From contig JANQMX010000060.1 of assembly GCA_028279885.1 (NCBI GenBank), positions 124,001 through 188,000 of the forward strand: a DNA stretch of 64,000 bases. Direction: 5' to 3'. Within the stretch, counting starts at the first letter, position 1, and each line of letters opens with the position of its first letter. The notes below the pieces were generated by a model, which saw only the letters and a program-made list of their open reading frames with translations, was not told the origin of the DNA and did no database searches. The DNA comes from Rhodovibrionaceae bacterium. Its GTDB lineage: Bacteria; Pseudomonadota; Alphaproteobacteria; Kiloniellales; DSM-21159. Positions 1-64,000 of this stretch are shown here, piece after piece. A program made the position numbers and the translations under genes.

Positions 1-426
1 GACGCGCTCCTGCGTCATTGAGACGCTTGCCGCCGTCTCCGCCTGCGTAACGACGCTGCCGCCTCCAAGGCTCTCAGCCCCAAGCATGACGGCCTGAATG
101 TCGGCGCCGTTCGCGGCGATCAGGTCTGTGAAGGCAATGCTCGCGGCGTCCAACTGGCCGACCGCAAGGGCCACGGCTTGGCCTTCGAGATCGGCGTGAG
201 CTGCGCCGTTGTCGACCGAGGCCTCGGTCAAGGTTAGAGCTAGGGCCGCATCACCCGAGGCTATTGCCAGCGCACCACTCTCGGAGAAGGTGATGATCCC
301 ACCGGCTGTCACGGTGTCGAGTTGACGGGCGGTAAGTGGAATGGGCTCGTCGGCCAGCGCACCTCCGGCCAGTAGCAGCCCAACTGCCGCTACAAGTCCT
401 GCTGTATGTGCCGTTGCACCCCGCAT
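1..426 (-). CDS. Exported Ala/Thr-rich protein with LDxVTAG motif, partial (C-terminus outside window)
   Basis: Reading leftwards from ATG 424-426, the frame stays open for 142 codons to the window edge, so the C-terminus is missing. GGAAAGGCGG lies just upstream as ribosome binding site. The first 25 or so residues are a signal peptide (hydrophobic AAVGLLLAGGALA, probable cleavage after ALA). The mature protein begins DEPIPLTARQLDTVTAGG; the LDxVTAG element recurs in small exported proteins of alphaproteobacteria and resembles a double-glycine leader end. The rest is rich in Ala, Thr, Ser and Leu with alternating hydrophobic/polar residues (ITFSESGALAIASGDAALAL), the sort of sequence found in extracellular fibre or amyloid-type substrates. 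It shares orientation with the regulator, barrel and C39 peptidase genes up to 4245, so I infer it may be a substrate of that system. The precise family is not recognised. Confidence 0.6.
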   Translation of the reverse strand, partial: MRGATAHTAGLVAAVGLLLAGGALADEPIPLTARQLDTVTAGGIITFSESGALAIASGDAALALTLTEASVDNGAAHADLEGQAVALAVGQLDAASIAFTDLIAANGADIQAVMLGAESLGGGSVVTQAETAASVSMTQERV

Positions 427-622
427 CGCAGTTCCGCCTTTCCATCAGCGGCGCCTGCGCTTTGTTCGCTGTGATCCACGCAGCCTGGCCCGCTGAAATT
501 GGCTTAAGCTGTCTCTTAGCGTATCTCTTAGGGTGCTCTATGCATGACACGTCACAGTGGGTGTTGAGAAGCTCATCAATGGAAGTACGCCCATCGATGG
601 CCTGCCGTGCAGCGCCAGCTCT

Positions 623-940
623 CTAGCGGGGAGGGGATATCGAGCGGCTGCTTGTGCGCGAGGAAGCGCTGGACCTGGCGCCTCTTTCAATCGAGACCGT
701 CACCGCGACGGACGCGCTCTCCCCGGTGGCGCGGGCGCGTGCCGAGGAGCGGGGTTTCCTTTGCCCCAGCGTGACATGCTCCTCAGCCTGGCCGTGGGCT
801 TGGCGCGACGTCGATAGAGTCTCAGACTTCCCCAAGCCCGGCGGAGCTTCATCGGCCAAGACCTGCGCGATCACCGCGGTCGTTGCGATGATCGCGGCGC
901 CAAGCAGAGCGCAAGCGATGAGCTGGCTTCTGTGTGCCAT
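623..940 (-). CDS. Small exported protein of unknown function
   Basis: This 105-residue frame starts at ATG 938-940 behind AGGAAA. An upstream in-frame start at 1126 would add 62 residues and hide the signal peptide, so I reject it. Residues 1-33 form a clear export signal (MAHRSQLIACALLGAAII followed by TTAVIAQVLA-DE). The mature part is short, hydrophilic, rich in Ser, Arg and Ala, with no recognised domain and no Cys. It sits between the LuxR-type regulator and the other small exported protein on the same strand. The plus strand of the same segment is also open, but has no signal peptide or ribosome binding site. The C-terminal half looks compositionally poor, so a frameshift relative to an ancestral longer gene is possible. 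Confidence 0.45.
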   Translation of the reverse strand: MAHRSQLIACALLGAAIIATTAVIAQVLADEAPPGLGKSETLSTSRQAHGQAEEHVTLGQRKPRSSARARATGESASVAVTVSIERGARSSASSRTSSRSISPPR

Positions 941-1163
941 GGCGTTTCCTGAATGGATCGAGCACCGTTCAACGCGCACTCTTGCAGATGAATCGATGCG
1001 CGCGTACCTCGCCTTTCGGAGAGGGCGTTCCTTCAGGCAGCTTGGCGCATCGCCTGCCCGGCTGGCTACAGCTTGAGCCGAGTCTTTAGCGACCTCTCTC
1101 TCTATCGGCCGCCAATCTAACGACAATGTCGCTCGCGGACGCGCCCGTGCCTTGAGTGATCCT

Positions 1164-1964
1164 TCACTGGCTCTTGGTTGAGCCGACCAACCTCATGGCA
1201 TAGAGGGCCGCTTGTGTTCTGTTGGTCGCCTTTAGCTTCTTCATAATCTGCCGGATGTGCACCTTCACGGTGCTCTCCTGCATGTTCAGCTCATAGGCTA
1301 TGACCTTGTTTGGGTCTCCGCGGCACAGATGGGCCAAGACTTGCTGCTGTCTTGGGGTAAAGTTGGGCGCATCGTCATCCTCTGCCGCGTCGTAGCCTGC
1401 GGGTGCAAGGTCTTCGAGATGAAGCTCGCCCGGCAGCGACGAGACTTGCTCCAGTGCATCGACCAGCGCGCCGGCCGGCAGAAAGATGCCGCCCGCACGA
1501 ACCAGGCGCAGAGCTTCCTTCACCACGGTCGCGGTCAAGGTTGTGGGGATGTAGCCGTTGACTCCTTGTTGTGCAGCCTGGGTTACTTGGCTGCCGTTGG
1601 TCCGATCGCCCAAAATGATGATGGGGCAGTCGCGGAAATTGTGCTTGAGCAAAAGAATACTCTCCCGCACCGGCTTATCGCCGATCGACTGAGCGGCGAT
1701 GTTCAGAACGACCAACTTGACGTCGGCGGCCATGTCGCCGCGCAGGCTCAGCAGATCTTCTGGCCCGGACAGCGGCACGACGACATAGTCTCTGGTTGCC
1801 GAACGAAAGAGCTGAGAGAACGACTCCCTGGTGAGGGGTCGTGGATCGAGCAATGCCAAGATGGGACGCTGGCTCGGTTCGGGCTTTTCAATATCCGCGA
1901 TTGGCCGAATTGCCGCGACCTTGTGCTCACCGGTTTGCTCTTCTGGTATCGCGTTGGAGATCAT
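1164..1964 (-). CDS. LuxR/NarL-type transcriptional regulator with degenerate receiver domain
   Basis: 266 residues. About residues 34-160 resemble a CheY-like receiver fold (ILALLDPRPLTRESF, then LVVLNIAAQS, then CPIIILGD), but the phosphoacceptor position in the third strand carries Asn88 instead of Asp, and the acidic pocket keeps only Asp40. Residues about 200-260 are a LuxR-type helix-turn-helix (FTPRQQQVLAHLCRGDPNK, then STVKVHIRQIMKKLKATNRT), with the usual xxLTPRxxxVL and VKxHxxxxxxKL pattern. A phosphorylation-independent regulator of the CsgD/VpsT kind is therefore likely. It lies directly downstream (362 bp) of the barrel and C39 peptidase genes on the same strand and upstream of two small exported-protein genes, so control of that export locus is the obvious inference. 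The DNA-binding call is firm; the target is inferred. Confidence 0.85.
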   Translation of the reverse strand: MISNAIPEEQTGEHKVAAIRPIADIEKPEPSQRPILALLDPRPLTRESFSQLFRSATRDYVVVPLSGPEDLLSLRGDMAADVKLVVLNIAAQSIGDKPVRESILLLKHNFRDCPIIILGDRTNGSQVTQAAQQGVNGYIPTTLTATVVKEALRLVRAGGIFLPAGALVDALEQVSSLPGELHLEDLAPAGYDAAEDDDAPNFTPRQQQVLAHLCRGDPNKVIAYELNMQESTVKVHIRQIMKKLKATNRTQAALYAMRLVGSTKSQ

Positions 1965-2326
1965 TTTTCGTATCTCCCCTAGAGTCTCCCTATCTACACG
2001 GCGGCCGGTCTCGCCAGGCCGTGAGGACTCTCATTGGTATGAGAAGTAGTCCTTCGCAATATACCAACACTATCACCGCGGATGCGCTTTTTGTCATCGT
2101 TCGGCAACCAAACCCGGAATTGCCACAGCAATTTCACAGAACATTGATGCCTTAAAACAGGTTTTTCGGCTGGGAAATGCAGAATTAAATTTCTGCGTCG
2201 ACCGATAGGAGACGCCAGAAGGACGGACACTCGCTCTTTCGTTGCATCGAAGGATGAGCAGGCGGAGCAACACATGCCGGTCGCCGCGCGTCCAACCGAG
2301 CAAGCAACGGTCGCGCATTTGAACGG
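1965..2326. other. Intergenic region upstream of the LuxR-type gene
   Basis: 362 bp without a convincing gene. It is AT-richer than its surroundings, especially about 2040-2200, as expected for a regulatory region preceding the leftward regulator gene. Short frames here lack ribosome binding sites and domain similarity. I could not pick a defensible -35/-10 pair or terminator hairpin for the barrel gene that ends at 2327. Confidence 0.4.
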
Positions 2327-3577
2327 CTACCAAAGTGTCAGGCGCACCGGTAGAGACAGGAAAACGGAGTAGTCGGGAGAATCGTCAGTGAGCCCCGCGC
2401 CAGCGGTGAAGTTCAGCAGCGTCCCGCGCGCCAGGATGCTGGAAACCCCGAAGCTGATGACCGCTTGGTTCTCGTCCGATCCGTTGATGGTGTTGCCGTT
2501 GAACTCCAGGTCATCGCGGTAGGAGGCGTTCAGGCTGAGGCTGAGCGAGGTTTCCGGGCTGGCGGCAAGGAAGGCGGCCACGCCCACCCCAAAGCGGTCG
2601 CCGGGCTGGATGTTGTCGTTCTCGAAGGCATGCTCGTAGCTGAGGCGTCCGACGAAGGCGAAGGGGTCCTGACGCTTGATGGCACTGATCGACCCGATGA
2701 TCTCGTGAAAATCGGAGCTTAGCGAGACTCCGTTTTCGGAGTCCTTCCCTGTATCGCTGTCCCAGGTTACGCGGCCAACAAGGTCGGGTATCCAGCCCTC
2801 TTCCCGCAACAGAGTTTTCGCGACACCGACGCGAAGGTCGCCCAGGCCGCTAGCGGTGTCGTCCGAACCTGTTGCAGCAGCGAGCTCTTGATTGTCCTGC
2901 TGGCGGACGAAGTTGTACGGCAGTCCGAGTTCAACCTGCGAGTCGAACGGCAGCCCGACACGCAGGTTGAGGCCGGCCGTGATCTCGTCACGTTCGACAC
3001 GTCGGTCGGTGGCGATGAGATCTCCCCCGGCGTTCAGCAGGGCGCTCGACGAGGAATCGTCGTATTCGTAGCTGACGAAGGGCTCGATATCCGCCTTGCC
3101 GACCGGCAGCAGCAAATCGCCGGTCAGCACCAAGGTGCGCTCGAGCGCGCGCTCCGCCGCTTCCGGATCGACCGTCACCTGACCCGGAGGAACGGGGGCG
3201 TCGTCCGAAGCTTGTGCCGTTTCTGCCGGTTCCCTATCCGCCGCTTGCCTGGCCGGGGTTGGCGGCACCGCCGGCTCAGGCGGCGCCGCGGTATCTCCGC
3301 CTGCAGCAGAGCCGGCGATCGATCTCACGAGCCGTTCCAATTGCTCCACCCGATCTTCCAGTTGCCGAACGGAGGCCTCTCGATCTTCCAGCCGCTGCTC
3401 GAGGTCTTCCACTACAGCCCGCCGCTCGTCCAGTCGGCGAAGCAGTTCCTCCACTGTCGGATCCGCCGCGCTGGCGGTCACCGGCATGCCGATCGTTAGG
3501 ACGGTGAGCCAGACGCTGCACAGCAGCGGACGTCGGCCGAGGTGGGGAGGCTGCAGAGTTCGTCGCGCGGCAGGCAT
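2327..3577 (-). CDS. FapF-like outer-membrane protein: N-terminal coiled coil plus beta-barrel
   Basis: 416 residues from ATG 3575-3577, which overlaps the stop of the upstream peptidase gene by one base (TGATG), so the two are translationally coupled; a GTG one codon earlier is possible. After a signal peptide (to about ASAAD, residue 39) comes a charged heptad-rich coiled coil at about 41-88 (VEELLRRLDERRAVVEDLEQ onwards), then a Pro/Ala-rich linker to about 135, then about 260 residues of alternating hydrophobic/polar beta-strands (EPFVSYEYDD, then LRVGLPFDSQVELGLPYNF) ending LSLPVRLTLW with a terminal aromatic, as in outer-membrane barrels. The barrel looks like the Phenol_MetA_deg-type family, to which the amyloid secretion pore FapF belongs. 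Coiled coil plus barrel next to a C39-like peptidase matches the FapF-FapD pair of Pseudomonas. The FapF role is inference; a general outer-membrane channel is the alternative. Confidence 0.75.
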   Translation of the reverse strand: MPAARRTLQPPHLGRRPLLCSVWLTVLTIGMPVTASAADPTVEELLRRLDERRAVVEDLEQRLEDREASVRQLEDRVEQLERLVRSIAGSAAGGDTAAPPEPAVPPTPARQAADREPAETAQASDDAPVPPGQVTVDPEAAERALERTLVLTGDLLLPVGKADIEPFVSYEYDDSSSSALLNAGGDLIATDRRVERDEITAGLNLRVGLPFDSQVELGLPYNFVRQQDNQELAAATGSDDTASGLGDLRVGVAKTLLREEGWIPDLVGRVTWDSDTGKDSENGVSLSSDFHEIIGSISAIKRQDPFAFVGRLSYEHAFENDNIQPGDRFGVGVAAFLAASPETSLSLSLNASYRDDLEFNGNTINGSDENQAVISFGVSSILARGTLLNFTAGAGLTDDSPDYSVFLSLPVRLTLW

Positions 3578-4245
3578 CACCGCAGCGTCAGGAATTCTTC
3601 GGGCCTGGGCGCGAGATCGTTGGGCGCAGTTAGTCCATCCAGGCGTGCGACGACGAAGCCCACTTTGCCGATTTCTTCGCCGTAGTCGATCCAGGCGCGT
3701 TCGAACTTTGCGGCCGGCATGGTGCGATTGCCGTAGGCGGGATCGGCAAGCAGTACCCGATTGCCCATCTGCCCACGGAATATGACGAAGTGATTGTATC
3801 CGTTGCTCGTGATCGGGACCATGATGGGCGCCTTTTCGACGAGGTCCTTCAGCTCCATTCGGCCGAAGCCGATGCCCTCGTAGCCGCGGGCGTCGACATA
3901 GCGTTTCAGGTCGTACAAGGAGAAGCCGTGGCGCAGGCGGACCAGCAGCGGATTCTCCACGTAGCGCGCCTGTGCGATCAGGCCGAGTGCGACCTCCTTT
4001 TCGCGCACCTTATCGCCGTGTTGGTAGTTCAGCAGTGTCGCCAATGCGGCGGCACCACAGCTCAGGTCCCAGTTTTGGACGACCACACGCTCTTGACGGG
4101 CTTCGAGAAGCGATTTGACGACGCCCCGTTCGCCGGCGCTGCCCGGCGTAGCGGTTAAGCCAAGGACTGCCGCCGTGACCGCGGCTGCGAGCGAAACTTG
4201 TTTGGCAGACAGGAGGGCGTTGAACACCGTCGCCTCGCTTGGCAT
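3577..4245 (-). CDS. Exported C39-like cysteine peptidase (FapD-like)
   Basis: 222 residues from ATG 4243-4245. A GTG at 4225-4227, with GAGG six bases upstream and giving MFNALLSAKQ, may be the better start. A signal peptide covers about residues 18-38 (AAAVTAAVLGLTATPGSA). The catalytic fold is plain: Gln57 (oxyanion hole) and Cys63 in VVQNWDLSCGAAALATLL, His152 in NGYNHFVIFRG and Asp168 in VLLADPAYGN, the Cys-His-Asp triad of C39 peptidases. Unlike ABC-transporter C39 domains there are no membrane or ATPase domains; the protein is a free periplasmic enzyme, as is FapD of the Fap amyloid operon. It overlaps the coiled-coil barrel gene by one base. I infer processing or surveillance of exported subunits bearing glycine-type leaders. 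Family call firm, substrate unknown. Confidence 0.8.
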   Translation of the reverse strand: MPSEATVFNALLSAKQVSLAAAVTAAVLGLTATPGSAGERGVVKSLLEARQERVVVQNWDLSCGAAALATLLNYQHGDKVREKEVALGLIAQARYVENPLLVRLRHGFSLYDLKRYVDARGYEGIGFGRMELKDLVEKAPIMVPITSNGYNHFVIFRGQMGNRVLLADPAYGNRTMPAAKFERAWIDYGEEIGKVGFVVARLDGLTAPNDLAPRPEEFLTLR

Positions 4246-4324
4246 CGATCGCTAGACAACGCGCCGTGGTAACGGCGGCACATTGAAGAAGCCATGCTAG
4301 GGGATGCGACGAGAACGCGAACAG

Positions 4325-4366
4325 TCCACCAAAAGGCGTAGGGCGGGTATCCACCAAAAGGCGTAG
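4325..4366. repeat. 17-bp direct repeat pair
   Basis: TCCACCAAAAGGCGTAG occurs at 4325-4341 and again at 4350-4366, separated by 8 bp (GGCGGGTA). It lies 99 bp before the transposase orfA relic start. It could mark the left end or a target-side scar of the element; no matching copy was found on the far side of the relic. Confidence 0.6.
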
Positions 4367-4464
4367 TCCCGAGTGATGCCGAAGCGGTAGGCGGCAAGAT
4401 GTACCAAAGAGGTTGGTCGGTCCGCGCCATGCTTCCGCTATTCTTGCCGGGTAAGGAGTTCGAC

Positions 4465-4830
4465 ATGAGCAAGGACGCATCAGTCGACAACCCCGTTGAA
4501 GCGACGGGGCGCAGGACGCGCAAGAAGTACTCGGCCGAAGACAAGATCCGTATCGTGCTCGAGGGCCTGCGCAGCGAGGTGAGCGTTGCGAGGCTGTGTC
4601 AGCGGGAAGGCATACCGAGCAATCTGTACTACCGCTGGAGCAAAGAGTTTCTGGAAGCTGGGAAGCTGCGGCTCAAGGGCGGGCCATCCCGCGAGGGCCT
4701 CTCCAGAGAGGTTGCCGAGCTACGCAGCGAGAACGAGCAGCTCAAGCAGCTAGCCGCCGAGCTGATGCTGACGAACCGCAGGCTGAAGCGGAGCCTGACC
4801 GGCTCGACTTTCGAGGAGCCGGACTCGTAG
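4465..4830 (+). mobile_element. IS3-family orfA relic (orfB missing)
   Basis: 121 residues from ATG 4465 with AAGGAG upstream; extending to 4399 adds unrelated residues. Residues about 17-60 (RKKYSAEDKIRIVLEGLRSE, then ARLCQREGIPSNLYYRWSKEF) are the HTH_Tnp_1-type DNA-binding domain of IS3 orfA. About 78-110 form the leucine-zipper coiled coil (EVAELRSENEQLKQLAAELM). In an intact IS3 element, orfB (DDE integrase) follows in the -1 frame; here none of the three forward frames after 4830 encodes DDE motifs before the next gene, so the element is broken and cannot transpose on its own. It separates the C39 peptidase gene from the exported-protein gene at 5162, suggesting insertion inside the locus. 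Confidence 0.8.
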
Positions 4831-5161
4831 CGATGCGTGCGGTGCAAATCGAAACCGGTTGTGACCTTGCGGCCTTGGCCGTCTGGCGCACAGCAAGCGC
4901 CAACGAAGGTGGAGTCTGTCCCACGAGCCCTTGCCGCTTGCACGATAGGGAGCGCGACCGTCACCTCACCGGATAAGCCCCTGACGAATAGGCCGTATCT
5001 GCCGCCGATCAAAGGGGTATACGCCTATCAGGCAGATTGAAGCTCGCGTCGGTGCCGTGTCAGGGTTTTGGAAGCTCTTCCGTCACAAGAGGTTACGGGG
5101 GCCTTGTTGCTCAGCGGTTGCATCGCTTTGAGCACGCCCGACTTTCCAAGAGGAGAAGGAT
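4831..5161. other. Intergenic remnant between IS relic and 5162 gene
   Basis: 331 bp with no supported gene. A 67-codon frame at 4837-5040 has no domain and no good ribosome binding site. The right end of the IS element is not recognisable. The last 30 bases hold the strong ribosome binding site (GAGGAGAAGG) of the gene at 5162, so its promoter probably lies here. Confidence 0.4.
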
Positions 5162-6064
5162 ATGGGACAGGTCATCTTCAACACCGACATCAAGAAAGAC
5201 GTCAATATTAACAAGACCGTCCTGCTCGACGTTTTCAAGGACGTGGACGCGGACGTCGATATTCAGGGACGCTTGGCCACGGCCGAAGCCTCGGCGGATG
5301 CGCTGGGTGCAATTGGCAACGGCAACGGGACTGGCGACCCCATCACGTTCTTCCTGCTGGATGATTTCGACAGCGAACAGCTGGTTGCAGCCGACCCGTC
5401 GCCGCCGCCACCTGGTGCGGTGAATCCAGCAGTCGATTCCATTCCGCTGCTTGCTACCGAATCGGACTTTCCTGCTGGCACGGAGCGCGAGGTCACTGTC
5501 AATGTCGTCTCCGGAACGGGAACCTCGGTGTTCGAGTCAGGCGCGGGAAGTCTCGCTGACTTCAGCAATCCATCCGGGAATGCGGCTGAATTCAGCTTGG
5601 TCTACGATTTGACCAGCACCACCGATGTTCTCAATGGGGCTAACGAGGCAACCGCCTTCCTGCATATCGCAGAAGCGGGGTCCGACCTTGGCGAGGACCT
5701 CGATATCACCTTTATCGACTCCGACGGTACCATCGCCACCGTCCAGCTCGTGATTCCGGAAGACACCTCCATGGCTCCCGTCACCTTTTCGGAGCCCTTG
5801 TCGAGCTGGCAGGCGGTTGCTTCCGGCGGTGCCGATGATTTCCTCGACTTCACGGCTATAGACGAGTTCCGATTGGAGATATCCGACGAGACTGAAGCCG
5901 ACACCTTCCTGGATATCGTCGAGATCAAGGATGTCGTACCAGGGGGCGGTGGCACGCTGGCCGAGACCGACACCTTTGCGCAAGTGGACGATAGTGGCGC
6001 CTTCGCGTTCTCGGAATCGCTCGCGGCCTTCGATCCGGGCAACAACGACGTTTTCATCGCCTGA
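5162..6064 (+). CDS. Probable exported fibre/amyloid-type substrate with beta-sandwich insert
   Basis: 300 residues, ATG 5162 behind GAGGAGAAGG. There is no Sec signal peptide. Residues 1-50 (VIFNTDIKKDVNINKTVLL, then DVDADVDIQGRLATAEASAD) carry a strand-rich KDV-x-x-(N)KT / D-x-D-x-x-G-x-x-A-x-A-E-A pattern that I associate with exported repeat proteins of alphaproteobacteria. After a Pro-rich linker at about 75-90, residues about 95-255 look like a beta-sandwich of the choice-of-anchor/PEP-CTERM kind. The last 35 residues (TLAETDTFAQVDDSGAFAFS, then ESLAAF) return to the AE-T-FAQ / FSFSESLAA pattern. The architecture is thus a head and tail of one repeat-like module around an inserted domain. 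With the neighbouring barrel and C39 peptidase I infer a secreted surface substrate. No enzyme motif is visible. Confidence 0.7.
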   Translation: MGQVIFNTDIKKDVNINKTVLLDVFKDVDADVDIQGRLATAEASADALGAIGNGNGTGDPITFFLLDDFDSEQLVAADPSPPPPGAVNPAVDSIPLLATESDFPAGTEREVTVNVVSGTGTSVFESGAGSLADFSNPSGNAAEFSLVYDLTSTTDVLNGANEATAFLHIAEAGSDLGEDLDITFIDSDGTIATVQLVIPEDTSMAPVTFSEPLSSWQAVASGGADDFLDFTAIDEFRLEISDETEADTFLDIVEIKDVVPGGGGTLAETDTFAQVDDSGAFAFSESLAAFDPGNNDVFIA

Positions 6065-6146
6065 GCCCGAGGGACGGGCGAGGCGGGCGGGTGGCCGTAT
6101 TCCGACCCACGCTGCGGCACACCCGCCTGAATGTTGACGCTAGAGC

Positions 6147-6191
6147 ACGTCCGGCCGCCATGGGGCGCTGCGACCCATGGCGGCCGGACGT
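6147..6191. repeat. Perfect 18-bp inverted repeat (hairpin)
   Basis: The arms at 6147-6164 (ACGTCCGGCCGCCATGGG) and 6174-6191 are perfect reverse complements around a 9-base loop. It lies 83 bp after the stop of the 5162 gene and 122 bp before the RTX gene. No T-run follows, so it is not a classic intrinsic terminator; it could attenuate or stabilise a transcript, or be a protein-binding or mobile-element site. Confidence 0.75.
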
Positions 6192-6312
6192 CGCAGTCGT
6201 TTGATGGGGGCGGGAGATCCCGCCGCAGCGACAGCGTCCGACACTGCTGACTTAGAGGATGAGCAAGATCGTTTAATTCAGTTGCATCGGTCCTTTCAAT
6301 GGGGGGAATGAC

Positions 6313-7998
6313 ATGGCGGACGCTACGTACTTCTTGCCACCTGTTGCGAGCGATACCGATGCTCCCACCTTCGTGGACGCCTTTGGCTTTAGCGATCTCT
6401 TCAACTTCAGTCACACGCCAGTCGATCTTGTTGCCGCTACGGACGCTGCGACCATCGCTAATCGAGGCGTGACACTGGTCGCGGCCGAGGCAACCGCATC
6501 CGGCACCGGCGGCTCCTTTGCCGATCTGCTGACCACAACCGATAACATGGGCGCCGTCATCGACGGCACCGGCACGGTGCAGGCGGACAGCCGTGCAGAG
6601 GTGGTTGCCTCTTTCAATGTCGCAGCGGGCGAGACCTTCGCGTTCGACTTCGATCTCTTCAGCGATATGAGGGCCAAGGAGATCGAGAACCCCGATCGGG
6701 AGTACAGCGCAGCGAGCCTTGCCACTGGCTTCATTGTTCTCGAAACCTCGGACCCGTCTCAGCCCGAGCTGTTGGGACATGTCGGAAGCTTCGGCAGCTT
6801 GATCTCCTCCGACAAGATCGCGGGCGTCACAGTCGACCATCATGTCGCGGATGAGAACGGCCGTATCGAGATCGTCGAGGAGGCTGACGTCGATATCGAC
6901 CAAGACAATCAGATCGACGGCGTCTCGGGTGTCGCTGCCGGCTTCTTCGAACAGCAGCTCGAAGCCGACAGCCAGATCACCATCATCCAGTTCAACAGCA
7001 ACACCCTCGCAGTGATGGCGGACAGCCTGATCGGCCAACTGGGCAGCGATGTCACTTACGGGACGATCTGGGATGACGTCCTGACCGGCGGCGGCAAGAT
7101 CTACGCCAGCATGGGGGATGACAGGGTCTATGGCCGGCGCAGCGACGACATCCTCGAGGGCGGGCATGGCAACGACACCCTCAAGGGATACAGCGGTGAC
7201 GACAGCCTCCACGGCGGGCTTGGCGCAGACAGCCTCGATGGCGGAAGCGGCAATGACGTCCTGCTCGGCGGTGACGACGACGACAGGCTGCGGGGCAGGC
7301 GGGGAAACGATCACCTGGAAGGCGGTGACGGCAATGATACGCTGTCGGGCGGATGCGGCCGAGATACTCTGGACGGCGGCGACGGCGACGACCTGCTCAA
7401 CGGGCATTACGGCAACGATAGCCTGGACGGGGGCGAGGGCGACGACGAACTGCGCGGCGGCAGTGGGCGCGATCATCTCGAGGGCGGAAGCGGCCTCGAC
7501 ACCCTGATCGGCGGCCGCGGCAACGATACGCTGATGGGAGGTGAGGACGGCGATCTTCTGATCGGCGATTCCGAGTCCAAGCTCTTCGGTTTCTTTGGGC
7601 TGCTTGGCTGCCGCTCCCACGATCTACTGGTCGGTGGCGCAGGCGACGACACGCTTCAGGGAGGGGTCGGCCGCGATACGCTTGCCGGTGGACTCGGTGA
7701 CGATGAGATGTACGGAGGGTGGGGCGCCGATGAGTTCTGCTTCGTCAAAGGCGAAAGCCTCGCGTCTGCCGAAGCTGACGTTATCGGCGACTTCGCGCTC
7801 GGCAGGGATAAGGTGGTGTTCGATGGCTGGGGCCTGCTCGATGAGGCACTGTGGCTCGCCGACATGGCGGCCTCGGGCAACGCCTTCGACACGGCTGAAG
7901 GCGTCGCCTTGCTGTTCGAAGATGGCGCCAGTCTTTCCCTCCTGGGATCGCACCTGACGCTCTCCAGCCTCAGCGGCTCCGACTTCGAGTTTCTCTGA
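6313..7998 (+). CDS. RTX calcium-binding repeat protein, probable type I secretion substrate
   Basis: 561 residues from ATG 6313 after GGGGGAATG. Residues about 25-250 form a beta-rich N-terminal domain without recognised enzyme motif ([20 protein letters not shown], then DFDLFSD). From about 260 to 475 there are tandem nonapeptides of the GGxGxDxLx type ([30 protein letters not shown] and so on), which bind calcium and fold outside the cell. The block is interrupted near 420-440 by [12 protein letters not shown]. The end ([17 protein letters not shown], then [20 protein letters not shown]) resembles the C-terminal uncleaved type I secretion signal region. There is no Sec signal. Oddities are Cys residues inside the RTX block (GGCGRD, LLGCRS, EFCFV). 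No HlyB/HlyD/TolC-type genes are in the window. An adhesin or matrix protein is more likely than a toxin. Confidence 0.88.
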
Positions 7999-8032
7999 GC
8001 CGAGCAAGGCTAAGTCCTAAGTCAAATGCTCT

Positions 8033-9211
8033 CTATTCTGTGCCGATCTTTGCCACAGCGGCTGCAAGCGTTGCTTTGAGGTTCGCGGCCCGCAACCGCA
8101 GCATGTCGATGTTTTGGACGGTCTCGCGCGCCCCAAGTTGGCCATACCAAAAGAAGTGATTGCCAGGCACTCTTGCACTGAGCACGCCCGACGTAGCGTA
8201 CGTCATCAGATCCATGATGTGCTGCCAATCGGGCTGAGCGATCTTTTCGGTTTTTGACAGAGCGGGAAAAATGATCCCGCGATACAGATGTTGGATCTGA
8301 AACATGCCCCAATTGCCGCGATCGGTCAGGGCATGATCGTTGTCCAAGACCTTATCCCCAGAGATCGTCACGATATAAGGAAAGTTCGCTCTCTTCAGCG
8401 CTCCAGTATCTGCCATGGCCCAATCGAGATCTTTCACAAATTTACCGTTCTCATAGCGCGAGGCTGTGATGATGCCGTTCAGTGCTATAGGGATGTCACC
8501 AAGGATGTCGGTTTTGTATTTGCCCCATGGCATAATTACGTGGCCGTTGAGCTCGTCTTGAGCTGCTATGTAAGCCTGAAAAGTCTCATAGAATTGTGGT
8601 GCAGAAGATAATCCGTTGGGTGCCTTGGAGATTGAGCCAGGCTCTTCTATCAAAAGGGGCGCTGGCGGAGTTGCTGCAAGTGACACGAAAAGGCTCATCT
8701 CAAGGTCAGCCTTTTGCGATGCCTCGTAGACAGACTGTGCAATTTGTCCTCCAGCACTCCAACCGAGGACAATAACTTCTCGGGATAGTTTGTTCTCGTC
8801 GATGTAGAACTTTGCTGTAGCCGCGACCTGCTTGCCCCAATCGCGGATTGAATAGGCAGGGTATGCTTTCGAATAGACTTTGTTTCCGGTGGGATATGAG
8901 GCGCCCAGGAAGGAAAAGCCCTTTTGGCCAAGCCAGTAGGCCAGGAAATCTCTCTCGTCACCGCCGGGATAGCCATAGGCCACGCGGGCAAGGTGAAATC
9001 CGCCGGGCACAAAAATGACAAGGGGTTTCTCTGGATCTCCGGCCTTGAAGTAAGTGAGCGTTTCAATGCCGTTCGTCGCGAGCAACTCTTCGCCTGGATA
9101 CAGCCCTTCCGGCTGCGAGAGACGTTCAACTTTCCAGGCTTCGTCTGCGGAGGCACTGCAAACGGCAAGTGCCAAAATGAGCGAAGAGAAAAGGCAGACG
9201 ATTTTCCGCAT
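8033..9211 (-). CDS. Exported alpha/beta hydrolase
   Basis: 392 residues from ATG 9209-9211 with AGGAG eight bases upstream; the longer frame from 9274 is rejected because it precedes the signal peptide. Residues 1-22 are the signal (MRKIVCLFSSLILALAVCSA-SA). The body has the alpha/beta hydrolase pattern: the oxyanion-side VIFVPGGFHLA at about 70-80, the nucleophile elbow VLGWSAGGQIAQ at about 150, and late Asp and His candidates (SGDKVLDNDHAL and VPGNHFFW). It probably acts in the periplasm or outside on an ester substrate that cannot be named. It converges on the RTX gene with 34 bp between stops. Its base composition is visibly less GC-rich than its neighbours, suggesting recent acquisition. 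Confidence 0.75.
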   Translation of the reverse strand: MRKIVCLFSSLILALAVCSASADEAWKVERLSQPEGLYPGEELLATNGIETLTYFKAGDPEKPLVIFVPGGFHLARVAYGYPGGDERDFLAYWLGQKGFSFLGASYPTGNKVYSKAYPAYSIRDWGKQVAATAKFYIDENKLSREVIVLGWSAGGQIAQSVYEASQKADLEMSLFVSLAATPPAPLLIEEPGSISKAPNGLSSAPQFYETFQAYIAAQDELNGHVIMPWGKYKTDILGDIPIALNGIITASRYENGKFVKDLDWAMADTGALKRANFPYIVTISGDKVLDNDHALTDRGNWGMFQIQHLYRGIIFPALSKTEKIAQPDWQHIMDLMTYATSGVLSARVPGNHFFWYGQLGARETVQNIDMLRLRAANLKATLAAAVAKIGTE

Positions 9212-9333
9212 TAGCCACTCCTGAACGTCGTTCACGGCTACGCGCAGATACGCTATTGCGGGCCAAACATGCATGCAACTGCCCCTTGTTAGGCCGGTCT
9301 GCTCCGAGCCCTTTGTATCGATTGCGGAAGCGG

Positions 9334-10896
9334 TCAGGCCGTGCGACTTGGCGAGACGTCTTCTGCCGCCATTTTGGAAAGGGTGACGCGGTCGATTTTG
9401 CCCGCGGCGTTTTCGGGAAGCTTTTTGATCGCAACGATCTCCTCCGGCGCCTTATAGCCAATGCGATCCCGTGCCATTTTCAATATGTCCGCTGCCGGCA
9501 ACTCCTTTACGCCGGGCTTTAGCACCACGTAAGCGCGGATGTTCTGTCCATGCAGGGTATCCGGAACCCCGACCACGCCGGCGGCTTCGATCGCATCGTT
9601 TTCAAGTAGGACGTTCTCGACTTCCTGCGGGGCGATGTTCGAACCGTCGTGAATGATGATCTGTTTCTGCCGCCCGCAAAACCAGAAGTAACCTTGGTCA
9701 TCGAAGCGGAGGAGATCGCCGGTGTTGAGCCAGCCATCCTTGATCGCCTCGACGGTCTCGGCCGGCTGCCCAAAGTACCCGGACATGACAGAGGGCGAAC
9801 GGATCCACAGAACGCCTTCCTCGCCCACGCCAAGGTCCTTGCCGTTTGCATCCCGGATGGAAAACTCGTTCCCGGCCATGGCAGGACCGACGGAGCCGTG
9901 AACGATGGGACCACCGGGCGGGTTATGAGTCACGATACCGGCCTCTGTCAGCCCGTAGCCCTCCGCAAGCTCTACGCCTGACACCTGTTGAAACTTCTTC
10001 TGCAGGTCCGTCGCGACCTTGTCTCCGCCACAGTCGCACATCCGGAGGTTCGCAAATGCCGGATCGGGGTCTTCCGATGCGTAGACCATTTCGGTGAGGG
10101 CGTAGGGCATCATTGCGATCACGGTCGGTTGGTGGTGCCGCATCAAGGGCATCACGGCACCGACGCCGATGTCTTTGGCGACGACCGCGTTGCCCCCCGC
10201 GGCAAGCGCTGCATAGGACATGATCTGCGCCAGCATGTGGGAGAGCGACGCGACCGGCAGGATCGTGTCCTTCTCCGTTATCCGATATGTGGCAGAGAGG
10301 GAGGCCACGATATGGCCGAGACTGCGTTGGGTGTGGGTGACGCCTTTGGGGCGACCTGTGCTGCCTGAAGTAAAGAAGACCACGGCGGGATCGTCCGGCC
10401 CGGGCCGCTCGGGCGCCCCGGCGGCGGCAGCGCGTTCTGTCAGCGGCTCGAATGCGCCGAAGCCAGGCAATTCACCATCGACGGAAAGGCCGCCGAGGTC
10501 CAAGTCGGCAAGGCCGGCGCATTGCGAGATGTCGTGCGCGCGCTCGGCATGGGCGACCATCAGCCGTGGTTTGCTCAAACCGATGGCGTAGTCGATATCG
10601 CGCGCGAGGTAGCGGTAGTTTAGCGGGACAGTAACAAAGCCTGTGCGGAGGCAGGCCAGGTAGTGCACGAGGACCTGGAGGCGATTCGGCAAGAGCGACA
10701 CGATTCTGTCGCCGCGCCTAAGACCGAGGTCCAAGTAGTTGTTGGCGAGGTTTTGGCTTTGCGCATCAAGCGCGCGCCAAGACAGAGCCTCGTCCATCGA
10801 GGCAATCGCAACGGCATCTGGCTTTTGCCCCAATCCTCGCTCGAGGAGCCGCGCTAGATCGACCGAGCGATCAAGGGTTGGGCCGGTGACTGTCAT
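9334..10896 (-). CDS. AMP-dependent acyl-CoA synthetase/ligase
   Basis: 520 residues, usual length for the ANL superfamily. The signature P-loop VFFTSGSTGRPKGVTHT lies near residues 170-185. Further motifs are GYGLTEAG (about 315), the adenylate-binding WLNTGDLLRFDDQGYFWFCG (about 390-410) with the hinge Asp, and the C-terminal lysine region ENAAGKIDRVTL. It should activate a carboxylic acid via acyl-AMP to acyl-CoA in the cytoplasm. The substrate is not deducible; the sequence looks like the medium/long-chain or aryl group rather than acetyl-CoA synthetase. It lies 122 bp upstream of the exported hydrolase on the same strand and diverges from the winged-helix regulator at 11204. Confidence 0.88.
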   Translation of the reverse strand: MTVTGPTLDRSVDLARLLERGLGQKPDAVAIASMDEALSWRALDAQSQNLANNYLDLGLRRGDRIVSLLPNRLQVLVHYLACLRTGFVTVPLNYRYLARDIDYAIGLSKPRLMVAHAERAHDISQCAGLADLDLGGLSVDGELPGFGAFEPLTERAAAAGAPERPGPDDPAVVFFTSGSTGRPKGVTHTQRSLGHIVASLSATYRITEKDTILPVASLSHMLAQIMSYAALAAGGNAVVAKDIGVGAVMPLMRHHQPTVIAMMPYALTEMVYASEDPDPAFANLRMCDCGGDKVATDLQKKFQQVSGVELAEGYGLTEAGIVTHNPPGGPIVHGSVGPAMAGNEFSIRDANGKDLGVGEEGVLWIRSPSVMSGYFGQPAETVEAIKDGWLNTGDLLRFDDQGYFWFCGRQKQIIIHDGSNIAPQEVENVLLENDAIEAAGVVGVPDTLHGQNIRAYVVLKPGVKELPAADILKMARDRIGYKAPEEIVAIKKLPENAAGKIDRVTLSKMAAEDVSPSRTA

Positions 10897-11203
10897 CTGG
10901 AGCTTCCCCCGTCAGTGACACGGCATGAACGAAGCTGAGTACCGGCTTCAGGTTATCTCCGGAGCATCGTATTTCCAGCCTAAAGTAAGGCCACGATGTT
11001 CGACCTCCTCCTACACGCGCCTGGCCCTGGGTTCGTCGTTGCTGGCGCGGCATTCCTGTTGGATCTGATTTGTTTCAACGATATCCAATGATGTTTCGCT
11101 TTTTATCTCGACATGCTCTTCTTCAACTTTACACCGTAGCGGCAGTTGTGCTGTGGCAGGACGTGGAATTGCATCCAGTGAACAGAAGGCGGACCGTGTG
11201 GTC
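10897..11203. promoter_or_regulatory. Divergent intergenic region between acyl-CoA ligase and winged-helix regulator
   Basis: 307 bp holding both upstream regions. It is relatively AT-rich at 11040-11130. It contains an inverted pair TTGGAT (11058-11063) and ATCCAA (11082-11087) that could be a regulator site. No convincing gene is present; the GTG at 11153 is only an upstream alternative start of the regulator. Confidence 0.35.
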
Positions 11204-12154
11204 ATGAACGCTGATCGCGACATCGTTGTATGCGGCACCTGGACATTGGACCTTGGCCGCGAGGTCTTCCTGAGGAACGGCCAGCCGGTTCGATTGCAGC
11301 CCGGCGTGTTCCGATTGCTCCTTCATATCGTGCGCAACGAAGGACGCGTCATTTCCAAAGACGAGTTGGTCGCAGCCGTATGGGACGGCAGGGCCGTCTC
11401 AGACGCGGCAGTTTACAATCGGGTGGGCGCGCTGCGCCGCGCCATCCTCGATGAAGACGGGCCTGCGCGTTGCGTTCACTGGGAGTATGGGCGAGGCCTG
11501 CGATTTGCGCGGCCGTCGGACCCGGCTGTTGCGGCTGAGACCGCCCCCTCGCCGGAGCCTCAGCTTCCCGAAGAGCTCTTGGATGAGGCCGCGCCGGCTC
11601 TGCTCGATCCGAAGGCGCTATTCGGCTTCACGGGTTCGGCAAACATCGATGAGATGCGCCATATGCTGGGCGCCTACTTCACCTTTTACCGGACACCATC
11701 ATGGCCGAATGCGATCAAACGTGGCCTATCCATCTTGTCCGAAGAGGCAGGCCGCGTCGCCGTGCGCACGACCGAACACGGCAGGGATGAGGCCGGCGGT
11801 ATCCGACAGCGGGCGCGTTACCGCGGCTTCGCAACCCTCATCGATGGCCGGCTTTATGTCCTTGAACAGAACACCCGGCCGCCAAAAGCCATCTGTCTTT
11901 TGGCGCTCGACGCGCCGCACCAGTTCCGACCGGACATCATGACGGGCCTGATGCTGGGCAGCTCATGGCGCCTGAAAGGGGCCCCCTATGCGACGCGGGT
12001 CATTTGGCGTCGGGTGCCCAACGACGTCTCGATACGGGACGCCATTCGGGAGTCAGGTCCTCGTGGAGAAGACAACGAAGACATCGACATCAACACCCGC
12101 GAAAGCGTGGGAACCGATTGCCTGACCTTCCACGACCCGATCAAATATCTTTAG
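11204..12154 (+). CDS. Winged-helix (OmpR/PhoB-type DNA-binding domain) regulator with C-terminal sensor-like domain
   Basis: 316 residues from ATG 11204 with AAGGCGGA about ten bases upstream; a GTG at 11153 would add 17 residues. Residues about 5-100 are a Trans_reg_C winged helix (VCGTWTLDLGREVFLRNGQP, then VRLQPGVFRLLLHIVRNEGR, then VISKDELVAAVWDGRAVSD), with the recognition-helix region DAAVYNRVGALRRAI. There is no receiver domain. After a Pro/Glu linker, residues about 150-316 form an alpha/beta domain (FTFYRTPSWPNAIKRGLSIL, then RARYRGFATLIDGRLYVLEQ) of a type I know only as an unnamed sensor/effector domain. PhoB-type domains bind 11-bp-phased direct repeats, and such repeats occur 80 bp downstream of this gene, before the PEP-CTERM cluster. 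I infer that it controls that cluster or itself. Confidence 0.8.
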   Translation: MNADRDIVVCGTWTLDLGREVFLRNGQPVRLQPGVFRLLLHIVRNEGRVISKDELVAAVWDGRAVSDAAVYNRVGALRRAILDEDGPARCVHWEYGRGLRFARPSDPAVAAETAPSPEPQLPEELLDEAAPALLDPKALFGFTGSANIDEMRHMLGAYFTFYRTPSWPNAIKRGLSILSEEAGRVAVRTTEHGRDEAGGIRQRARYRGFATLIDGRLYVLEQNTRPPKAICLLALDAPHQFRPDIMTGLMLGSSWRLKGAPYATRVIWRRVPNDVSIRDAIRESGPRGEDNEDIDINTRESVGTDCLTFHDPIKYL

Positions 12155-12572
12155 CGCCAGTCCTGGTCGGAACAGTTCCATTCAACCCGATGAGGTTGTC
12201 GCGTCACAGAGCCGCGGCGAGGCAAATCGAAGTTAGATTTGGCTAAGATTTCGTTGGATTTTACTTAGATTTGATTGAAAGAATTCAGATTCGACGGTGA
12301 GGATCTCGCCGCCACTGCAAGCTACAATCACCCAATGACGGTGCGGGCTTCTGTGGCCTTCTATTCCTGACAGAGTCGCCACGCCCGAACGTGCAGTGGG
12401 GAACCAACAGACTGCTTGGTGCGGCTGTTCCGTCTCCGGTGTCGCGGCCCCTGTGGGCCGGTGCTGGGGACGGGGCCGCGCAAGCAGGAAGGCGGGGCGA
12501 TGACAGGGTTTTGGGGCAGGTCGCAGGTGCTGGCAGCGCCGTCGCACCTCATGATCTAACGGGGATCTCAGC
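12155..12572. other. Gene-free region between regulator and PEP-CTERM cluster
   Basis: 418 bp without a supported gene. It contains the phased repeats at 12235-12292 and a 9-bp inverted repeat CGCGGCCCC (12443-12451) / GGGGCCGCG (12472-12480) with a 20-base loop. The region just before 12573 carries GGGG as a weak ribosome binding site. It is the probable promoter/leader of the PEP-CTERM run. Confidence 0.5.
12235..12292 (+). promoter_or_regulatory. Helically phased GATTT direct repeats, candidate operator
   Basis: AGATTT starts at 12235 and 12246, GGATTT at 12256, AGATTT at 12267, and AGATTC at 12287, giving spacings of 11, 10, 11 and 20 bp, close to one or two DNA turns. Such in-phase direct repeats are typical of operators for PhoB/OmpR-type winged-helix proteins, and one is encoded directly upstream (11204-12154). 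The AT-rich patch stands out in GC-rich surroundings. Binding is inferred. Confidence 0.5.
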
Positions 12573-13139
12573 ATGTTCAGAACGATACTGGCTACCTGTG
12601 CCGCGGCCGCCGTCGCGTTCGGCGCCGCTGCTGCCTCCGCGACACCGCTGACATTCAACTTCACCATCGACTTCAATGCCGCGCCCGACGCCACGGGGAG
12701 TTTCACCATCGACAGCACGGGGCTGACGGGCAGCGGCCTCGAAATATTCGCTCCGAACAACACGACGACCACTCTTCTCTCGTTCACCGCCATGGTCGGC
12801 GGTCTGACCTACACGGAAACCATCGATTCGAGCTTCGATGAGTTCCCGCAAGTGAGCTTCCTGGATGGCGCCGTCAGCAACATCAGCTACGCAGGCCAGA
12901 TCGGCAATCAGTGCCTGAGCATCGGCTCGGGTAGCAGCTTCGGCGTATTCTTCGGCGACGTCTCAATTGCGCAGCGACCATGCTCCGAACCTGGCTTAAC
13001 GTCCGGCCAGATCACCAACATCGTCGCGGAGGGATCCACTCCGCTTCCCTTGCCGGCGACGGCCGCCCTTTTCGCCCTCGGCCTCGTGGGGCTGGGCCTC
13101 GCTACGCGCCGCCGGCGGGCGGTGCAGGGGCTTGGGTGA
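12573..13139 (+). CDS. VPLPA/PEP-CTERM sorting-domain surface protein
   Basis: 188 residues. Signal peptide at 1-23 (MFRTILATCAAAAVAFGAAA, ends SA-TP). The middle is beta-rich (LTFNFTIDFNAAPDATGSFT). The tail is a tripartite sorting signal: STPLPLPATAALFALGLVGL with hydrophobic helix and RRRR at about 160-182, of the VPLPA-CTERM/PEP-CTERM class recognised by exosortases. The protein is thus expected to be exported, cleaved and displayed or released at the surface. No exosortase gene is in the window. It heads a run of seven such genes and overlaps the next by one base (TGATG). Its body differs from the four following paralogues. Confidence 0.85.
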   Translation: MFRTILATCAAAAVAFGAAAASATPLTFNFTIDFNAAPDATGSFTIDSTGLTGSGLEIFAPNNTTTTLLSFTAMVGGLTYTETIDSSFDEFPQVSFLDGAVSNISYAGQIGNQCLSIGSGSSFGVFFGDVSIAQRPCSEPGLTSGQITNIVAEGSTPLPLPATAALFALGLVGLGLATRRRRAVQGLG

Positions 13140-13729
13140 TGACGATGGTCAAGAAAATCGCGTTCGGTTTCGCCGCCGCCCTGCTGGCGCTCACCTTCGG
13201 CGGCGCCGCGCAGGCCTCGCTCTTGGGTCAGACGGTGACCTGCAGCGCAACGAGCCTGCGCGGCACCGCCTGCTCGTCTCCGACGGCAACCGTCATGGAT
13301 GGCGGAGCGCCGGAGTTCGCAATTCGACGTTTGGCTGGGTTGGTCGACCTGCTCAACATCGACATTTCGAGTGACGGCGTGGTCATCAGCGCTGCCGGAA
13401 TTTTCGACGCAAGCACCTCGAGTTCGGTAACGCTCGGCGATCTCTTTTGGTCCAACGACCCCAACGCCACCATCACGGGGATTGCGAACCTCGTTGTGTC
13501 GGGTGTCACCGACAACTTCTTCGGCGACGGCCTCGTCGAAGGCGATATCACCACGGCCGCGAATTCCGTGACGATCGACCTCAGCACGACGAGTTGGGCT
13601 TCGGACGGCTTCGTCAGCTTCGACTTCGTGACCACGCATAGCGCGCTTCCCGAACCGGCCACCCTCGCGCTCTTCGGCCTTGGCCTCGCCGGGCTGGGCT
13701 TCGCGGCACGGCGCCGGCGGGCGGTGTAG
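13139..13729 (+). CDS. PEP-CTERM protein, paralogue A
   Basis: 196 residues. ATG 13139 overlaps the previous stop (TGATG); an in-frame ATG at 13145 is the alternative. Signal peptide about 3-25 (KKIAFGFAAALLALTFGGAA, ends QA-S). The mature start is SLLGQTVTCS; a Cys pair follows in TVTCSATSLRGTACSSP. The shared motif VTLGDLFWSNDPNATITGIA lies near 100-120. The tail is ALPEPATLALFGLGLAGLGF-AARRRR, a canonical PEP-CTERM signal. Closest relative in the window is the gene at 14346. Surface or extracellular role inferred; no enzymatic motif. Confidence 0.85.
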   Translation: MTMVKKIAFGFAAALLALTFGGAAQASLLGQTVTCSATSLRGTACSSPTATVMDGGAPEFAIRRLAGLVDLLNIDISSDGVVISAAGIFDASTSSSVTLGDLFWSNDPNATITGIANLVVSGVTDNFFGDGLVEGDITTAANSVTIDLSTTSWASDGFVSFDFVTTHSALPEPATLALFGLGLAGLGFAARRRRAV

Positions 13730-13737
13730 GGGCTTGG

Positions 13738-14349
13738 ATGGCAATGATGTTCAAGGGGATTGCATTGGGTTTTGCCGCCGCCCTGCTGGCGCTCGGCTTC
13801 GGCGGCGCGGCACAGGCTTCGCTGTTGGGCCAGACCGTAACCTGCAGTTTGCCAGACCGCTTTACCTGCGAGTCTCTCACCGGCGGCGTTGTCGGCGGGG
13901 GGACGGAGTTCCGTGTTTTCGAAATCACGCAATTCCTCGGCGCGGATGTCAGGGTCGACTACTGGGACATCGATCTCGACGAAAACAGCATCTCGATGCG
14001 TTTCCTTGACGGTGCCTCCAGCTTCGGCAGTTTTCCCGTATTCAGGGTTACGCTTGGCGATCTCTTCTGGTCCAACGATCCCACGGCAACGATCACGGGC
14101 ATCACCAACTTCACCAGCAACGCTGATGTGACGGGGATGGAGGCCGACGATGTCTCGGTCGCGGCCAATGCGCTGACGATCGACTTCGGAGGTACGATTT
14201 GGCGGCAGGGCGGCTTCATCAGCTTCGACCTGGTGACCACGCATAGCGCGCTTCCCGAGCCTGCCACCCTCGCGCTCTTCGGCCTTGGCCTCGCCGGCCT
14301 CGGCTTCGCGGCCCGGCGGCGACGCACCCTGCAGGGACTTGGAGGATGA
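13738..14349 (+). CDS. PEP-CTERM protein, paralogue B
   Basis: 203 residues, eight bases after the previous stop. Signal peptide (FKGIALGFAAALLALGFGGA, ends QA-S), then SLLGQTVTCSLPDRFTCESL with a closely spaced Cys pair, then GGGTEFRVFEITQFLG, the family motif VTLGDLFWSNDPTATITGI, and the sorting tail LPEPATLALFGLGLAGLGFA plus ARRRR. The nucleotide sequence is nearly the same as that of the gene at 14960 over most of its length, with mainly third-position differences, so the two are recent duplicates. Its stop overlaps the ATG of the next gene (ATGA). Confidence 0.85.
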   Translation: MAMMFKGIALGFAAALLALGFGGAAQASLLGQTVTCSLPDRFTCESLTGGVVGGGTEFRVFEITQFLGADVRVDYWDIDLDENSISMRFLDGASSFGSFPVFRVTLGDLFWSNDPTATITGITNFTSNADVTGMEADDVSVAANALTIDFGGTIWRQGGFISFDLVTTHSALPEPATLALFGLGLAGLGFAARRRRTLQGLGG

Positions 14350-14957
14350 CGATGTTTAAGAGGATTGCGCTCGGGCTGTCGGTTGCGCTGTTCACCACGC
14401 TCTTCGCCGGCGGAGCAATGGCCTCGCTCTTGGGTCAGACGGTGACGTGCAGTACCGCAAGCCCGTTCAACGGCAACACCTGCTCGTCTCCAATGGCGAC
14501 GGTCGTGGCGGGCGGCACGCTGGAATTCGTAATTCAAGGCTTTGGCGGCACAGCCGACCTGCTTGAGATCGACATTTCGGGGGACAGCGTGCTCATCCGT
14601 GCTCCCCTTGCTTTCAGGACGGCCGGCGCAAACACGGTAACGCTCGGCGATCTCTTTTGGAGCAATGACCCGAACGCTACGATCACGGGCATTGCCAACT
14701 TCCTCGTCTCTGGGGTGGGGCCCGATCCTCGCGGCGGGATCGTTTTTCTCGATGGCCTCAGCCAAAGCGATATCACCACCGCCGCGAATGCCATCACGAT
14801 CGACTATGCCTTTACCCGTTGGGACGAAGGCGGCTTCGTCAGCTTCGATCTCGTGACCACGTACAGCGCGCTTCCCGAGCCCGCCACCCTCGCGCTCTTC
14901 GGCCTCGGTCTCGCCGGCCTCGGTCTCGCGGCGCGGCGCAGACGGCTTGGGAAGTGA
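14346..14957 (+). CDS. PEP-CTERM protein, paralogue A'
   Basis: 203 residues, starting at ATG 14346 inside the end of the previous gene. Signal peptide (MTMFKRIALGLSVALFTTLF, ends MA-S), then SLLGQTVTCS and NGNTCSSPMATVVAGG with the Cys spacing of paralogue A, then VTLGDLFWSNDPNATITGIA, and the PEP-CTERM tail LPEPATLALFGLGLAGLGLA plus ARRRR. It is longer than A by an insert (GPDPRGGIVFLDGLSQSD). More divergent from A than B' is from B. Confidence 0.85.
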   Translation: MTMFKRIALGLSVALFTTLFAGGAMASLLGQTVTCSTASPFNGNTCSSPMATVVAGGTLEFVIQGFGGTADLLEIDISGDSVLIRAPLAFRTAGANTVTLGDLFWSNDPNATITGIANFLVSGVGPDPRGGIVFLDGLSQSDITTAANAITIDYAFTRWDEGGFVSFDLVTTYSALPEPATLALFGLGLAGLGLAARRRRLGK

Positions 14958-14959
14958 CG

Positions 14960-15592
14960 ATGTTCAAGAGGGAGATAACCGTGTTCAAGAAGATCGCGTT
15001 CGGTTTCGCCGCGGCCCTGCTGGCGCTCGGCTTCGGCAGCACGGCGAACGCTTCGCTGTTGGGTCAAACCGTGACCTGCAGTTTCCCCGACCGCTTCACC
15101 TGCGAGCCTCTTACCGGCGGCGTTGTCGGCGGGGGGACGGAGTTCCGTGTTTTCGAACTCACGCAAATCCTCGGCACGGAAGTCAGGGTCGATTTCTGGG
15201 ACATCGATCTCGGCGAAAACAGCATCTCGATGCGTATGCTTAACGCTGCCTCCAGCTTCGGCAATTTCCCCGTATTCAGGGTCACGCTTGGCGATCTCTT
15301 CTGGTCCAACGACCCCACGGCAACGATCACGGGCATCGCCAACTTCACCAGCAACGCTGATGTGACGGGGATGGAGGCCGACGATGTCTCGGTCGTGGCC
15401 AATGCACTGACGATCGACTTCGGCGGCAGCATTTGGCGGCAGGGCGGTTTGATCAGCTTCGACCTGGTGACCACCCACAGCGCGCTTCCCGAGCCTGCAA
15501 CCCTCGCGCTCTTCGGCCTCGGCCTCGGCGTCCTCGGCTTCGCCATGCGCCGCCGCCGCGACAGCTCCAACACGCAATTCAACTTCGGCTAA
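14960..15592 (+). CDS. PEP-CTERM protein, paralogue B'
   Basis: 210 residues from ATG 14960, three bases after the previous stop; a GTG at 14981 (giving VFKKIAFG) aligns with the other signal peptides. Signal peptide, SLLGQTVTCSFPDRFTCEPL Cys pair, GGGTEFRVFELTQILG, VTLGDLFWSNDPTATITGIA, sorting tail LPEPATLALFGLGLGVLGFA plus MRRRR, and an extra C-terminal DSSNTQFNFG after the basic stretch. Near-duplicate of 13738-14349. Confidence 0.85.
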   Translation: MFKREITVFKKIAFGFAAALLALGFGSTANASLLGQTVTCSFPDRFTCEPLTGGVVGGGTEFRVFELTQILGTEVRVDFWDIDLGENSISMRMLNAASSFGNFPVFRVTLGDLFWSNDPTATITGIANFTSNADVTGMEADDVSVVANALTIDFGGSIWRQGGLISFDLVTTHSALPEPATLALFGLGLGVLGFAMRRRRDSSNTQFNFG

Positions 15593-15616
15593 GCAGCAGA
15601 AGCACGGAGACGGTTT

Positions 15617-16375
15617 ATGCCTTTGGGGGTCTCTTGGAAGAGTCGTCGGTCCGGTGCCGTCACGGCGGGCCTTTTCGTCTCGGCGTTGACGCTTGTCTCT
15701 CTGGCTTCCGCCGGGGTGGCCAATGCGGTGATCTTCAACGACCGCGGTGCCTTCGAGGCGACCTTGGGCACCTCGATCACCGACGACTACTCGAGCTCAG
15801 GTTATGCCATGGGCGACGTTTTCGACAACGTGACGTCCGATACGCATAGCGACGCGAACATGAGCGCCATATTCGGAGAAACGCGCTACAGCACTACTGG
15901 CGCCCCGGACGCCAACACCATCAGCGGTCAGGCTTCGGGAAACCCCCACTACTGCGGCGGCTGCCCCGGCTCCTATCTCCTGGACTTCACCACGACGTCC
16001 ATTGGCACGGCGAACGGCGTGTTCGGTGTCGGCTTGGATGTCCTTGTCGGATTGGAGATTGTCTTCGGCACCACCGCCTTCGTCACTTACGGCGACGGAA
16101 CGACCGAGAACTTCGCCATTCCGGGCGGTCCGCCTTTCGCCGGTAGTCCGTTCTGGGGCATCACCGACCCGCGCCTGATTTCCTCCATCGCCTTCGGCCT
16201 GCCAAACGGCGGGACCAACACCGACAACAGCGTCCAGCGCATGGCGCACGACAACCTGACGATCGGCATGCAAGCCCAGGTCCTGCCCGAACCCGCGACC
16301 CTGGCGCTCTTCGGCCTGGGCCTCGCGAGCCTCGGCTTTGCCATGCGCCGCCGCGGTAGCGCCTCCAGCGGCTAA
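15617..16375 (+). CDS. PEP-CTERM protein
   Basis: 252 residues. The N-terminus is MPLGVSWKSRRSGAVTAGLF with a signal peptide ending near ANA-V (about residue 36). The body is beta-rich with a Cys pair in NPHYCGGCPGSYLLDFTT and an N-terminal VIFNDRGAFEATLGTSITDD segment typical of PEP-CTERM surface proteins that carry a lectin-like beta-sandwich. The tail is LPEPATLALFGLGLASLGFA plus MRRR. It follows the tandem array in the same direction (24 bp gap). Function unknown; surface display inferred. Confidence 0.85.
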   Translation: MPLGVSWKSRRSGAVTAGLFVSALTLVSLASAGVANAVIFNDRGAFEATLGTSITDDYSSSGYAMGDVFDNVTSDTHSDANMSAIFGETRYSTTGAPDANTISGQASGNPHYCGGCPGSYLLDFTTTSIGTANGVFGVGLDVLVGLEIVFGTTAFVTYGDGTTENFAIPGGPPFAGSPFWGITDPRLISSIAFGLPNGGTNTDNSVQRMAHDNLTIGMQAQVLPEPATLALFGLGLASLGFAMRRRGSASSG

Positions 16376-16406
16376 CTTCACGATCAACCAGAAAGCGACG
16401 TGCATC

Positions 16407-17078
16407 ATGCGCATTGCTGTAGGACGGGTGACGATACAGCGGCTCTTTTTGTCGATCGCCGTTGCGGCCTATGTCGCGACGTTGACTTCTGCTTCGGCTT
16501 GGGCCGTGCCCATCAGCTTCGACGAAGCCGTCAGCGGAGACCTTCCGGACTTCAACCCTGTCGAGTTTTCGCTCGGCGTCGGCGAGAACAGCTTTACCGG
16601 GACGGCGTCCGTCTTCGTAGATCGTCGTGTCGGTTTTAACATCGATACCGACAACTTCCTCTTTAACCTTGCGCCAGGCCAACGCCTCGTGAACGCGCGC
16701 ATCGAGGTGACCGACATAGCGAATTCCTCAGCGTCTGGCGTTCACACCGTTGACAGCTCTTTTGCCTTGGATACTCCCTTTGGAGTTCAGGTCGCGCTGG
16801 CTCCGGCTATCAATCTCCTGACGGCGGCAATACCAACGACGGCCTCCATTCCCGGCAGCGTTCTTCCGCTTGGTCCGGGGCAGTTCCTTGCTAGGATTGG
16901 CTATGGTTTTGGTGCCTTCGGTCCCGGTCCTGTCGACGTCAGCTTCGACTACAGGATCACCTTGAGCGTTGTGGCCACATCGATACCGGAACCCTCGGCC
17001 GTTTTGCTCTTCGGCTTCGGTCTCGCTGGTCTCGGCCTCGCTATGCGCCGCCGGCGGCTCGGCGACCGCTGCCATTAG
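16407..17078 (+). CDS. PEP-CTERM protein
   Basis: 223 residues from ATG 16407; the frame extends upstream but the signal peptide begins here (MRIAVGRVTIQRLFLSIAVA, cleavage near AWA-V). The body is beta-rich without recognised motif (FNLAPGQRLVNARIEVTDIA). The tail is SIPEPSAVLLFGFGLAGLGL plus AMRRRR. Last gene of the seven-gene run; GCGACCGCTGCCATTAG ends it, with no clear terminator. Confidence 0.85.
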   Translation: MRIAVGRVTIQRLFLSIAVAAYVATLTSASAWAVPISFDEAVSGDLPDFNPVEFSLGVGENSFTGTASVFVDRRVGFNIDTDNFLFNLAPGQRLVNARIEVTDIANSSASGVHTVDSSFALDTPFGVQVALAPAINLLTAAIPTTASIPGSVLPLGPGQFLARIGYGFGAFGPGPVDVSFDYRITLSVVATSIPEPSAVLLFGFGLAGLGLAMRRRRLGDRCH

Positions 17079-17207
17079 GCCCTCAGCCGTTCATTCTCCG
17101 GGTCGTAATGGCTTCTTCTCTCAATAATCTTCGCCGGGGGCAGCCGTTCGTCCGTTTTGACGCGTGACGTGTCCGTGTTATTGAGGTCGGGTGGGGAGCA
17201 TAGGCGC

Positions 17208-18800
17208 ATGTCATCGATTGATCCGATAGAAACGCCGGGGCCTTCCGGCCTCCGTACGGTTCTGGCAATGACCGCGATCTGCATGATGGTCGTCGGTTTC
17301 AACACCTCGGCCGTTACGACGATCATGCCCAATCTCAAGTCGGAATTCGATCTCACACCGTCGCAGCTCCAGTGGGTTATGGCGGTCTATACGGTGACCA
17401 GCGCCACCTTCGTTTCCGTTCTAAGCCGCCTGGGCGACATCACCGGCAAGATGAGCGTCTTCTTTTTCGGCATGCTGGTCTTCGCTGTCGGTTCGGCTTC
17501 GGTGTTGTTCTCGCAAGACGCAACCATGTTGCTTGTCGGACGCGCCGCGCAGGGCGCCGGGGCGGCAGCCTTGTTCGGGACGTCCCTGTCCTTGCTTTCG
17601 GCGGCAGCGCCGGAGGAGCAGCGCGCGGGGGTCGTAGGGATCTGGGGCGCAGTTGTGGGCTTGGCGATCGGCATCGGGCCCATCTTGGGCGGCGCCTTCG
17701 CAAGCTATCTCAGCTGGCGGGCCGTCTTCGTAACAGACTTGGTGCTGCTCGCCATCGCCTTCGTCATTGGGTTGCGTGTCAGTCGGCGAAACTACGTTCC
17801 CGATACGCGCATGCCTGGGGCCAAGCTCGATACGGCCGGGGCAATCGCTCTGTTGCTGCTTCTGGGTCCGCTTGCCTTTGCCTTGAGCCATAGCGAGACT
17901 CACGGTTGGACGGATACGCTGACCCTTGGTCCGCTGGTCGTATCCGTCTTTGCGGCGGTCGCCTTGGTTCTAACCGCGCGAAGAAGCGACGACCCCTTGC
18001 TTGAACTGCGTTACTTCAAGCACCCGCGCTACGTCATGGCGGCTGCGGGCATGTTCATTACCGGATTTTCGCTCTTTTGCTTTTACATTTACTTCAACGT
18101 TTTCGTCCAATCGCCGGATGCCTTTGGATATAGCGCGGTTCATGCCGGTTTGGCGATCTTGCCGACGAGCATCAGCATGTTCATCGTCTCCGTCGTGGCC
18201 CCCCGTCTCCTGGCGCCCCACAGTTTTCGCTGGCCACTTATCTTTGCCATGGCGGCGATGGCCGTTGGGTTTTCTCTGCTCTCGACGACCAGCAACGTCG
18301 ATAGCTTCTCCGATATCTGGTGGAAGTTGATCATCGCCGGAGTAGGGACCGGCATGTGCTTCGCACTTCTGCCGCGGCTTGGACTCCGACTCTTGCCCGA
18401 TGAGCATGCCGGCCAGGGTTCAGGCGTGATCAATAGCTGCCTCTACTTCGGCGCGACCTTGGGGGCCGTGCTCGGTGGTGTCGTCGAGGCCGTGACGAGG
18501 CGGTCGGGGCTTTCCGAGGTCATTGCCGCGCTCCCGCAGGGTTCGACGCAGCGTGCGGATCTTGCGCACGCCCTGACCCATGGGTCTCCGAGCCAGGTGG
18601 AACAATTGCTTGCCGGGCTGGACCCGCAAAGCGGCGCGGCGCTCGCCCAGGCTTTGCGCGACCTCCAGGATAATGCCTTCGACAGCGCCATGCTGGTCGC
18701 GGCCGTCGCATCCGCTGTTGGATTGCTGCTGGCCCTCTGGCTGCTCAGGGGGCCCGTGCCACCCGTGCATGACGCCACGAAGTTCACGCAGAAAGGCTGA
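17208..18800 (+). CDS. MFS drug exporter, DHA2 (EmrB/QacA) family
   Basis: 530 residues from ATG 17208 with GGGGAG upstream; a TTG at 17157 is rejected. About fourteen hydrophobic segments, typical of DHA2. Motif C-like AIGIGPILGGAFASYLSWRA lies in helix 5, and the first helix has VVGFNTSAVTTIMPNLKSEF followed by LQWVMAVYTVTSATF, characteristic of EmrB-like proton antiporters. A 50-residue hydrophilic segment (about 435-490) precedes the last helix, then a short basic tail. It sits in the inner membrane and exports hydrophobic compounds. No EmrA-type adaptor gene is adjacent. The LysR gene follows 112 bp downstream and may regulate it. Confidence 0.88.
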   Translation: MSSIDPIETPGPSGLRTVLAMTAICMMVVGFNTSAVTTIMPNLKSEFDLTPSQLQWVMAVYTVTSATFVSVLSRLGDITGKMSVFFFGMLVFAVGSASVLFSQDATMLLVGRAAQGAGAAALFGTSLSLLSAAAPEEQRAGVVGIWGAVVGLAIGIGPILGGAFASYLSWRAVFVTDLVLLAIAFVIGLRVSRRNYVPDTRMPGAKLDTAGAIALLLLLGPLAFALSHSETHGWTDTLTLGPLVVSVFAAVALVLTARRSDDPLLELRYFKHPRYVMAAAGMFITGFSLFCFYIYFNVFVQSPDAFGYSAVHAGLAILPTSISMFIVSVVAPRLLAPHSFRWPLIFAMAAMAVGFSLLSTTSNVDSFSDIWWKLIIAGVGTGMCFALLPRLGLRLLPDEHAGQGSGVINSCLYFGATLGAVLGGVVEAVTRRSGLSEVIAALPQGSTQRADLAHALTHGSPSQVEQLLAGLDPQSGAALAQALRDLQDNAFDSAMLVAAVASAVGLLLALWLLRGPVPPVHDATKFTQKG

Positions 18801-18912
18801 GTCGGTTCCTGCTTGCAGGCGGCGGCCGGGAAACGTTGTCGGGCTAGGCGCGCAAGCATAATTGCCCTGGCGGGCCATTCTCTATTGCGTGCCGCGCAAT
18901 TATTTACCCCCT

Positions 18913-19863
18913 ATGTCCATAAAGATGCTGACCCAATTGGACAACGACCGCATTGCGCTGATGCGGGCCTTCGTCGAGAGCGCGCGGCGGCTGAACTTTG
19001 CGGCTGCGGCGCGCGAGCTGAACTTGACGCCCTCGGCGCTGGGCCGGCGTATCCAGCGCCTGGAGGCGCATCTTGGTGTCGCGCTCTTCGTGCGGAGCAC
19101 CCGGCGGGTGGCGCTGACCGATGCGGGCGCGCTCTATTGGCGTCAGAGCGAGGAGATTCTCTCCGCCATCGCGGCGGCCGACGCCATGGCCAGCTCACTG
19201 GGGGATCGGCCTAACGGCCTCTTGCGGATCTCGGCGCCGGCGAGCTTCGGCCGGCTTTATCTGTCGCGCGTCCTGCCGAGCTTCCTCCGGGAGAATGCCG
19301 CGCTTCAGGTCGACCTGATGTATGGCGACCAGAACGTCGATCTGATCGGCAGCCGCGTCGACGTTGCCATCCGCATCGGGCGCCTGGAGGACTCCGGCCT
19401 GGTCGCCCGCCGTTTGGCCCGGAACGTCCGGCGCCTGGTGGCGGCGCCGGACTACCTCGCTTCATCGCCGGCTTTGCGTGCCCCGCAAGACCTGCGGGCG
19501 CAGCGGACCTTGCACTTCTCCTACCTGCGCGGCGGCGAGGCCTGGACCCTTCAGCGCAACGAAGAGCTGGTGCGCGTGCCGCTCGTACCGGCCTTGCGCT
19601 GCAACGATGCGCTTGCCTTGTACGAAGCGGCACTCGCTGGCCAGGGGGTCGCGCTGCTCGCCGATTTCATCACGCGCGACAGCTTGAACGATGGGCGTCT
19701 CGTCCCGGTGCTGGATGACTGGCAGGTCCCGGAGACCGGGATCTACGCAGTCTATCCAGCCTCGGATTTCGTGCCGAGCAAGATCCGGGTGTTCGTCGAC
19801 TTCCTGGTTTCGGCTTTCTCGCGCGAAGCGGCCTTCGCTCCGCCCGTTCAGTTCAGCCGGTAG
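18913..19863 (+). CDS. LysR-family transcriptional regulator
   Basis: 316 residues from ATG 18913; ATG 18925 is also possible and neither has a strong ribosome binding site. Residues about 10-70 are the LysR winged helix (ALMRAFVESARRLNFAAAAR, then LNLTPSALGRRIQRLEAHLG). Residues about 100-300 are the substrate-binding regulatory domain (GLLRISAPASFGRLYLSRVL). It is of the CrgA-like group with GDRPNGLLRISAP. The 3' end overlaps the 3' end of the opposite-strand gene 19848-20912 by 16 bp. Target unknown; candidates are the MFS gene before it or the propeller/TRAP genes after it. Confidence 0.88.
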   Translation: MSIKMLTQLDNDRIALMRAFVESARRLNFAAAARELNLTPSALGRRIQRLEAHLGVALFVRSTRRVALTDAGALYWRQSEEILSAIAAADAMASSLGDRPNGLLRISAPASFGRLYLSRVLPSFLRENAALQVDLMYGDQNVDLIGSRVDVAIRIGRLEDSGLVARRLARNVRRLVAAPDYLASSPALRAPQDLRAQRTLHFSYLRGGEAWTLQRNEELVRVPLVPALRCNDALALYEAALAGQGVALLADFITRDSLNDGRLVPVLDDWQVPETGIYAVYPASDFVPSKIRVFVDFLVSAFSREAAFAPPVQFSR

Positions 19864-20912
19864 CGCCGGACATAGAACACCTCCGGCGGGGTCTCCCCGC
19901 GGCGGCTGTCGGTGAAGCGGTGGCCCAGCCCGGACTCGGTGACGTAGACGAGCGAGGGATCGGCCGCGTCGATGAGCAGATTGACGGGGATGTCGAGGTC
20001 ATCGACCAGCGTTTCGACCGGGCGTGGACCGGCGGCCAGGGGATCGACGATCCGGGTCAGCCGGCCGTCTCCGCTGGTGACGGCACCCTCGACCAGCAGG
20101 AGGTCGCCGTTGCGGTCGACGGTGAATCCGTCGGGGTTCTCGAGCGGCCTTTGGAGCTCGAGCGGGCGGGCTTCCATATTGCCGGACCCGCTATCCTCAA
20201 TCGCGAACACGGTGCCCGCGCCATAGAGTCCGACCAGGAGGCTCTGCCCGTCTGCGGCGATGGCGATTCCGGCCGCGCCGATGCTGTCGACTCCCTCGCC
20301 GTCGGAGGCCAGGCGCCCATCCCAGAGAAGAACCGAGAGGCGGTTGGCACCGGGCGGAAGCGTCAAGATGCGGGGTATGCTGGTGTCGGTGATGAACAGC
20401 GTGCCGTCGGCGCCGATGGCGATGTCGTTGGCGAAGCCGGCATCGGGCACCAGCATCACGAGATCGACCGCGCCCGTGTCAACGTCGCGGGCGAAGATCC
20501 GGTGGGCGCGCCGATGGATGCTGCCATCCGCCTGCTCGACACCCAGGAAGTCGGGCGAGGAGCCCCACAGGCGCCGGGCGTTGGCATCCATGCGAAGGCT
20601 CGTGCCGGCGAAGACGGAGGGGTCCTCCGCATCGAACCGCGCGACACCCCGATCGCCGAGCGTGACGACCTCTCCGCTGACGACCGATCCGACGAACAGC
20701 GTGCCATCCGGTGCCTGCGTGATCCCGTTGGGATAGAGGAACCCGGAGGGCAGGGCGATGGGGTCGAGAACCTCGACCTGCGCTGCCTCTGTTGCTGGGG
20801 CGGCCCCGAGCGACAAAGCCAAGGCCAATGCAAGAGCTGGCAGGGGTGCGAGACGGCTGCGTCCGCAAACGGCCTGCCAGCCTATCGATTTTCGAGACGT
20901 GAGATTCTGCAT
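19848..20912 (-). CDS. Exported SMP-30/NHL-type beta-propeller protein
   Basis: 354 residues from ATG 20910-20912, preceded by GGAGGA at 20919-20924, which favours it over the ATG at 20925-20927. Signal peptide about 15-43 (LAPLPALALALALSLGAAPA, ends EAA). The rest is a repeating propeller: FLYPNGITQAPDGTLFVGSV, ANDIAIGADGTLFITDT, AAGIAIAADGQSLLVGLYGA, NPDGFTVDRNGDLLLVEGAV, that is, repeated (G)-I-x-x-x-x-D-G-x-L-x-V blades as in SMP-30/gluconolactonase and NHL proteins. Possible periplasmic lactonase or binding protein. It lies 127 bp downstream of the TRAP permease gene on the same strand and probably shares its operon. Confidence 0.75.
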   Translation of the reverse strand: MQNLTSRKSIGWQAVCGRSRLAPLPALALALALSLGAAPATEAAQVEVLDPIALPSGFLYPNGITQAPDGTLFVGSVVSGEVVTLGDRGVARFDAEDPSVFAGTSLRMDANARRLWGSSPDFLGVEQADGSIHRRAHRIFARDVDTGAVDLVMLVPDAGFANDIAIGADGTLFITDTSIPRILTLPPGANRLSVLLWDGRLASDGEGVDSIGAAGIAIAADGQSLLVGLYGAGTVFAIEDSGSGNMEARPLELQRPLENPDGFTVDRNGDLLLVEGAVTSGDGRLTRIVDPLAAGPRPVETLVDDLDIPVNLLIDAADPSLVYVTESGLGHRFTDSRRGETPPEVFYVRRYRLN

Positions 20913-21039
20913 CGCCGAGTCCTCCATATCCGTTTAGCGCGGCACTTCGGAGGTGGCGTTCGAACGGTCGGCCTTTAATGGCGCCCGGACCGAATGGAGA
21001 ATTGCTTGCGGTGCACCATTTAGTGCAAGGCGAGACTCG

Positions 21040-22803
21040 TCAGAGGCCGGTGAAGGGCCAGAGGATCAACGCGGCACCGACAGCTACGAGCGCCACTCTG
21101 AAAGCCGGTTTGGACGTGCCGATGATGCCGAAGGATAGTGCCGTGAGACCGACGCCGATCTTGGCGGCGGAGAGCAGGGCGGAGAGCGGTACGCTCGACA
21201 GCTCGATGACCGTTGGATTGGCGATCATGCCGAGCGGGATGACGTAAAGCCCGACGCCGAGCGCCATGGCGTAGAGCGCCACCCGCAGCCAGTTCTCGCC
21301 CACCATGCCCGCGGCGATGAAGACCGCGCCGCAGACCGGCGGGGTGATGGTGCTGAGCAGCGCGAACCAGAAGACGAAGAGATGCGCTTGCAGTGGGTCG
21401 AGCCCGAGCGAAATCAGCGCCGGCCCGGCGACCGAGACGCAGATCACGTAGGCGGCGGTCGTTGGTACCTCCATGCCGAGAATGAGGCAGGCGAACGCCG
21501 TCAACAGCAGAGACGGCCAGAGGAGACCCCCGGAGCCCGAGAGGATCAGCGATGTGATCTTGACCCCAAGCCCGGTGATCGAGAGCACGCCGATCACCAG
21601 CGAGGCGCAGAGGATGATCGAGGCGATCATCGCGATCTGACGCCCGGAGGTCAGGAAGGCTTGCTCGAAGCGCAACAGGGTGCGCCGCGCATCGAAGCTG
21701 AGTCTTGCGTCGACAAAGAGCATGACGGCTCCGGTCAGGATCGCCAGCGCGGCAGAGTACTGCGGGGTCAAAGAGGCGCCGAACATGCCCCACATCAAGA
21801 CCGAGAAGGGCACCAGGAAGAAAGCCGAGGTGATGGCGACCGCGCGCCCGCTGGGTCGGTCCTTGGGGTCGACCGGCGGCAGATCATGACGGTCTGCGAA
21901 GGCGTTGATCCCGACCCAGACCGCGAGAAAGTAGAGGATGGCCGGCAAGAGGGCGGCGGCCATGATCTCGACGTAGGGAACGCCGGTCAGTTCGACCATC
22001 ACGAAGGCGCCGGCGCCCATCAGCGGCGGCATGATCTGTCCGCCGGAGGAGGCGACTGCTTCCACGGCGCCGGCCATCCGTTTGGGATAGCCAAGCCGGG
22101 TCATGGCCGGCAGCGTGATCGCTCCGGTCGAGGCCACGTTGGCCGACGCCGAGCCGGAGATCGACCCGAAGAACGCCGAGGACAGGACTGAGACCTTGGC
22201 CGCACCGCCCTTGAGGCGCCCGGCCGCCGCCATGGCGATGTTCATGAAGCCTTGGCCCGCTTCACCGGCATTCAGGACCGCGCCGAAGATCACGAAGACT
22301 GCAACGACATTGACCGAAACGCCGGTGAGGCTGCCCCAAAGTCCGCCCTCGGCGATGGTCAGCGTCCCGAGGAAGGAGGCGAGCGGCGTGCCGGAATGCC
22401 CGAACTCTCCGGGGATGTGCTGGCCCCAAAGCGCATAGGCCAACGCCAGCGCCGCGATCAGGGGCAGGGGCCAACCGATGGCCCGGCGCGCGGCCTCCAG
22501 CACTACACCGATCAGAACGATCGCCAGGCCGAGCTGAAAGTCTCCCTCGAGAAAGCCGTATTGGTCGCTCAGCGCATCGTGGTTCCAGGCGACCCAGCCG
22601 CAGGCGGCGACCCCGACCAACGTGAGTGCCCATCCCGTCGCCAGCGCCGCGCGACCCTGGGCGGCGTAGATCAGGACCCAGGGCAGCGCCAGGGCAAGAT
22701 GGGTTGGCCGGGCGACCAGGTTCGGCACCAGCCCGGAGAAGATCAGGCCAAGGTGAAAGACGATGGAGGCGAGCCCGAGCGCCGCCCAGAGATAACGCGC
22801 CAT
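21040..22803 (-). CDS. TRAP transporter fused permease (DctQM type, TAXI family)
   Basis: 587 residues, almost entirely hydrophobic. The N-terminal four-helix DctQ-like part (about 1-135) is followed by the DctM large-permease domain. Motifs GEAGQGFMNIAMAAAGRLKG, FFGSISGSASANVASTGAIT, ASSGGQIMPPLMGAGAFVMV and EVPTTAAYVI are the hallmarks of the 4TM/12TM fused permeases that pair with TAXI binding proteins. It carries an organic acid or amino acid inward using a sodium or proton gradient; the substrate is not readable. It follows its binding protein by 44 bp on the same strand. Confidence 0.92.
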   Translation of the reverse strand: MARYLWAALGLASIVFHLGLIFSGLVPNLVARPTHLALALPWVLIYAAQGRAALATGWALTLVGVAACGWVAWNHDALSDQYGFLEGDFQLGLAIVLIGVVLEAARRAIGWPLPLIAALALAYALWGQHIPGEFGHSGTPLASFLGTLTIAEGGLWGSLTGVSVNVVAVFVIFGAVLNAGEAGQGFMNIAMAAAGRLKGGAAKVSVLSSAFFGSISGSASANVASTGAITLPAMTRLGYPKRMAGAVEAVASSGGQIMPPLMGAGAFVMVELTGVPYVEIMAAALLPAILYFLAVWVGINAFADRHDLPPVDPKDRPSGRAVAITSAFFLVPFSVLMWGMFGASLTPQYSAALAILTGAVMLFVDARLSFDARRTLLRFEQAFLTSGRQIAMIASIILCASLVIGVLSITGLGVKITSLILSGSGGLLWPSLLLTAFACLILGMEVPTTAAYVICVSVAGPALISLGLDPLQAHLFVFWFALLSTITPPVCGAVFIAAGMVGENWLRVALYAMALGVGLYVIPLGMIANPTVIELSSVPLSALLSAAKIGVGLTALSFGIIGTSKPAFRVALVAVGAALILWPFTGL

Positions 22804-22847
22804 AGAGAGCGATCAGGAACTGGGCGGCAGCACCCGACTCCCGCCAA

Positions 22848-23807
22848 TCACATCTGCGCGTCGGTCAGCGGAAACCCGGCTTCCTTGTAGTAGCGCAGGG
22901 CGCCCGAGTGGATCTGGCCGGTGATGTTCTCCATCAGGCCTTCATTCACCCCGTTCCACCAGGCAGCCCCTTCGCCCATGGCGGCCTTCTGCTCCCAAAA
23001 GGTCTTTGTCAGCTGATAGGCGGTGTCATCGTCCATCGCCGTAGTGGTGTAGGCGACTACGGGCAACGAGGTCGTGGTGATCGGTGCGTCCTGGCCCGTA
23101 TAGGTGCCGGCCGGGATCACCAGCTTGGCTCGCTTGGTCTTGGCGATCTGATCGTCGTCCAGCGACAGGACGGTGACCCCGGTCGAGGCCGCCGCCTCGA
23201 TGACGTTGGGCGCCGGGAAAGACCCGGCGGTGACGAAGCCGTCGATCTGCCCGTTCTTTAGCGCCGGCACGGCATTGGACAATTCCACGTCCGCCAGCTC
23301 CACCTTGCCGTCTAGCCCGAAGAGTCCAAGGTATTTTTCGCCCTCGCGCGCCCCGAAGGAGCCCTTGCCGAGCAGGATCGTCTTGCCCTCGAGATCGGCA
23401 AAATCGCTCACGCCGCTGTCCGCGCGCATCACGAAGTGCATTGTCAGGGACGGGATGGGGAAGAGGGCGCGGATCTCGGCGAACTTGGGATGGCCTTTGC
23501 CCTCAAACATGGCCTTTTCGCCCTGGGCCAGCCTGACCAGGGCAGGGGGCGTGGTGAAGACATAGTCGCCGCCGCGGGCCCGAACCTCCATCACGTTCTG
23601 CACGGAACCCTGGCTTTCCTCCACGGTGACGATGATATCGCCATCCGTCCCGGCCTTGATGGCTTCAGCGATCTGGACGGCCATCTGATAGTAGGAGGAC
23701 GCGGTTTTCGCGGATTTGTAGGTGACCTTGGTCTCGGCAAAGGCCGAACCAAACGCCACCGCCATGCCGAAAATCCCGATGGCCAGCGCACGTACGAAGC
23801 TGTTCAT
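22848..23807 (-). CDS. TAXI-family TRAP transporter solute-binding protein
   Basis: 319 residues from ATG 23805-23807, with GGGAGGGGAA upstream; a longer start at 23855 is rejected because it precedes the signal peptide (MNSFVRALAIGIFGMAVAFG, ends AFA-E). The mature protein has the TAXI pattern: KTASSYYQMAVQIAEAIKAG, ESQGSVQNVMEVRARGGDYV, then ADLEGKTILLGKGSFGAREG and the FVTAGSFPAPNVIE element. It captures the ligand in the periplasm for the permease encoded next. Confidence 0.92.
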   Translation of the reverse strand: MNSFVRALAIGIFGMAVAFGSAFAETKVTYKSAKTASSYYQMAVQIAEAIKAGTDGDIIVTVEESQGSVQNVMEVRARGGDYVFTTPPALVRLAQGEKAMFEGKGHPKFAEIRALFPIPSLTMHFVMRADSGVSDFADLEGKTILLGKGSFGAREGEKYLGLFGLDGKVELADVELSNAVPALKNGQIDGFVTAGSFPAPNVIEAAASTGVTVLSLDDDQIAKTKRAKLVIPAGTYTGQDAPITTTSLPVVAYTTTAMDDDTAYQLTKTFWEQKAAMGEGAAWWNGVNEGLMENITGQIHSGALRYYKEAGFPLTDAQM

Positions 23808-24003
23808 TTCCCCTCCCTGGCACCTGTCAGGTGCATGATTCATTCCCTCCGGCAACGCATCGCGTCACACTTCGGGAACCTATCCACTGATCGACAGCCC
23901 GGCAACGCCCGGAAGAGAAACTCCGCCGCGGCCCACTAGACTTTGACGCATTCGCCGAAGTCTGGATCGATCCGGACGTTCTATAGCCTATGGAGGGGCG
24001 CCC

Positions 24004-24714
24004 ATGCTTGAAGCCGTGCCGGTGGAATTCGACAACGCTGACGTTGAGATCATTGAGTACATCACCGAGAACAAGCTGTCGAAGACCTCGACCGAGCGGA
24101 TCGTGGCGACGATCAACGCCTGCAAGCACGCTGTGAGCGCGCAGATCGAGGGCGATTTCGTCGAGTGCGGCGTTTGGCGTGGCGGCAACGCGATCGCGGC
24201 AAAGAAGACGTTTGAGCGGCTCGGCTCCGACAAGACCGTCTATCTGTTCGATACCTTTACCGGCATGACGGCGCCAGGCGATCATGACAAGACCGCCTAC
24301 AATCCGAAATCGGCCGATGAGCGCTTCGAGGAGGCGAGCCGGGACGGCTATAGAGATTGGAACTACGCCTCGCTCGAAGAGGTGAAAGACAATTTCGCAC
24401 GGTCCGGCGTCGACAGCAGCGGGATACGCTTTGTCCAAGGCGACGTGCTGCAGACCTTGGCTGTCGAAGAGAACCTGCCGCAGTGCATTTCCGTCCTTCG
24501 GCTCGATACGGACTGGTACGAGTCCACCAAGGTCGAGCTTGAGCGCCTCTATCCTAGGCTCACGATCGGCGGCAGCATCCTGATCGACGACTACGGGCAC
24601 TGGGAAGGGGCCCGGAAAGCCGTCGACGAGTACTTTGCAGGCATGGAGGCCAAGCGGCGCCCACTTCTGCACTATACCGACTATACCGGGCGCATGGGCG
24701 TCAAATGCTGCTAG
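24004..24714 (+). CDS. TylF/MycF-family SAM-dependent methyltransferase
   Basis: 236 residues from ATG 24004. GDFVECGVWRGGNAIAAKKT (about 50-70) is the SAM-binding loop of the TylF (macrocin O-methyltransferase) family; VYLFDTFTGMTAPG follows with the FDTF motif. LRLDTDWYESTKVELERLYP and GGSILIDDYGHWEGARKAVD carry the paired Asp ligands of the magnesium site. These enzymes methylate sugar hydroxyls of secondary metabolites or surface glycans. No other sugar or polyketide gene is adjacent, so the gene appears isolated. Family call strong, substrate unknown. Confidence 0.88.
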   Translation: MLEAVPVEFDNADVEIIEYITENKLSKTSTERIVATINACKHAVSAQIEGDFVECGVWRGGNAIAAKKTFERLGSDKTVYLFDTFTGMTAPGDHDKTAYNPKSADERFEEASRDGYRDWNYASLEEVKDNFARSGVDSSGIRFVQGDVLQTLAVEENLPQCISVLRLDTDWYESTKVELERLYPRLTIGGSILIDDYGHWEGARKAVDEYFAGMEAKRRPLLHYTDYTGRMGVKCC

Positions 24715-25187
24715 GCCGTGATGCTGTCGCATCCGTCGTAAGAGACGCCAACAGGGAGCATCACAAGTGAGCGAAAAGCTGAAGTCGGAAGACCTTGCAG
24801 CTCTCGACTCGATACCGTTTCTGTTCTGAGCCACCCTGTCCAAGCGCCCGGCCCGCTGCAGTGCCAAGAGGCGCGGCCGTCGCTCGTAGCCGCGGCGAAC
24901 CAGCAGCCCGACCATCGTGATCTCCTTGCGAATCAAGTCGGCTTGCCGTGCCAGGTTGCCGACGGATCCGCTCTGGCCGCCGACACGCAATCGACCCCTG
25001 ATGTGTCTCCCGTTAGGCTCCAGATCAGGCTGACCGTCGGTCGAAGGTCTCCCAGCGATGCAAAAGATTGCGCGAGCGCGGTACGGCTCGATAGAAAGTA
25101 TCGATCGTGAAAACCAGTGCGGCGTCGCATGGAGAACCGAATGCTCCGCCCTACCGGAGAGCGCAACCCGGACGCTTGCGCGCCAGC
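24715..25187. other. Intergenic region between methyltransferase and LysR gene
   Basis: 473 bp without a supported gene. Two small candidates exist: a 20-codon plus-strand frame GTG 24767 to TGA 24829 with GGGAG eight bases upstream (VSEKLKSEDLAALDSIPFLF), and a minus-strand ATG at 24913-24915 behind a perfect AAGGAG whose frame then runs antisense through the methyltransferase gene. Neither has recognisable homology. Confidence 0.35.
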
Positions 25188-26075
25188 ATGCCTGAGCTAA
25201 GGGACATGGAGTTGCTTGCCGCGCTCGCGCGGCACCGGCATTTTGCGCGGGCGGCGGCAGAGTGCGGCATTTCCCAGCCTGCCTTCTCCGCGCGTATCCG
25301 GAACCTGGAGCTCGATCTCGGGGCGCCGATCGTCAAGCGCGGCAATCGCTTCATGGGCTTTACGCAAGAAGGCGAGATCGCCCTCAAATGGGCGCATCAG
25401 ATGATCGCCGACGCGCGCGGCCTGCGACAGGAGGTGGGACAGGCGAGAGGTATCCTCTCGGGCCAGCTCACGATCGGCGCCGTGCCGACCGCCTTGACCT
25501 TCGCCGCCAACGTCGCGGCCCGCTTGCGCAACGACCACCCAGGCCTGACGATTCAGGTCTATTCCCACTCATCGGCAGAGATCTCCCAGGGTCTCGAGGA
25601 CTTTTCGCTGGATGCGGGCTTTACCTATCTCGAGAGCGCGCTGCCCGCCGCAAGCTCCGCCAAGCACGTCTACGACGAGCGCTACGATCTGCTGGTGCCG
25701 CCGGCGCTGGCACCCGACGTGCAAGACGAGATCACCTGGCGCGCCGCCGCCGAGCTGCCGCTTTGCCTCCTCACACGCAACATGCTGAACAGGCAGATCA
25801 TCGATAGCGCCTTCAAAGCGGCCGACGCCGAACCGAACTTTATCATGGAAACCAATGCCTTCACCGTGGCACTGGTCCAGGTGATCAACGGCGCGGCCGC
25901 GACGATCGCACCCGAGCTGCTGGTCGAGAGCTTTCCCCTGGCGGCCGACATCCGCAGTCTCCCGCTGATCGAGCCAAAGATCGAAAAGCCGATCGGCGTT
26001 GTTGTATCCGAGCGCGAGCCCGTTCTGCCGGCCGTAGAGGCGCTGCTATCTTGCCTGAAGGGCGCGGCGCGATAA
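25188..26075 (+). CDS. LysR-family regulator, probable formate dehydrogenase activator (FdsR-like)
   Basis: 295 residues from ATG 25188; a GTG at 25107 adds 27 residues that do not fit the family, so the internal start is chosen although its ribosome binding site is weak. Helix-turn-helix at about 8-60 (ELLAALARHRHFARAAAECG, then ISQPAFSARIRNLELDLGAP). The effector domain follows (GQLTIGAVPTALTFAANVAA). It lies 90 bp upstream of and codirectional with the formate dehydrogenase genes. LysR regulators occupy this place in other fds operons, so control of that operon is inferred. Confidence 0.85.
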   Translation: MPELRDMELLAALARHRHFARAAAECGISQPAFSARIRNLELDLGAPIVKRGNRFMGFTQEGEIALKWAHQMIADARGLRQEVGQARGILSGQLTIGAVPTALTFAANVAARLRNDHPGLTIQVYSHSSAEISQGLEDFSLDAGFTYLESALPAASSAKHVYDERYDLLVPPALAPDVQDEITWRAAAELPLCLLTRNMLNRQIIDSAFKAADAEPNFIMETNAFTVALVQVINGAAATIAPELLVESFPLAADIRSLPLIEPKIEKPIGVVVSEREPVLPAVEALLSCLKGAAR

Positions 26076-26165
26076 CCCCAGCCGAAGGCGCCATCAGCGA
26101 ATACGATTTGTCACCGATCAGGGGGAATCCGACACTGAATCTCTCAATTGAAGAGGTTCCGCCCG

Positions 26166-27872
26166 ATGAGCCCGTTTGATGGCCCCTCCAATGACGATTC
26201 CGGCGTCTGGAAGTCCGGACGCGGCAAGGGGCGTCGGACGCCCAAGGGCCGGCAGCTCGACGACGAAGCGCTGGCGGAGGTGCGGAGCCTACTGGGTGCT
26301 CGGCCCCGGCGACGCGATCTTCTCATCGAGTTTCTTCACCTGATCCAGGATAGCTATGGATGCCTTTCGGCGGCGCATCTTCGCGCCCTGGCCGAGGAAA
26401 TGCGGCTGGCTCAAGCCGAAATCTACGAGGTCGCCACTTTTTACGCGCACTTCGACGTGGTTAAGGAAGGTGAAGAGGCGCCCCCGGCCATCACCATTCG
26501 CGTCTGCGATTCTCTCTCCTGCGAGCTGGCCGGCGCGCAGGACCTGCTAGAGGCCTTGGGAAAGATCTATGGCGGAGGCGGCGAGGTGCGCGTTCTACGC
26601 GCGCCCTGCATGGGCCGCTGCGATACGGCGCCGACCTTGGAGATCGGCCACAACCACATCGACCACGCGACGCCTGAGAAGGTCGCCGAAGCCATCGACG
26701 CCGCGGATTTCCATGCGCATGTCCCCGAGTACGAGCGGCTCGCCGCCTACCGCGCCGCCGGTGGCTATGTAGAGCTCGAAGCGTTGCGCGGCGGCGCGCG
26801 CTCGCATGAGCAGGTTCAGCACGCGCTGCTGGAGGCCGGCTTGCGCGGCCTTGGCGGCGCCGGCTTCCCCTCGGGGCGCAAATGGTCGTTCGTGCGCGCC
26901 GAGCCGGGGCCTCGCTATCTCGCGGTCAACGGCGACGAGGGCGAGCCCGGCACCTTCAAGGACCGCTACTACCTGGAGCGCGAGCCGCACGTCTTCCTCG
27001 AGGGCATGCTGATTGCAGCCTGGGCGGTCGAGGCCGAGACCTGCTTCATCTATATGCGCGACGAGTATCCCGCCGTTCTGGCAATCCTGGCTGAGGAGAT
27101 CAGGGCACTGGAAAAGGCCGGCATTGTCGCCCCGGGATACATCGATCTGCGTCGCGGCGCTGGCGCCTATATCTGCGGCGAAGAGAGCGCCATGATCGAG
27201 TCGATCGAGGGCAAGCGGGGTCTGCCGCGCCACCGCCCGCCCTTCGTCGCCAAGGTCGGCGTCTTCGACCGTCCGACGCTGGTTCACAACGTCGAGACGC
27301 TCTATTGGGTGTCCAAGATCGCGCGCCATGGGCCCGAGGTGCTGAACGCCCACGAGAAGAACGGACGGAAAGGCTTGCGATCCTATTCCGTCTCGGGCCG
27401 TGTCCGTGAGCCGGGGGTCAAGCTGCTGCCGGCGGGTTCGACCATACGCGACGTGATCGAGGCCTGCGGAGGCATGGCGCCGGGCCACACGTTCAAAGCC
27501 TACCAGCCGGGCGGCCCGTCATCGGGGCTCTTGCCGGCCAGCATGGACGACATCCCACTCGACTTCGATACCCTGCAGCCGCATGGCTCCTTCATCGGCT
27601 CTGCCGCGGTCGTCGTGCTCTCCGACCAGGACCAGGCGCGTGATGCGGCGCTCAACATGCTGCGCTTTTTCGAGGACGAGAGCTGCGGACAGTGCACGCC
27701 CTGCCGGGTCGGCTGCGAAAAGGCCGTCAAGCTGATGCAGGCCGAGCGTTGGGACCAGGAGATTCTGCAGGACCTCTGCGAAACCATGGTCGACGCCTCG
27801 ATCTGCGGACTCGGCCAGGCAGCGCCAAATCCAATCCTGCTGACGATGAAGCACTTTCCCGACGAGGTCTGA
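26166..27872 (+). CDS. fdsB: NAD-dependent formate dehydrogenase, fused FdsG-FdsB (NuoE/NuoF-like) subunit
   Basis: 568 residues from ATG 26166 with AAGAGG nine bases upstream; the TTG at 26148 is rejected. Residues about 45-170 are a NuoE-like thioredoxin-fold domain with the [2Fe-2S] ligands in RVCDSLSCELAG and APCMGRCDTAP. Residues about 220-560 are NuoF-like: GLGGAGFPSGRKWSF and NGDEGEPGTFKDRYYLE bind FMN/NADH, and ESCGQCTPCRVGCEK plus the late Cys in DASICGLGQ bind [4Fe-4S]. In Cupriavidus and Rhodobacter FdsG and FdsB are separate; here they are one chain. It passes electrons from FdsA to NAD+ in the cytoplasm. The stop is 4 bp before the fdsA ATG. Confidence 0.9.
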   Translation: MSPFDGPSNDDSGVWKSGRGKGRRTPKGRQLDDEALAEVRSLLGARPRRRDLLIEFLHLIQDSYGCLSAAHLRALAEEMRLAQAEIYEVATFYAHFDVVKEGEEAPPAITIRVCDSLSCELAGAQDLLEALGKIYGGGGEVRVLRAPCMGRCDTAPTLEIGHNHIDHATPEKVAEAIDAADFHAHVPEYERLAAYRAAGGYVELEALRGGARSHEQVQHALLEAGLRGLGGAGFPSGRKWSFVRAEPGPRYLAVNGDEGEPGTFKDRYYLEREPHVFLEGMLIAAWAVEAETCFIYMRDEYPAVLAILAEEIRALEKAGIVAPGYIDLRRGAGAYICGEESAMIESIEGKRGLPRHRPPFVAKVGVFDRPTLVHNVETLYWVSKIARHGPEVLNAHEKNGRKGLRSYSVSGRVREPGVKLLPAGSTIRDVIEACGGMAPGHTFKAYQPGGPSSGLLPASMDDIPLDFDTLQPHGSFIGSAAVVVLSDQDQARDAALNMLRFFEDESCGQCTPCRVGCEKAVKLMQAERWDQEILQDLCETMVDASICGLGQAAPNPILLTMKHFPDEV

Positions 27873-27876
27873 AGCC

Positions 27877-30672
27877 ATGGCCGATGCAATCAAGTTCATG
27901 CTGGACGGTCGCGAGGTTCAGGCCGCGCCCGACGAGACCATCTGGCAGGTCGCCAAGCGCGAAGGCACCCTGATCCCGCACCTCTGCCACAAGGACTCCA
28001 CCGGCTACCGTTCGGACGGCAATTGCCGCGCTTGCATGGTCGAGATCGAGGGCGAGCGTGTGCTGGCTGCCTCCTGCCTGCGCGAACCGCAGGACGGCAT
28101 GGTGGTCAACACGCAAAACGAGCGCGCGACCAAGGCGCGTAAGATGGTGATGGAACTGCTGGTGACCGACCAGCCGCCGCGCGAGGTTGCCCACGATTCC
28201 TCGTCCCATCTCTGGGATATGGCGGACGCGCAGGGCGTGTCCGAGTCGCGCTTTCCGAGGCTCGATCAGGAGCAGGTCCCGCTTCTTGATGCCTCCCACG
28301 TTGCCATGAGCGTCAACCTGGACGCCTGCATCCACTGCAATCTCTGTGTTCGCGCTTGCCGTGAAGTGCAGGTCAACGATGTCATCGGTATGGCCGGGCG
28401 TGGGCATAACTCGCAGATTGTCTTCGACATGAGCGATCCCATGGGCCAGTCCACCTGCGTCGCGTGTGGCGAGTGCGTGCAGGCTTGCCCGACAGGTGCG
28501 TTGATGCCGGCGAGCGCCCTCGACGAGGCGCAGCAAGGCGACTCCCGCGCCTACGACCGTGAGGTCGAGAGCGTTTGTCCTTATTGCGGCGTCGGCTGCC
28601 AGCTCAGCTTGAAGGTCCGCAACGAGGACGGCGTCGACAAGATCGCGTGGGTCGAAGGCATCGAGGGACCGGCCAACGAGAATCGCCTTTGCGTGAAGGG
28701 GCGTTTCGGCTTCGACTATGTCGCCCACCCGCATCGCCTGACCAAGCCGCTGATCCGTCGCGACGACGCCCCGAGCAAGGGATTGAACGTCAACCCGGAG
28801 CACTGGCGCTCTCATTTCCGCGAGGCCACCTGGGAAGAGGCGCTGGAGGTTGCCGCGGGCGGCTTGGCGCGCTTACGTGACGATCGTGGGACGCGCGTCG
28901 CCGGTTTCGGCTCGGCCAAGTGCTCGAACGAAGAGGCCTATCTCTTCCAGAAGCTCATCCGCCAGGGCTTCGGCCACAACAACGTCGATCACTGTACCCG
29001 GCTGTGCCACGCGTCTTCGGTCGCCGCCCTTATGGAGAACATCGGCTCGGGTGCCGTGACGGTCACGTTCAACGAGATCGAGAACGCCGACGTCGCCATC
29101 ATGATCGGCTGCAATCCGACAGAGAATCATCCTGTCGCAGCGACTTACTTCAAACAGTTCGCCAAGCGGGGCGGCAAGCTGATCGTCATGGACCCGCGGG
29201 GGCAGGGCTTGAAGCGCTATGCCTCGCACATGCTTCAGTTCCGTCCCGGCACCGACGTCGCCATGCTGAATGCCATCATGCATGTGATCGTCGAAGACGG
29301 GCTCTACGACCGCCAGTACATCGAGGCGATGACCGAGGACTTCGACGAGATGCGCGAGCATCTCAAAGGCTTCTCGCCCGAGAAAATGTCTGAGATCTGT
29401 GGCATCGACGCAGCCGTGCTGCGCGATGTGGCGCATACCTTCGCCCGCGCGAACGCCGGCATGATCTTCTGGGGCATGGGCATCTCTCAGCACATCCACG
29501 GCACGGACAACTCCCGCTGCCTGATTTCGCTGGCGCTTATGTGTGGTCATGTCGGGCGCCCCGGCACCGGGTTGCATCCCCTGCGCGGGCAGAACAACGT
29601 GCAGGGCGCCTCCGATGCCGGCCTCATTCCGATGTTCTTGCCCGACTACCAATCGGTTGCCGATGACGGCGTGCGCTCGGCCTTCAGCGAGATCTGGGAC
29701 TCCGGCGACTGGTCGAACCAGAAGGGACTGACGGTCGTCGAGATCATGCACGCCATTCACGACGGTGACATTCAGGGCATGTACATCCTGGGTGAGAACC
29801 CGGCCATGTCCGACCCCGACGTGGAGCATGCGCGCGCCGCGCTGGCGAAGCTCGATCACCTGGTCGTCCAGGATATCTTTCTGACCGAGACGGCCAACTA
29901 TGCCGACGTCATCCTGCCGGCAAGCGCATGGGCGGAGAAGACCGGAACCGTCACCAATACCAACCGGCAGGTTCAGATGGGCCGGCCCGCCGTGGCGCCC
30001 CCGGGGGAAGCCAAGGAGGACTGGTGGATCGTGACCCAACTAGCCCGGAAGCTGGGCCTTGATTGGACCTACGAGCATCCCTCCGAGGTCTTTGCCGAGA
30101 TGAAGAGGTCGATGCAGTCGCTCGACAACATCACTTGGGAGCGGCTGGAAGCACAGAACGCCGTGACCTACCCCTCGCTCTCGCCGGAGGATCCGGGACA
30201 AGCCATCGTCTTCGGTGACAGCTTCCCACGCGCCGAGGGCCGGGCGAAGTTCACGCCGGCCTCGGTGCTCCCGCCTGCGGAAAGCCCGGACAGCGAGTTC
30301 CCGATGATCCTGACCACGGGGCGGCAGCTGGAGCATTGGCATACCGGCAGCATGACCCGCCGGGCCAGCGTGCTGGACTGGGCCGAGCCGGAGGCGAACG
30401 CTTCGCTCCACCCGCGTACGCTGCGTGCCATGGGCGTGGAACCGGGCGGGATGATCCGCATCGAAACCCGCCGCGGCGCCATTGAGATCATGGCCCGTGC
30501 CGACCGCGCCGTGGCCGAGGACATGGTTTTCGTGCCCTTCGCCTACGTCGAGGCCGCGGCGAACGTGCTGACCAACCCGCAGCTCGACCCCTACGGCAAG
30601 ATTCCGGAGTTCAAGTTCTCCGCCTGCCGGGTCGAAAAGGTGGCCGGCGACCAGATCATGGCTGCGGAGTAG
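27877..30672 (+). CDS. fdsA: Formate dehydrogenase alpha subunit (molybdenum, NAD-linked)
   Basis: 931 residues. The N-terminal [2Fe-2S] domain has HLCHKDSTGYRSDGNCRACM; two ferredoxin-type clusters follow (CIHCNLCVRACREVQ and CVACGECVQACPTGAL). The catalytic part starts with the [4Fe-4S] motif CPYCGVGCQLSL (about 232). NNVDHCTRLCHASSVAAL holds the metal-ligand Cys (cysteine, not selenocysteine) followed by the catalytic His; NPTENHPV and MGISQHIHGTDNSRCL are cofactor-binding. The C-terminal molybdopterin-dinucleotide domain (LTTGRQLEHWHTGSMTRRAS) closes the protein. It oxidises formate to CO2. The small FdsD and the chaperone FdsC/FdhD do not follow and are absent from the window. Confidence 0.93.
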   Translation: MADAIKFMLDGREVQAAPDETIWQVAKREGTLIPHLCHKDSTGYRSDGNCRACMVEIEGERVLAASCLREPQDGMVVNTQNERATKARKMVMELLVTDQPPREVAHDSSSHLWDMADAQGVSESRFPRLDQEQVPLLDASHVAMSVNLDACIHCNLCVRACREVQVNDVIGMAGRGHNSQIVFDMSDPMGQSTCVACGECVQACPTGALMPASALDEAQQGDSRAYDREVESVCPYCGVGCQLSLKVRNEDGVDKIAWVEGIEGPANENRLCVKGRFGFDYVAHPHRLTKPLIRRDDAPSKGLNVNPEHWRSHFREATWEEALEVAAGGLARLRDDRGTRVAGFGSAKCSNEEAYLFQKLIRQGFGHNNVDHCTRLCHASSVAALMENIGSGAVTVTFNEIENADVAIMIGCNPTENHPVAATYFKQFAKRGGKLIVMDPRGQGLKRYASHMLQFRPGTDVAMLNAIMHVIVEDGLYDRQYIEAMTEDFDEMREHLKGFSPEKMSEICGIDAAVLRDVAHTFARANAGMIFWGMGISQHIHGTDNSRCLISLALMCGHVGRPGTGLHPLRGQNNVQGASDAGLIPMFLPDYQSVADDGVRSAFSEIWDSGDWSNQKGLTVVEIMHAIHDGDIQGMYILGENPAMSDPDVEHARAALAKLDHLVVQDIFLTETANYADVILPASAWAEKTGTVTNTNRQVQMGRPAVAPPGEAKEDWWIVTQLARKLGLDWTYEHPSEVFAEMKRSMQSLDNITWERLEAQNAVTYPSLSPEDPGQAIVFGDSFPRAEGRAKFTPASVLPPAESPDSEFPMILTTGRQLEHWHTGSMTRRASVLDWAEPEANASLHPRTLRAMGVEPGGMIRIETRRGAIEIMARADRAVAEDMVFVPFAYVEAAANVLTNPQLDPYGKIPEFKFSACRVEKVAGDQIMAAE

Positions 30673-30993
30673 CCTGCCAAGCGTATCTTGACCTCCGGCC
30701 GGCAGCCGAGCGCTGGCAAGAGCGTGAGTTCACAACCAGGCGGCGGCGTCGCACTGCAGTCTGCGGCATGGTGCCACATATGAAGCTATCCGGCAGAGGG
30801 ATGCGGGTGCGAGAGGCCGAGGGGCGGCGCGGCTAAGCCCGCATGTATCGGTCGTTTCCAAAGCGTCGCGGGCATGGCAGCCGTATCCTTGCGTGGCAGC
30901 CGGTAGGCCGGTGTTCGCCGGGCGGAGCCATGGCAGGCGCCGCCATATATCCCTACATCCAGCGTGGGAAAGAACATACGGGAGGCCCACGCT
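30673..30993. other. Intergenic region after fdsA
   Basis: 321 bp with no supported gene; in particular no FdsD-sized frame with homology. GGAGG at 30981-30985 is the ribosome binding site of the following dehydrogenase. No strong terminator hairpin was found. Confidence 0.4.
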
Positions 30994-32070
30994 GTGGCAG
31001 AGACAATGAAAGCGACGTTGTTTATCGAGCCGGGACGCATTGCGCTCGATGACAAGCCGATCCCCGAGGTCGGCGCCAACGACGCTTTGGTGCGCATCAC
31101 CACCACGACGATCTGCGGCACCGACGTCCATATTCTCAAAGGCGAGTATCCGGTCGAAAAGGGGCTGACCATCGGCCACGAGCCTGTCGGCGTGATCGAG
31201 AAGCTGGGCGCCAACGTGCACGGCTACGAAGAAGGCGAGCGGGTGATCGCCGGCGCCATCTGCCCCAGCGGGCACTCCTTCGCCTGCCTCGACGGTCTGC
31301 ATGCCCAAGACGGCCAAAGCAGCCCGCATGGTTTGAAGCCCATGGGCGGCTGGCGCTTCGGCAACACTATCGACGGCACCCAAGCCGAGTACGTCCTCGT
31401 CCCCGATGCCATGGCGAACCTGGCGCGTGTGCCGGACGGACTGACCGACGAGCAGGTGTTGATGTGCCCCGATATCATGTCGACAGGCTTCGCCGGCGCG
31501 GAGAATGCCGGCATCAAGATCGGCGATACGGTCGCCGTCTTCGCTGAAGGGCCGATCGGTCTCTGCGCGACCGCAGGGGCAAAGCTCAAGGGCGCGACGA
31601 CGATCATCGGCGTCGACACGGTGGCCGAGCGATTGGACATCGCCAAGCGTATGGGCGCCGATCACGTGATCGATTTCAACAAGGTCGACCCGGTGGACGA
31701 GATTCTCCGGATTACCGATGGCCGCGGTGTCGACGTGGCGATCGAGGCGCTGGGGCTGCAGCAGACTTTCGAGAGCTGTTTGCGGGTGCTCAAACCCGGC
31801 GGCACCCTGTCGAGCCTCGGCGTCTACTCTGGCGACCTGACCTTGCCGCTCGGGGCGTTCAATGCCGGTCTGGGCGACAACAAGATCATCACCTCGCTCT
31901 GCCCGGGCGGTAAGGAACGGATGCGCCGGCTGATGAACGTGATCGAAAGCGGCCGCGTCGATCTCGAGCCGCTGGTTACCCACCGCTTCAAACTCGACGA
32001 CATTATCGAAGCCTACGATCTCTTCTCCCATCAGAGCGACGGTGTGCTCAAGGTTGCCATCACTCCGTGA
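30994..32070 (+). CDS. Zinc-dependent alcohol dehydrogenase (MDR family, TbADH-like)
   Basis: 358 residues if the GTG at 30994 is used (GGAGG eight bases upstream); ATG 31006 gives MKATLFIEPG. The catalytic zinc ligands are Cys in TTICGTDVHIL, His-Glu in IGHEPVG and Asp in CPDIMSTGF, the Cys-His-Asp set of the Thermoanaerobacter-type secondary alcohol dehydrogenases. The four-Cys structural zinc loop is missing, as in that group. The cofactor motif is AEGPIGLCATAGAKLKGA, a variant of GxGxxG, with GVDTV following. It reversibly oxidises short alcohols with NAD(P). It follows the formate dehydrogenase genes, but the 321 bp gap makes a shared operon uncertain. Confidence 0.9.
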   Translation: MAETMKATLFIEPGRIALDDKPIPEVGANDALVRITTTTICGTDVHILKGEYPVEKGLTIGHEPVGVIEKLGANVHGYEEGERVIAGAICPSGHSFACLDGLHAQDGQSSPHGLKPMGGWRFGNTIDGTQAEYVLVPDAMANLARVPDGLTDEQVLMCPDIMSTGFAGAENAGIKIGDTVAVFAEGPIGLCATAGAKLKGATTIIGVDTVAERLDIAKRMGADHVIDFNKVDPVDEILRITDGRGVDVAIEALGLQQTFESCLRVLKPGGTLSSLGVYSGDLTLPLGAFNAGLGDNKIITSLCPGGKERMRRLMNVIESGRVDLEPLVTHRFKLDDIIEAYDLFSHQSDGVLKVAITP

Positions 32071-32169
32071 GAGCGGGCCACGATCGCGTCTCGGTTCGGC
32101 TCGTTTGCCATCGAAGGGTGATTCTACCTACCGGCCGGCGCCCGGCTGTCGCAAAGCGCTCTCGCTGAG

Positions 32170-33324
32170 TTACTTCAGCCGCTCCAACAGTTTAACCCAC
32201 ATCTTCGTTCGCGGTACGAGAGATGAGATAAGTATGTACTCATCGAGGGTATGGGCGCCGGCACCGTCGGCGCCCATACCGTCCAGGGTCGGGATGCCCA
32301 TCGCGCCTGAGAAATTGCCGTCTGAGCCACCGCCAGTGAGGGGTGTGTACTGCAGGTCGAAGTCATGTTCGAGGCAGGCCGCACGAGCGAACTCGAACAA
32401 CGCTCGTCCGCTGTCAGACATCTCATAGGGCGGACGATTCATGCCGCCGCTGACCTCCAGCGTGACGTCGGGGTCATAGGGTTTCAGATTGAGGATCTTC
32501 TGACAGAACTCTTCGCCATCCTCCGCCGTGATCACACGCAGGTCGACTTGGGCTTCGCATTCGCGAGGGACCACGTTGGTCCCGGTGCCGCCTTTGATGG
32601 TCCCCACGCTTAATGTCACGCCACGTTCGTAGTCCGTCATCGCCTCGATCTCCAAGACGTGACGGGCAATCTCCTTGATCGCACTGCGTCCATCGGCATG
32701 ACTGGCCCCGGCATGTGCGGGACGACCCGTCGCGCGCAGCGTAAAGAACGCCGCGCCTTTCCGGGCCACAACGACTTTGCCGCCGTGGCGCGCAGGCTCC
32801 CCGACGAGCACGTACTTCGCTTTGGCAGCCTCCGCTTCGATGTACTTGCGGGTGAAGGGGCTTCCCACTTCCTCCTCTGGAATGAACATGAAGGTGACAG
32901 GAAGATTGGGCTTTCGTTCAAACCGGTGAAGATGGCGGTAGGCGTACAAGCCCATGAAGGTGCCGGCCTTCATGTCGTAAATGCCGGGCCCATAGAGCCG
33001 GTCGCCCTCGCGTCGGAGCGGGTTGTCCCCTTCCTTCGTGCCGATGGGATGAACGGTGTCGATATGGCCTAGAACCAGAATGCCGGGCCCATCTACGTCG
33101 TTGTCGCCACTGCGGGAGATGACGAGGTCCGCCCAGCCATCCTCGCCGGGGATGCGTTCGACGGCAAGACCGACGTCCTGGCATTCGGAAACGACCCTGT
33201 CGGCCATGCGGTTTACGGCCGCCTGATCGTCACTCGGACTCTCGATCGCAACCCATTCACTGATGCCATTGACCAGCTCTTCGGCATCGATTTGCGGCTC
33301 GTTTGGAAGACTGTCGGGCGGCAC
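32170..33324 (-). CDS. M20 metallopeptidase (glutamate carboxypeptidase / ArgE-DapE group)
   Basis: 384 residues, no signal peptide. Zinc ligands and catalytic residues are visible in order: VLGHIDTVHPIG (His, catalytic Asp), YGPGIYDMKAGT (bridging Asp), FIPEEEVGSP (general base Glu and zinc Glu) and the late GAGAHTLDEYI (His). The dimerisation domain lies between, at about 185-295 (RKGAAFFTLRATGRPAHAGA). Such cytoplasmic enzymes hydrolyse N-acyl amino acids or gamma/C-terminal glutamates; the sequence resembles carboxypeptidase G2-like members. It converges on the alcohol dehydrogenase gene. Its DNA is slightly less GC-rich than its neighbours. Confidence 0.9.
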   Translation of the reverse strand: MPPDSLPNEPQIDAEELVNGISEWVAIESPSDDQAAVNRMADRVVSECQDVGLAVERIPGEDGWADLVISRSGDNDVDGPGILVLGHIDTVHPIGTKEGDNPLRREGDRLYGPGIYDMKAGTFMGLYAYRHLHRFERKPNLPVTFMFIPEEEVGSPFTRKYIEAEAAKAKYVLVGEPARHGGKVVVARKGAAFFTLRATGRPAHAGASHADGRSAIKEIARHVLEIEAMTDYERGVTLSVGTIKGGTGTNVVPRECEAQVDLRVITAEDGEEFCQKILNLKPYDPDVTLEVSGGMNRPPYEMSDSGRALFEFARAACLEHDFDLQYTPLTGGGSDGNFSGAMGIPTLDGMGADGAGAHTLDEYILISSLVPRTKMWVKLLERLK

Positions 33325-33612
33325 GGCGTGTTCCTTCTCGTTATCTCTGAACGGACATAGTCGATTGGGCAGAGGTTTGTGTGGCTGTGTTGAGTACTAT
33401 CCTAGCTATGTCTGTCTCTTCATCCGGCCATCCTCTCAAGAGGCCAAGCCACCTGCAAACGCAGAGCGCTTGACCCTGATCACGGCCTGACATCATTCCG
33501 TTCACCCAATGCCGAAAGAGCCGAGCGTGCGCAGCTCAAGATTCTGGAACTGCCGACCAGGCAGGGCATTCTGCTCAAGCCCTGGAGCGACTAAGCCTTT
33601 CAAGCCGGCAAT

Positions 33613-33633
33613 AAAAAAAACCGCCTTGGCGGT
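33613..33633 (-). terminator. Intrinsic terminator of the DUF2794 gene
   Basis: On the minus strand ACCGCC-AA-GGCGGT is followed by a run of eight T (33620 down to 33613). It lies immediately after the stop of the leftward DUF2794 gene at 33638. The stem is short but the T-run is strong. Confidence 0.75.
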
Positions 33634-33637
33634 CGGT

Positions 33638-33991
33638 TCAGGAGACGGGGTGGAGCTTCTTCTCCACCACCTTGAGCGCCTCACCCAGATTTTGCGCCCG
33701 GGCGAGGCGCTGCAGCCCGCTGAACACGAGGTACTCCGTGGACTTGTTTCCGCCGGGGCCGGACTGTTTAGCGATGGAATAGAGCGGCGGCCGCTCATGC
33801 GTATGACGGAATACGGAAAAGACGGCGGCATCGGAATGATGGTCGATGGCGTAGTCCTTCCAGTCGCCGGAGGCGACGCGCTGGCTGTACATGGAAAGGA
33901 GCGAATTGAGCTCCGCTCTGCTGAAAAAGGTCGGCTTCCCCTTACGACGTTTCGACCGACGATACGTCTCGAACCACAGCAGGTCGGCCAT
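33638..33991 (-). CDS. DUF2794 family protein
   Basis: 117 residues from ATG 33989-33991 with GGAGG five bases upstream. The sequence FFSRAELNSLLSMYSQRVAS, GDWKDYAIDHHSDAAVFSVF and RPPLYSIAKQ matches the DUF2794 pattern I know from alphaproteobacteria (R-x-E-L-N-x-(I/L)-L-x-x-Y, W-(K/R)-D-Y-A-I-D, A-V-F-S-V-F-R). Small soluble cytoplasmic protein with no known biochemical role. Single transcription unit with its own terminator. A larger frame in another phase over 33502-34062 is a shadow. Confidence 0.88.
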   Translation of the reverse strand: MADLLWFETYRRSKRRKGKPTFFSRAELNSLLSMYSQRVASGDWKDYAIDHHSDAAVFSVFRHTHERPPLYSIAKQSGPGGNKSTEYLVFSGLQRLARAQNLGEALKVVEKKLHPVS

Positions 33992-34126
33992 ATGCCCTCC
34001 GCAACAGTCGAAAGATTATTATCGTTTGATGAAAGCCTAACCGATTTGCCGATGCGGGCCAATCGGAAAGCGCCGAGACGGAGCCGGCGAGGGCGGAGGA
34101 AAAACTGATCTATTTTCAGAGATCTG

Positions 34127-34453
34127 TCAGTTAATTACCTGAGTTGACGAGGCTTTCGGGTCCTCTTGCATGTAGCAGTCGATGCCGCCGAGGGTGCGGT
34201 AGCAATAGGTCTGCTGGGCAACCGAGGCGTCTTTCGGTCCCTCGGTCGTGTCGCGGCAATACTCTCCACCATCCTGAGTGTGGAGAATCGAGCAGTCGTC
34301 GCCAGACACGTAGCTGACCACGTGATCCGTCATCGTCTTGTCGGTCTGGACGAAGGTGGCAATGCTGGCGCTCGCCAGCATCGCTTCCGTCATGGTGCAG
34401 CCGCTCAACAATAAGGCGCTGAGGGCAATCCCGGCCATAGACTTGCCAAACAT
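34127..34453 (-). CDS. Small lipoprotein
   Basis: 108 residues. Type II signal peptide with lipobox LLSGC: MFGKSMAGIALSALLLSGC-T, Cys19 being the lipidated residue. The mature part carries four more Cys (DDCSILHTQDGGEYCRDTTE and TYCYRTLGGIDCYMQ), probably two disulfides, so it is periplasmic or outer-membrane anchored. The family is common in this bacterial group but has no assigned function. Monocistronic by spacing. Confidence 0.8.
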   Translation of the reverse strand: MFGKSMAGIALSALLLSGCTMTEAMLASASIATFVQTDKTMTDHVVSYVSGDDCSILHTQDGGEYCRDTTEGPKDASVAQQTYCYRTLGGIDCYMQEDPKASSTQVIN

Positions 34454-34663
34454 CTCTCGAACCCTTTGCGAAATGCTACAGGGAGAGGATGAACGTGCTG
34501 GATTAACAACGGCCTGACGACCGCGGTTAACCGTTACTTACGCGTGGACGTCGGGCTCCGCTCGGCTTGCATGGCCTGCGCCGAGACCGTATCACATCCG
34601 TAACAAGAGGCCCTTGCACGGTGACGGCCAGTCGTCCGTGCGAAGCAACAGAAGAGGCTTGGT

Positions 34664-35323
34664 TTGGCCGATATTTTCCGCGAGGTCGACGAGGAGGTCC
34701 GGCAGCAGCGCTACCGCGAGCTGTGGCAAAGATTCGGCGTCTACATCATTGCCTTCGTCGTCATCCTGATTCTTTCCGTCGCTGGCTATCAGATTTGGCA
34801 AAGCCAGAGCCAGTCCGCAAAGGCGGCAGCGTCTGATCGCTATGTTGCCATGATGGAGAGTTTGCAAAGCAACGAGGAGGCGGGGTTGGACGAGCTCTTC
34901 GCCTTCGCCGATCCGAGCGCCGACGGCTATGCTCTGCTTGCGGCCTTCGAGGAGGCGGCGGTCCGCGCCCAGCGCAACGACCTGGAAGGCGCCTCTGAGA
35001 TCTGGCGGCGCATTGCCGCCAATCCCTCTGCCGGGCCGGCGCTGCAGGGTGCCGCCGAGCTGATGGACATCGTCCACCAAGTCGACAGCGCCGATCCGGA
35101 CGCGCTGCAGACACGGCTGTCGGCGCTGATGGCGAGCAACGCGGCCTATGCGCCCATGGCGCAGGAGCTCTCCGCCCTGGTGGCACTCCGCAGCGGTGAT
35201 AGGGAACTGGCCATCGATCAACTCCGTGAGCTCAGCGCCGATCTCTCGGCGCCGGAGAGCATTCGTCTGCGCGCCGGTCGCTTGCTCAACGTGCTGGAGG
35301 ATCCGGAAAGCGGCGAATGGTAG
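34664..35323 (+). CDS. YfgM-like TPR membrane protein
   Basis: 219 residues from TTG 34664 with GAAGAGG seven bases upstream. Residues about 1-22 are cytoplasmic (ADIFREVDEEVRQQRYRELW), 24-44 a single transmembrane helix (GVYIIAFVVILILSVAGYQI), and the rest is periplasmic and alpha-helical with TPR-like repeats (GYALLAAFEEAAVRAQRNDL). This is the family of YfgM, an ancillary SecYEG translocon/chaperone partner. It overlaps bamB by 7 bp and precedes der, the same yfgM-bamB-der order as in enterobacteria. Confidence 0.85.
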   Translation: MADIFREVDEEVRQQRYRELWQRFGVYIIAFVVILILSVAGYQIWQSQSQSAKAAASDRYVAMMESLQSNEEAGLDELFAFADPSADGYALLAAFEEAAVRAQRNDLEGASEIWRRIAANPSAGPALQGAAELMDIVHQVDSADPDALQTRLSALMASNAAYAPMAQELSALVALRSGDRELAIDQLRELSADLSAPESIRLRAGRLLNVLEDPESGEW

Positions 35324-36648
35324 CTTGGTCGTTTCGACGCAGCGGCCCGGTTTGGCTGCTTGCTGCGTTCCTCCCGCTCAGTGCGTGCGACATTTTCGGC
35401 GGTGACGACGAGCCGCCTCTGCCCGGCGAGCGCATCCCCGTCCTGACCCAGGAGCAGGCCTTGGCCGTCTCCTCCGAACTACGCGACGTGCCGGTGGTGC
35501 TGCCGCGGCCCTACGTTAACGACAACTGGCCTCAGGTCGGCGGCAGCCCGACCCATGCCAGCTATCACCTGGCCTTGGCACCGGATCCGCAGATCATCTG
35601 GCGCCGTGGCATCGGCAGCGGCACCTCCGCGTCCCAGCCACTTTTGCCCCAACCCGTGGTGGCGTCTGGTGTGGTTTTCACTTTGGACTCGGAAACCGAT
35701 GTGACAGCCGTCGATCTCCAGACCGGTGCAGTCCTCTGGGAAAGCGAGCTCGATCCCGGCGACGAGGACGATGGGTTCTTCGGCGGCGGCCTTGCGGTCG
35801 CCGGCAACCGGCTGTTCGCCACGAGCGGATACGGCGGCGTCTATGCCCTTTCCACCGAGAACGGCGAGGTGATTTGGGAGGCGCGCATCGATGCGCCGAT
35901 CCGGGCTGCTCCGACGGTCTACGAAGGCCGGGTCTTCGTCATCTCCCTCGACAACACGACCACGGCGTTCTCCGCTGCGGACGGCAGTGTGCTCTGGACA
36001 CACAATGGCATCCAGGAGATTGCCAGCTTTCTCGGCGGTGCCAGCCCGGCGGTTGCCGACAAGGTTGTTATCGTTCCCTATTCCTCCGGCGAAGTTTTCG
36101 CCCTCAGGACGAACAACGGGCGGCAGATCTGGAGCGATTCTCTCACTGCTGTCGCGGTGGCGTCCCGTAGCGCCGAGCTGGCGCACATTCGCGCCCAGCC
36201 GGTTGTCGACCGCGATCTGGTGTTCGCCGTCAGTCTGGCCGGGCGCATGGCGGCGATCGATTTGCGGCGGGGGCTTCGCTTGTGGGAGACCGAGATCGGG
36301 GGTACCGAGATGCCTTGGGCCGGCGGGCCGTTCATCTTTGCGGTGACAGAGGATGCGCAACTCGTCGCGCTGGACCGTCGCAGCGGGCGCATACGCTGGG
36401 TGGTGCGGCTGCAGCGCTATGAGGACGAAGAAGACCAGGAGGATCCGCTGATCTGGGTCGGCCCGCTCTTGGCCGGCGACCGCCTGATCGTCGGTAACTC
36501 AGAAGGTAGGGTCGAGGCCTACTCGCCCTACGACGGGACCTACCTCGGTGAGATCGAGGTCTCCGGCGGCATTGCCGTCGCCCCGATCATCGCTGACGAA
36601 ACGCTGCTGCTTCTCACCGACAACGCTGAGCTGATTGCCGTGCGCTAA
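35317..36648 (+). CDS. bamB: Outer-membrane assembly lipoprotein BamB
   Basis: 443 residues, ATG 35317 within the end of the previous gene. The signal peptide ends in a lipobox (WLLAAFLPLSAC, Cys about 24). The rest is an eight-bladed PQQ-type propeller with repeated A-x-(D)-x-x-x-G-x-x-x-W blades (DLQTGAVLWESELD, STENGEVIWEARID, SAADGSVLWTHNG, LRTNNGRQIWSDSL). It is a scaffold component of the BAM complex in the outer membrane, working with BamA. Context (YfgM-like before, der after) supports the call. Confidence 0.93.
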   Translation: MVAWSFRRSGPVWLLAAFLPLSACDIFGGDDEPPLPGERIPVLTQEQALAVSSELRDVPVVLPRPYVNDNWPQVGGSPTHASYHLALAPDPQIIWRRGIGSGTSASQPLLPQPVVASGVVFTLDSETDVTAVDLQTGAVLWESELDPGDEDDGFFGGGLAVAGNRLFATSGYGGVYALSTENGEVIWEARIDAPIRAAPTVYEGRVFVISLDNTTTAFSAADGSVLWTHNGIQEIASFLGGASPAVADKVVIVPYSSGEVFALRTNNGRQIWSDSLTAVAVASRSAELAHIRAQPVVDRDLVFAVSLAGRMAAIDLRRGLRLWETEIGGTEMPWAGGPFIFAVTEDAQLVALDRRSGRIRWVVRLQRYEDEEDQEDPLIWVGPLLAGDRLIVGNSEGRVEAYSPYDGTYLGEIEVSGGIAVAPIIADETLLLLTDNAELIAVR

Positions 36649-36685
36649 CAGCGCGACGGCGTAAGACGGCATCGGATGACCTGAT

Positions 36686-38020
36686 ATGGCTTCCACCGTG
36701 GCCTTGATCGGCCGCCCCAACGTCGGCAAGTCGACGCTCTTCAACCGCCTGGTGGGGCGGCGCTTGGCCATTGTCGACGAGCGGCCCGGCGTCACCCGCG
36801 ACCGGCGCGAAGGGGAAGGCCGGCTGTTCGACCTGAGCTTCCGCGTCATCGACACGGCGGGACTGGAGGAAATGGCGGCGGAGAGCCTGGAAGGCCGCAT
36901 GCGCCAGCAGACCGAACGCGCCGTGGAAGAGGCCGAAGCGGTGCTCTTCCTCATCGATGCCCGTGCCGGCGTCACACCGCTCGACGAGCACTTTGCCAAC
37001 TGGCTGCGGCGGACGGGCAGGCCAATCGTTTTGGTCGCCAACAAATGCGAAGGCGCGGCTGCAGAGGGCGGTCTCCTCGAAGCGCATGGCTTGGGCTTCG
37101 GCGAGCCCGTTGCCCTGTCCGGTGAGCATGGCTTAGGCCTCGATGAGCTGCACGAGCGGCTGACCCCGCTGCTCGCATCGGAAGATCAGGAAGAAGAGGA
37201 TGCGGCCGACGACAGCCTGCAGCTCGCTATTGTCGGTCGGCCCAACGTGGGTAAGTCCACCCTGGTCAATCAGCTCTTGGGCGAGGAGCGCATGCTGACC
37301 GGACCCGAAGCCGGCATTACCCGGGACTCCATCGCCATCTCCTGGTCTTACAAGGAGCGACCCATCCGCTTGGTCGACACGGCGGGGCTCAGGCGTCGCG
37401 CCAAGGTGACCGACAAGCTCGAGAAGCTCTCTGCGGCGGATACGCTGCGTGTGGTCGATTTTGCCCAGGTCGTGGTACTGCTGCTGGATGCAGAGCTCGG
37501 GTTGGAGAAGCAGGACCTGACCATCGCCCGCCGCGTGGTGGACGAAGGGCGGGCCCTGGTGATCGGCGTCAACAAGTGGGACGCCTGCGCCGACCGTCAG
37601 GCCGCCATGGGTGCGATCCGCGACCGGCTGGAACGCTCCTTTCCCCAGACCCGGGGCATTCCGGTGGTGACGCTCTCGGCCCTGGACGGCAAAGGGGTCG
37701 ACAAGCTGATGCAGGCGGTGACCGCCGCCTACGAGGTTTGGAACAAGCGGGTGCCGACCGCTGCGCTCAACCGCTGGCTGGAAGAGGTCGTCGCCGCCCA
37801 CCCGCCACCGGCGCCGGGCGGGCGCCGCGTCCGCCTGAAGTACATTACGCAGGCGCGCAATCGGCCGCCGACCTTCGCGGTCGCGTGCTCACGGCCGGAC
37901 GCCTTGCCGGATTCCTACCTGCGCTATCTGGAGAATGCGCTGCGCCAGGACTTCGACCTGCCGGGCACGCCGATCCGCATCCACATGCGCCGCAGCCGCA
38001 ATCCCTACGTCGAGGAGTAG
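36686..38020 (+). CDS. der: Ribosome-assembly GTPase Der (EngA)
   Basis: 444 residues with the unique double GTPase layout. G1 motifs GRPNVGKSTLFNRLVG (about 8) and GRPNVGKSTLVNQLLG (about 184); G3 DTAGLEE and DTAGLRR; G4 NKCE and NKWD. The C-terminal KH-like domain is at about 360-440 (RVRLKYITQARNRPPTFAVA). It is needed for maturation of the 50S subunit. It follows bamB by 37 bp in the same direction. Confidence 0.96.
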   Translation: MASTVALIGRPNVGKSTLFNRLVGRRLAIVDERPGVTRDRREGEGRLFDLSFRVIDTAGLEEMAAESLEGRMRQQTERAVEEAEAVLFLIDARAGVTPLDEHFANWLRRTGRPIVLVANKCEGAAAEGGLLEAHGLGFGEPVALSGEHGLGLDELHERLTPLLASEDQEEEDAADDSLQLAIVGRPNVGKSTLVNQLLGEERMLTGPEAGITRDSIAISWSYKERPIRLVDTAGLRRRAKVTDKLEKLSAADTLRVVDFAQVVVLLLDAELGLEKQDLTIARRVVDEGRALVIGVNKWDACADRQAAMGAIRDRLERSFPQTRGIPVVTLSALDGKGVDKLMQAVTAAYEVWNKRVPTAALNRWLEEVVAAHPPPAPGGRRVRLKYITQARNRPPTFAVACSRPDALPDSYLRYLENALRQDFDLPGTPIRIHMRRSRNPYVEE

Positions 38021-38033
38021 GGGGCTGCCCCCT
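38019..38033. terminator. Short hairpin between convergent der and SDR genes
   Basis: AGGGGG-CTG-CCCCCT (38019-38033) is followed at once by the 14-bp palindrome TCAGCTTAAGCTGA (38033-38046), which contains the stop codon of the leftward SDR gene. It could stop transcription from both sides, but there is no T-run. Confidence 0.35.
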
Positions 38034-38761
38034 CAGCTTAAGCTGACGATTGTGCCGTTGGCCTCGCAATCCGCAGCAGCCAGCTCGACGAAGGTGTCGG
38101 TGACCTCGTCTGGGGCGCGAAGAGTGAGCGGATCCTCGCCTGGAAAAGCCTGTGCCCGCATCTTGGTGCGTACCGGGCCTGGCGAGATCAGGTTGACCTT
38201 CACGCCGAAGCGCGCGACCTCCTCGGCGTAGCACTTGATCAGCATGTCGAGTCCCGCCTTGCTGGCGCCGTAGATGCCCCAGAAGGCCGCCGGCTTGGCG
38301 CCCGCACCCGAGGTCACGAAGATCGCCCGCCCGGCTTCGGACTGGCGTAGCAGCGGATCGAAGCTACGGATGAGACGGTAGTTGGCGGTCAGGTTGACCG
38401 CCAGGGCATCGTCCCAGGTCTTGGGCTCGATATGCCCGACCGGCGAGAGACTCCCCAGCAGGCCTGCATTGCCGACCAGGATGTCGAGTTTGCCGTAGCG
38501 CTGATAGAGCACGCCGCCGAGCTCGTCGATCTTGTCGCCTTCGCGCAGGTCGAGCGGCACCAGGACGGGCGGCAGGCCGCCGCGTTCGCGAATCAGATCG
38601 TCCGCCTCTTCCAGGCCGCCCACCGTGCGGGCGATCAAGACCGTTTGCGCGCCTTCCTCGGCGAAGCGCAGCGCGACGGCGCGCCCGATGCCACGGGAGG
38701 CGCCGGTGATCACGGCAATGCGTCCCGCCAAGCGGCCGGTGGAGGAGTCGGGGCTGGTCAT
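38033..38761 (-). CDS. Short-chain dehydrogenase/reductase
   Basis: 242 residues. Rossmann motif VITGASRGIGRAVALRFAEE (TGxxxGxG), then NAG in LVGNAGLLGSL, catalytic Ser in FVTSGAGAKP and Tyr-x-x-x-Lys in YGASKAGLDML, and PG in LISPGPVRTKM. Classical SDR using NAD(P)H in the cytoplasm; substrate unknown. It resembles the oxidoreductase that follows purF in many alphaproteobacteria. It lies 57 bp downstream of the DUF2937 gene on the same strand. Confidence 0.9.
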   Translation of the reverse strand: MTSPDSSTGRLAGRIAVITGASRGIGRAVALRFAEEGAQTVLIARTVGGLEEADDLIRERGGLPPVLVPLDLREGDKIDELGGVLYQRYGKLDILVGNAGLLGSLSPVGHIEPKTWDDALAVNLTANYRLIRSFDPLLRQSEAGRAIFVTSGAGAKPAAFWGIYGASKAGLDMLIKCYAEEVARFGVKVNLISPGPVRTKMRAQAFPGEDPLTLRAPDEVTDTFVELAAADCEANGTIVSLS

Positions 38762-38818
38762 GGTCGTCGTCCTGGTAAAGAGACTGATGCGAGACCGTGC
38801 GCCTGCAGAGGAGGGGTG

Positions 38819-39337
38819 TCAGCGGGCGTTTCGGCCCGCTGTCTTGGCGGTTGCCGACCGACGGGTCAAGCGGGATGGCAGGAGAATGAGGAGCAGCCCC
38901 AGGAGGGCGCCGGAGCCGGCGTAGACCGCGCCGCCAAGGCCGAGCGGCAGGTTGGGCCGGTAGTGCCGCGCCGTGACCCTCGCTGTGGTCACATCAAGCG
39001 CGCCCAACATGGCCAGAGGACGGGTGAAGGCCGTCGCCGCGCTGAGCGACCTTTGCGCCCGCTCCATGCGGTCGAGGCGATCGAGGGTGCGCAGGCTGTC
39101 GGTGACGGAGGCCCGGCTGAAAGTGCCGCTGTCGGCGAGCGCGGTCTCCAGATAGACGCGTAAGGAGAGGTCTTGCTCCTCGGCGCGACGGGAGACCTCT
39201 TGCAAGCTGTATTGGGCCTGCGTGATCTGCCCGGCCAGGTTCTGCCGGTAGTGATCGGCGAAGGCCGGGAGTTGGCTGAAGCAGGCTGCGCCGAGGAGAG
39301 CGGCCAGCAGCCGCACGGAGCGGGCTGCGAGGGCCAT
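38819..39337 (-). CDS. DUF2937-like membrane protein
   Basis: 172 residues. An N-terminal hydrophobic segment (LLAALLGAACFSQLPAFADH) leads into the family-like ADHYRQNLAGQITQAQYSLQ. A helical domain follows (about 30-115), then a C-terminal transmembrane helix (GLGGAVYAGSGALLGLLLIL) and a basic tail. The pattern (D-x-Y-x-Q-x-L-x-G-H-x-x-E-A like) fits DUF2937 inner-membrane proteins; function unknown. It starts 6 bp after the purF stop, so it is likely cotranscribed with purF. Confidence 0.7.
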   Translation of the reverse strand: MALAARSVRLLAALLGAACFSQLPAFADHYRQNLAGQITQAQYSLQEVSRRAEEQDLSLRVYLETALADSGTFSRASVTDSLRTLDRLDRMERAQRSLSAATAFTRPLAMLGALDVTTARVTARHYRPNLPLGLGGAVYAGSGALLGLLLILLPSRLTRRSATAKTAGRNAR

Positions 39338-39343
39338 GACCCG

Positions 39344-40831
39344 CTACGCGCTTTTCAGCATGCTCAAGAGCGAGAGCTGCCCCACGTCGCCGTCGGTCAG
39401 GTCGCTGAGGGCCGTCGGGTAGTCGCCGGTGAAGCAGGCGTCGCAGAACTGCGGCTGATTGGGGTTGCGGGCGTGCTGCCCCATGGCGCGGTAGAGCCCG
39501 TTCATCGAAATGAAGGCCAGGCTGTCGACGCCGATATAGCTGCGCATGTCCTCGACGGTCATCTTATGGGCGAGGAGTTGCTCGCGCTCCGGCGTATCGA
39601 CGCCGTAGAAGCAGGAATGGGTGGTCGGCGGCGAGGCGATGCGCATATGCACCTCGCTGGCGCCGGCACTGCGCACCATCTCGACGATCTTGACCGAGGT
39701 GGTGCCGCGAACGATGGAATCATCGACCAGAACCACGCGCTTGCCGGCCAGCTTGGCCCGATTGGCGTTGTGCTTCAGCTTGACGCCGAGATGGCGGATC
39801 TCTTGCGCCGGCTCGATGAAGGTGCGGCCGACATAGTGGTTACGGATGATTCCCAGCTCGAAAGGGATGCCGGCTTCCTCGGAATAGCCCAGGGCCGAAG
39901 GAACGCCCGAATCCGGGACCGGCACCACGACGTCGGCCGGCACGCCGCTTTCTCGCGCCAGCTCGCGGCCGATCTGCTTGCGCGCCTCATAGATGCTGAC
40001 ACCGTCTGACTCGGAGTCCGGGCGGGAGAAGTAGATGTATTCGAAGATGCAGGGCTTGCTCGGCTGCTTCGGGAAGATGCGGTAGGAGCTGAGGCCCTCC
40101 GAGGTGACGACCACCATCTCTCCGGGCTCGACGTCACGCACGTGCTCGGCGCCGATGATATCCAGGGCGCAGGTCTCTGAGGTCATGATGTAGGACTCGC
40201 CGAGGCGGCCCAGGACCAAAGGCCTGACGCCGAGCGCGTCGCGCACCCCAATGACACCTTCTGCCGTTAAGGCTACCAGTGAGAAGGCGCCCTCAACCTG
40301 CTGCAGGGCATCGACAACCCGGTCGTAGACCGTTCCGGCCGTCGATGTGGCGATCAGGTGGATGATGACCTCGGTATCCATGGTCGACTGGAACAGCGAG
40401 CCACGTTTGACCAGTGCGCGGCGCAGCAGATAGGCGTTGGTCAGGTTGCCGTTGTGCGCCAAGGCGAAGCCGCCGAAGTCGAGGTCGGCGAACAGGGGCT
40501 GCACGTTGCGGATCAGAGTGTCGCCAGTCGTCGAATAGCGGTTGTGACCGATGGCCGCGTAGCCCTTGAGCCGCGCCATGACGGCGGGGCTGGCAAAAAT
40601 ATCGCCGACCTGGCCGAGGTCCCGGTGGGCATTGAAGTGCTGGCCGTCGAAGGCGACGATCCCGGCAGCCTCTTGGCCCCGGTGCTGGAGGGCATGGAGC
40701 CCGAGCACGGTATGGGCGGCCGCATCGTCGTGGCCATAGATGGCGAAGACGCCGCACTCCTCATGCAGCTTGTCGTCGTCCAGCGGGTGTGTGGTCAGCG
40801 GGCGGGCCCGCCTATCGCCAGGGCGTGTCAT
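39344..40831 (-). CDS. purF: Amidophosphoribosyltransferase
   Basis: 495 residues. After a short propeptide-like start the catalytic N-terminal nucleophile region is [16 protein letters not shown] (Cys about 26), processed in this family to expose the Cys. [11 protein letters not shown] and [10 protein letters not shown] are the glutaminase domain; [20 protein letters not shown] (about 360) is the PRPP-binding loop. It makes 5-phosphoribosylamine, the first step of purine synthesis. Its start overlaps the end of cvpA by 4 bp, the classic cvpA-purF pair. Confidence 0.96.
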
Positions 40832-41499
40832 TGATTGCCGCCTTGGCGTTCGATCAAGCGCTCCAAAGCGTCTCTCTCCTTTTCCTCATAGCCTTGCGCC
40901 GGCGTCTCCGATTGCGGTTGAGCCGTCCCTTGATTGAGCAGTTTGCCGGCGTCCAAGGCCCTGTCGGTCGTGTCGGACAAATCCTGCACGGCTTGTTCGG
41001 TCTCCTGGCGCATCCCTTCCGGTGCCAGATCCCATAGCAGCTCTGCGCCGCGATCCATCAGGGGCTTGGCGCGCGCTTCTAGGATCCAAGGTGGATAGTT
41101 TTCTTCCGGTATCAATCGGGTTAAGGCAATCCAGGCCAAGCTGACGATCACCGCGCCGCGCAGCAGGCCGAAGAGAAAGCCGAGGGATCGGTTGAGTGGC
41201 CCAAGCGCTCCATCCCCCAAACGCCCGGCCACGAAGCGGGAGAGGATGGTGAGAACGATCAGGACCACGATGAAGATGGTTGCCGCCGCAACGATGTCGG
41301 CGACCAGCTCGATGCCGATGTACTGCCGGGCAATGCGCCGGCCATCCTCGAAGCCGTAAAGCGCGGCGATGGTCGCGCCGACCCAGGAGGCGATACCCAG
41401 CACCTCGAGCACGAAGCCGCGCACGAAGGCGAGACCGGCCGAAAGCAGCAGGATGGCGATAACCCCCAGATCGATTGGATTGAGTGGCAGTTGATCCAT
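40828..41499 (-). CDS. cvpA: CvpA-family membrane protein
   Basis: 223 residues. Four transmembrane helices within the first 130 residues (GVIAILLLSAGLAFVRGFVL, then VADIVAAATIFIVVLIVLTI and FLFGLLRGAVIVSLAWIALT) and a soluble, charged C-terminal tail of about 75 residues (TEQAVQDLSDTTDRALDAGK). CvpA proteins are tied to colicin V production and envelope stress tolerance; mechanism unknown. It sits between radA and purF and overlaps purF. Confidence 0.9.
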   Translation of the reverse strand: MDQLPLNPIDLGVIAILLLSAGLAFVRGFVLEVLGIASWVGATIAALYGFEDGRRIARQYIGIELVADIVAAATIFIVVLIVLTILSRFVAGRLGDGALGPLNRSLGFLFGLLRGAVIVSLAWIALTRLIPEENYPPWILEARAKPLMDRGAELLWDLAPEGMRQETEQAVQDLSDTTDRALDAGKLLNQGTAQPQSETPAQGYEEKERDALERLIERQGGNQ

Positions 41500-41531
41500 G
41501 TCGTTCGGTTTCGCCCGCTGTGCTCCCCGCG

Positions 41532-42929
41532 CTAATGGGGAACGGCGCGGACCGGTTCATCCTGCGTCGGCGAGAGCTGTCTTAGCAGATCTTGGAGATG
41601 AGTCACTTCGGTCAGGCCGATGCTCGGCCCCGGTGCGCCGCGGCGCTTCATGGGTGGCAGGAAGGCGCGGCGGAAGCCGAGCTTTTCTGCCTCTTTCAGC
41701 CGCAAGTTTGTCTGGCTGACGGCGCGGATCTCGCCACCCAGGCCAACCTCGCCGAAGACGACGCTGTCGTCCGGCACCGGACGGTCGCAGCTGGCGGAGA
41801 TCAGCGCCGCGGCCACGGCGAGGTCGGCGCCCGGTTCCGAGACCCGGAGGCCGCCGGCCACGTTCAAGTAAACGTCACGCCCGGCGAGGCTGAGCCCGCA
41901 GCGCGCCTCGAGCACGGCGAGCACCATGGCCAGACGGGCACTATCCCAGCCAACCACCGAGCGGCGCGGCGTTCCGAAGGGCGAGGGGCTGACCAGTGCC
42001 TGCACCTCGACCAAAACCGGCCGCGTGCCTTCGATGCCGGCGAACACGGCGGCGCCCGCGGTGTCGGCCTGGCGATGGGAAAGGAAGAGCGCCGAGGGGT
42101 TGGCGACCTCGCTGAGGCCGCCGTCGGTCATCTCGAAGACGCCGATTTCGTCGGTCGGGCCGAAGCGGTTCTTGTTGGCGCGCAGCACGCGGAACTGATG
42201 GCCGCGCTCGCCTTCGAAGGCCAGCACGGCGTCCACCATGTGCTCCAGGACCTTCGGTCCGGCGATCATCCCCTCCTTGGTGACATGACCTACCAGCAGC
42301 AGCGTGAAGCCCCTTGCCTTGGCCAGGCGCACAAGCTCTTGCGCGCTGCCGCGCACCTGCGCCACCGTCCCCGGCGCGGAATCCAGATTGTCTAGATACA
42401 TCGTCTGTATCGAGTCGATCACGACGACGTCCGGGGCCTCGGGGGTATCCAGAGTTGCCAGGATATCGCGGACCGAGGTGGCCACGGCCAGAGCCACGGG
42501 CGCGTCTGAGAGGCCGAGGCGGCGGGCGCGAAGCCGGATCTGCGCCACAGCTTCCTCGCCCGAGATGTAGGCGGCGCGCGCACCTTGTCCGGTCAGCGAG
42601 GCCAGGACTTGGAGCAGCAGGGTCGACTTGCCCACCCCGGGGTCGCCGCCGATCAGCACGGCCGAGCCTGGGACGAGGCCGCCCCCCGTGACCCGATCGA
42701 ACTCGGCCAAGCCGCTGGCCCGCCGCGGCGGCTCGTCCCCCGCTTCGGCCAGGCCTGAAAAGGCGATGCGGCGGCTGGCGCTGCGTCCCTTCAGGCCGCC
42801 TGGCGTGGCTGCCGGCCGCAGTTCCTCGACAATCGAGTTCCACTCACCGCAGGCTTCGCAGCGCCCGACCCAGCGGCCGTAGCTTGCGCCGCAGGATTGG
42901 CAGACGTAGGCGGCCTGGTTCTTCGCCAT
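41532..42929 (-). CDS. radA: DNA repair protein RadA
   Basis: 465 residues from ATG 42927-42929; the frame is open further upstream but the zinc finger defines the start. CQSCGASYGRWVGRCEACGE (about 9-28) is the Cys4 finger. Walker A is GGDPGVGKSTLLLQVLASLT. The RadA signature RANKNRFGPTDEIG lies near 255. The Lon-like C-terminal domain follows (LAVAAALISASCDRPVPDDS). It is a hexameric helicase helping branch migration in recombination. Confidence 0.95.
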   Translation of the reverse strand: MAKNQAAYVCQSCGASYGRWVGRCEACGEWNSIVEELRPAATPGGLKGRSASRRIAFSGLAEAGDEPPRRASGLAEFDRVTGGGLVPGSAVLIGGDPGVGKSTLLLQVLASLTGQGARAAYISGEEAVAQIRLRARRLGLSDAPVALAVATSVRDILATLDTPEAPDVVVIDSIQTMYLDNLDSAPGTVAQVRGSAQELVRLAKARGFTLLLVGHVTKEGMIAGPKVLEHMVDAVLAFEGERGHQFRVLRANKNRFGPTDEIGVFEMTDGGLSEVANPSALFLSHRQADTAGAAVFAGIEGTRPVLVEVQALVSPSPFGTPRRSVVGWDSARLAMVLAVLEARCGLSLAGRDVYLNVAGGLRVSEPGADLAVAAALISASCDRPVPDDSVVFGEVGLGGEIRAVSQTNLRLKEAEKLGFRRAFLPPMKRRGAPGPSIGLTEVTHLQDLLRQLSPTQDEPVRAVPH

Positions 42930-42940
42930 GGCAGCGGGCC

Positions 42941-43741
42941 CTAGCCGGGCAAGCCTTCGAAGTGGTCTTGTATCTGCATTTGGATGGGTCCGTCGGCGCG
43001 GCCGTGGATGAACTGCTGGACGTAGGCGTTGTCGGTTTGGTCGATCTCCTCGGTCGAGCCCTCCCAGATGATCCTGCCCTCGAACACCATGGCGATGCGG
43101 CTGGCGATGCGCTTGGCGCTGGCCATGTCGTGGGTGATCGACAGCGCAGTGGCACCCAGTTCCTTGACGCATTTGACGATCAGATTGTCGATGACGCTGC
43201 CCATGATGGGGTCCAGGCCGGTCGTCGGCTCGTCGAAAAAGATGATCTCAGGCTGGGAAGCGATTGCGCGCGCTAGGCCGACGCGCTTGCGCATGCCGCC
43301 CGAGAGCTCGGCCGGATACAGCATGGCCACCTCATGCCGCAGCCCGACATCGCCCAGCCGGGCGATCGCCGTCCGCTGGGCCTCGTCGCGCGCCATGCCT
43401 TGGCCTTGGATCAGGGCGAAAGCGATATTTTCCCAGACGTTCAGCGAATCGAACAGGGCGGCTGACTGGAACAGCATGCCGATCTTGCGCCGCACCTCTT
43501 CCAGCTCCGAGCCGCGAAGATTGGTGATCTCCACACCATCGATCTTGATCGAGCCCTGCTCCGGATGAATCAGTCCCAGGATGCACTTCAGCAGCACCGA
43601 CTTGCCGCTGCCGGAGCCGCCGATGATGACCACCGACTCACCGGGCATGATGGTCAGGTTGATGCCCTGCAGCACCCGGTTTCTGCCGAAGGACTTGTGC
43701 AGGTCTTTGATCTCGATTTTCGGTGTGCTGGGCTTGTTCAT
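42941..43741 (-). CDS. mlaF: Phospholipid ABC transporter ATP-binding protein MlaF
   Basis: 266 residues. Walker A VIIGGSGSGKSVLLKCILGL, Q-loop MLFQSAALFDSLNVWENIAF, signature ELSGGMRKRVGLARAIA, Walker B EIIFFDEPTTGLDPI, H-loop SITHDM. The GGMRKR form and FQSxALFDSL are typical of MlaF. It powers phospholipid movement between the membranes with MlaE. It overlaps mlaE by 4 bp; mlaD, mlaC and mlaB are not adjacent. Confidence 0.92.
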   Translation of the reverse strand: MNKPSTPKIEIKDLHKSFGRNRVLQGINLTIMPGESVVIIGGSGSGKSVLLKCILGLIHPEQGSIKIDGVEITNLRGSELEEVRRKIGMLFQSAALFDSLNVWENIAFALIQGQGMARDEAQRTAIARLGDVGLRHEVAMLYPAELSGGMRKRVGLARAIASQPEIIFFDEPTTGLDPIMGSVIDNLIVKCVKELGATALSITHDMASAKRIASRIAMVFEGRIIWEGSTEEIDQTDNAYVQQFIHGRADGPIQMQIQDHFEGLPG

Positions 43742-44520
43742 CGGGAGAAGAAGATCTCCGTAATGAAGTAGTTGCTGCAGAAGATGAGGATGGAGGCCGA
43801 GACCACCGCATTGATGGCGGCGGCGCCGACACCCTGCGCGCCGCCGCGCGAATGGTAGCCGTGATAGCAGCCCATCAGGGTGATGATGAAGCCGAAGACC
43901 GCGGCCTTGACCAAACCTGACAGGACGTCCTGAAACTGCACGAAGTCGACGGTGTTGGCGATGTAGGTCGTCGGATTGAAGCCAAGCTTGTAGATGCTGA
44001 CCAGATAGCCGCCGAAGACCCCAACCGACATGGCGACGAGGGCGAGTATCGGCAGCATAGTCAGTCCGGCGATGAGCCTCGGCGCGATGAGGTACTTGAA
44101 AGGATTGGTTGCCAGAGTGGTCAGCGCATCGATCTGCTCGGTCACCCGCATTGTGCCGATCTCCGCCGCCATGGCCGCGCCAATGCGCCCGGCCACCATC
44201 AAGCCGCCCAGGACCGGGCCGAGCTCGCGGGTGATGGACACGACGACGACGCTCGGAATGGCGCTTTCTGCCGAAAAGCGCGCGAAGCCGGTATAGCTCT
44301 GCAGCGCCAGGACCATGCCGGTGAAGATGGCGGTCAGGCCAACGACAGGAAGCGAGTAGTAGCCGACCTCCAACATTTGGCGGCCGATCAGTCGGGAATA
44401 GAACGGTGGCCGGACGCAGTGGGAGAGGGACACCGCCGTAAAGAGCGCGATGCGGCCCGTCGCCCCCAGGAAGTTCAAAAACGTGCGCCCGAGGGCCTGA
44501 AGCAGCGAGAGCAAGGTCAC
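43738..44520 (-). CDS. mlaE: Phospholipid ABC transporter permease MlaE
   Basis: 260 residues with about five or six hydrophobic segments. The MlaE/DUF140 signatures are present: LPVVGLTAIFTGMVLALQSY, then ELGPVLGGLMVAGRIGAAMA, AEIGTMRVTEQIDALTTLAT and NPFKYLIAPR. It is the inner-membrane permease of the lipid-asymmetry transporter. It overlaps alr upstream and mlaF downstream by 4 bp each, so the three are probably cotranscribed. Confidence 0.93.
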   Translation of the reverse strand: MTLLSLLQALGRTFLNFLGATGRIALFTAVSLSHCVRPPFYSRLIGRQMLEVGYYSLPVVGLTAIFTGMVLALQSYTGFARFSAESAIPSVVVVSITRELGPVLGGLMVAGRIGAAMAAEIGTMRVTEQIDALTTLATNPFKYLIAPRLIAGLTMLPILALVAMSVGVFGGYLVSIYKLGFNPTTYIANTVDFVQFQDVLSGLVKAAVFGFIITLMGCYHGYHSRGGAQGVGAAAINAVVSASILIFCSNYFITEIFFSR

Positions 44521-45626
44521 GCCTCTTTGTAAATCCTGTGAAAGCGCCCGCCCAGCGAAGTCAGAACCTCGTAGGCAATGGTCCCGGCCTTCTCGGCGAT
44601 GTCGTCGACTGTCTCCCGATCGCCGATCAGATCGACCAATGCACCGGGCATGCTTATGTCCGCTGGCAACCCGCTCACGTCAAGGGTGATCAAGTCCATC
44701 GATATACGCCCGACGATCGGGACGCAGTAATCCGCCAGCCAGAGCCGGCCGATGTTCGAAAGATATCGCGAATAGCCGTCGGCGTAACCCGTTGCAACGG
44801 TCGCGATTCGGGTTGGCTGTGCGGCCGTGAAGGTCGCGCCGTAGCCGACGCTTTCGCCGCGGGCAATGTCCCGCACCTGCAGAATGCGGCTGCGTAGGCG
44901 TATGCAGGAGGCCATGGGATTTTCACAGCCTGGCGTGGGGTTTCCCCCATAAAGCGCGACGCCCGGACGTGCTATGTCGAAGTGATACTCCGGTCCCAGA
45001 AAGATTCCCGAGGAATTGGCGAAGCTGCGCCTCATCCGCGGAAAACGGCGGCAGAAATCGGAAAAGGCCTGCCGTTGCCGGCTGTTGAGGGGATGCTCTT
45101 GCTCCTCGGCGCAGGCCAGATGCGACATCAGGAAGCCGAGTTCGATACCCTCGAGCAGCGATGGATCGTCGATCAGTCGCGCTGCTTCGTCGGCGGGGAG
45201 GCCAAGCCGCGACAAGCCGCTGTCGAATTGGATGGCCGCAGGCGGCCGCTCTGCGGGTGGTAAGGCGCGCCAGGCGGCGATTTCCCCCAGGGAGTTGAGC
45301 ACCGGACAGATGCCGTGCGCCAGATAGTCCCGTTCCGCGCCCCCGAAGAGCCCGCCCAGGACAAAGACCTGCGCGGTGGGAAGCACCTTGCGTACCGCGA
45401 TGGCTTCATCAGGGAGCGCGACGAAAAATCGCCGGGCGCCGGCAGCCCAAAGCGCCGGGGCGACCTTGTTGACGCCCAAGCCATAGGCGTCGGCCTTGAC
45501 CACAGCCGCGCATTCGGCCCTGCCGAGCCGCCCGCTGAGGCGGCGATAGTTCTCCTGGATGGCCGAGAGGTCGACTTCCAGATAGGCGCCGGCGCGGGCG
45601 TGGGCGGCCGCGCGCTCAGTGGGCAT
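44517..45626 (-). CDS. alr: Alanine racemase
   Basis: 369 residues from ATG 45624-45626; an ATG at 45675-45677 would add 17 residues deep inside dnaB. No good ribosome binding site precedes either, so coupling to dnaB (11-bp overlap) is likely. The PLP lysine lies in AVVKADAYGLGVNK (about 44) and the second catalytic residue in ESVGYGATFTAAQPT (Tyr). It interconverts L- and D-alanine for peptidoglycan. Confidence 0.94.
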   Translation of the reverse strand: MPTERAAAHARAGAYLEVDLSAIQENYRRLSGRLGRAECAAVVKADAYGLGVNKVAPALWAAGARRFFVALPDEAIAVRKVLPTAQVFVLGGLFGGAERDYLAHGICPVLNSLGEIAAWRALPPAERPPAAIQFDSGLSRLGLPADEAARLIDDPSLLEGIELGFLMSHLACAEEQEHPLNSRQRQAFSDFCRRFPRMRRSFANSSGIFLGPEYHFDIARPGVALYGGNPTPGCENPMASCIRLRSRILQVRDIARGESVGYGATFTAAQPTRIATVATGYADGYSRYLSNIGRLWLADYCVPIVGRISMDLITLDVSGLPADISMPGALVDLIGDRETVDDIAEKAGTIAYEVLTSLGGRFHRIYKEA

Positions 45627-47127
45627 CCGGGTAGTGGTCGGGGGGAGAGTAGTTGGAGAATTCAGTCGTATCGGCATTAAACATCAGCGTTACCTTGCCG
45701 GTCGGGCCGTGGCGCTGCTTGGCCACGATCACTTCCGCAAGGCCCTTCACACTATCCATATGCTCGTTCCAGCGACCGACCCGTTCATCGAACTTGTCCT
45801 GCGATTCCTCCGGCCGGCGGATGGGCTCCGAGCGGGAATGATAGTAATCGTCCCGATAGATGAACATAACGATATCGGCGTCCTGCTCGATAGAGCCCGA
45901 TTCGCGCAGGTCAGCGAGCTGCGGGCGCTTGTCCTCGCGCTGCTCGACAGCGCGGGAGAGCTGGGACAGCGCCAGGATCGGCACGTCGAGCTCCTTGGCG
46001 ATGGCTTTGAGGCCACGGGTGATTTCGGAAACCTCCTGCACGCGGCCGTCGCTGCGCGAAATGTTGGCCGGCCGCATGAGCTGCAGGTAGTCGACGACAA
46101 TCAGGCTCAGACCCTCTTGGCGCTTCAGGCGGCGCGCCCGGGTGCGCAGCGCGGGGACGGTGATGGCCGGCGTGTCGTCGATGTAGAGCCGCAGCGTCTC
46201 CAGCTCCCGACTGGCGACCATGACCAGCTGCATGTCGTCTTGGCTCAGCTCGCCGCGCCGCATGGCATCCGAGCGCACGCCCGAGCGCGTGGAGAGAATA
46301 CGAGAGGCGAGCTGTTCCGCGCTCATCTCCAGCGAGAAGAAGGCAGCCAGCTCCGGTGCCTCGCGTTCTTGGCCCGCCGCATCGCGTTCCCGCCTGCGCG
46401 CCGTGGCGACGCTGTAGGCGATGTTGGTCGCCAGCGAGGTCTTACCCATGGCCGGTCGTGCGGCCAGAATGACCAAGTCGGACCTGTGCAGACCGCCCAG
46501 CAGCTTGTCGAGGTCGATCAAGCCCGTCGACACCCCGACAAGCCGGCCGTCTCGCTTGTAGGCGGCCTCGGCTGCTTCGATGCTTTCGGTCAGTGCCCGC
46601 ACGAAGGGCTGCAGGCCGCCTTCGGTCTGGCCCGACTCGGCGAGCTTGAAAAGGCGCTGCTCGGCATCCTCGATCTGCTCCAGCGCACCGTTCTCGAAGT
46701 CAAAGTCGAAGGCCTCGTTGACCATGTCCTCGCCGACGTCGATCAACTGCCGGCGCAGAAAGAGATCGTAGATGATGCGACCGAAGTGCCGGGCATCGAC
46801 GATGCCGGTGCTGGCCTCCTGCAGCTCGTCCAGGTAACGCACGCCGCCCACGTCGGCCAAATCATCGTCGTTCTGAAAGGCATTGCGGATGGTAACGGCA
46901 CTGGCCAGCTGGCCGCGCTCGATCAGCTTGCCGCAAGCCTCGTAGATGCGGGCATGGGCCCGGTCGGCGAAGTGCTCCGGGCGGAGGAAGTCCGAGACCT
47001 TCTCGTAGGAGAGATTGTTGGCCAGAAGGTTGGCGAGCAGAGCCTGCTCCGCCTCCATGTTGGCCGGCGGCAGACGAGGTTCGCGTGACTCCGTCGAGTC
47101 CGGGAAGTTAGCAATTTCAGCGCACAT
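45616..47127 (-). CDS. dnaB: Replicative DNA helicase DnaB
   Basis: 503 residues from ATG 47125-47127; an upstream ATG at 47199 adds 24 unrelated residues. N-terminal DnaG-interaction domain at about 22-150 (NMEAEQALLANLLANNLSYE), linker, then the RecA-like motor with Walker A VILAARPAMGKTSLATNIAY, FFSLEMSAEQLASRIL, Walker B LSLIVVDYLQLM and late ESGSIEQDADIVMFIYRDDY. It is the hexameric fork helicase. dnaB-alr adjacency is standard. Confidence 0.96.
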   Translation of the reverse strand: MCAEIANFPDSTESREPRLPPANMEAEQALLANLLANNLSYEKVSDFLRPEHFADRAHARIYEACGKLIERGQLASAVTIRNAFQNDDDLADVGGVRYLDELQEASTGIVDARHFGRIIYDLFLRRQLIDVGEDMVNEAFDFDFENGALEQIEDAEQRLFKLAESGQTEGGLQPFVRALTESIEAAEAAYKRDGRLVGVSTGLIDLDKLLGGLHRSDLVILAARPAMGKTSLATNIAYSVATARRRERDAAGQEREAPELAAFFSLEMSAEQLASRILSTRSGVRSDAMRRGELSQDDMQLVMVASRELETLRLYIDDTPAITVPALRTRARRLKRQEGLSLIVVDYLQLMRPANISRSDGRVQEVSEITRGLKAIAKELDVPILALSQLSRAVEQREDKRPQLADLRESGSIEQDADIVMFIYRDDYYHSRSEPIRRPEESQDKFDERVGRWNEHMDSVKGLAEVIVAKQRHGPTGKVTLMFNADTTEFSNYSPPDHYPDAH

Positions 47128-47270
47128 GCCACCAAGATATCGGGACAGCCTAACACCGCCACTGTGGAAGGTCGGGCTCTCGGGGATAAGCGATTGCATC
47201 GCCTGAGATTTCCCGCTTGACCTAGAGGCAGGTTATCGATGGTTCCCGAGTCGCGCCGAAGTGGACGCGA

Positions 47271-48503
47271 CTATTCGGCGGCTTGCATCACCCGCGCTTC
47301 GACCGGTTTGTCGGGAGCGTAAATGTAGTCGCGCGTGAGCGGCACCGCATCTCGCTGCTTGGCCAGCTGCACTTGGAAGACCATCTGGTGGCCGGCCCGG
47401 AAGGAGGCCTCGCAGCCGGCAAGGTAGAACTCCCACATGCGGCAGAAGCGCTCGTCGTAGAGCGCCTTGGCCTTGTCCCAATTGGCCATGAAGCGCTCGT
47501 GCCAGTGCTTCAGTGTCTCGGCGTAGTGCAGGCGCCAAACCTCGATGTCGGTGACCCAAAGGCCCTCGCGCTCGATGGCACGCAGCACCTCGGAGAGGGA
47601 AGGAGTGTAGCCGCCCGGGAAGATGTACTTCCGTATCCAGGCATTTTGACCGGCCGGCGGCCCGGCGCCGCCGATCGAGTGCACCACGGCGATCCCGTCG
47701 TCGGTCAGCAGGTCCCGCACCTTGCCGAAGTATTGGCGGTAGTGGGCGGGGCCGACGTGCTCAAACATGCCGACCGAAACGATGCGGTCGAAGCGCTCTT
47801 CGATCGTTCGGTAGTCCTGCAGGCGAAAATCCACCTTGCCGGAGAGACCGCTGTCCTCGGCACGCTGGCGGCTGCGCTGATGCTGCTCTTTAGACAGGGT
47901 GACGCCGGTCACCTTGACCCCGGCGGACTTGGCCATATGAAGACCGAGGCCGCCCCATCCGGAACCGATGTCGAGCACCGAAAGCTCCGGCCGGTTGAGC
48001 AGCAGCTTGGCGGCCAAGTGCCGTTTCTTGTTGGCTTGCGCCGTTTCGAGATCGTCATCGGCGGTGCGGAAGTAGGCGCAAGAGTACTGCCGGTCGTCCT
48101 CCAGGAAGAGGTCGTAGAGATCGTCGGACAGGTCGTAGTGATGCGCCACGTTGCGCCGGGACTTCCAGATCGGATTGTGTCCGTGGAGGTAGCGCAGCGG
48201 TTTTTGCACCGCTTCGAGAACCCTGAGGAAGGGGCCGACGTCCGCCTGCTCCAAGTTATCGAGGCAAAGGCAGAGCAGCTGTAGCAAGGTGCCTTCCTCA
48301 AGCGTCAAACGCCCGTCCATGTAGGCTTCGCCGAAGGCGAGCTTTGGATTGAGGGCCATGCGCCGCTCGGTGGCTTTGTCATGGATGCGAGCAACGATGG
48401 GGACACCTTGGCCATCGCCGTAGGTGCGCCTCTCACCATTGCTGAAGACAACCTTAAGGTTGCCCTTTTTTATAACCCGACTGAAGAGGCGATCTGCCAA
48501 CAT
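47271..48503 (-). CDS. Cyclopropane-fatty-acyl-phospholipid synthase family methyltransferase
   Basis: 410 residues from ATG 48501-48503 with GGGGAGGA upstream (inside the frame from 48521). The N-terminal domain is typical of CFA synthases (LAFGEAYMDGRLTLEEGTLL). YDLSDDLYDLFLEDDRQYSC and CAYFRTADDDLETAQANKKR are the substrate/bicarbonate region. VLDIGSGWGGLGLHMAK is the SAM-binding loop; VGMFEHVGPAHYRQYF follows. It methylates unsaturated acyl chains of membrane lipids. It sits between dnaB and the rplI operon, which in many relatives are adjacent. Confidence 0.92.
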   Translation of the reverse strand: MLADRLFSRVIKKGNLKVVFSNGERRTYGDGQGVPIVARIHDKATERRMALNPKLAFGEAYMDGRLTLEEGTLLQLLCLCLDNLEQADVGPFLRVLEAVQKPLRYLHGHNPIWKSRRNVAHHYDLSDDLYDLFLEDDRQYSCAYFRTADDDLETAQANKKRHLAAKLLLNRPELSVLDIGSGWGGLGLHMAKSAGVKVTGVTLSKEQHQRSRQRAEDSGLSGKVDFRLQDYRTIEERFDRIVSVGMFEHVGPAHYRQYFGKVRDLLTDDGIAVVHSIGGAGPPAGQNAWIRKYIFPGGYTPSLSEVLRAIEREGLWVTDIEVWRLHYAETLKHWHERFMANWDKAKALYDERFCRMWEFYLAGCEASFRAGHQMVFQVQLAKQRDAVPLTRDYIYAPDKPVEARVMQAAE

Positions 48504-48692
48504 GGCGCATCCTCCCCGCATTTTTATCCCTAAGCCGGTCAGGCATAAGCCGACCGCTTATATTAACCCTATTTAATCAAAGCTTAAGTGAGATTTCCAG
48601 AACCCTCTGGATGCATGACAGATTTGTTTCCAAATCATGGGTGAGTAGCTTTTGCTACGCAAGCCCCGGGTTGCAAGCGGTTTTCGGCTCCG

Positions 48693-48725
48693 AAAAAAAG
48701 AAACGGCCCCAAACCGGGGCCGTTT
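48693..48725 (-). terminator. Intrinsic terminator of rpsF-rpsR-rplI
   Basis: The arms AAACGGCCCC (48701-48710) and GGGGCCGTTT (48716-48725) pair perfectly around a 5-base loop. On the minus strand this is followed by TTTTTTT (48699-48693). It lies 23 bp beyond the rplI stop, so it ends the ribosomal protein operon. Confidence 0.9.
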
Positions 48726-48748
48726 CAGAGCAAAGACGTTGGGGCGAG

Positions 48749-49396
48749 CTAGGCTTCGCCTTTTTTCTCATCCTCGTCGGAGGTCGAGTCGGTGGTTTCG
48801 CTCTCTCCACCCTCGATGAGCTCCTGCACTTCGTCCCCGGTCGGATTCTCGAGCAGCTCTTCGGTCAGAGCTTCGGGCGCGGGGGCCGCCTCGTCCTCAT
48901 CCGTCGCGCCGGTCACGGCTTGCCCGGTGCTGGCCTGCATCTCCGCTTCCGCTTCGGAGCGGGCAATGTTGCAGCTGATGCCGATGCTCACCTCGGGGTG
49001 TAGGCGAACGCGGACCGCATGAATGCCCAGGGCCTTGATAGGACGGTCTAGGACCACCTGGCCGCGTTGGATGGTTGCGCCGGCCTCGGTCACCGCCTCG
49101 GCGATGTCGCGCGAGGAGACCGAACCGTAAAGCTGTCCGGAGTCGCCGGCCTGGCGAATGATCACCACGCTGAGGCCCTCGACCTTGCCGGCGACGGCCT
49201 CGGCTTCTTGGCGCCGCGCCAGGTTGTCGGCTTCCAGTTGCGCCCGCTGGCTCTCGAAGACCGAGAGGTTTTCCTTCGTGGCCCGGAGCGCTTTGCGCTG
49301 CGGGATGAGATAGTTGCGTGCGAAGCCCGGCTTGACGGTGACGACGTCACCCATTTGGCCCAGCTTTTCGATGCGTTCGAGAAGAATGACTTCCAT
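48749..49396 (-). CDS. rplI: 50S ribosomal protein L9 with acidic C-terminal extension
   Basis: 215 residues; most L9 proteins have about 150. Residues 1-50 are the N-terminal rRNA-binding domain ([20 protein letters not shown], then [13 protein letters not shown]), followed by the long connecting helix and the C-terminal domain ending near 150. The remaining 65 residues are acidic and low complexity ([20 protein letters not shown], then [18 protein letters not shown]). Ribosome-bound, cotranscribed with rpsR (11 bp gap). Confidence 0.95.
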
Positions 49397-49407
49397 GGTC
49401 CGCCCCT

Positions 49408-49665
49408 CTACCTGATCACGTAGGGCAGGATGGCGAGGTAGCGGGCACGCTTGATGGCGCGGGCCAGCTCGCGCTGCTTCTTGGCCGATACGGCCGTGAT
49501 CCGGCTGGGGACGATCTTGCCGCGTTCAGAGATGAAGCGCTGCAAGAGGCGCACGTCCTTGTAGTCGATCTTCGGCGCGTTGGGGCCGGAGAAGGGGCAG
49601 CTCTTGCGGCGCCGGAAGAAGGGGCGCCGGCGACCGCCGCCGGTGCTGACGATTTCGATAGACAT
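49408..49665 (-). CDS. rpsR: 30S ribosomal protein S18
   Basis: 85 residues. [20 protein letters not shown] and [20 protein letters not shown] are the S18 hallmark; [20 protein letters not shown] and [10 protein letters not shown] complete it. It binds S6 on the 30S platform. Between rpsF and rplI. Confidence 0.97.
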
Positions 49666-49691
49666 GTCTCGATCTCCTGGGTCGGCGCGGG

Positions 49692-50063
49692 TCAGTCGCG
49701 ATGACGGCCGCGGCCGCCACGGCCACGATCATCGCCGCGGCCTTTCGCCTGCATCATGGCCGAAGGCTCGGCGTTCAGCTCGTTCACGCGCACCGTGAGA
49801 TAGCGGAGAACGTCTTCGTTGTAGCGCATGGTTCGCTCGAACTCCTGGACCGCGGCGGCCGGAGCGTCGAGGTTGAACAGCATGTAGTGGCCCTTGCGGT
49901 TCTTCTTGATGCGGTACGAAAGGCTCTTGAGCCCCCAGTACTCGCGGCTGGCCACTTCACCGCCGTTGGTCTTGATCTGCTCCGCCAACTCGTCGGCTAA
50001 GGCCTCGACTTGGCTGGCGGAGATGTCCTGGCGTGCGATCCACACGCTTTCATAATAAGCCAT
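49692..50063 (-). CDS. rpsF: 30S ribosomal protein S6
   Basis: 123 residues from ATG 50061-50063 with AAGGAG upstream; the frame is open far beyond, antisense to fabD, which is ignored. The S6 fold is clear: [40 protein letters not shown] and the late YLTVRVNEL. The tail [16 protein letters not shown] is the basic Gly/Arg extension common in alphaproteobacteria. First gene of the operon. Confidence 0.96.
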
Positions 50064-50191
50064 CGTTGCTCCTTCCGGCTTGCGGCGGCAGGCACGAGCC
50101 GGCCGCCATAGCCGAACACGTTGACGGATCTGGCCGTCTGCGGCGTTCGGCAAGGAGTTATGAAAAGCCCCTTTTATAAGGGGCGGCCGAG

Positions 50192-50219
50192 ATATTATGC
50201 AGCTAGCCCCAAAGCTCAA
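50192..50219 (-). promoter_or_regulatory. Candidate promoter of the rpsF operon
   Basis: On the minus strand TTGAGC (50219-50214) and TAATAT (50197-50192) are separated by 16 bp, a reasonable sigma-70 arrangement. A 7-bp hairpin, GCCCCTT / AAGGGGC with loop around TTAT (50167-50184), follows in the presumed leader, and about 100 bases of leader remain before rpsF. Confidence 0.4.
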
Positions 50220-50319
50220 GCCCCCATTGCACAGGAATCTGCGACGCGCTTGACAGAGGGGACGGCCATCGGCAACTCCCCCGACGGTTAACAGAAACGG
50301 CGGCAATAAAGGGTTAAGG

Positions 50320-51261
50320 ATGGAGCGGGCGTTCGTTTTCCCCGGGCAGGGCAGCCAGGCCGTGGGCATGGGGCGTGAGCTGAGCGCCGCCTTTCCCGTC
50401 GCTCGCGAGGTCTTCGAGGAGGTCGACGATGCGCTTTCCCAGGCGCTGAGCCGACTGATGTTCGAGGGGCCGGAGGAGACGCTAACCCTGACTGAGAATG
50501 CCCAGCCCGCTCTCATGGCGGTCAGCCTGGCGGTTGTCCGAGTCCTGGAGAGCGAAGGAAGCTTCGTATTGGCAGAGAAGGGGGCGGCCGTGGCGGGGCA
50601 TTCCCTTGGCGAGTACTCGGCGCTGGCTGCGGCCGGCACGCTCAGCCTGGCCGATGCGGCGCGGCTGCTGAAACGCCGGGGGCAGGCCATGCAGGAAGCC
50701 GTGCCGGTGGGCGAAGGGGCGATGGCCGCTGTGCTCGGGCTGTCCGTGGAGGATGCCGAGGCTTTGGCGGAAGAGGCGGCCGATGGAGACGTCTGCGTCG
50801 TCGCCAATGATAATGCCCCAGGGCAGGTGGTGTTGAGCGGCGATGCCGCCGCCATTGAGCGCGCGACGGCTCTGGCGCCGGAGAAGGGCGCCAAGCGCTG
50901 CATTCCGCTCAGCGTCTCCGCTCCGTTTCATTGCCCGCTAATGGCGCCCGCCGCCGACGTCATGGAAGAAGCTCTGGCCAAGGTCGCTTTCGCACCGCCG
51001 GCCCTGTCGGTCGTGACCAATGTGACCGCGGCGCGGGAAAGCGATCCGACCCGCCTGCGTACGCTTCTGGTCGAGCAGGTGACCGGCCGGGTGCGCTGGC
51101 GCGAGAGCGTTGAGGCCATGCGCGACGATGGCGTCGAGATGCTGGTCGAGTTGGGGTCCGGCAAGGTCCTGTCGGGCTTGACCCGTCGCGTCGACCGGGA
51201 CTTGAAAGCCTCGGCGCTCGGCAGCCCGGAAGACATCGACGCCTTCCTCAACACCCTCTGA
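50320..51261 (+). CDS. fabD: Malonyl-CoA-ACP transacylase
   Basis: 313 residues. [17 protein letters not shown] at the start, nucleophile in [18 protein letters not shown] (Ser about 96), [10 protein letters not shown] with the catalytic His near 207, and the late [15 protein letters not shown]. It loads malonyl groups onto ACP for fatty acid synthesis. It heads the fabD-fabG-acpP-fabF-mltG-type cluster and diverges from rpsF. Confidence 0.96.
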
Positions 51262-51328
51262 CCGGGTGGGGGCGGGAAGACACTGAGGACCGCAGCTCAT
51301 CCGAGCTGCCGAGATCGAGAGGAAAGAC

Positions 51329-52066
51329 ATGTTCGATCTGACCGGAAAGAAGGCGCTGGTCACAGGGGCGAGCGGGGGCATCGGCGCCGCCATCGCACGG
51401 GCGCTGCACAGCCAAGGGGCCACCGTCGCGCTCTCCGGCACGCGCGAGCCAGCCTTGCGGGAATTGGCTGAGTCGCTCGGCGACCGAACGCACGTGGCGG
51501 CCTGCGTGTTGAGCGACCGCGTCGCCGTTGCCGCGCTGCCTGCTGCCGTGGACGAGGCGCTTGGCGGCCTCGACGTGCTGGTAAACAATGCCGGCATCAC
51601 GCGTGACACCCTGGCCATGCGCATGCGCGACGAAGACTGGGACGATGTTCTGGAGATTAATCTCACCGCGGCCTTCCGGCTCAGCCGTGCTTGCCTGCGC
51701 GGAATGATGAAGCAGCGTTGGGGCCGCATCATCAATGTCACCTCCGTCGTTGGCGTCGTCGGCAATCCTGGCCAGGCGAACTACGTGGCCTCCAAGGCTG
51801 GCATGATCGGCATGAGCAAGTCGCTGGCCGCCGAAGTGGCGTCACGCGGAATAACCGTCAACGCCGTCGCCCCGGGCTACATCGAAACGCCGATGACCGA
51901 TGCCTTGAATGCGGAGCAGCGCGAGAAGATCTTGACTGTTATTCCGAGCGGGCGCATCGGGCAGCCTGCGGATATCGCCAGCGCTTGCGCCTTTTTGGCG
52001 TCTGAGGAAGCCGCCTACGTGACGGGTCAAACGCTGCATGTGAACGGTGGGATGGCCATGATCTAG
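51329..52066 (+). CDS. fabG: 3-oxoacyl-ACP reductase
   Basis: 245 residues, GAGAGGAAAGAC upstream. VTGASGGIGAAIARALHSQG binds NADPH; NNAGITRDTLAMRM, the Ser in INVTSVVGVVGNPGQANY and Tyr-x-x-x-Lys in NYVASKAGMIGMSK are the FabG pattern; the end is SEEAAYVTGQTLHVNGGMAM. It reduces beta-ketoacyl-ACP. Confidence 0.95.
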   Translation: MFDLTGKKALVTGASGGIGAAIARALHSQGATVALSGTREPALRELAESLGDRTHVAACVLSDRVAVAALPAAVDEALGGLDVLVNNAGITRDTLAMRMRDEDWDDVLEINLTAAFRLSRACLRGMMKQRWGRIINVTSVVGVVGNPGQANYVASKAGMIGMSKSLAAEVASRGITVNAVAPGYIETPMTDALNAEQREKILTVIPSGRIGQPADIASACAFLASEEAAYVTGQTLHVNGGMAMI

Positions 52067-52281
52067 CCCCCGTGATCTCGCCCTTGCTAGGCGGCCACAG
52101 ATCGCCGGTTGAAGGCGTTGGCAAAGCGAAAGCGCCATGCTAAGAGCGCTCGCTTGCTAATCGACCCGCGGACGGCTGGTCGGACACTTTGGTGTCGGGC
52201 GCCTTTTCTTCGTTGGAACAACGCGTCCGAGCCATATATGAAGCCGTTATTGCGTCTCGGGCAAATCTAAAGGTCAAAGGA

Positions 52282-52515
52282 ATGAGTGATATAGCCGATC
52301 GGGTAAAAAAGATTGTCGTGGAGCACCTTGGCGTCGAGGAAGACAAGGTCAGCGACTCCGCCAGCTTCATCGATGATCTGGGCGCGGACAGCCTCGACAC
52401 CGTTGAGCTGGTCATGGCGTTCGAAGAGGAGTTCGGGTGCGAGATCCCCGACGACGCTGCCGAAAAGATCACCACTGTCGGTGACGCCATCAATTTCATC
52501 CAGGACAACGCCTGA
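52282..52515 (+). CDS. acpP: Acyl carrier protein
   Basis: 77 residues from ATG 52282 with AAAGGA just upstream; in-frame sequence back to 52189 is not part of the family. The phosphopantetheine Ser lies in [20 protein letters not shown]. Small, acidic, helical, cytoplasmic. Between fabG and fabF. Confidence 0.97.
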
Positions 52516-52586
52516 TCCGAGACGTTCCCATGGGGGCACGTGCGAGGGTCGGTTGCGGTTCACTGTTTGAGGTTTGATGGCCGTTG

Positions 52587-53852
52587 ATGCGACGGGTTGT
52601 CATTACGGGATTGGGATTGGTTTCGCCGCTTGGCACCGGCGCTGAGCATTCTTGGCGGCGATTGCTGGACGGCCACTCGGGCATATCCCCAATCCAGAGC
52701 TTCGACGTCTCCGATCTGCCGGCAAAGATCGCGGGCCAGCCGCCGCTCGGTGACATAGCCGACGGCGGCTTCAATCCCGACGACTTCATGGAGATGAAGG
52801 ATCGGCGCAAGGTCGACCGCTTCATCGTCTACGCCATGGCGGCCGCGCAGATGGCCATCGAGGACTCAGGCTGGGCGCCGACCGACGAGGAAGAACAGGA
52901 ACGGACCGGCGTCATGATCGGCTCGGGCATCGGTGGCCTGGAGACGATCTACGACGGGGCCATTACGGTGCATGAGCGGGGGCCGCGTCGGCTGTCTCCG
53001 TTCTTCATTCCGGCGGCCTTGATCAATCTCGCCTCGGGGCAGGTGTCGATCCGTTACGGCTTCCGCGGCCCCAACCATGCCGCAGTAACGGCCTGCTCCA
53101 CCGGCGCTCACTGCATTGGCGATGCCGCGCGGCTGATCCAGCTCGGCGATGCCGACGTTATGGTCGCCGGCGGTGCCGAGGCCGCGATCAATCGCATCGG
53201 CGTTGCCGGCTTTTCGGCGGCGCGCGCGCTCTCGACCAGCTTCAACGACACGCCGGAACGGGCGTCACGCCCCTGGGATCGGGACCGCGATGGCTTCGTC
53301 ATGGGTGAGGGGGCCGGAATCGTCGTCCTCGAGGAATACGAGCAGGCGAAAAAGCGTGGCGCGACGATCTACGCCGAGGTGATCGGCTATGGCCTGTCCG
53401 GCGATGCCCATCACATCACAGCGCCGGCCGATGACGGAAACGGAGGCTATCGCTCCATGAAAGCGGCCATGCGACGGGCCGGGGTCGATTACGCCGAAAT
53501 CGACTACGTCAATGCCCATGGCACCTCCACGCCTTTGGGTGACGAGATCGAGCTCAACGCCGTGAAGCGCCTATTCGGCAATGCGGCCGATCAGGTGTCC
53601 ATGTCGTCGACCAAGTCCGCCATTGGCCACCTGCTCGGTGCCGCCGGTGCCGTCGAAGCCATCTTCTGCGTTCTGGCCATCCGCGATGACGTGGTGCCGC
53701 CGACCCTGAACCTCGACAATCCCTCCGAGAGCTGCAACGGCATCGACTTAGTGCCGCACGAGGCAAGGGAGCGGAAGGTCAAGCGCGCCCTGTCGAACTC
53801 CTTCGGGTTCGGCGGGACGAACGCGAGCCTCGTGCTCGCAGAGGTCAACTGA
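52587..53852 (+). CDS. fabF: 3-oxoacyl-ACP synthase II
   Basis: 421 residues from ATG 52587. Catalytic triad of a condensing enzyme: Cys in AAVTACSTGAHCIGDAARL, His in YVNAHGTSTPLGDEIEL and His in KSAIGHLLGAAGAVEAIF; the end GFGGTNASLVL is the family tail. It elongates acyl-ACP. Confidence 0.96.
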   Translation: MRRVVITGLGLVSPLGTGAEHSWRRLLDGHSGISPIQSFDVSDLPAKIAGQPPLGDIADGGFNPDDFMEMKDRRKVDRFIVYAMAAAQMAIEDSGWAPTDEEEQERTGVMIGSGIGGLETIYDGAITVHERGPRRLSPFFIPAALINLASGQVSIRYGFRGPNHAAVTACSTGAHCIGDAARLIQLGDADVMVAGGAEAAINRIGVAGFSAARALSTSFNDTPERASRPWDRDRDGFVMGEGAGIVVLEEYEQAKKRGATIYAEVIGYGLSGDAHHITAPADDGNGGYRSMKAAMRRAGVDYAEIDYVNAHGTSTPLGDEIELNAVKRLFGNAADQVSMSSTKSAIGHLLGAAGAVEAIFCVLAIRDDVVPPTLNLDNPSESCNGIDLVPHEARERKVKRALSNSFGFGGTNASLVLAEVN

Positions 53853-53866
53853 GCAGGCCGGCGCCC

Positions 53867-54847
53867 GTGCGCCGCGCGATCCTCTCTACCTTTCTCGTTG
53901 TCTTTCTGGCCGTCGGCCTAGTGCTGGCCGGCTTGGTCTACTATGGCTACGAGACTTTCAAGGCGCCGGGCCTGACCGAAGAGGAGACGATTGTCGTCAT
54001 CCCGCGCGGCAGCAGTCTGGAAGGAATCGCCGAGGTCCTGACTGAAAGCGGCGTCATTTCCGACCCGATGGTCTTTGGCATCGCGGCCCGCTTGAGCGAG
54101 AAGGCGCGGCGGCTGAAAGCCGGCGAGTATGCCATTCCGCCCGGCGCCTCCATGGAGGCCGTGCTCGGTATCTTGGAGAGCGGGCAGACCATCGCGCGCA
54201 GCCTGACCGTACCCGAAGGCCTGACGTCGCTGGAGATCGTCCAGCTCATCCGGGACGCCCCGGCGTTGGCCGGCGACATCACCGAGGTGCCGCCGCAGGG
54301 TGCCTTGCTGCCGGAGACCTATCACTATTCCTTCGGGGATGACCGTGCTGCGCTCTTGCAGCGTATGTCGCAGGCCATGGAGCGGACGCTGAACGAACTC
54401 TGGGCGCAGCGCCAGGAGGGGTTGCCGCTGGACTCGCCGCAGGAAGTGCTTGCCTTGGCGTCGATCGTGGAGAAGGAAACCGGCATCGCCGACGAGAGGC
54501 CGCTGGTGGCCAGCGTCTTCATCAATCGCTTACGCCGCGGCATGCCCCTGCAATCGGATCCCACGGTGATCTTCGCCCTGACCGAGGGGGAAGCGCCGCT
54601 CGGCCGCGCCCTGACCCGGCGGGATTGGCGGGTCGAGCATCCCTACAACACCTATGTCATCCCGGCTTTGCCGCCGGGACCCATCGCAAATCCGGGCCGC
54701 GCGGCCATTGCCGCCGTGCTGCAGCCGGCCGAGAGCGACTATCTCTATTTCGTCGCGGCAGGCGATGGAGGGCATGCCTTCGCCAAGACCTTGCGGGAGC
54801 ACAACCGGAACGTCCGTGCATGGCGGCGCATCCGGGACGGCAACTGA
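53867..54847 (+). CDS. mltG: Endolytic murein transglycosylase MltG
   Basis: 326 residues from GTG 53867. One N-terminal membrane anchor (AILSTFLVVFLAVGLVLAGL), a LysM-like part (ETIVVIPRGSSLEGIAEVLT), then the YceG domain with the catalytic Glu in LASIVEKETGIADERPLVAS and QSDPTVIFA, EHPYNTYVIPALPPGPIANP. It cuts nascent peptidoglycan in the periplasm. It starts 14 bp after fabF. Confidence 0.94.
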   Translation: MRRAILSTFLVVFLAVGLVLAGLVYYGYETFKAPGLTEEETIVVIPRGSSLEGIAEVLTESGVISDPMVFGIAARLSEKARRLKAGEYAIPPGASMEAVLGILESGQTIARSLTVPEGLTSLEIVQLIRDAPALAGDITEVPPQGALLPETYHYSFGDDRAALLQRMSQAMERTLNELWAQRQEGLPLDSPQEVLALASIVEKETGIADERPLVASVFINRLRRGMPLQSDPTVIFALTEGEAPLGRALTRRDWRVEHPYNTYVIPALPPGPIANPGRAAIAAVLQPAESDYLYFVAAGDGGHAFAKTLREHNRNVRAWRRIRDGN

Positions 54848-54855
54848 ATACCTTG

Positions 54856-55617
54856 CTAGACCTTCTTGGGTAGACGCCGCGTCAGCCAGTCGCTGAGCGG
54901 CACCGGAATTCCACCGAGCACGCGGACCATTGCATAGGTAGGCCAAGGAAAGGCGATGCGTCCGCGATTCCGGGCCAGCCCTCTGGCAATGATGTCCGCC
55001 GCCCGGTCGCTGTCCATCAGAAAGGGCATGGGGTACTTGTTGCTGTCGGTCATCGGGCTCTTGACGAAGCCTGGGCAGATGACGCTGACCCCGACGCCGC
55101 GTCGGCCCAGCTCGCCGCGCAGGCCTTCACCGTAGATACGGACCGCAGCCTTGCTCGCGCAATAGGCGGGCGCGCCGGCAAAGCCGACGAAGGAGGCAAG
55201 CGAGGACATGATGCCGATCTGTCCCCTGCCGCGCGCGATCATCAACGGCATAGCCGGTGCGATGGTATTGATCACGCCCTCGACGTTGACGGCGAAGATG
55301 CGGCGCGCCTTCTCCTCCTTTTCACCTTTGGGGCCGCCGGTGCCGCCTGAGATGCCGGCGTTGGCGATCAGCACGTCAATGGGCGCAACGGCGTCTTGTG
55401 CCACGATCCAGTCGCGCAGTGTCTCTCGATCGCTCACGTCGAGCAAACCTTCCTCGACCTCGGACCCGGCCTCGCGGCAAGCCGCAGCCGCTGAGGCGAG
55501 CCGTTCGGCGTTGCGTCCGGTGAGGGACAGCCGCACGCCCGAGCGGGCGTAGTGCCGTGCCAGAGCTCGTCCGATGCCGCTCGATGCACCGGTGATCAAG
55601 ACATGCTGCGGCGCCAT
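54856..55617 (-). CDS. Short-chain dehydrogenase/reductase
   Basis: 253 residues from ATG 55615-55617 with AAGGAAGG upstream. LITGASSGIGRALARHYARS, NAG in VLIANAGISGGTG, Ser in GIMSSLASFVGFAGAPAY and Tyr-x-x-x-Lys in AYCASKAAVRIYGE. The C-terminus (YAMVRVLGGIPVPLSDWLTR) resembles the SDRs with a membrane-associated tail. It is convergent with mltG and divergent from yicC; substrate unknown. Confidence 0.88.
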   Translation of the reverse strand: MAPQHVLITGASSGIGRALARHYARSGVRLSLTGRNAERLASAAAACREAGSEVEEGLLDVSDRETLRDWIVAQDAVAPIDVLIANAGISGGTGGPKGEKEEKARRIFAVNVEGVINTIAPAMPLMIARGRGQIGIMSSLASFVGFAGAPAYCASKAAVRIYGEGLRGELGRRGVGVSVICPGFVKSPMTDSNKYPMPFLMDSDRAADIIARGLARNRGRIAFPWPTYAMVRVLGGIPVPLSDWLTRRLPKKV

Positions 55618-55707
55618 CGCTAGAGCCTTCCTTTGCCTCATCCATTCTGCCGCGTTGCCCGCTGCCGGGCCGCCCGTCTATAACAGCGCGGCGCCGGTCG
55701 GCGCCAG

Positions 55708-56625
55708 ATGCCCCCTTCCTTGTTTTCCGGTGGTAGAGCCTTGTCGAGCAAACTCCATTCCATGACCGGCTTCGGTCGCGGCGACGGCGGCGACGCCCAA
55801 TACGTCTGGAGCTGGGAGCTCAAGAGCGTGAACGGGCGCGGCTTCGATCTGCGCTGTCGGCTGCCTTCGGGCTGGGAAGGCTTGGAGCAGAAGCTGCGGT
55901 CTGCGATCACCGAGCGCTGCCGGCGCGGCAGCTTCCAGTCCGCCTTGAGCCTGAGGACGTTGCCCGGGTCTGCCGGCGTTCAGGTCAATCAAGCGCTTCT
56001 GGAAGAGCTGATTGCTTTGGCGCGCAATCTGCGCGGCAGCGAGGGCGCGGTCGATGTGGAGAGCCTCCTAGCCATCCGCGGCGTGGTCGAGCCGGGCGAG
56101 CCGGAGGATGAAGAGCTGCGCGAGCGGCGCCGGGAGGCCGTGCTTGCCTGCTTCGTCACCGCCTTGGACGAGCTTGTTCAGGCGCGGGCTTCAGAAGGCG
56201 AGAAGCTCACCGCGCTTATCCGATCGTTCTTGCAAGAGATCGAACGCCTGGTGGGGGAGGCAGCGAGCGTCGCCGCGACCCAGCCTGCGGCCCTGCAGGC
56301 CCGCTTGACCGCGCAGCTCGAAGACTTGCTGCAGGCCAGCCCACCGCTGGCACCCGAACGCCTGGCGCAGGAGTGTGCGCTTCTGGCGAGCAAGGCCGAC
56401 GTTCGCGAGGAACTCGATCGGCTGCAGGCCCACTGCGATGCCGCGCTGGCACTGCTGCAGCAAGGCGGAGCCGTCGGGCGCAAGCTCGACTTCCTTTGCC
56501 AGGAGTTCAACAGGGAAGCCAACAGCCTCTGCTCCAAGTCGTCCGATATCGAGCTCACCCGTCTCGGCCTCGAGCTGAAGAGCCAGATCGAGCAGTTGCG
56601 CGAGCAGGTGCAAAACCTTGAATAG
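55708..56625 (+). CDS. YicC-family endoribonuclease
   Basis: 305 residues if ATG 55708 is used; a TTG at 55741 or ATG 55762 (MTGFGRGDGG) may be the true start since family members begin near I-x-S-M-T-G-F. The N-terminal domain has SWELKSVNGRGFDLRCRLPS (the KSVN-x-R motif) and the C-terminal DUF1732 part has QGGAVGRKLDFLCQEFNREA and NSLCSKSSDIELTRLGLELK. YicC proteins are RNA endonucleases. Followed by gmk with an 8-bp overlap, the usual pair. Confidence 0.9.
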   Translation: MPPSLFSGGRALSSKLHSMTGFGRGDGGDAQYVWSWELKSVNGRGFDLRCRLPSGWEGLEQKLRSAITERCRRGSFQSALSLRTLPGSAGVQVNQALLEELIALARNLRGSEGAVDVESLLAIRGVVEPGEPEDEELRERRREAVLACFVTALDELVQARASEGEKLTALIRSFLQEIERLVGEAASVAATQPAALQARLTAQLEDLLQASPPLAPERLAQECALLASKADVREELDRLQAHCDAALALLQQGGAVGRKLDFLCQEFNREANSLCSKSSDIELTRLGLELKSQIEQLREQVQNLE

Positions 56626-57298
56626 GCCGGCTGCCAAGTCACAAATCGCTGGTGCCGAATGCGGACAGCCGGCCGTACATCGCCGCGGCCTTCTGCTGGT
56701 GCTCTCCTCTCCTTCAGGTGCCGGAAAGAGCACGATCTCCCGCGCACTTCTCGAGCAGGAAGACAATCTCACGCTCTCGATCTCGGTGACGACGCGGCCC
56801 AAGCGCCCGGCCGAAACCGACGGCGTGCACTACCACTTCATCGACAAGGCCCGCTTCGCGGAACTCATCGAGCAGGACGCCCTGCTTGAGCATGCCGAGG
56901 TCTTCGGCAACCGCTACGGCACCCCACGGTCGGAAGTGGAAGCCGCCTTGGATCAGGGCCGCGACGTGCTGTTCGACATCGATTGGCAGGGCACCCAGCA
57001 GATTGCAGGTAAGCTGCCGAACGATCTGGTGCGCGTCTTCATCCTGCCGCCCTCGCTGGAGGAGCTGGAGGCGCGCCTCAAGCGGCGGGCCCAGGACACG
57101 GACGAGGAAGTGCGCCGTCGCATGTCCGAGGCGGCCAGCGAGATGAGCCACTGGCCCGAGTACGACTACATCCTGGTCAACCATGATATCGACGACAGCG
57201 TCGCCAAGGTGCGCGCTATCGTGGCTGCCGAACGCTTGCGGCGGGAGCGGCAGATCGGTTTGACCGACTTCGTCGACAGTTTGAAGCCGCGCGGTTAG
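56618..57298 (+). CDS. gmk: Guanylate kinase
   Basis: 226 residues from TTG 56618, the only plausible start before the P-loop. LLLVLSSPSGAGKSTISRAL (P-loop), SVTTRPKRPAETDGVHYHFI (GMP binding), EHAEVFGNRYGTPRSEVEAA and DVLFDIDWQGTQQIAGKLP. It phosphorylates GMP to GDP. The first 20 residues are an atypical extension. Confidence 0.94.
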   Translation: MNRPAAKSQIAGAECGQPAVHRRGLLLVLSSPSGAGKSTISRALLEQEDNLTLSISVTTRPKRPAETDGVHYHFIDKARFAELIEQDALLEHAEVFGNRYGTPRSEVEAALDQGRDVLFDIDWQGTQQIAGKLPNDLVRVFILPPSLEELEARLKRRAQDTDEEVRRRMSEAASEMSHWPEYDYILVNHDIDDSVAKVRAIVAAERLRRERQIGLTDFVDSLKPRG

Positions 57299-58167
57299 CC
57301 GCCTTCCTCCAGCTCGTCCAGTGCGCGCGCCAGAGCACAGAATTCCTCGACCGTCAGGGTTTCGCCGCGGCGGCCGCCGTCTATGTCGGCACGGGCCAAG
57401 AGGTCTGACGCAGGCACGCCGAGTGACTTAAGCGCCTGCCGCAGCGTCTTGCGCCGCTGTCCGAAGGCGGCGGCGGTGACCCGCTCCAGCGTCGGCAGCT
57501 TGGCCTCCGCGCGTGGCTCGGCAAGGGGCACGAACTGCACCACCGCCGAGGTGACCTTGGGCGGTGGAACGAAGGCGCTGGGGGCAATGAGAAACAGCGG
57601 CCGGCAGTCGCAAAGCCACTGGCTCAGCACGCTCAGCCTGCCGTAGGCCTTGGTTGCCGGGGCGGCGTAGAGGCGCTCGGCAACTTCCTGCTGGAACATC
57701 AGGGTCAGCGAGTCGAGCGTCTTGGGATTCTCGGCAATGCTGCCGAGCCATCCGATGAGCAGGGGCGTGGCGATGTTGTAGGGCAGGTTGGCGACAATGC
57801 GCCGCGGGGCGTCGCCGAGGCCCGCGTAGCAGGTTTGCAGCGCATCGGCTTCGACGAGGTGCAGGCGCCCTTGGCTGGCGTCGGCCAGTTCTGCAAGCGC
57901 CGCAAGGCAGCGCGCGTCCTTCTCGATGGCGACGACTTTTGCGGCACCCTCCAAAAGAAGGGCGCGGGTTAGGCCGCCGGGCCCCGGCCCGACCTCGATC
58001 GTGGTTCCTGTGCTGAGATCGCCGGCTGCGCGGGCAATGCGCCGCGTCAGGTTGAGATCCAGGATGAAGTTCTGGCCGAGCTGCTTGCGGGCGCTCAGGC
58101 CGAAGCGGGCGATCACCTCGCGCAACGGCGGAAGCGCCAACAGCGGATCCTGTCTGGCCTCGGCCAT
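57295..58167 (-). CDS. rsmA: 16S rRNA dimethyladenosine methyltransferase
   Basis: 290 residues. ARKQLGQNFILDLNLTRRIA, TTIEVGPGPGGLTRALLLEG (SAM loop), ADALQTCYAG and ANLPYNIATPLLIGWL (NLPYN catalytic motif). It dimethylates two adenines near the 3' end of 16S rRNA. It follows pdxA by 15 bp. Convergent with gmk. Confidence 0.95.
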   Translation of the reverse strand: MAEARQDPLLALPPLREVIARFGLSARKQLGQNFILDLNLTRRIARAAGDLSTGTTIEVGPGPGGLTRALLLEGAAKVVAIEKDARCLAALAELADASQGRLHLVEADALQTCYAGLGDAPRRIVANLPYNIATPLLIGWLGSIAENPKTLDSLTLMFQQEVAERLYAAPATKAYGRLSVLSQWLCDCRPLFLIAPSAFVPPPKVTSAVVQFVPLAEPRAEAKLPTLERVTAAAFGQRRKTLRQALKSLGVPASDLLARADIDGGRRGETLTVEEFCALARALDELEEGG

Positions 58168-58182
58168 GTCGCTGCCGATGAT

Positions 58183-59181
58183 TTAGTGAGACCTCTGCTC
58201 GGCCATGCGCGCGGCCGTGCGCAATGCGGCCAGCAGGCTGCGGGGGTCGGCCGTGCCTCGCCCGGCAATATCCAGCGCGGTGCCGTGATCGGGCGAGGTA
58301 CGGATGAAGCTGAGGCCGAGGGTCACGTTGACCCCGTTGTGGTAGTCCAGCGTCTTGAGCGGGATGAGCGCCTGGTCGTGGTACATGCAGAGCGCAACGT
58401 CGTAGGAGCGGCGGGCCGACTCATGGAACAGGCTGTCGGCGGCAAATGGACCGGCGACGTCGTAGCCCTTTTCCGCCAGCGCCTGGATCGCCGGTTCGAT
58501 GACCGCATGCTCCTCCTGGCCCAGCAAGCCGCCTTCGCCGGCGTGGGGGTTGAGCCCCGAAACGGCGATGCGGGGCGAGGCAATCCCGAAGTCTCTCTTC
58601 AGCGCATCGGCGGTTACGGTGCCGGCGTGAACGATCGCGGCCGTGGTCAGCTGGTCGGCCACCTTGCGAAGCGGCATATGAATGGTAACCGGCACGACCT
58701 TCAACTCGTCGATCGCCAGCATCATCACCGGCGGATGCGACGCTTCATCGAGGGCGGCGAGAAACTCGGTGTGCCCCGGATGGCTGAACCCGCCGGCTGC
58801 CAAGGCGCTCTTTTGGATGGGGTTGGTCACCACCGCACTGGCCCGCTTGGTCCTAACGGCGGAGACGGCATGCTCGACCGAAGCGATGACGGAGTTGGCC
58901 GTTGCCGCGTCCGGCTGGCCGGGAGTGACCTCTTCGTGCAAGGCAAGCGGCCAAACAGGCAGAGCGTCGGGGAAGACCTCTTCCGCTTGTTCGGGCGCGT
59001 CGATCTCGCGCACATCGACTTGCCAGTTCAAGCGCTCCGCAAGGCGGGCCAAGCGGCGTGCGTCGTCCACAACGAAGAAGGTCGGCAGCTTGCTGCGTTT
59101 CGCTTCGCGCCATGCCTGAAGCGTCAGCTCCCCTCCGATCCCGGCCGGCTCACCCATGGTCAGTGCCAACGGCTTGGCCAA
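58183..59181 (-). CDS. pdxA: 4-hydroxythreonine-4-phosphate dehydrogenase
   Basis: 332 residues. LALTMGEPAGIGGELTLQAW start, metal ligands in HPGHTEFLAAL and GLNPHAGEGGLLGQEE, and MYHDQALIPLKTLDYHNGVN, then RTSPDHGTALDIAGRG. Pyridoxal phosphate synthesis. It lies between surA and rsmA on the same strand. Confidence 0.95.
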   Translation of the reverse strand: MAKPLALTMGEPAGIGGELTLQAWREAKRSKLPTFFVVDDARRLARLAERLNWQVDVREIDAPEQAEEVFPDALPVWPLALHEEVTPGQPDAATANSVIASVEHAVSAVRTKRASAVVTNPIQKSALAAGGFSHPGHTEFLAALDEASHPPVMMLAIDELKVVPVTIHMPLRKVADQLTTAAIVHAGTVTADALKRDFGIASPRIAVSGLNPHAGEGGLLGQEEHAVIEPAIQALAEKGYDVAGPFAADSLFHESARRSYDVALCMYHDQALIPLKTLDYHNGVNVTLGLSFIRTSPDHGTALDIAGRGTADPRSLLAALRTAARMAEQRSH

Positions 59182-59208
59182 GCGGCTCTCCTTCTGCGGA
59201 TGACTGCC

Positions 59209-60465
59209 CTATAGGCGAATGTCGACATTGGCGCTGCGCCGCAGGTCACGCATGTAGCGGCGCACCAAGATGTTCAGTTGCTCCTGCTCCAGGTCGCGTT
59301 CCACGCGCTCCTTGCTCAGAGCTTCCCCTCGCTGGCGATCGCAAATCATCAAGACAGCAATGCCCTCGGGAGTTTGGATTAGGGGGCTCGCTTGGCCAAT
59401 CTCGAGACTGTCGAGCAAGCCGCGAATCTCCTGCGGCAGGGAGTTCGGGTTGACCTGCTCGGCGATGCTGACCTGCGCGTTGGCGATCGCATCGACGATG
59501 CCGGCCGTCGACTCGCAACCGTTAAGCTGTGCCGTCGCCTGCTCGACCCGAGCGGCGACTTGGTTCAGGTTGCTGCCAGCCTGAACCGGGAAGGCCATGC
59601 GCGCGAGCCGAAGACGCTCGACTTGCTCGTCGCCGCCCTGCCGCTGGTCCATCATGCCGATCAGATAGTAGCCACCGAAAGAACGGATAGGCGGTGAGAG
59701 ATCACCGGCGTTCATCTGCAACAGCGCGGAGTCGAGCTCCTCCGGCAGCTCGCCAGGGATGACCCAGCCAAGATCGCCACCCCGATTGGCGCTTGCTGCC
59801 TGAGAGAACTGTGAGGCAATGGCCTGGAAGGGGGCACCGGCGGCAAGCTGCTGGCGCAATTGCTGGACGGTCGCCAGGGCCTCCGGTTCGTCTTCGGGCT
59901 GGTCGAAGCTGATAAAAATCTCGAACACCCGGTACTGACGCTGTGCCAACCGGTCCATCCTCTGATCGAAGACGAACTCGACGTCCTCTTCGGTCACGTC
60001 GACCTGGCGGAGCAGCCGCCGGTTGATCAGAAGCTGCCAAGTCAAGGCAGCGCGAACCTGATCCATGATCGCAGAGGGTAGGATGCCGCGTTCCTGCAAC
60101 AGCTCGACAAAGCGTTCAGGCGACAGGTTGTTCTGCTGAGCGACTTCGACCAAGGCGTTGCGCACGTCCTCTTCTTGAGGCCTAAGGTCGAGGCGTGCTG
60201 CCTCCTGCAATCTCAAGCTTTCGTCGATCAGTTGCCGTAAGACAGGGCGCAGCAGTTGATTTCGATTCTCGCTGGTATCCTCGAGACCGGACGACAGCAA
60301 TGCGAGACGGAGGCGCATCACGAGGTCCATCATGGAGATGACCTCGTCGTTGACCACGGCTGCAGCCCGCACGCTCTCCTGGGTGCCGGCGTTCAATGGC
60401 CACAGCGCGGCCAGCAGCAGAACCAGGGCCGCACCGATCGAACTAAATGATCTGCGCGTCTTCAT
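59209..60465 (-). CDS. surA: Periplasmic chaperone/peptidyl-prolyl isomerase SurA
   Basis: 418 residues from ATG 60463-60465 with CGGAGA upstream; the in-frame sequence to 60585 precedes the signal peptide (SFSSIGAALVLLLAALWPLN, cleavage near AG-TQ). The N-terminal SurA domain is AAVVNDEVISMMDLVMRLRL. One parvulin domain is clear (QYRVFEIFISFDQPEDEPEA, then GGDLGWVIPGELPEELDSAL). The C-terminal helix returns to the N-domain. It helps outer-membrane proteins fold and is placed directly after lptD, one of its clients. Confidence 0.93.
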   Translation of the reverse strand: MKTRRSFSSIGAALVLLLAALWPLNAGTQESVRAAAVVNDEVISMMDLVMRLRLALLSSGLEDTSENRNQLLRPVLRQLIDESLRLQEAARLDLRPQEEDVRNALVEVAQQNNLSPERFVELLQERGILPSAIMDQVRAALTWQLLINRRLLRQVDVTEEDVEFVFDQRMDRLAQRQYRVFEIFISFDQPEDEPEALATVQQLRQQLAAGAPFQAIASQFSQAASANRGGDLGWVIPGELPEELDSALLQMNAGDLSPPIRSFGGYYLIGMMDQRQGGDEQVERLRLARMAFPVQAGSNLNQVAARVEQATAQLNGCESTAGIVDAIANAQVSIAEQVNPNSLPQEIRGLLDSLEIGQASPLIQTPEGIAVLMICDRQRGEALSKERVERDLEQEQLNILVRRYMRDLRRSANVDIRL

Positions 60466-60626
60466 TGTCTCCGTACAGGGCGTAGAAATACTTGGGCGCG
60501 TTTCCCGATCCATGGTCAGTCTCGCTTTGTGTGCAAGTAGTGTCCGACCCTTGCGACAATTATAGGACCGCCCTGGCGCCGTCACAATAAGCTGTCGGGT
60601 CGGTTTTTCCGGCTGCCATCACCTGG

Positions 60627-62858
60627 TTAGAGGCCGGCGAACTTCAGCTTGAACTGAACGCGAACCGAGTTGTCGGGTTCGATCTCTCGGTCCTCGAACT
60701 CGGTGCGTTCACCGATCAGCCGAACAACGATGCATTCGTCTTCATAGGTGAGATCGAGGCGGGTTCGCAGATTCTGATCGTCTTCGAGGTCTCGCAAGTT
60801 GCTTAGCCTCACCCTCAGCTGATCCGTGAGCTGGCTTTGCACGGCGATCTGCAACTCCTCGCGGTCTTCAACCTCGTCTTCCACCAGGCGGCTGTCTTCC
60901 CGGAACAGATAGTTCACCTGAACGTTGAATTCCGGTACCCCGAAACGAGTGAAAACGCTGCTGCTACGCGCCTGCAAGCTCGTGGAGTCGAAGCGAAAGC
61001 GATACGACATTTGGAACTCGGGGAGGGGCTGCAGGACGACTCGCCCGACAAAGTCGGAGAAGTTGGTCTGAACGCCAGTCTCCTCGGAGAAGTTCTGGTC
61101 GCCTGAGAAGCGGTAGCTCTGCCCCAGAAAGACCTCGGCGAGGTTAGTGGCCTGCGTGATCCAGTTGTACTGCAAGCCGTAGTCGATCCGTTGCCCGCTG
61201 TCGACGCGGTCGACGCCGGAGAAGCGATCGGGCTCCAGAAAGTTGCTGTCGCTGAACTCGAAATCCTGGCTGTCTTCGTTGGGAATGCTGTTGCTGTTGC
61301 CGTCGGTCGGTGCGACCACACCTTGTACCACCGGCTCGAAGATATGGCTGTCTCCGTTCTCCATGGAGGCCAGCCAGGGATAGCGCCAGGTCAGGGCGGC
61401 TTGCGGAAAAATGCGACCTGTCAGTTCGCTGTCCTCGCTGCCGGCATCGAAGCCGCCGCTCACGGTTGGGTCGCCGTCGACCCAATAGCCGTCGGTTTGC
61501 AGGCTCGCCGTAAAGTCGTAGATATCGCCGATGCTGCCAATGTGGGACACTGACCAGGCACCGCGGAACGACAGCCGGCGCGTGTCGCGCCCGTCATCCC
61601 GGGTCAAAGCCAGGACACCGGAATCAACCTCGAAGAATCCGCCGATCGCATCAGGTTCGCTGACGAAGTTATAGGACAGGTCGGGCAGCACGAGGGGCTG
61701 CTCTTCGTCGTCCTCGTCCTCGCGCTGGGTTTGAAAGGCGATACCGCTCAAGTTCGTGTAGTTGCGGCCGCGAAACCCTTCCAAGGTGACATTGCTGCGC
61801 AGGCGGGATGCCGCTCCAAAGCCATAGATGCGCGTGTAGGTATCGTCCGTCGCACGCTGGATGGAAAAGTTGGTGCGCCAGACGTCCGTCAGGTCGAAGA
61901 TGCCGCGCAGGTCCAGGTGTCCTCGAAACTGGTCGTTGGCGATTGAGCCATCGCTGCGTTCGCGGTCGGCCACCGTTGCGCTGCCACGCAGGTCGACCTC
62001 TCCAAACTCGAAAAGCTGCCGGTAGCGAAGCGAGCCGTAAGGCCCTTGGTCCGTGGTCATGACCGGCGTGAAGGTCAGGTCCTTGTCCGGCGAGATGACC
62101 CAAAAGTAGGGCTGGCCGTAAAAGAAACCGAGATCGCCGCTGCTACCGAAAGTCGGCGCGAGAAAGCCGCTCTTGCGCGTTACGGTCGGGTCGGGGTGCG
62201 AGAAGTAAGGAGAGTAGGCGACGGGTATGCCTAGGATCTCGAAGCGCGCATCGCGATAGGTGATGCTGCGCTCTTCTTGATCATGTTCGATCTCGCCCGC
62301 CCGGATTTGCCACAGAGGTGCTTTTTGCGGGTCTTCCTGGCAGAGCTCGCAGGGGCTATAGACGGCATTGTTAAGGATGGTCCGGCGACCCTCCACGCGC
62401 TGGCCCGAGATGGCGGCCATGCGGGTCCGCCCATCGGCGAAAAGCACGCGCAGAGTTTCCACGACCCCTTCTTGCAGATCGCCGGTGAGTTCGACGAAGT
62501 CGGCGAAGAGTACCTCGCCGGTTGGCTCGAGCAGCGAAACGTTGCCGGTTGCGGTGACCACGTCCGTTCGCTCGTTGTAGCTGACCGTGTCCGCAAGCAG
62601 CACGCGCTCGTCGCGCGAGATCTCGACGTTGCCGATTGCGGTGACGACCCCGAGTTCCTCGTCGTATCTCAGCTCATCAGCGGTGATGAGAGCGGGCAGC
62701 TCGTCTTGGCCCCAGGCCTGGCCGATTGCCATGCAGAAAACGAGCGCAAGAGCCAGCGCTGCCCAGACGATGAGATCGCCAGGACCCAGACGCACTGCAA
62801 TTCGACCCGAGGCGCCACACGCAGTTGCGCGATGGCTGCAGGAGCTCCCGCGGCGCAC
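60627..62858 (-). CDS. lptD: LPS-assembly protein LptD
   Basis: 743 residues from GTG 62856-62858 with GGGAGGG upstream. Long n-region and signal (LIVWAALALALVFCMAIGQA, then WG-QDELP). OstA/LptA-like domain at about 55-190 (LITADELRYDEELGVVTAIG), with the Cys pair in YSPCELCQEDP; then the 26-strand barrel domain (GIPVAYSPYFSHPDPTVTRK, then SGFLAPTFGSSGDLGFFYGQ) to the terminal KLKFAGL. It inserts LPS into the outer leaflet with LptE. Cys residues beyond that pair are few. Confidence 0.95.
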   Translation of the reverse strand: MRRGSSCSHRATACGASGRIAVRLGPGDLIVWAALALALVFCMAIGQAWGQDELPALITADELRYDEELGVVTAIGNVEISRDERVLLADTVSYNERTDVVTATGNVSLLEPTGEVLFADFVELTGDLQEGVVETLRVLFADGRTRMAAISGQRVEGRRTILNNAVYSPCELCQEDPQKAPLWQIRAGEIEHDQEERSITYRDARFEILGIPVAYSPYFSHPDPTVTRKSGFLAPTFGSSGDLGFFYGQPYFWVISPDKDLTFTPVMTTDQGPYGSLRYRQLFEFGEVDLRGSATVADRERSDGSIANDQFRGHLDLRGIFDLTDVWRTNFSIQRATDDTYTRIYGFGAASRLRSNVTLEGFRGRNYTNLSGIAFQTQREDEDDEEQPLVLPDLSYNFVSEPDAIGGFFEVDSGVLALTRDDGRDTRRLSFRGAWSVSHIGSIGDIYDFTASLQTDGYWVDGDPTVSGGFDAGSEDSELTGRIFPQAALTWRYPWLASMENGDSHIFEPVVQGVVAPTDGNSNSIPNEDSQDFEFSDSNFLEPDRFSGVDRVDSGQRIDYGLQYNWITQATNLAEVFLGQSYRFSGDQNFSEETGVQTNFSDFVGRVVLQPLPEFQMSYRFRFDSTSLQARSSSVFTRFGVPEFNVQVNYLFREDSRLVEDEVEDREELQIAVQSQLTDQLRVRLSNLRDLEDDQNLRTRLDLTYEDECIVVRLIGERTEFEDREIEPDNSVRVQFKLKFAGL

Positions 62859-63055
62859 GATCCCTCCCTGATCACACTGCCAACAGCTACGATTAGCCCC
62901 TTAAGCCGTCGCCGGTCCAGCCATGGGCTTCGCTTGCCACCCATTGTGCCAGTATGATAGGCCGCCCACTGGCGTTGATCCGGCTTTCCGCCGAGCATGA
63001 CAGCGCAGTTCATTCATCATCGGAAACAGCGCTTCGAGCGGAGGAAAGTAGGGCC

Positions 63056-64000
63056 ATGAAGATTGCGTTCGCCGCACCCGGCAAGTTCAAGGGAGAGGCG
63101 CTGGCCGCCGCTGTCTTCGAGAACGGTCAGCTTTCCGCGTCGGCCCAGGCGCTGGACGAGGCGAGCGGCGGCGCGATCAAGCGGGCCCTGAAGAGCAGCC
63201 GTTTCAGCGGCAAGAAAGGGCAGTTCCTGGACCTCGTCAGCCCGAACGGCGTCGAGGCCGCACGTATCGTGCTGTTTGGCCTCGGCAAAGAGGCCGAGCT
63301 TGGCGATCTGGATTTCGAGCGCGCCGGCGGCAGCCTCTACAGTCGCTTGGCATCGAGCGGCGCGACGGACGCGACCGTTTTCGTCGATGACCTGAACGAC
63401 GCCAAGACGACGACGCAGTCGGCGGCGGCGCACCTGGGTCTCGGCCTGCTGTTGCACAGCTACCGTTTCGACAAGTACCGGACCAAAGAAAAGCCTGAGA
63501 AGAAGCCGAGCCTGAAGAGCGCCACCGTCGGTGTGGCCAAGGCAGCAAACGCGCGCAAGCAGTTCAACGAACTCAAGTTTATCGCCGACGGCGTCTTCGC
63601 CACCCGCGACCTGGTGTCGGAGCCGGCCAACGTCATCTATCCCGAGAGCTTTGCCGCCGAGGCCAAGAAGCTGGCCAGCCTGGGCCTCAAGGTCACGGTG
63701 CTGGGCGAGAAGGAGATGCGCAAGCTCGGCATGGGGGCGCTGCTCGGCGTCGGCCAAGGCTCGAAGCGGGAGTCGCAGCTCGTGCTCCTCGAGTGGCTCG
63801 GCGCCAAGAACAAGAAATCCGCTCCCGTCGCCTTCGTCGGCAAGGGTGTCACCTTCGACACCGGCGGCATCTCCATCAAGCCGGCCGCCGGCATGGAAGA
63901 CATGAAGTGGGATATGGGCGGCGCCGGCGTCGTCTTCGGGCTGATGCACCTGCTGGCCGCCCGCAAGGCCAAGGTCAACGCTATCGGCGTTTGCGGTCTG
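63056..64000 (+). CDS. pepA: Leucyl aminopeptidase, partial (C-terminus outside window)
   Basis: 315 codons from ATG 63056 to the right edge, in frame. N-terminal macro-like domain (MKIAFAAPGKFKGEALAAAV, then RIVLFGLGKEAELGDLDFER). The M17 catalytic part begins with ATRDLVSEPANVIYPESFA. FVGKGVTFDTGGISIKPAAG has the metal-binding Lys and Asp, and MEDMKWDMGGAG another Asp; the NTDAEGR motif lies outside the window. It is a cytosolic aminopeptidase, divergent from lptD with about 200 bp between. Confidence 0.94.
   Translation, partial: MKIAFAAPGKFKGEALAAAVFENGQLSASAQALDEASGGAIKRALKSSRFSGKKGQFLDLVSPNGVEAARIVLFGLGKEAELGDLDFERAGGSLYSRLASSGATDATVFVDDLNDAKTTTQSAAAHLGLGLLLHSYRFDKYRTKEKPEKKPSLKSATVGVAKAANARKQFNELKFIADGVFATRDLVSEPANVIYPESFAAEAKKLASLGLKVTVLGEKEMRKLGMGALLGVGQGSKRESQLVLLEWLGAKNKKSAPVAFVGKGVTFDTGGISIKPAAGMEDMKWDMGGAGVVFGLMHLLAARKAKVNAIGVCGL

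Follow-up and report, generated by a model that had tools for sequence, protein, structure and literature searches.

A double-glycine-type leader behind Sec signals probably marks cargo for a periplasmic C39 peptidase and a FapF-like barrel in an alphaproteobacterium

What does a bacterium export through a locus that pairs a periplasmic C39 peptidase with a FapF-like outer-membrane barrel, and is such a locus a functional-amyloid operon? The precedents for this combination are the Fap, Fil and Neisseria Nap systems. We addressed the question in a Rhodovibrionaceae bacterium (GenBank assembly GCA_028279885.1), analysing 64,000 nucleotides of contig JANQMX010000060.1 (positions 124,001 to 188,000; hereafter the window), which an earlier note, made from the letters alone, had described as a divergent Fap-like amyloid export locus (Table 1).

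The C39 protein of this pair matches Pfam Peptidase_C39 at 2.4e-13, its only Pfam match above the cut-off, and carries no fused ABC transporter domains; among NCBIfam models it matches FilB best (1.6e-30) and also FapD (2.2e-23), both under the curated cut-offs. The Cys-His-Asp triad of peptidase family C39 lies intact within the domain at the residues that the earlier note had named, and is invariant in an alignment of 31 sequences comprising the window C39 and relatives from 30 of the 36 named loci (a simple triad pattern failed for 6 of 79 C39 domains). Translational coupling to the barrel gene was likewise borne out, as the stop codon TGA (3579-3577) and the start codon ATG (3577-3575) share one base at the junction, CGGTGATGCC. 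The barrel protein consists of a signal peptide, a coiled coil (residues 42-89), a linker, a plug helix (138-151) and a beta-barrel (161-414). It matches the NCBIfam FapF model at 4.3e-12 and FapF in the PDB at 3.3e-5 (phmmer), and its AlphaFold model (pLDDT 83.6, with the linker at low confidence) retrieves FapF, which is a trimer, in Foldseek (5o67_A, E 2.2e-18) and superposes on it in VIA-align with Z 29.6 and 1.7 Å across 253 residues. With this FapF fold, including coiled coil and plug helix, and with a barrel homologue accompanying the C39 in 35 of the 36 named loci, the proposed FapD/FapF-like pairing holds in both structure and linkage.

A candidate substrate is encoded at the edge of the window. 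Its leader, LTARQLDTVTAG, fits the family consensus L(-12)..[QE](-8)[ML](-7)D.[VI](-4)[TS]A(-2)G(-1), with hydrophobic residues at -12, -7 and -4 and small ones at -2 and -1. Double-glycine leaders follow the consensus L-12, E/Q-8, L/M-7, V-4 and small residues at -2/-1. By that yardstick, the LDxVTAG stretch, which follows a Sec signal, reads as a double-glycine-type leader with predicted cleavage after AG, which points to the leader proteins as substrates of the C39. LDxVTAG had been noticed in the earlier reading, in which its double-glycine-leader character was missed. A leader scan of the window gave this single match, and two further leader proteins lie just outside it (6729-7115 and 7175-7642 of locus L002), about 5 kb from the pair and, by inspection, adjoining an apparent type I secretion operon. 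After the leader, the three proteins carry net charges of -26 (on the predicted mature part of 287 aa of the window precursor), -14 and -14.

Table 1. Features of the window, with coordinates and strand.
Feature	Position	Strand	Remarks
Exported substrate precursor, 5' part (142 codons)	1..426	-	Whole gene L002:9437-10426, 329 aa, runs beyond the window
Candidate double-glycine-type leader motif, LTARQLDTVTAG	301..336	-	C39 predicted to cut behind AG, near window position 301
Sec signal peptide of the 329-aa precursor, MRGATAHTAGLVAAVGLLLAGGALA	352..426	-	By inspection; ORF passes a home-made signal-peptide rule
Small exported protein without leader motif	626..940	-	Signal-like N-terminus
LuxR/GerE-type regulator, degenerate receiver	1164..1964	-	GerE 2e-18; receiver only 0.043
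FapF-like outer-membrane export barrel	2327..3577	-	416 aa; start overlaps C39 stop by one base
C39-family cysteine peptidase, periplasmic, FapD/FilB relative	3577..4245	-	222 aa; Cys63, His152, Asp168
Protein with the cargo domain of two leader proteins outside the window	5162..6064	+	Ends ..NDVFIA

The remaining genes around the pair are less uniform. Of the exported proteins proposed previously, the one at 1-426 is the 5' part of the 329-aa gene; the small one at 626-940 has no Pfam or NCBIfam family and only a weak, low-complexity match (8e-5) to the syntenic Pelagibius locus. If the earlier note counted 5162-6064 among its exported proteins, inspection shows neither a signal peptide nor a leader in it, and the leader scan does not list it. 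This protein shares 74% and 77% identity in two segments with leader protein L002:7178-7534, has a Pelagibius counterpart (L027 7035-7973), and is perhaps a type I secretion substrate. The LuxR-type regulator was recognized correctly and, since its phospho-acceptor site reads LVVLNI on inspection, the ‘dead receiver’ ascribed to it is plausible. Relatives of it occur near the pair in 11 of 44 other loci (phmmer E<=1e-5), the two weakest of which are perhaps general LuxR proteins only.

Across the 36 named loci, a broad leader pattern, applied with the home-made signal-peptide rule on which all leader scans relied, found 101 ORFs in 32 loci, while 40 permuted patterns averaged 4.3 ORFs and never exceeded 12. 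Because the scan itself fixes the columns (hydrophobic at -12, -7 and -4, small at -2 and -1), the excess over permuted patterns constitutes the test. Columns left free still agree, with Q/E at -8 in 82 of 100 and T/S at -3 in 92 of 100. The strict pattern retained 97 ORFs in 31 loci (96 in 31 without one chance match), of which 89 lie between -3 and +4 kb of the C39, 84 on its strand, and 71 at most 3 kb upstream. At the genome level, a leader HMM built from 64 rows (3 from the window's own genome) matched 8 of 9 alphaproteobacterial genomes with a window-type C39 vs 1 of 376 others (385 genomes, p 7e-15), and 7 of 8 vs 1 of 376 once the window's genome was removed (p 3e-13). On the permuted-pattern excess and this co-occurrence we rejected a chance motif. 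The small LDxVTAG proteins of the earlier note were confirmed, with one in the window, two just outside it and many in relatives. The sole leader-HMM match outside the C39 genomes (G003) does not resemble a signal-peptide protein. In the C39 tree, VTAG leaders adjoin members of one 48-row clade (97/96), and leaders of the RG and TGQ types occur only outside that clade.

A strict leader protein is missing from 5 of the 36 named loci, and 9 of the 48 clade members have none within 4.5 kb, among them L060, a 3-kb contig scanned at the contig only. At L027 the leader proteins lie about 6 kb from the C39; the genomes of L031, L051, L053 and L063 (G071) encode them elsewhere; and L072 has a near-miss motif only. 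Whole-genome searches found no leader protein for L056 and L070 (G264), the G264 contig ending just upstream of the pair. Curated leader families in NCBIfam and Pfam gave scattered weak matches to the 64 leaders (for example, the NHLP leader in 1 of 64 at E 0.12), and DUF6160 matched 5 of 64 weakly (best E 0.06). Our searches of the open-access literature found no account of such a leader.

Conservation is much stronger in the leader than in the cargo behind it, since 118 mature regions (from 48 loci scanned, 42 with matches) scatter over 53 blastp clusters (37 singletons), a count that may overlook kinship among short low-complexity cargoes. Most loci encode several small, locus-specific cargoes that are mainly acidic or near neutral and rich in Ala, Ser, Gly and Thr. 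Eight cargo proteins scanned against Pfam and NCBIfam showed no convincing family (one weak Asr match), and AlphaFold was uninformative for a cargo family of six sequences (pLDDT 38.5). As each locus tends to have its own set of small cargoes, the machine has the look of a general exporter of leader-tagged proteins and not that of a dedicated Fap operon, and the cargo most likely comprises surface or matrix proteins.

Taken together, we consider it likely that the window encodes a two-step export system. Precursors would cross the inner membrane via Sec, as their signal peptides suggest. The periplasmic C39 would then recognize the leader L-x3-[QE]-[ML]-D-x-[VI]-[TS]-A-G and cut after AG, a step that we infer from the leader spacing, the co-occurrence and the intact triad, by analogy with ABC exporters, whose C39 domains cleave double-glycine leaders. 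The freed cargo would leave through the FapF-like barrel, gated, judging from the fold, by the coiled coil and plug helix. The likeness to C39 ABC exporters (PCAT, class II microcins) lies in the spacing L-12, E/Q-8, L/M-7, V-4 and small -2/-1. Their cut at GG or GA is described in PMC10233263. In contrast to those exporters, the window C39 is exported as a protein of its own, and its substrates' leader is preceded by a Sec signal.

Could the locus nevertheless be a divergent Fap operon, which kept FapD and FapF while its exported proteins became very divergent, fibre-forming versions of FapA, FapB, FapC and FapE? The FapF fold and the FapD profile match speak for this, as does the Ala/Ser/Gly/Thr-rich cargo, where 62 of 120 mature regions contain A.A.A patterns (shuffles: mean 33.8, maximum 44); the cargo is, however, low in Asn and Gln (4.9 and 3.5%). 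Moreover, Fap models matched only the FapD and FapF counterparts among eight window proteins and none of eight substrates. The ‘own substrates’ of the earlier note fit the data. At E<=0.01 the FapB and FapC models find nothing in the window's genome (both are found in 4 of 4 control genomes), nor does FapE at E<=1e-10 (20 of 398 genomes do match). Other loci in the class carry recognizable FapB/C, D, E and F together, also under the curated cut-offs, and their C39s fall apart from the clade of the window C39. The window proteins score far under those cut-offs, with 45.5 bits for the barrel (FapF model NF058560, cut-off 700; the Fap-like alphaproteobacterial locus L073 reaches 390.5, also under) and 82.7 bits for the C39 (FapD model NF058616, cut-off 330; L075 reaches 208.6, also under). 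Given the missing FapB/C/E, the Fap-negative substrates, the Fap sets elsewhere and the separate C39 clade, we rejected a Fap operon as the best account; the ‘functional-amyloid locus’ label is not supported, and we regard the divergent-operon reading as improbable. A Nap-like bacteriocin or self-lysis system, whose leader-tagged cargo would target cells of its own or of another species, is unlikely too. The nap island, in passages of PMC11798529, encodes a C39 (NapP), a FapF homologue (NapF) and GG-leader peptides (NapABC) for which periplasmic cleavage is proposed and which another protein may take across the inner membrane, and it resembles the window in joining C39, FapF homologue, leader-bearing small proteins and a regulator. 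The same passages describe mature Naps as cationic, 16-36 aa, under 10 kDa and with GG leaders, and make no mention of Sec signals; the island is known in a few Neisseria species. In contrast, several cargoes here are larger, the three leader proteins of the window's own locus are negatively charged, and of 120 mature regions 78 have a negative net charge and only 13 one above +3.

Two further readings separate the leader from cleavage or from the pair altogether. LDxVTAG might serve to dock proteins at the barrel or target them to it, with the C39 as a non-cutting chaperone, and some inactive C39-like domains merely bind substrate (portions of PMC5557850 and PMC6173800). Set against this are the invariance of Cys, His and Asp in the aligned sequences, the small residues A and G at -2 and -1 and, in the portions of PMC5557850 cited, the requirement of Fap secretion for the active-site Cys; we give the docking reading little credence. 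Alternatively, the leader proteins could be unrelated to the pair and part of the adjacent type I secretion system, as the two small ones adjoin ABC transporter-/HlyD-like genes in this genome and in Pelagibius (inspection). Leader proteins carry Sec signals, however, which type I secretion substrates are not known to have; the clustering of leader genes shortly upstream of the C39 and the genome-level co-occurrence with it also count against this reading, which is very improbable.

Fap and Fil are among the closest known systems. Fap of Pseudomonas shares the periplasmic C39 and the FapF barrel with coiled coil and plug helix. As an independent hint in favour of the two-step reading, 19 of 21 FapE-family genes have [LM]xxxRG[RK] just past the signal peptide, similarly placed ([LM] -7, G -2); the window clade differs in its several dissimilar small cargoes and VTAG leader. 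FapE is the long-suspected FapD target. Passages of two papers stated in 2017 and 2018 that this target was unknown (PMC5557850, PMC6173800). The Fil ‘putative pilus’ system (FilB C39, FilC barrel, FilA) shares its peptidase type with the window, whose C39 reaches 106.4 bits against the FilB cut-off of 475, and the window barrel matches FilC weakly (8.6e-6); other Fil models matched none of eight window proteins. In four FilB-type loci (L150-L153) a neighbour, which we take to be FilA or DUF6160, carries ..L..x[VIA]TGQ behind its signal peptide, so that the Fil leader ends in GQ where that of the window clade ends in AG.

A single pattern for all C39 classes was rejected, as a pre-set double-glycine-spaced pattern gave 10 matches in 10 of 31 FapD/FilB-type loci, which does not clearly exceed the yield of 60 permutations (mean 3.9, maximum 11). 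A second pattern, [LM]xxx[RTSQ]G[GRKQ], occurs in 27 of the 44 proteins with a signal peptide that adjoin the C39 vs 13 of the 258 others that these regions encode (p 1e-17; permutations mean 1.7, max 10), with matches in 20 of the 31 loci and none in 11. We note that it was picked after viewing the loci, that 4 of the 27 come from a tandem duplication at L162 and that the L074 match is chance-like, so the case for including Fap and Fil is not as strong as that for the window clade. It is about evenly balanced, in our judgement, whether FapF-linked periplasmic C39s (Fap, Fil, Nap and the window clade) read one Sec-plus-leader code. Directly after the signal peptide, this code would place [LM] at -7, three free residues, any residue at -3, G/A at -2 and G/A/R/K/Q at -1. 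FapE would then be the FapD substrate, cut between RG[RK] and [YF], and the window clade would be the generalist, whose cargo, in nitrifiers, methanotrophs and marine alphaproteobacteria, would make up dozens of families that lack annotation.

The occurrence of one leader on many dissimilar Sec proteins next to the same kind of peptidase provides a residue-level candidate cut site for the window clade and, by analogy, for FapE, and suggests possible targets of FapD-like proteases in bacterial amyloid systems. If the two-step reading is true, Sec, a periplasmic leader peptidase and a barrel would form an export route for which the leader is a handle for finding cargo.

The window is part of a 5.6-Mb alphaproteobacterial assembly and contains every ORF named in the earlier note, including a C39 peptidase whose claimed triad was located at Cys63, His152 and Asp168. 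The start codon of the adjoining barrel gene lies within the C39 stop codon (TGATG). The predicted model of the barrel protein (mean pLDDT 83.6) comprises a coiled coil (42–89), an unconfident linker, a helix (138–151) and strands (161–414); the top 18 PDB chains retrieved with it by Foldseek were all FapF (best E 2.2e-18), and VIA-align superposed it on FapF from plug helix to barrel end (Z 29.6, 1.7 Å over 253 residues), followed by a COG4313 channel (25.6) and autotransporter barrels (approximately 20). On the C39 profile, the triad and the barrel fold, the two genes therefore form the FapD/FapF-like pair that the earlier note described. Against NCBIfam, the peptidase matched FilB (1.6e-30), of the putative Fil pilus system, better than FapD (2.2e-23), both far under the curated cut-offs.

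A C39 search of named genomes yielded 36 loci with 48–79% identity in the best segment, from Pelagibius, Defluviicoccus, Nitrosospira, Nitrosomonas, Methylobacter, Noviherbaspirillum, Lamprobacter and other hosts. Linkage of the pair in relatives held at 35 of these, where a barrel homologue was found; at the remaining locus (L040) a barrel fragment is interrupted by the contig end. The barrel gene mostly follows the C39 gene directly, and lies on the opposite strand in L037, L038 and L050. Of 31 C39 proteins, 5 failed a rough check for a hydrophobic stretch at the N-terminus, perhaps owing to wrong gene starts, and 6 of 79 C39 domains did not fit a simple triad pattern.

Features of the window locus and of related loci (window coordinates unless a locus is named; L002, window locus extended beyond the window; L027, Pelagibius litoralis)
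Feature	Coordinates	Strand	Evidence or remark
Exported protein with leader	1-426		extends past window edge
FapF-like barrel	2327-3577	-	
C39 peptidase	3577-4245	-	Pfam C39 2.4e-13
IS3-type OrfA-like gene	4456-4830	+	HTH_Tnp_1 1.4e-12
Leaderless cargo-domain protein	5162-6061	+	
RTX-repeat proteins / apparent ABC/HlyD-type operon flanking the system	6313-7998; L002 7747-9375; L002 ~3383-6546	+; -; -	arrangement common to L027
Counterpart of leaderless protein	L027 7035-7973	-	
Apparent OrfA-like homologue	L027 8416-8826		
Two C39 types, Methylobacter	L041 9773-10591; 13196-13963		
Small exported proteins, burkholderial loci	L053 11307-11600; L056 9761-10051, 10520-10813		
Tandemly duplicated Fap-like unit	L162 6805-7506; 9669-10370		

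The exported protein at the window edge has a full length of 329 aa and carries LTARQLDTVTAG directly after its signal peptide; beyond the window edge, two further small proteins combine a Sec signal with LGEAALDSVTAAG or LSETALDKVTAAG. Counted from the final G, LTARQLDTVTAG places L, Q, L, V, A and G at −12, −8, −7, −4, −2 and −1, respectively, the consensus spacing of double-glycine leaders cut by C39 peptidases. Scanning the 36 named loci for a signal peptide (by a home-made rule) followed by L.{4}[LMF]..[VI].[AG][GQAN] returned 101 ORFs in 32 loci, versus a mean of 4.3 and a maximum of 12 for 40 column-permuted patterns. With a stricter pattern, the suggested co-occurrence of the pair with small LDxVTAG proteins was recovered in 31 of the 36 loci (97 ORFs; 89 within −3 to +4 kb of the C39, 84 on the same strand), counts that are not independent events as the loci are mutually related. 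One of the 97, in L041, is a chance match; with it excluded, the subsequent counts rest on 96 ORFs in 31 loci. Strict leader proteins were absent from L031, L051, L053, L056 and L060. The consensus reads L-[TS]-x-x-[QE]-[ML]-D-x-[VI]-[TS]-A-G, and columns left free in the scan still agree (Q/E at −8 in 82 of 100, T/S at −3 in 92 of 100). Two burkholderial loci, L053 and L056, have no leader proteins close to the pair; beside it sit small exported proteins that carry '..P[EA]MDNF[KQ]STRTRADV' and fall outside the leader consensus.

At the whole-genome level, C39 homologues (E<=1e-8) occurred in 23 of 385 genomes of the class, nine of them in a close group (E<=1e-40). A leader HMM (A1; 38 positions covering signal and leader, 64 rows including 3 from the window's genome), run on the same 385 genomes, gave matches reaching the motif in 8 of the 9 close-group genomes versus 1 of the 376 others (Fisher p 7e-15), or 7 of 8 versus 1 of 376 with the window's genome excluded (p 3e-13). 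Matches in 33 more genomes at E<=0.01 cover the signal-peptide part only, short of the motif, and were left uncounted. The sole match among the 376 (genome G003) reads LTEAALDRVSARD and does not resemble a signal-peptide protein; the ninth close-group genome (G264), where the pair sits at the very contig end, gave no leader match in the whole genome.

Blastp grouped 118 mature regions behind the leader into 53 clusters (37 singletons), a clustering that may overlook kinship among short low-complexity cargo. A leader conserved across dissimilar cargo is the pattern expected of a processing signal. Across 120 distinct mature regions, median length is 76 aa and median net charge −2 (negative in 78, above +3 in 13), with Ala, Ser, Gly and Thr making up about half of the residues. 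CC is present in 9 of the 120, and nitrifiers and methanotrophs have a cargo family (L029, L030, L033, L039, L045, L054) whose mature part carries a CC or CCG motif. A Pfam/NCBIfam scan of eight cargo proteins found no family except one weak Asr match, and cargo structure prediction produced no usable model.

Leader type follows enzyme group, the only use made of our tree of 79 C39 domains, since it is midpoint-rooted and has some long branches whose joins, the program warns, may be false. Of the 48 rows in one clade (support 97/96), 39 have a VTAG leader nearby, 9 have none and 0 have the RG/TGQ type, the other leader ending seen beside FapD/FilB-type C39s; all 17 RG/TGQ labels fall outside it. 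The single VTAG label outside belongs to the second C39 of a Methylobacter locus that also has a clade C39. The two types, one from the clade and one from the other branch of the tree, stand approximately 3 kb apart there.

The earlier note had found FapB, FapC and FapE not recognisable, and our searches of the window's genome indeed returned none of the three, while a joint run with four other genomes matched both FapC and FapB in all four. It is very improbable that the window locus, for all its FapF-like barrel, is a divergent Fap functional-amyloid operon, a reading made slightly less likely still by the negative FapB and FapC searches. Fap-like gene sets do occur in the class, L073 and L075 each combining a C39 with FapC/B-like and FapE-like genes (FapF 390.5 bits in L073, FapD 208.6 bits in L075, all Fap scores under curated cut-offs). 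Among 21 FapE-family genes, which are homologous and so count as one observation, 19 have [LM]xxxRG[RK] right after the signal peptide, for example ELKDAEMAELRGRY; the others read HGK (L112; taken from L078, a wider region around that gene) and TGK (L114). With the cut placed after [RK], [LM] falls at −7 and G at −2, like double-glycine leaders. In the portions available, Rouse et al. 2017 (PMC5557850) describe Fap proteins as without a canonical C39 site, the FapD target as unclear and FapE alone as without N-terminal peptides in mass spectrometry; a 2018 review (PMC6173800, likewise in part) repeats these points and places FapD with FapF in five further phyla. The leader described here fits, without proving, their suspicion of FapE as the FapD target. 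Across 31 FapD/FilB-type loci, a pattern picked after inspecting them marks the site in 27 of 44 signal-peptide proteins adjoining the C39 versus 13 of 258 others; a pre-set pattern was not clearly over its permutations on these loci. In L162 an entire Fap-like unit is tandemly duplicated; the unit consists of a fibre-like protein, a small leader protein, a C39 and a second leader protein.

Around the observed anatomy, predicted fold, conserved triad, conserved linkage, leader and co-occurrence, we propose for the window-type system that precursors would be exported by Sec and cut after AG by the C39 peptidase in the periplasm, and that cargo would exit via the barrel and act at the surface. 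The GG/GA cut of double-glycine leaders is described in the accessible part of PMC10233263. The Neisseria nap island, for which the available text of PMC11798529 proposes periplasmic cleavage and export of GG peptides by NapP and NapF, offers a precedent for cleavage and export; window-type cargo, however, is not cationic and is mostly larger than the Nap peptides described there, and the taxonomic ranges differ.

Between the C39 and leaderless cargo genes lies the OrfA-like gene, with no OrfB beside it in the ORF list; because an apparent homologue occupies the same place in Pelagibius, it may represent either an ancient remnant or a retained DNA-binding protein. The leaderless protein, without signal or leader, shares its cargo domain with the two small leader proteins (two matching segments, 74 and 77% identical) and has a Pelagibius counterpart in the same place. 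This domain (KDVNINK..LDVxKDVxAxVxIxGRLATAEASADALG) thus occurs within one genome both with Sec signal and leader and without either. Nearby, in the window's genome and in Pelagibius, are RTX proteins and, by inspection, an apparent ABC/HlyD-type (type I secretion) operon; the RTX repeats within the window, the only flanking RTX candidate so scanned, match a family model at 8.5e-39. As judged from these sequences, one cell may export this cargo domain by two routes.
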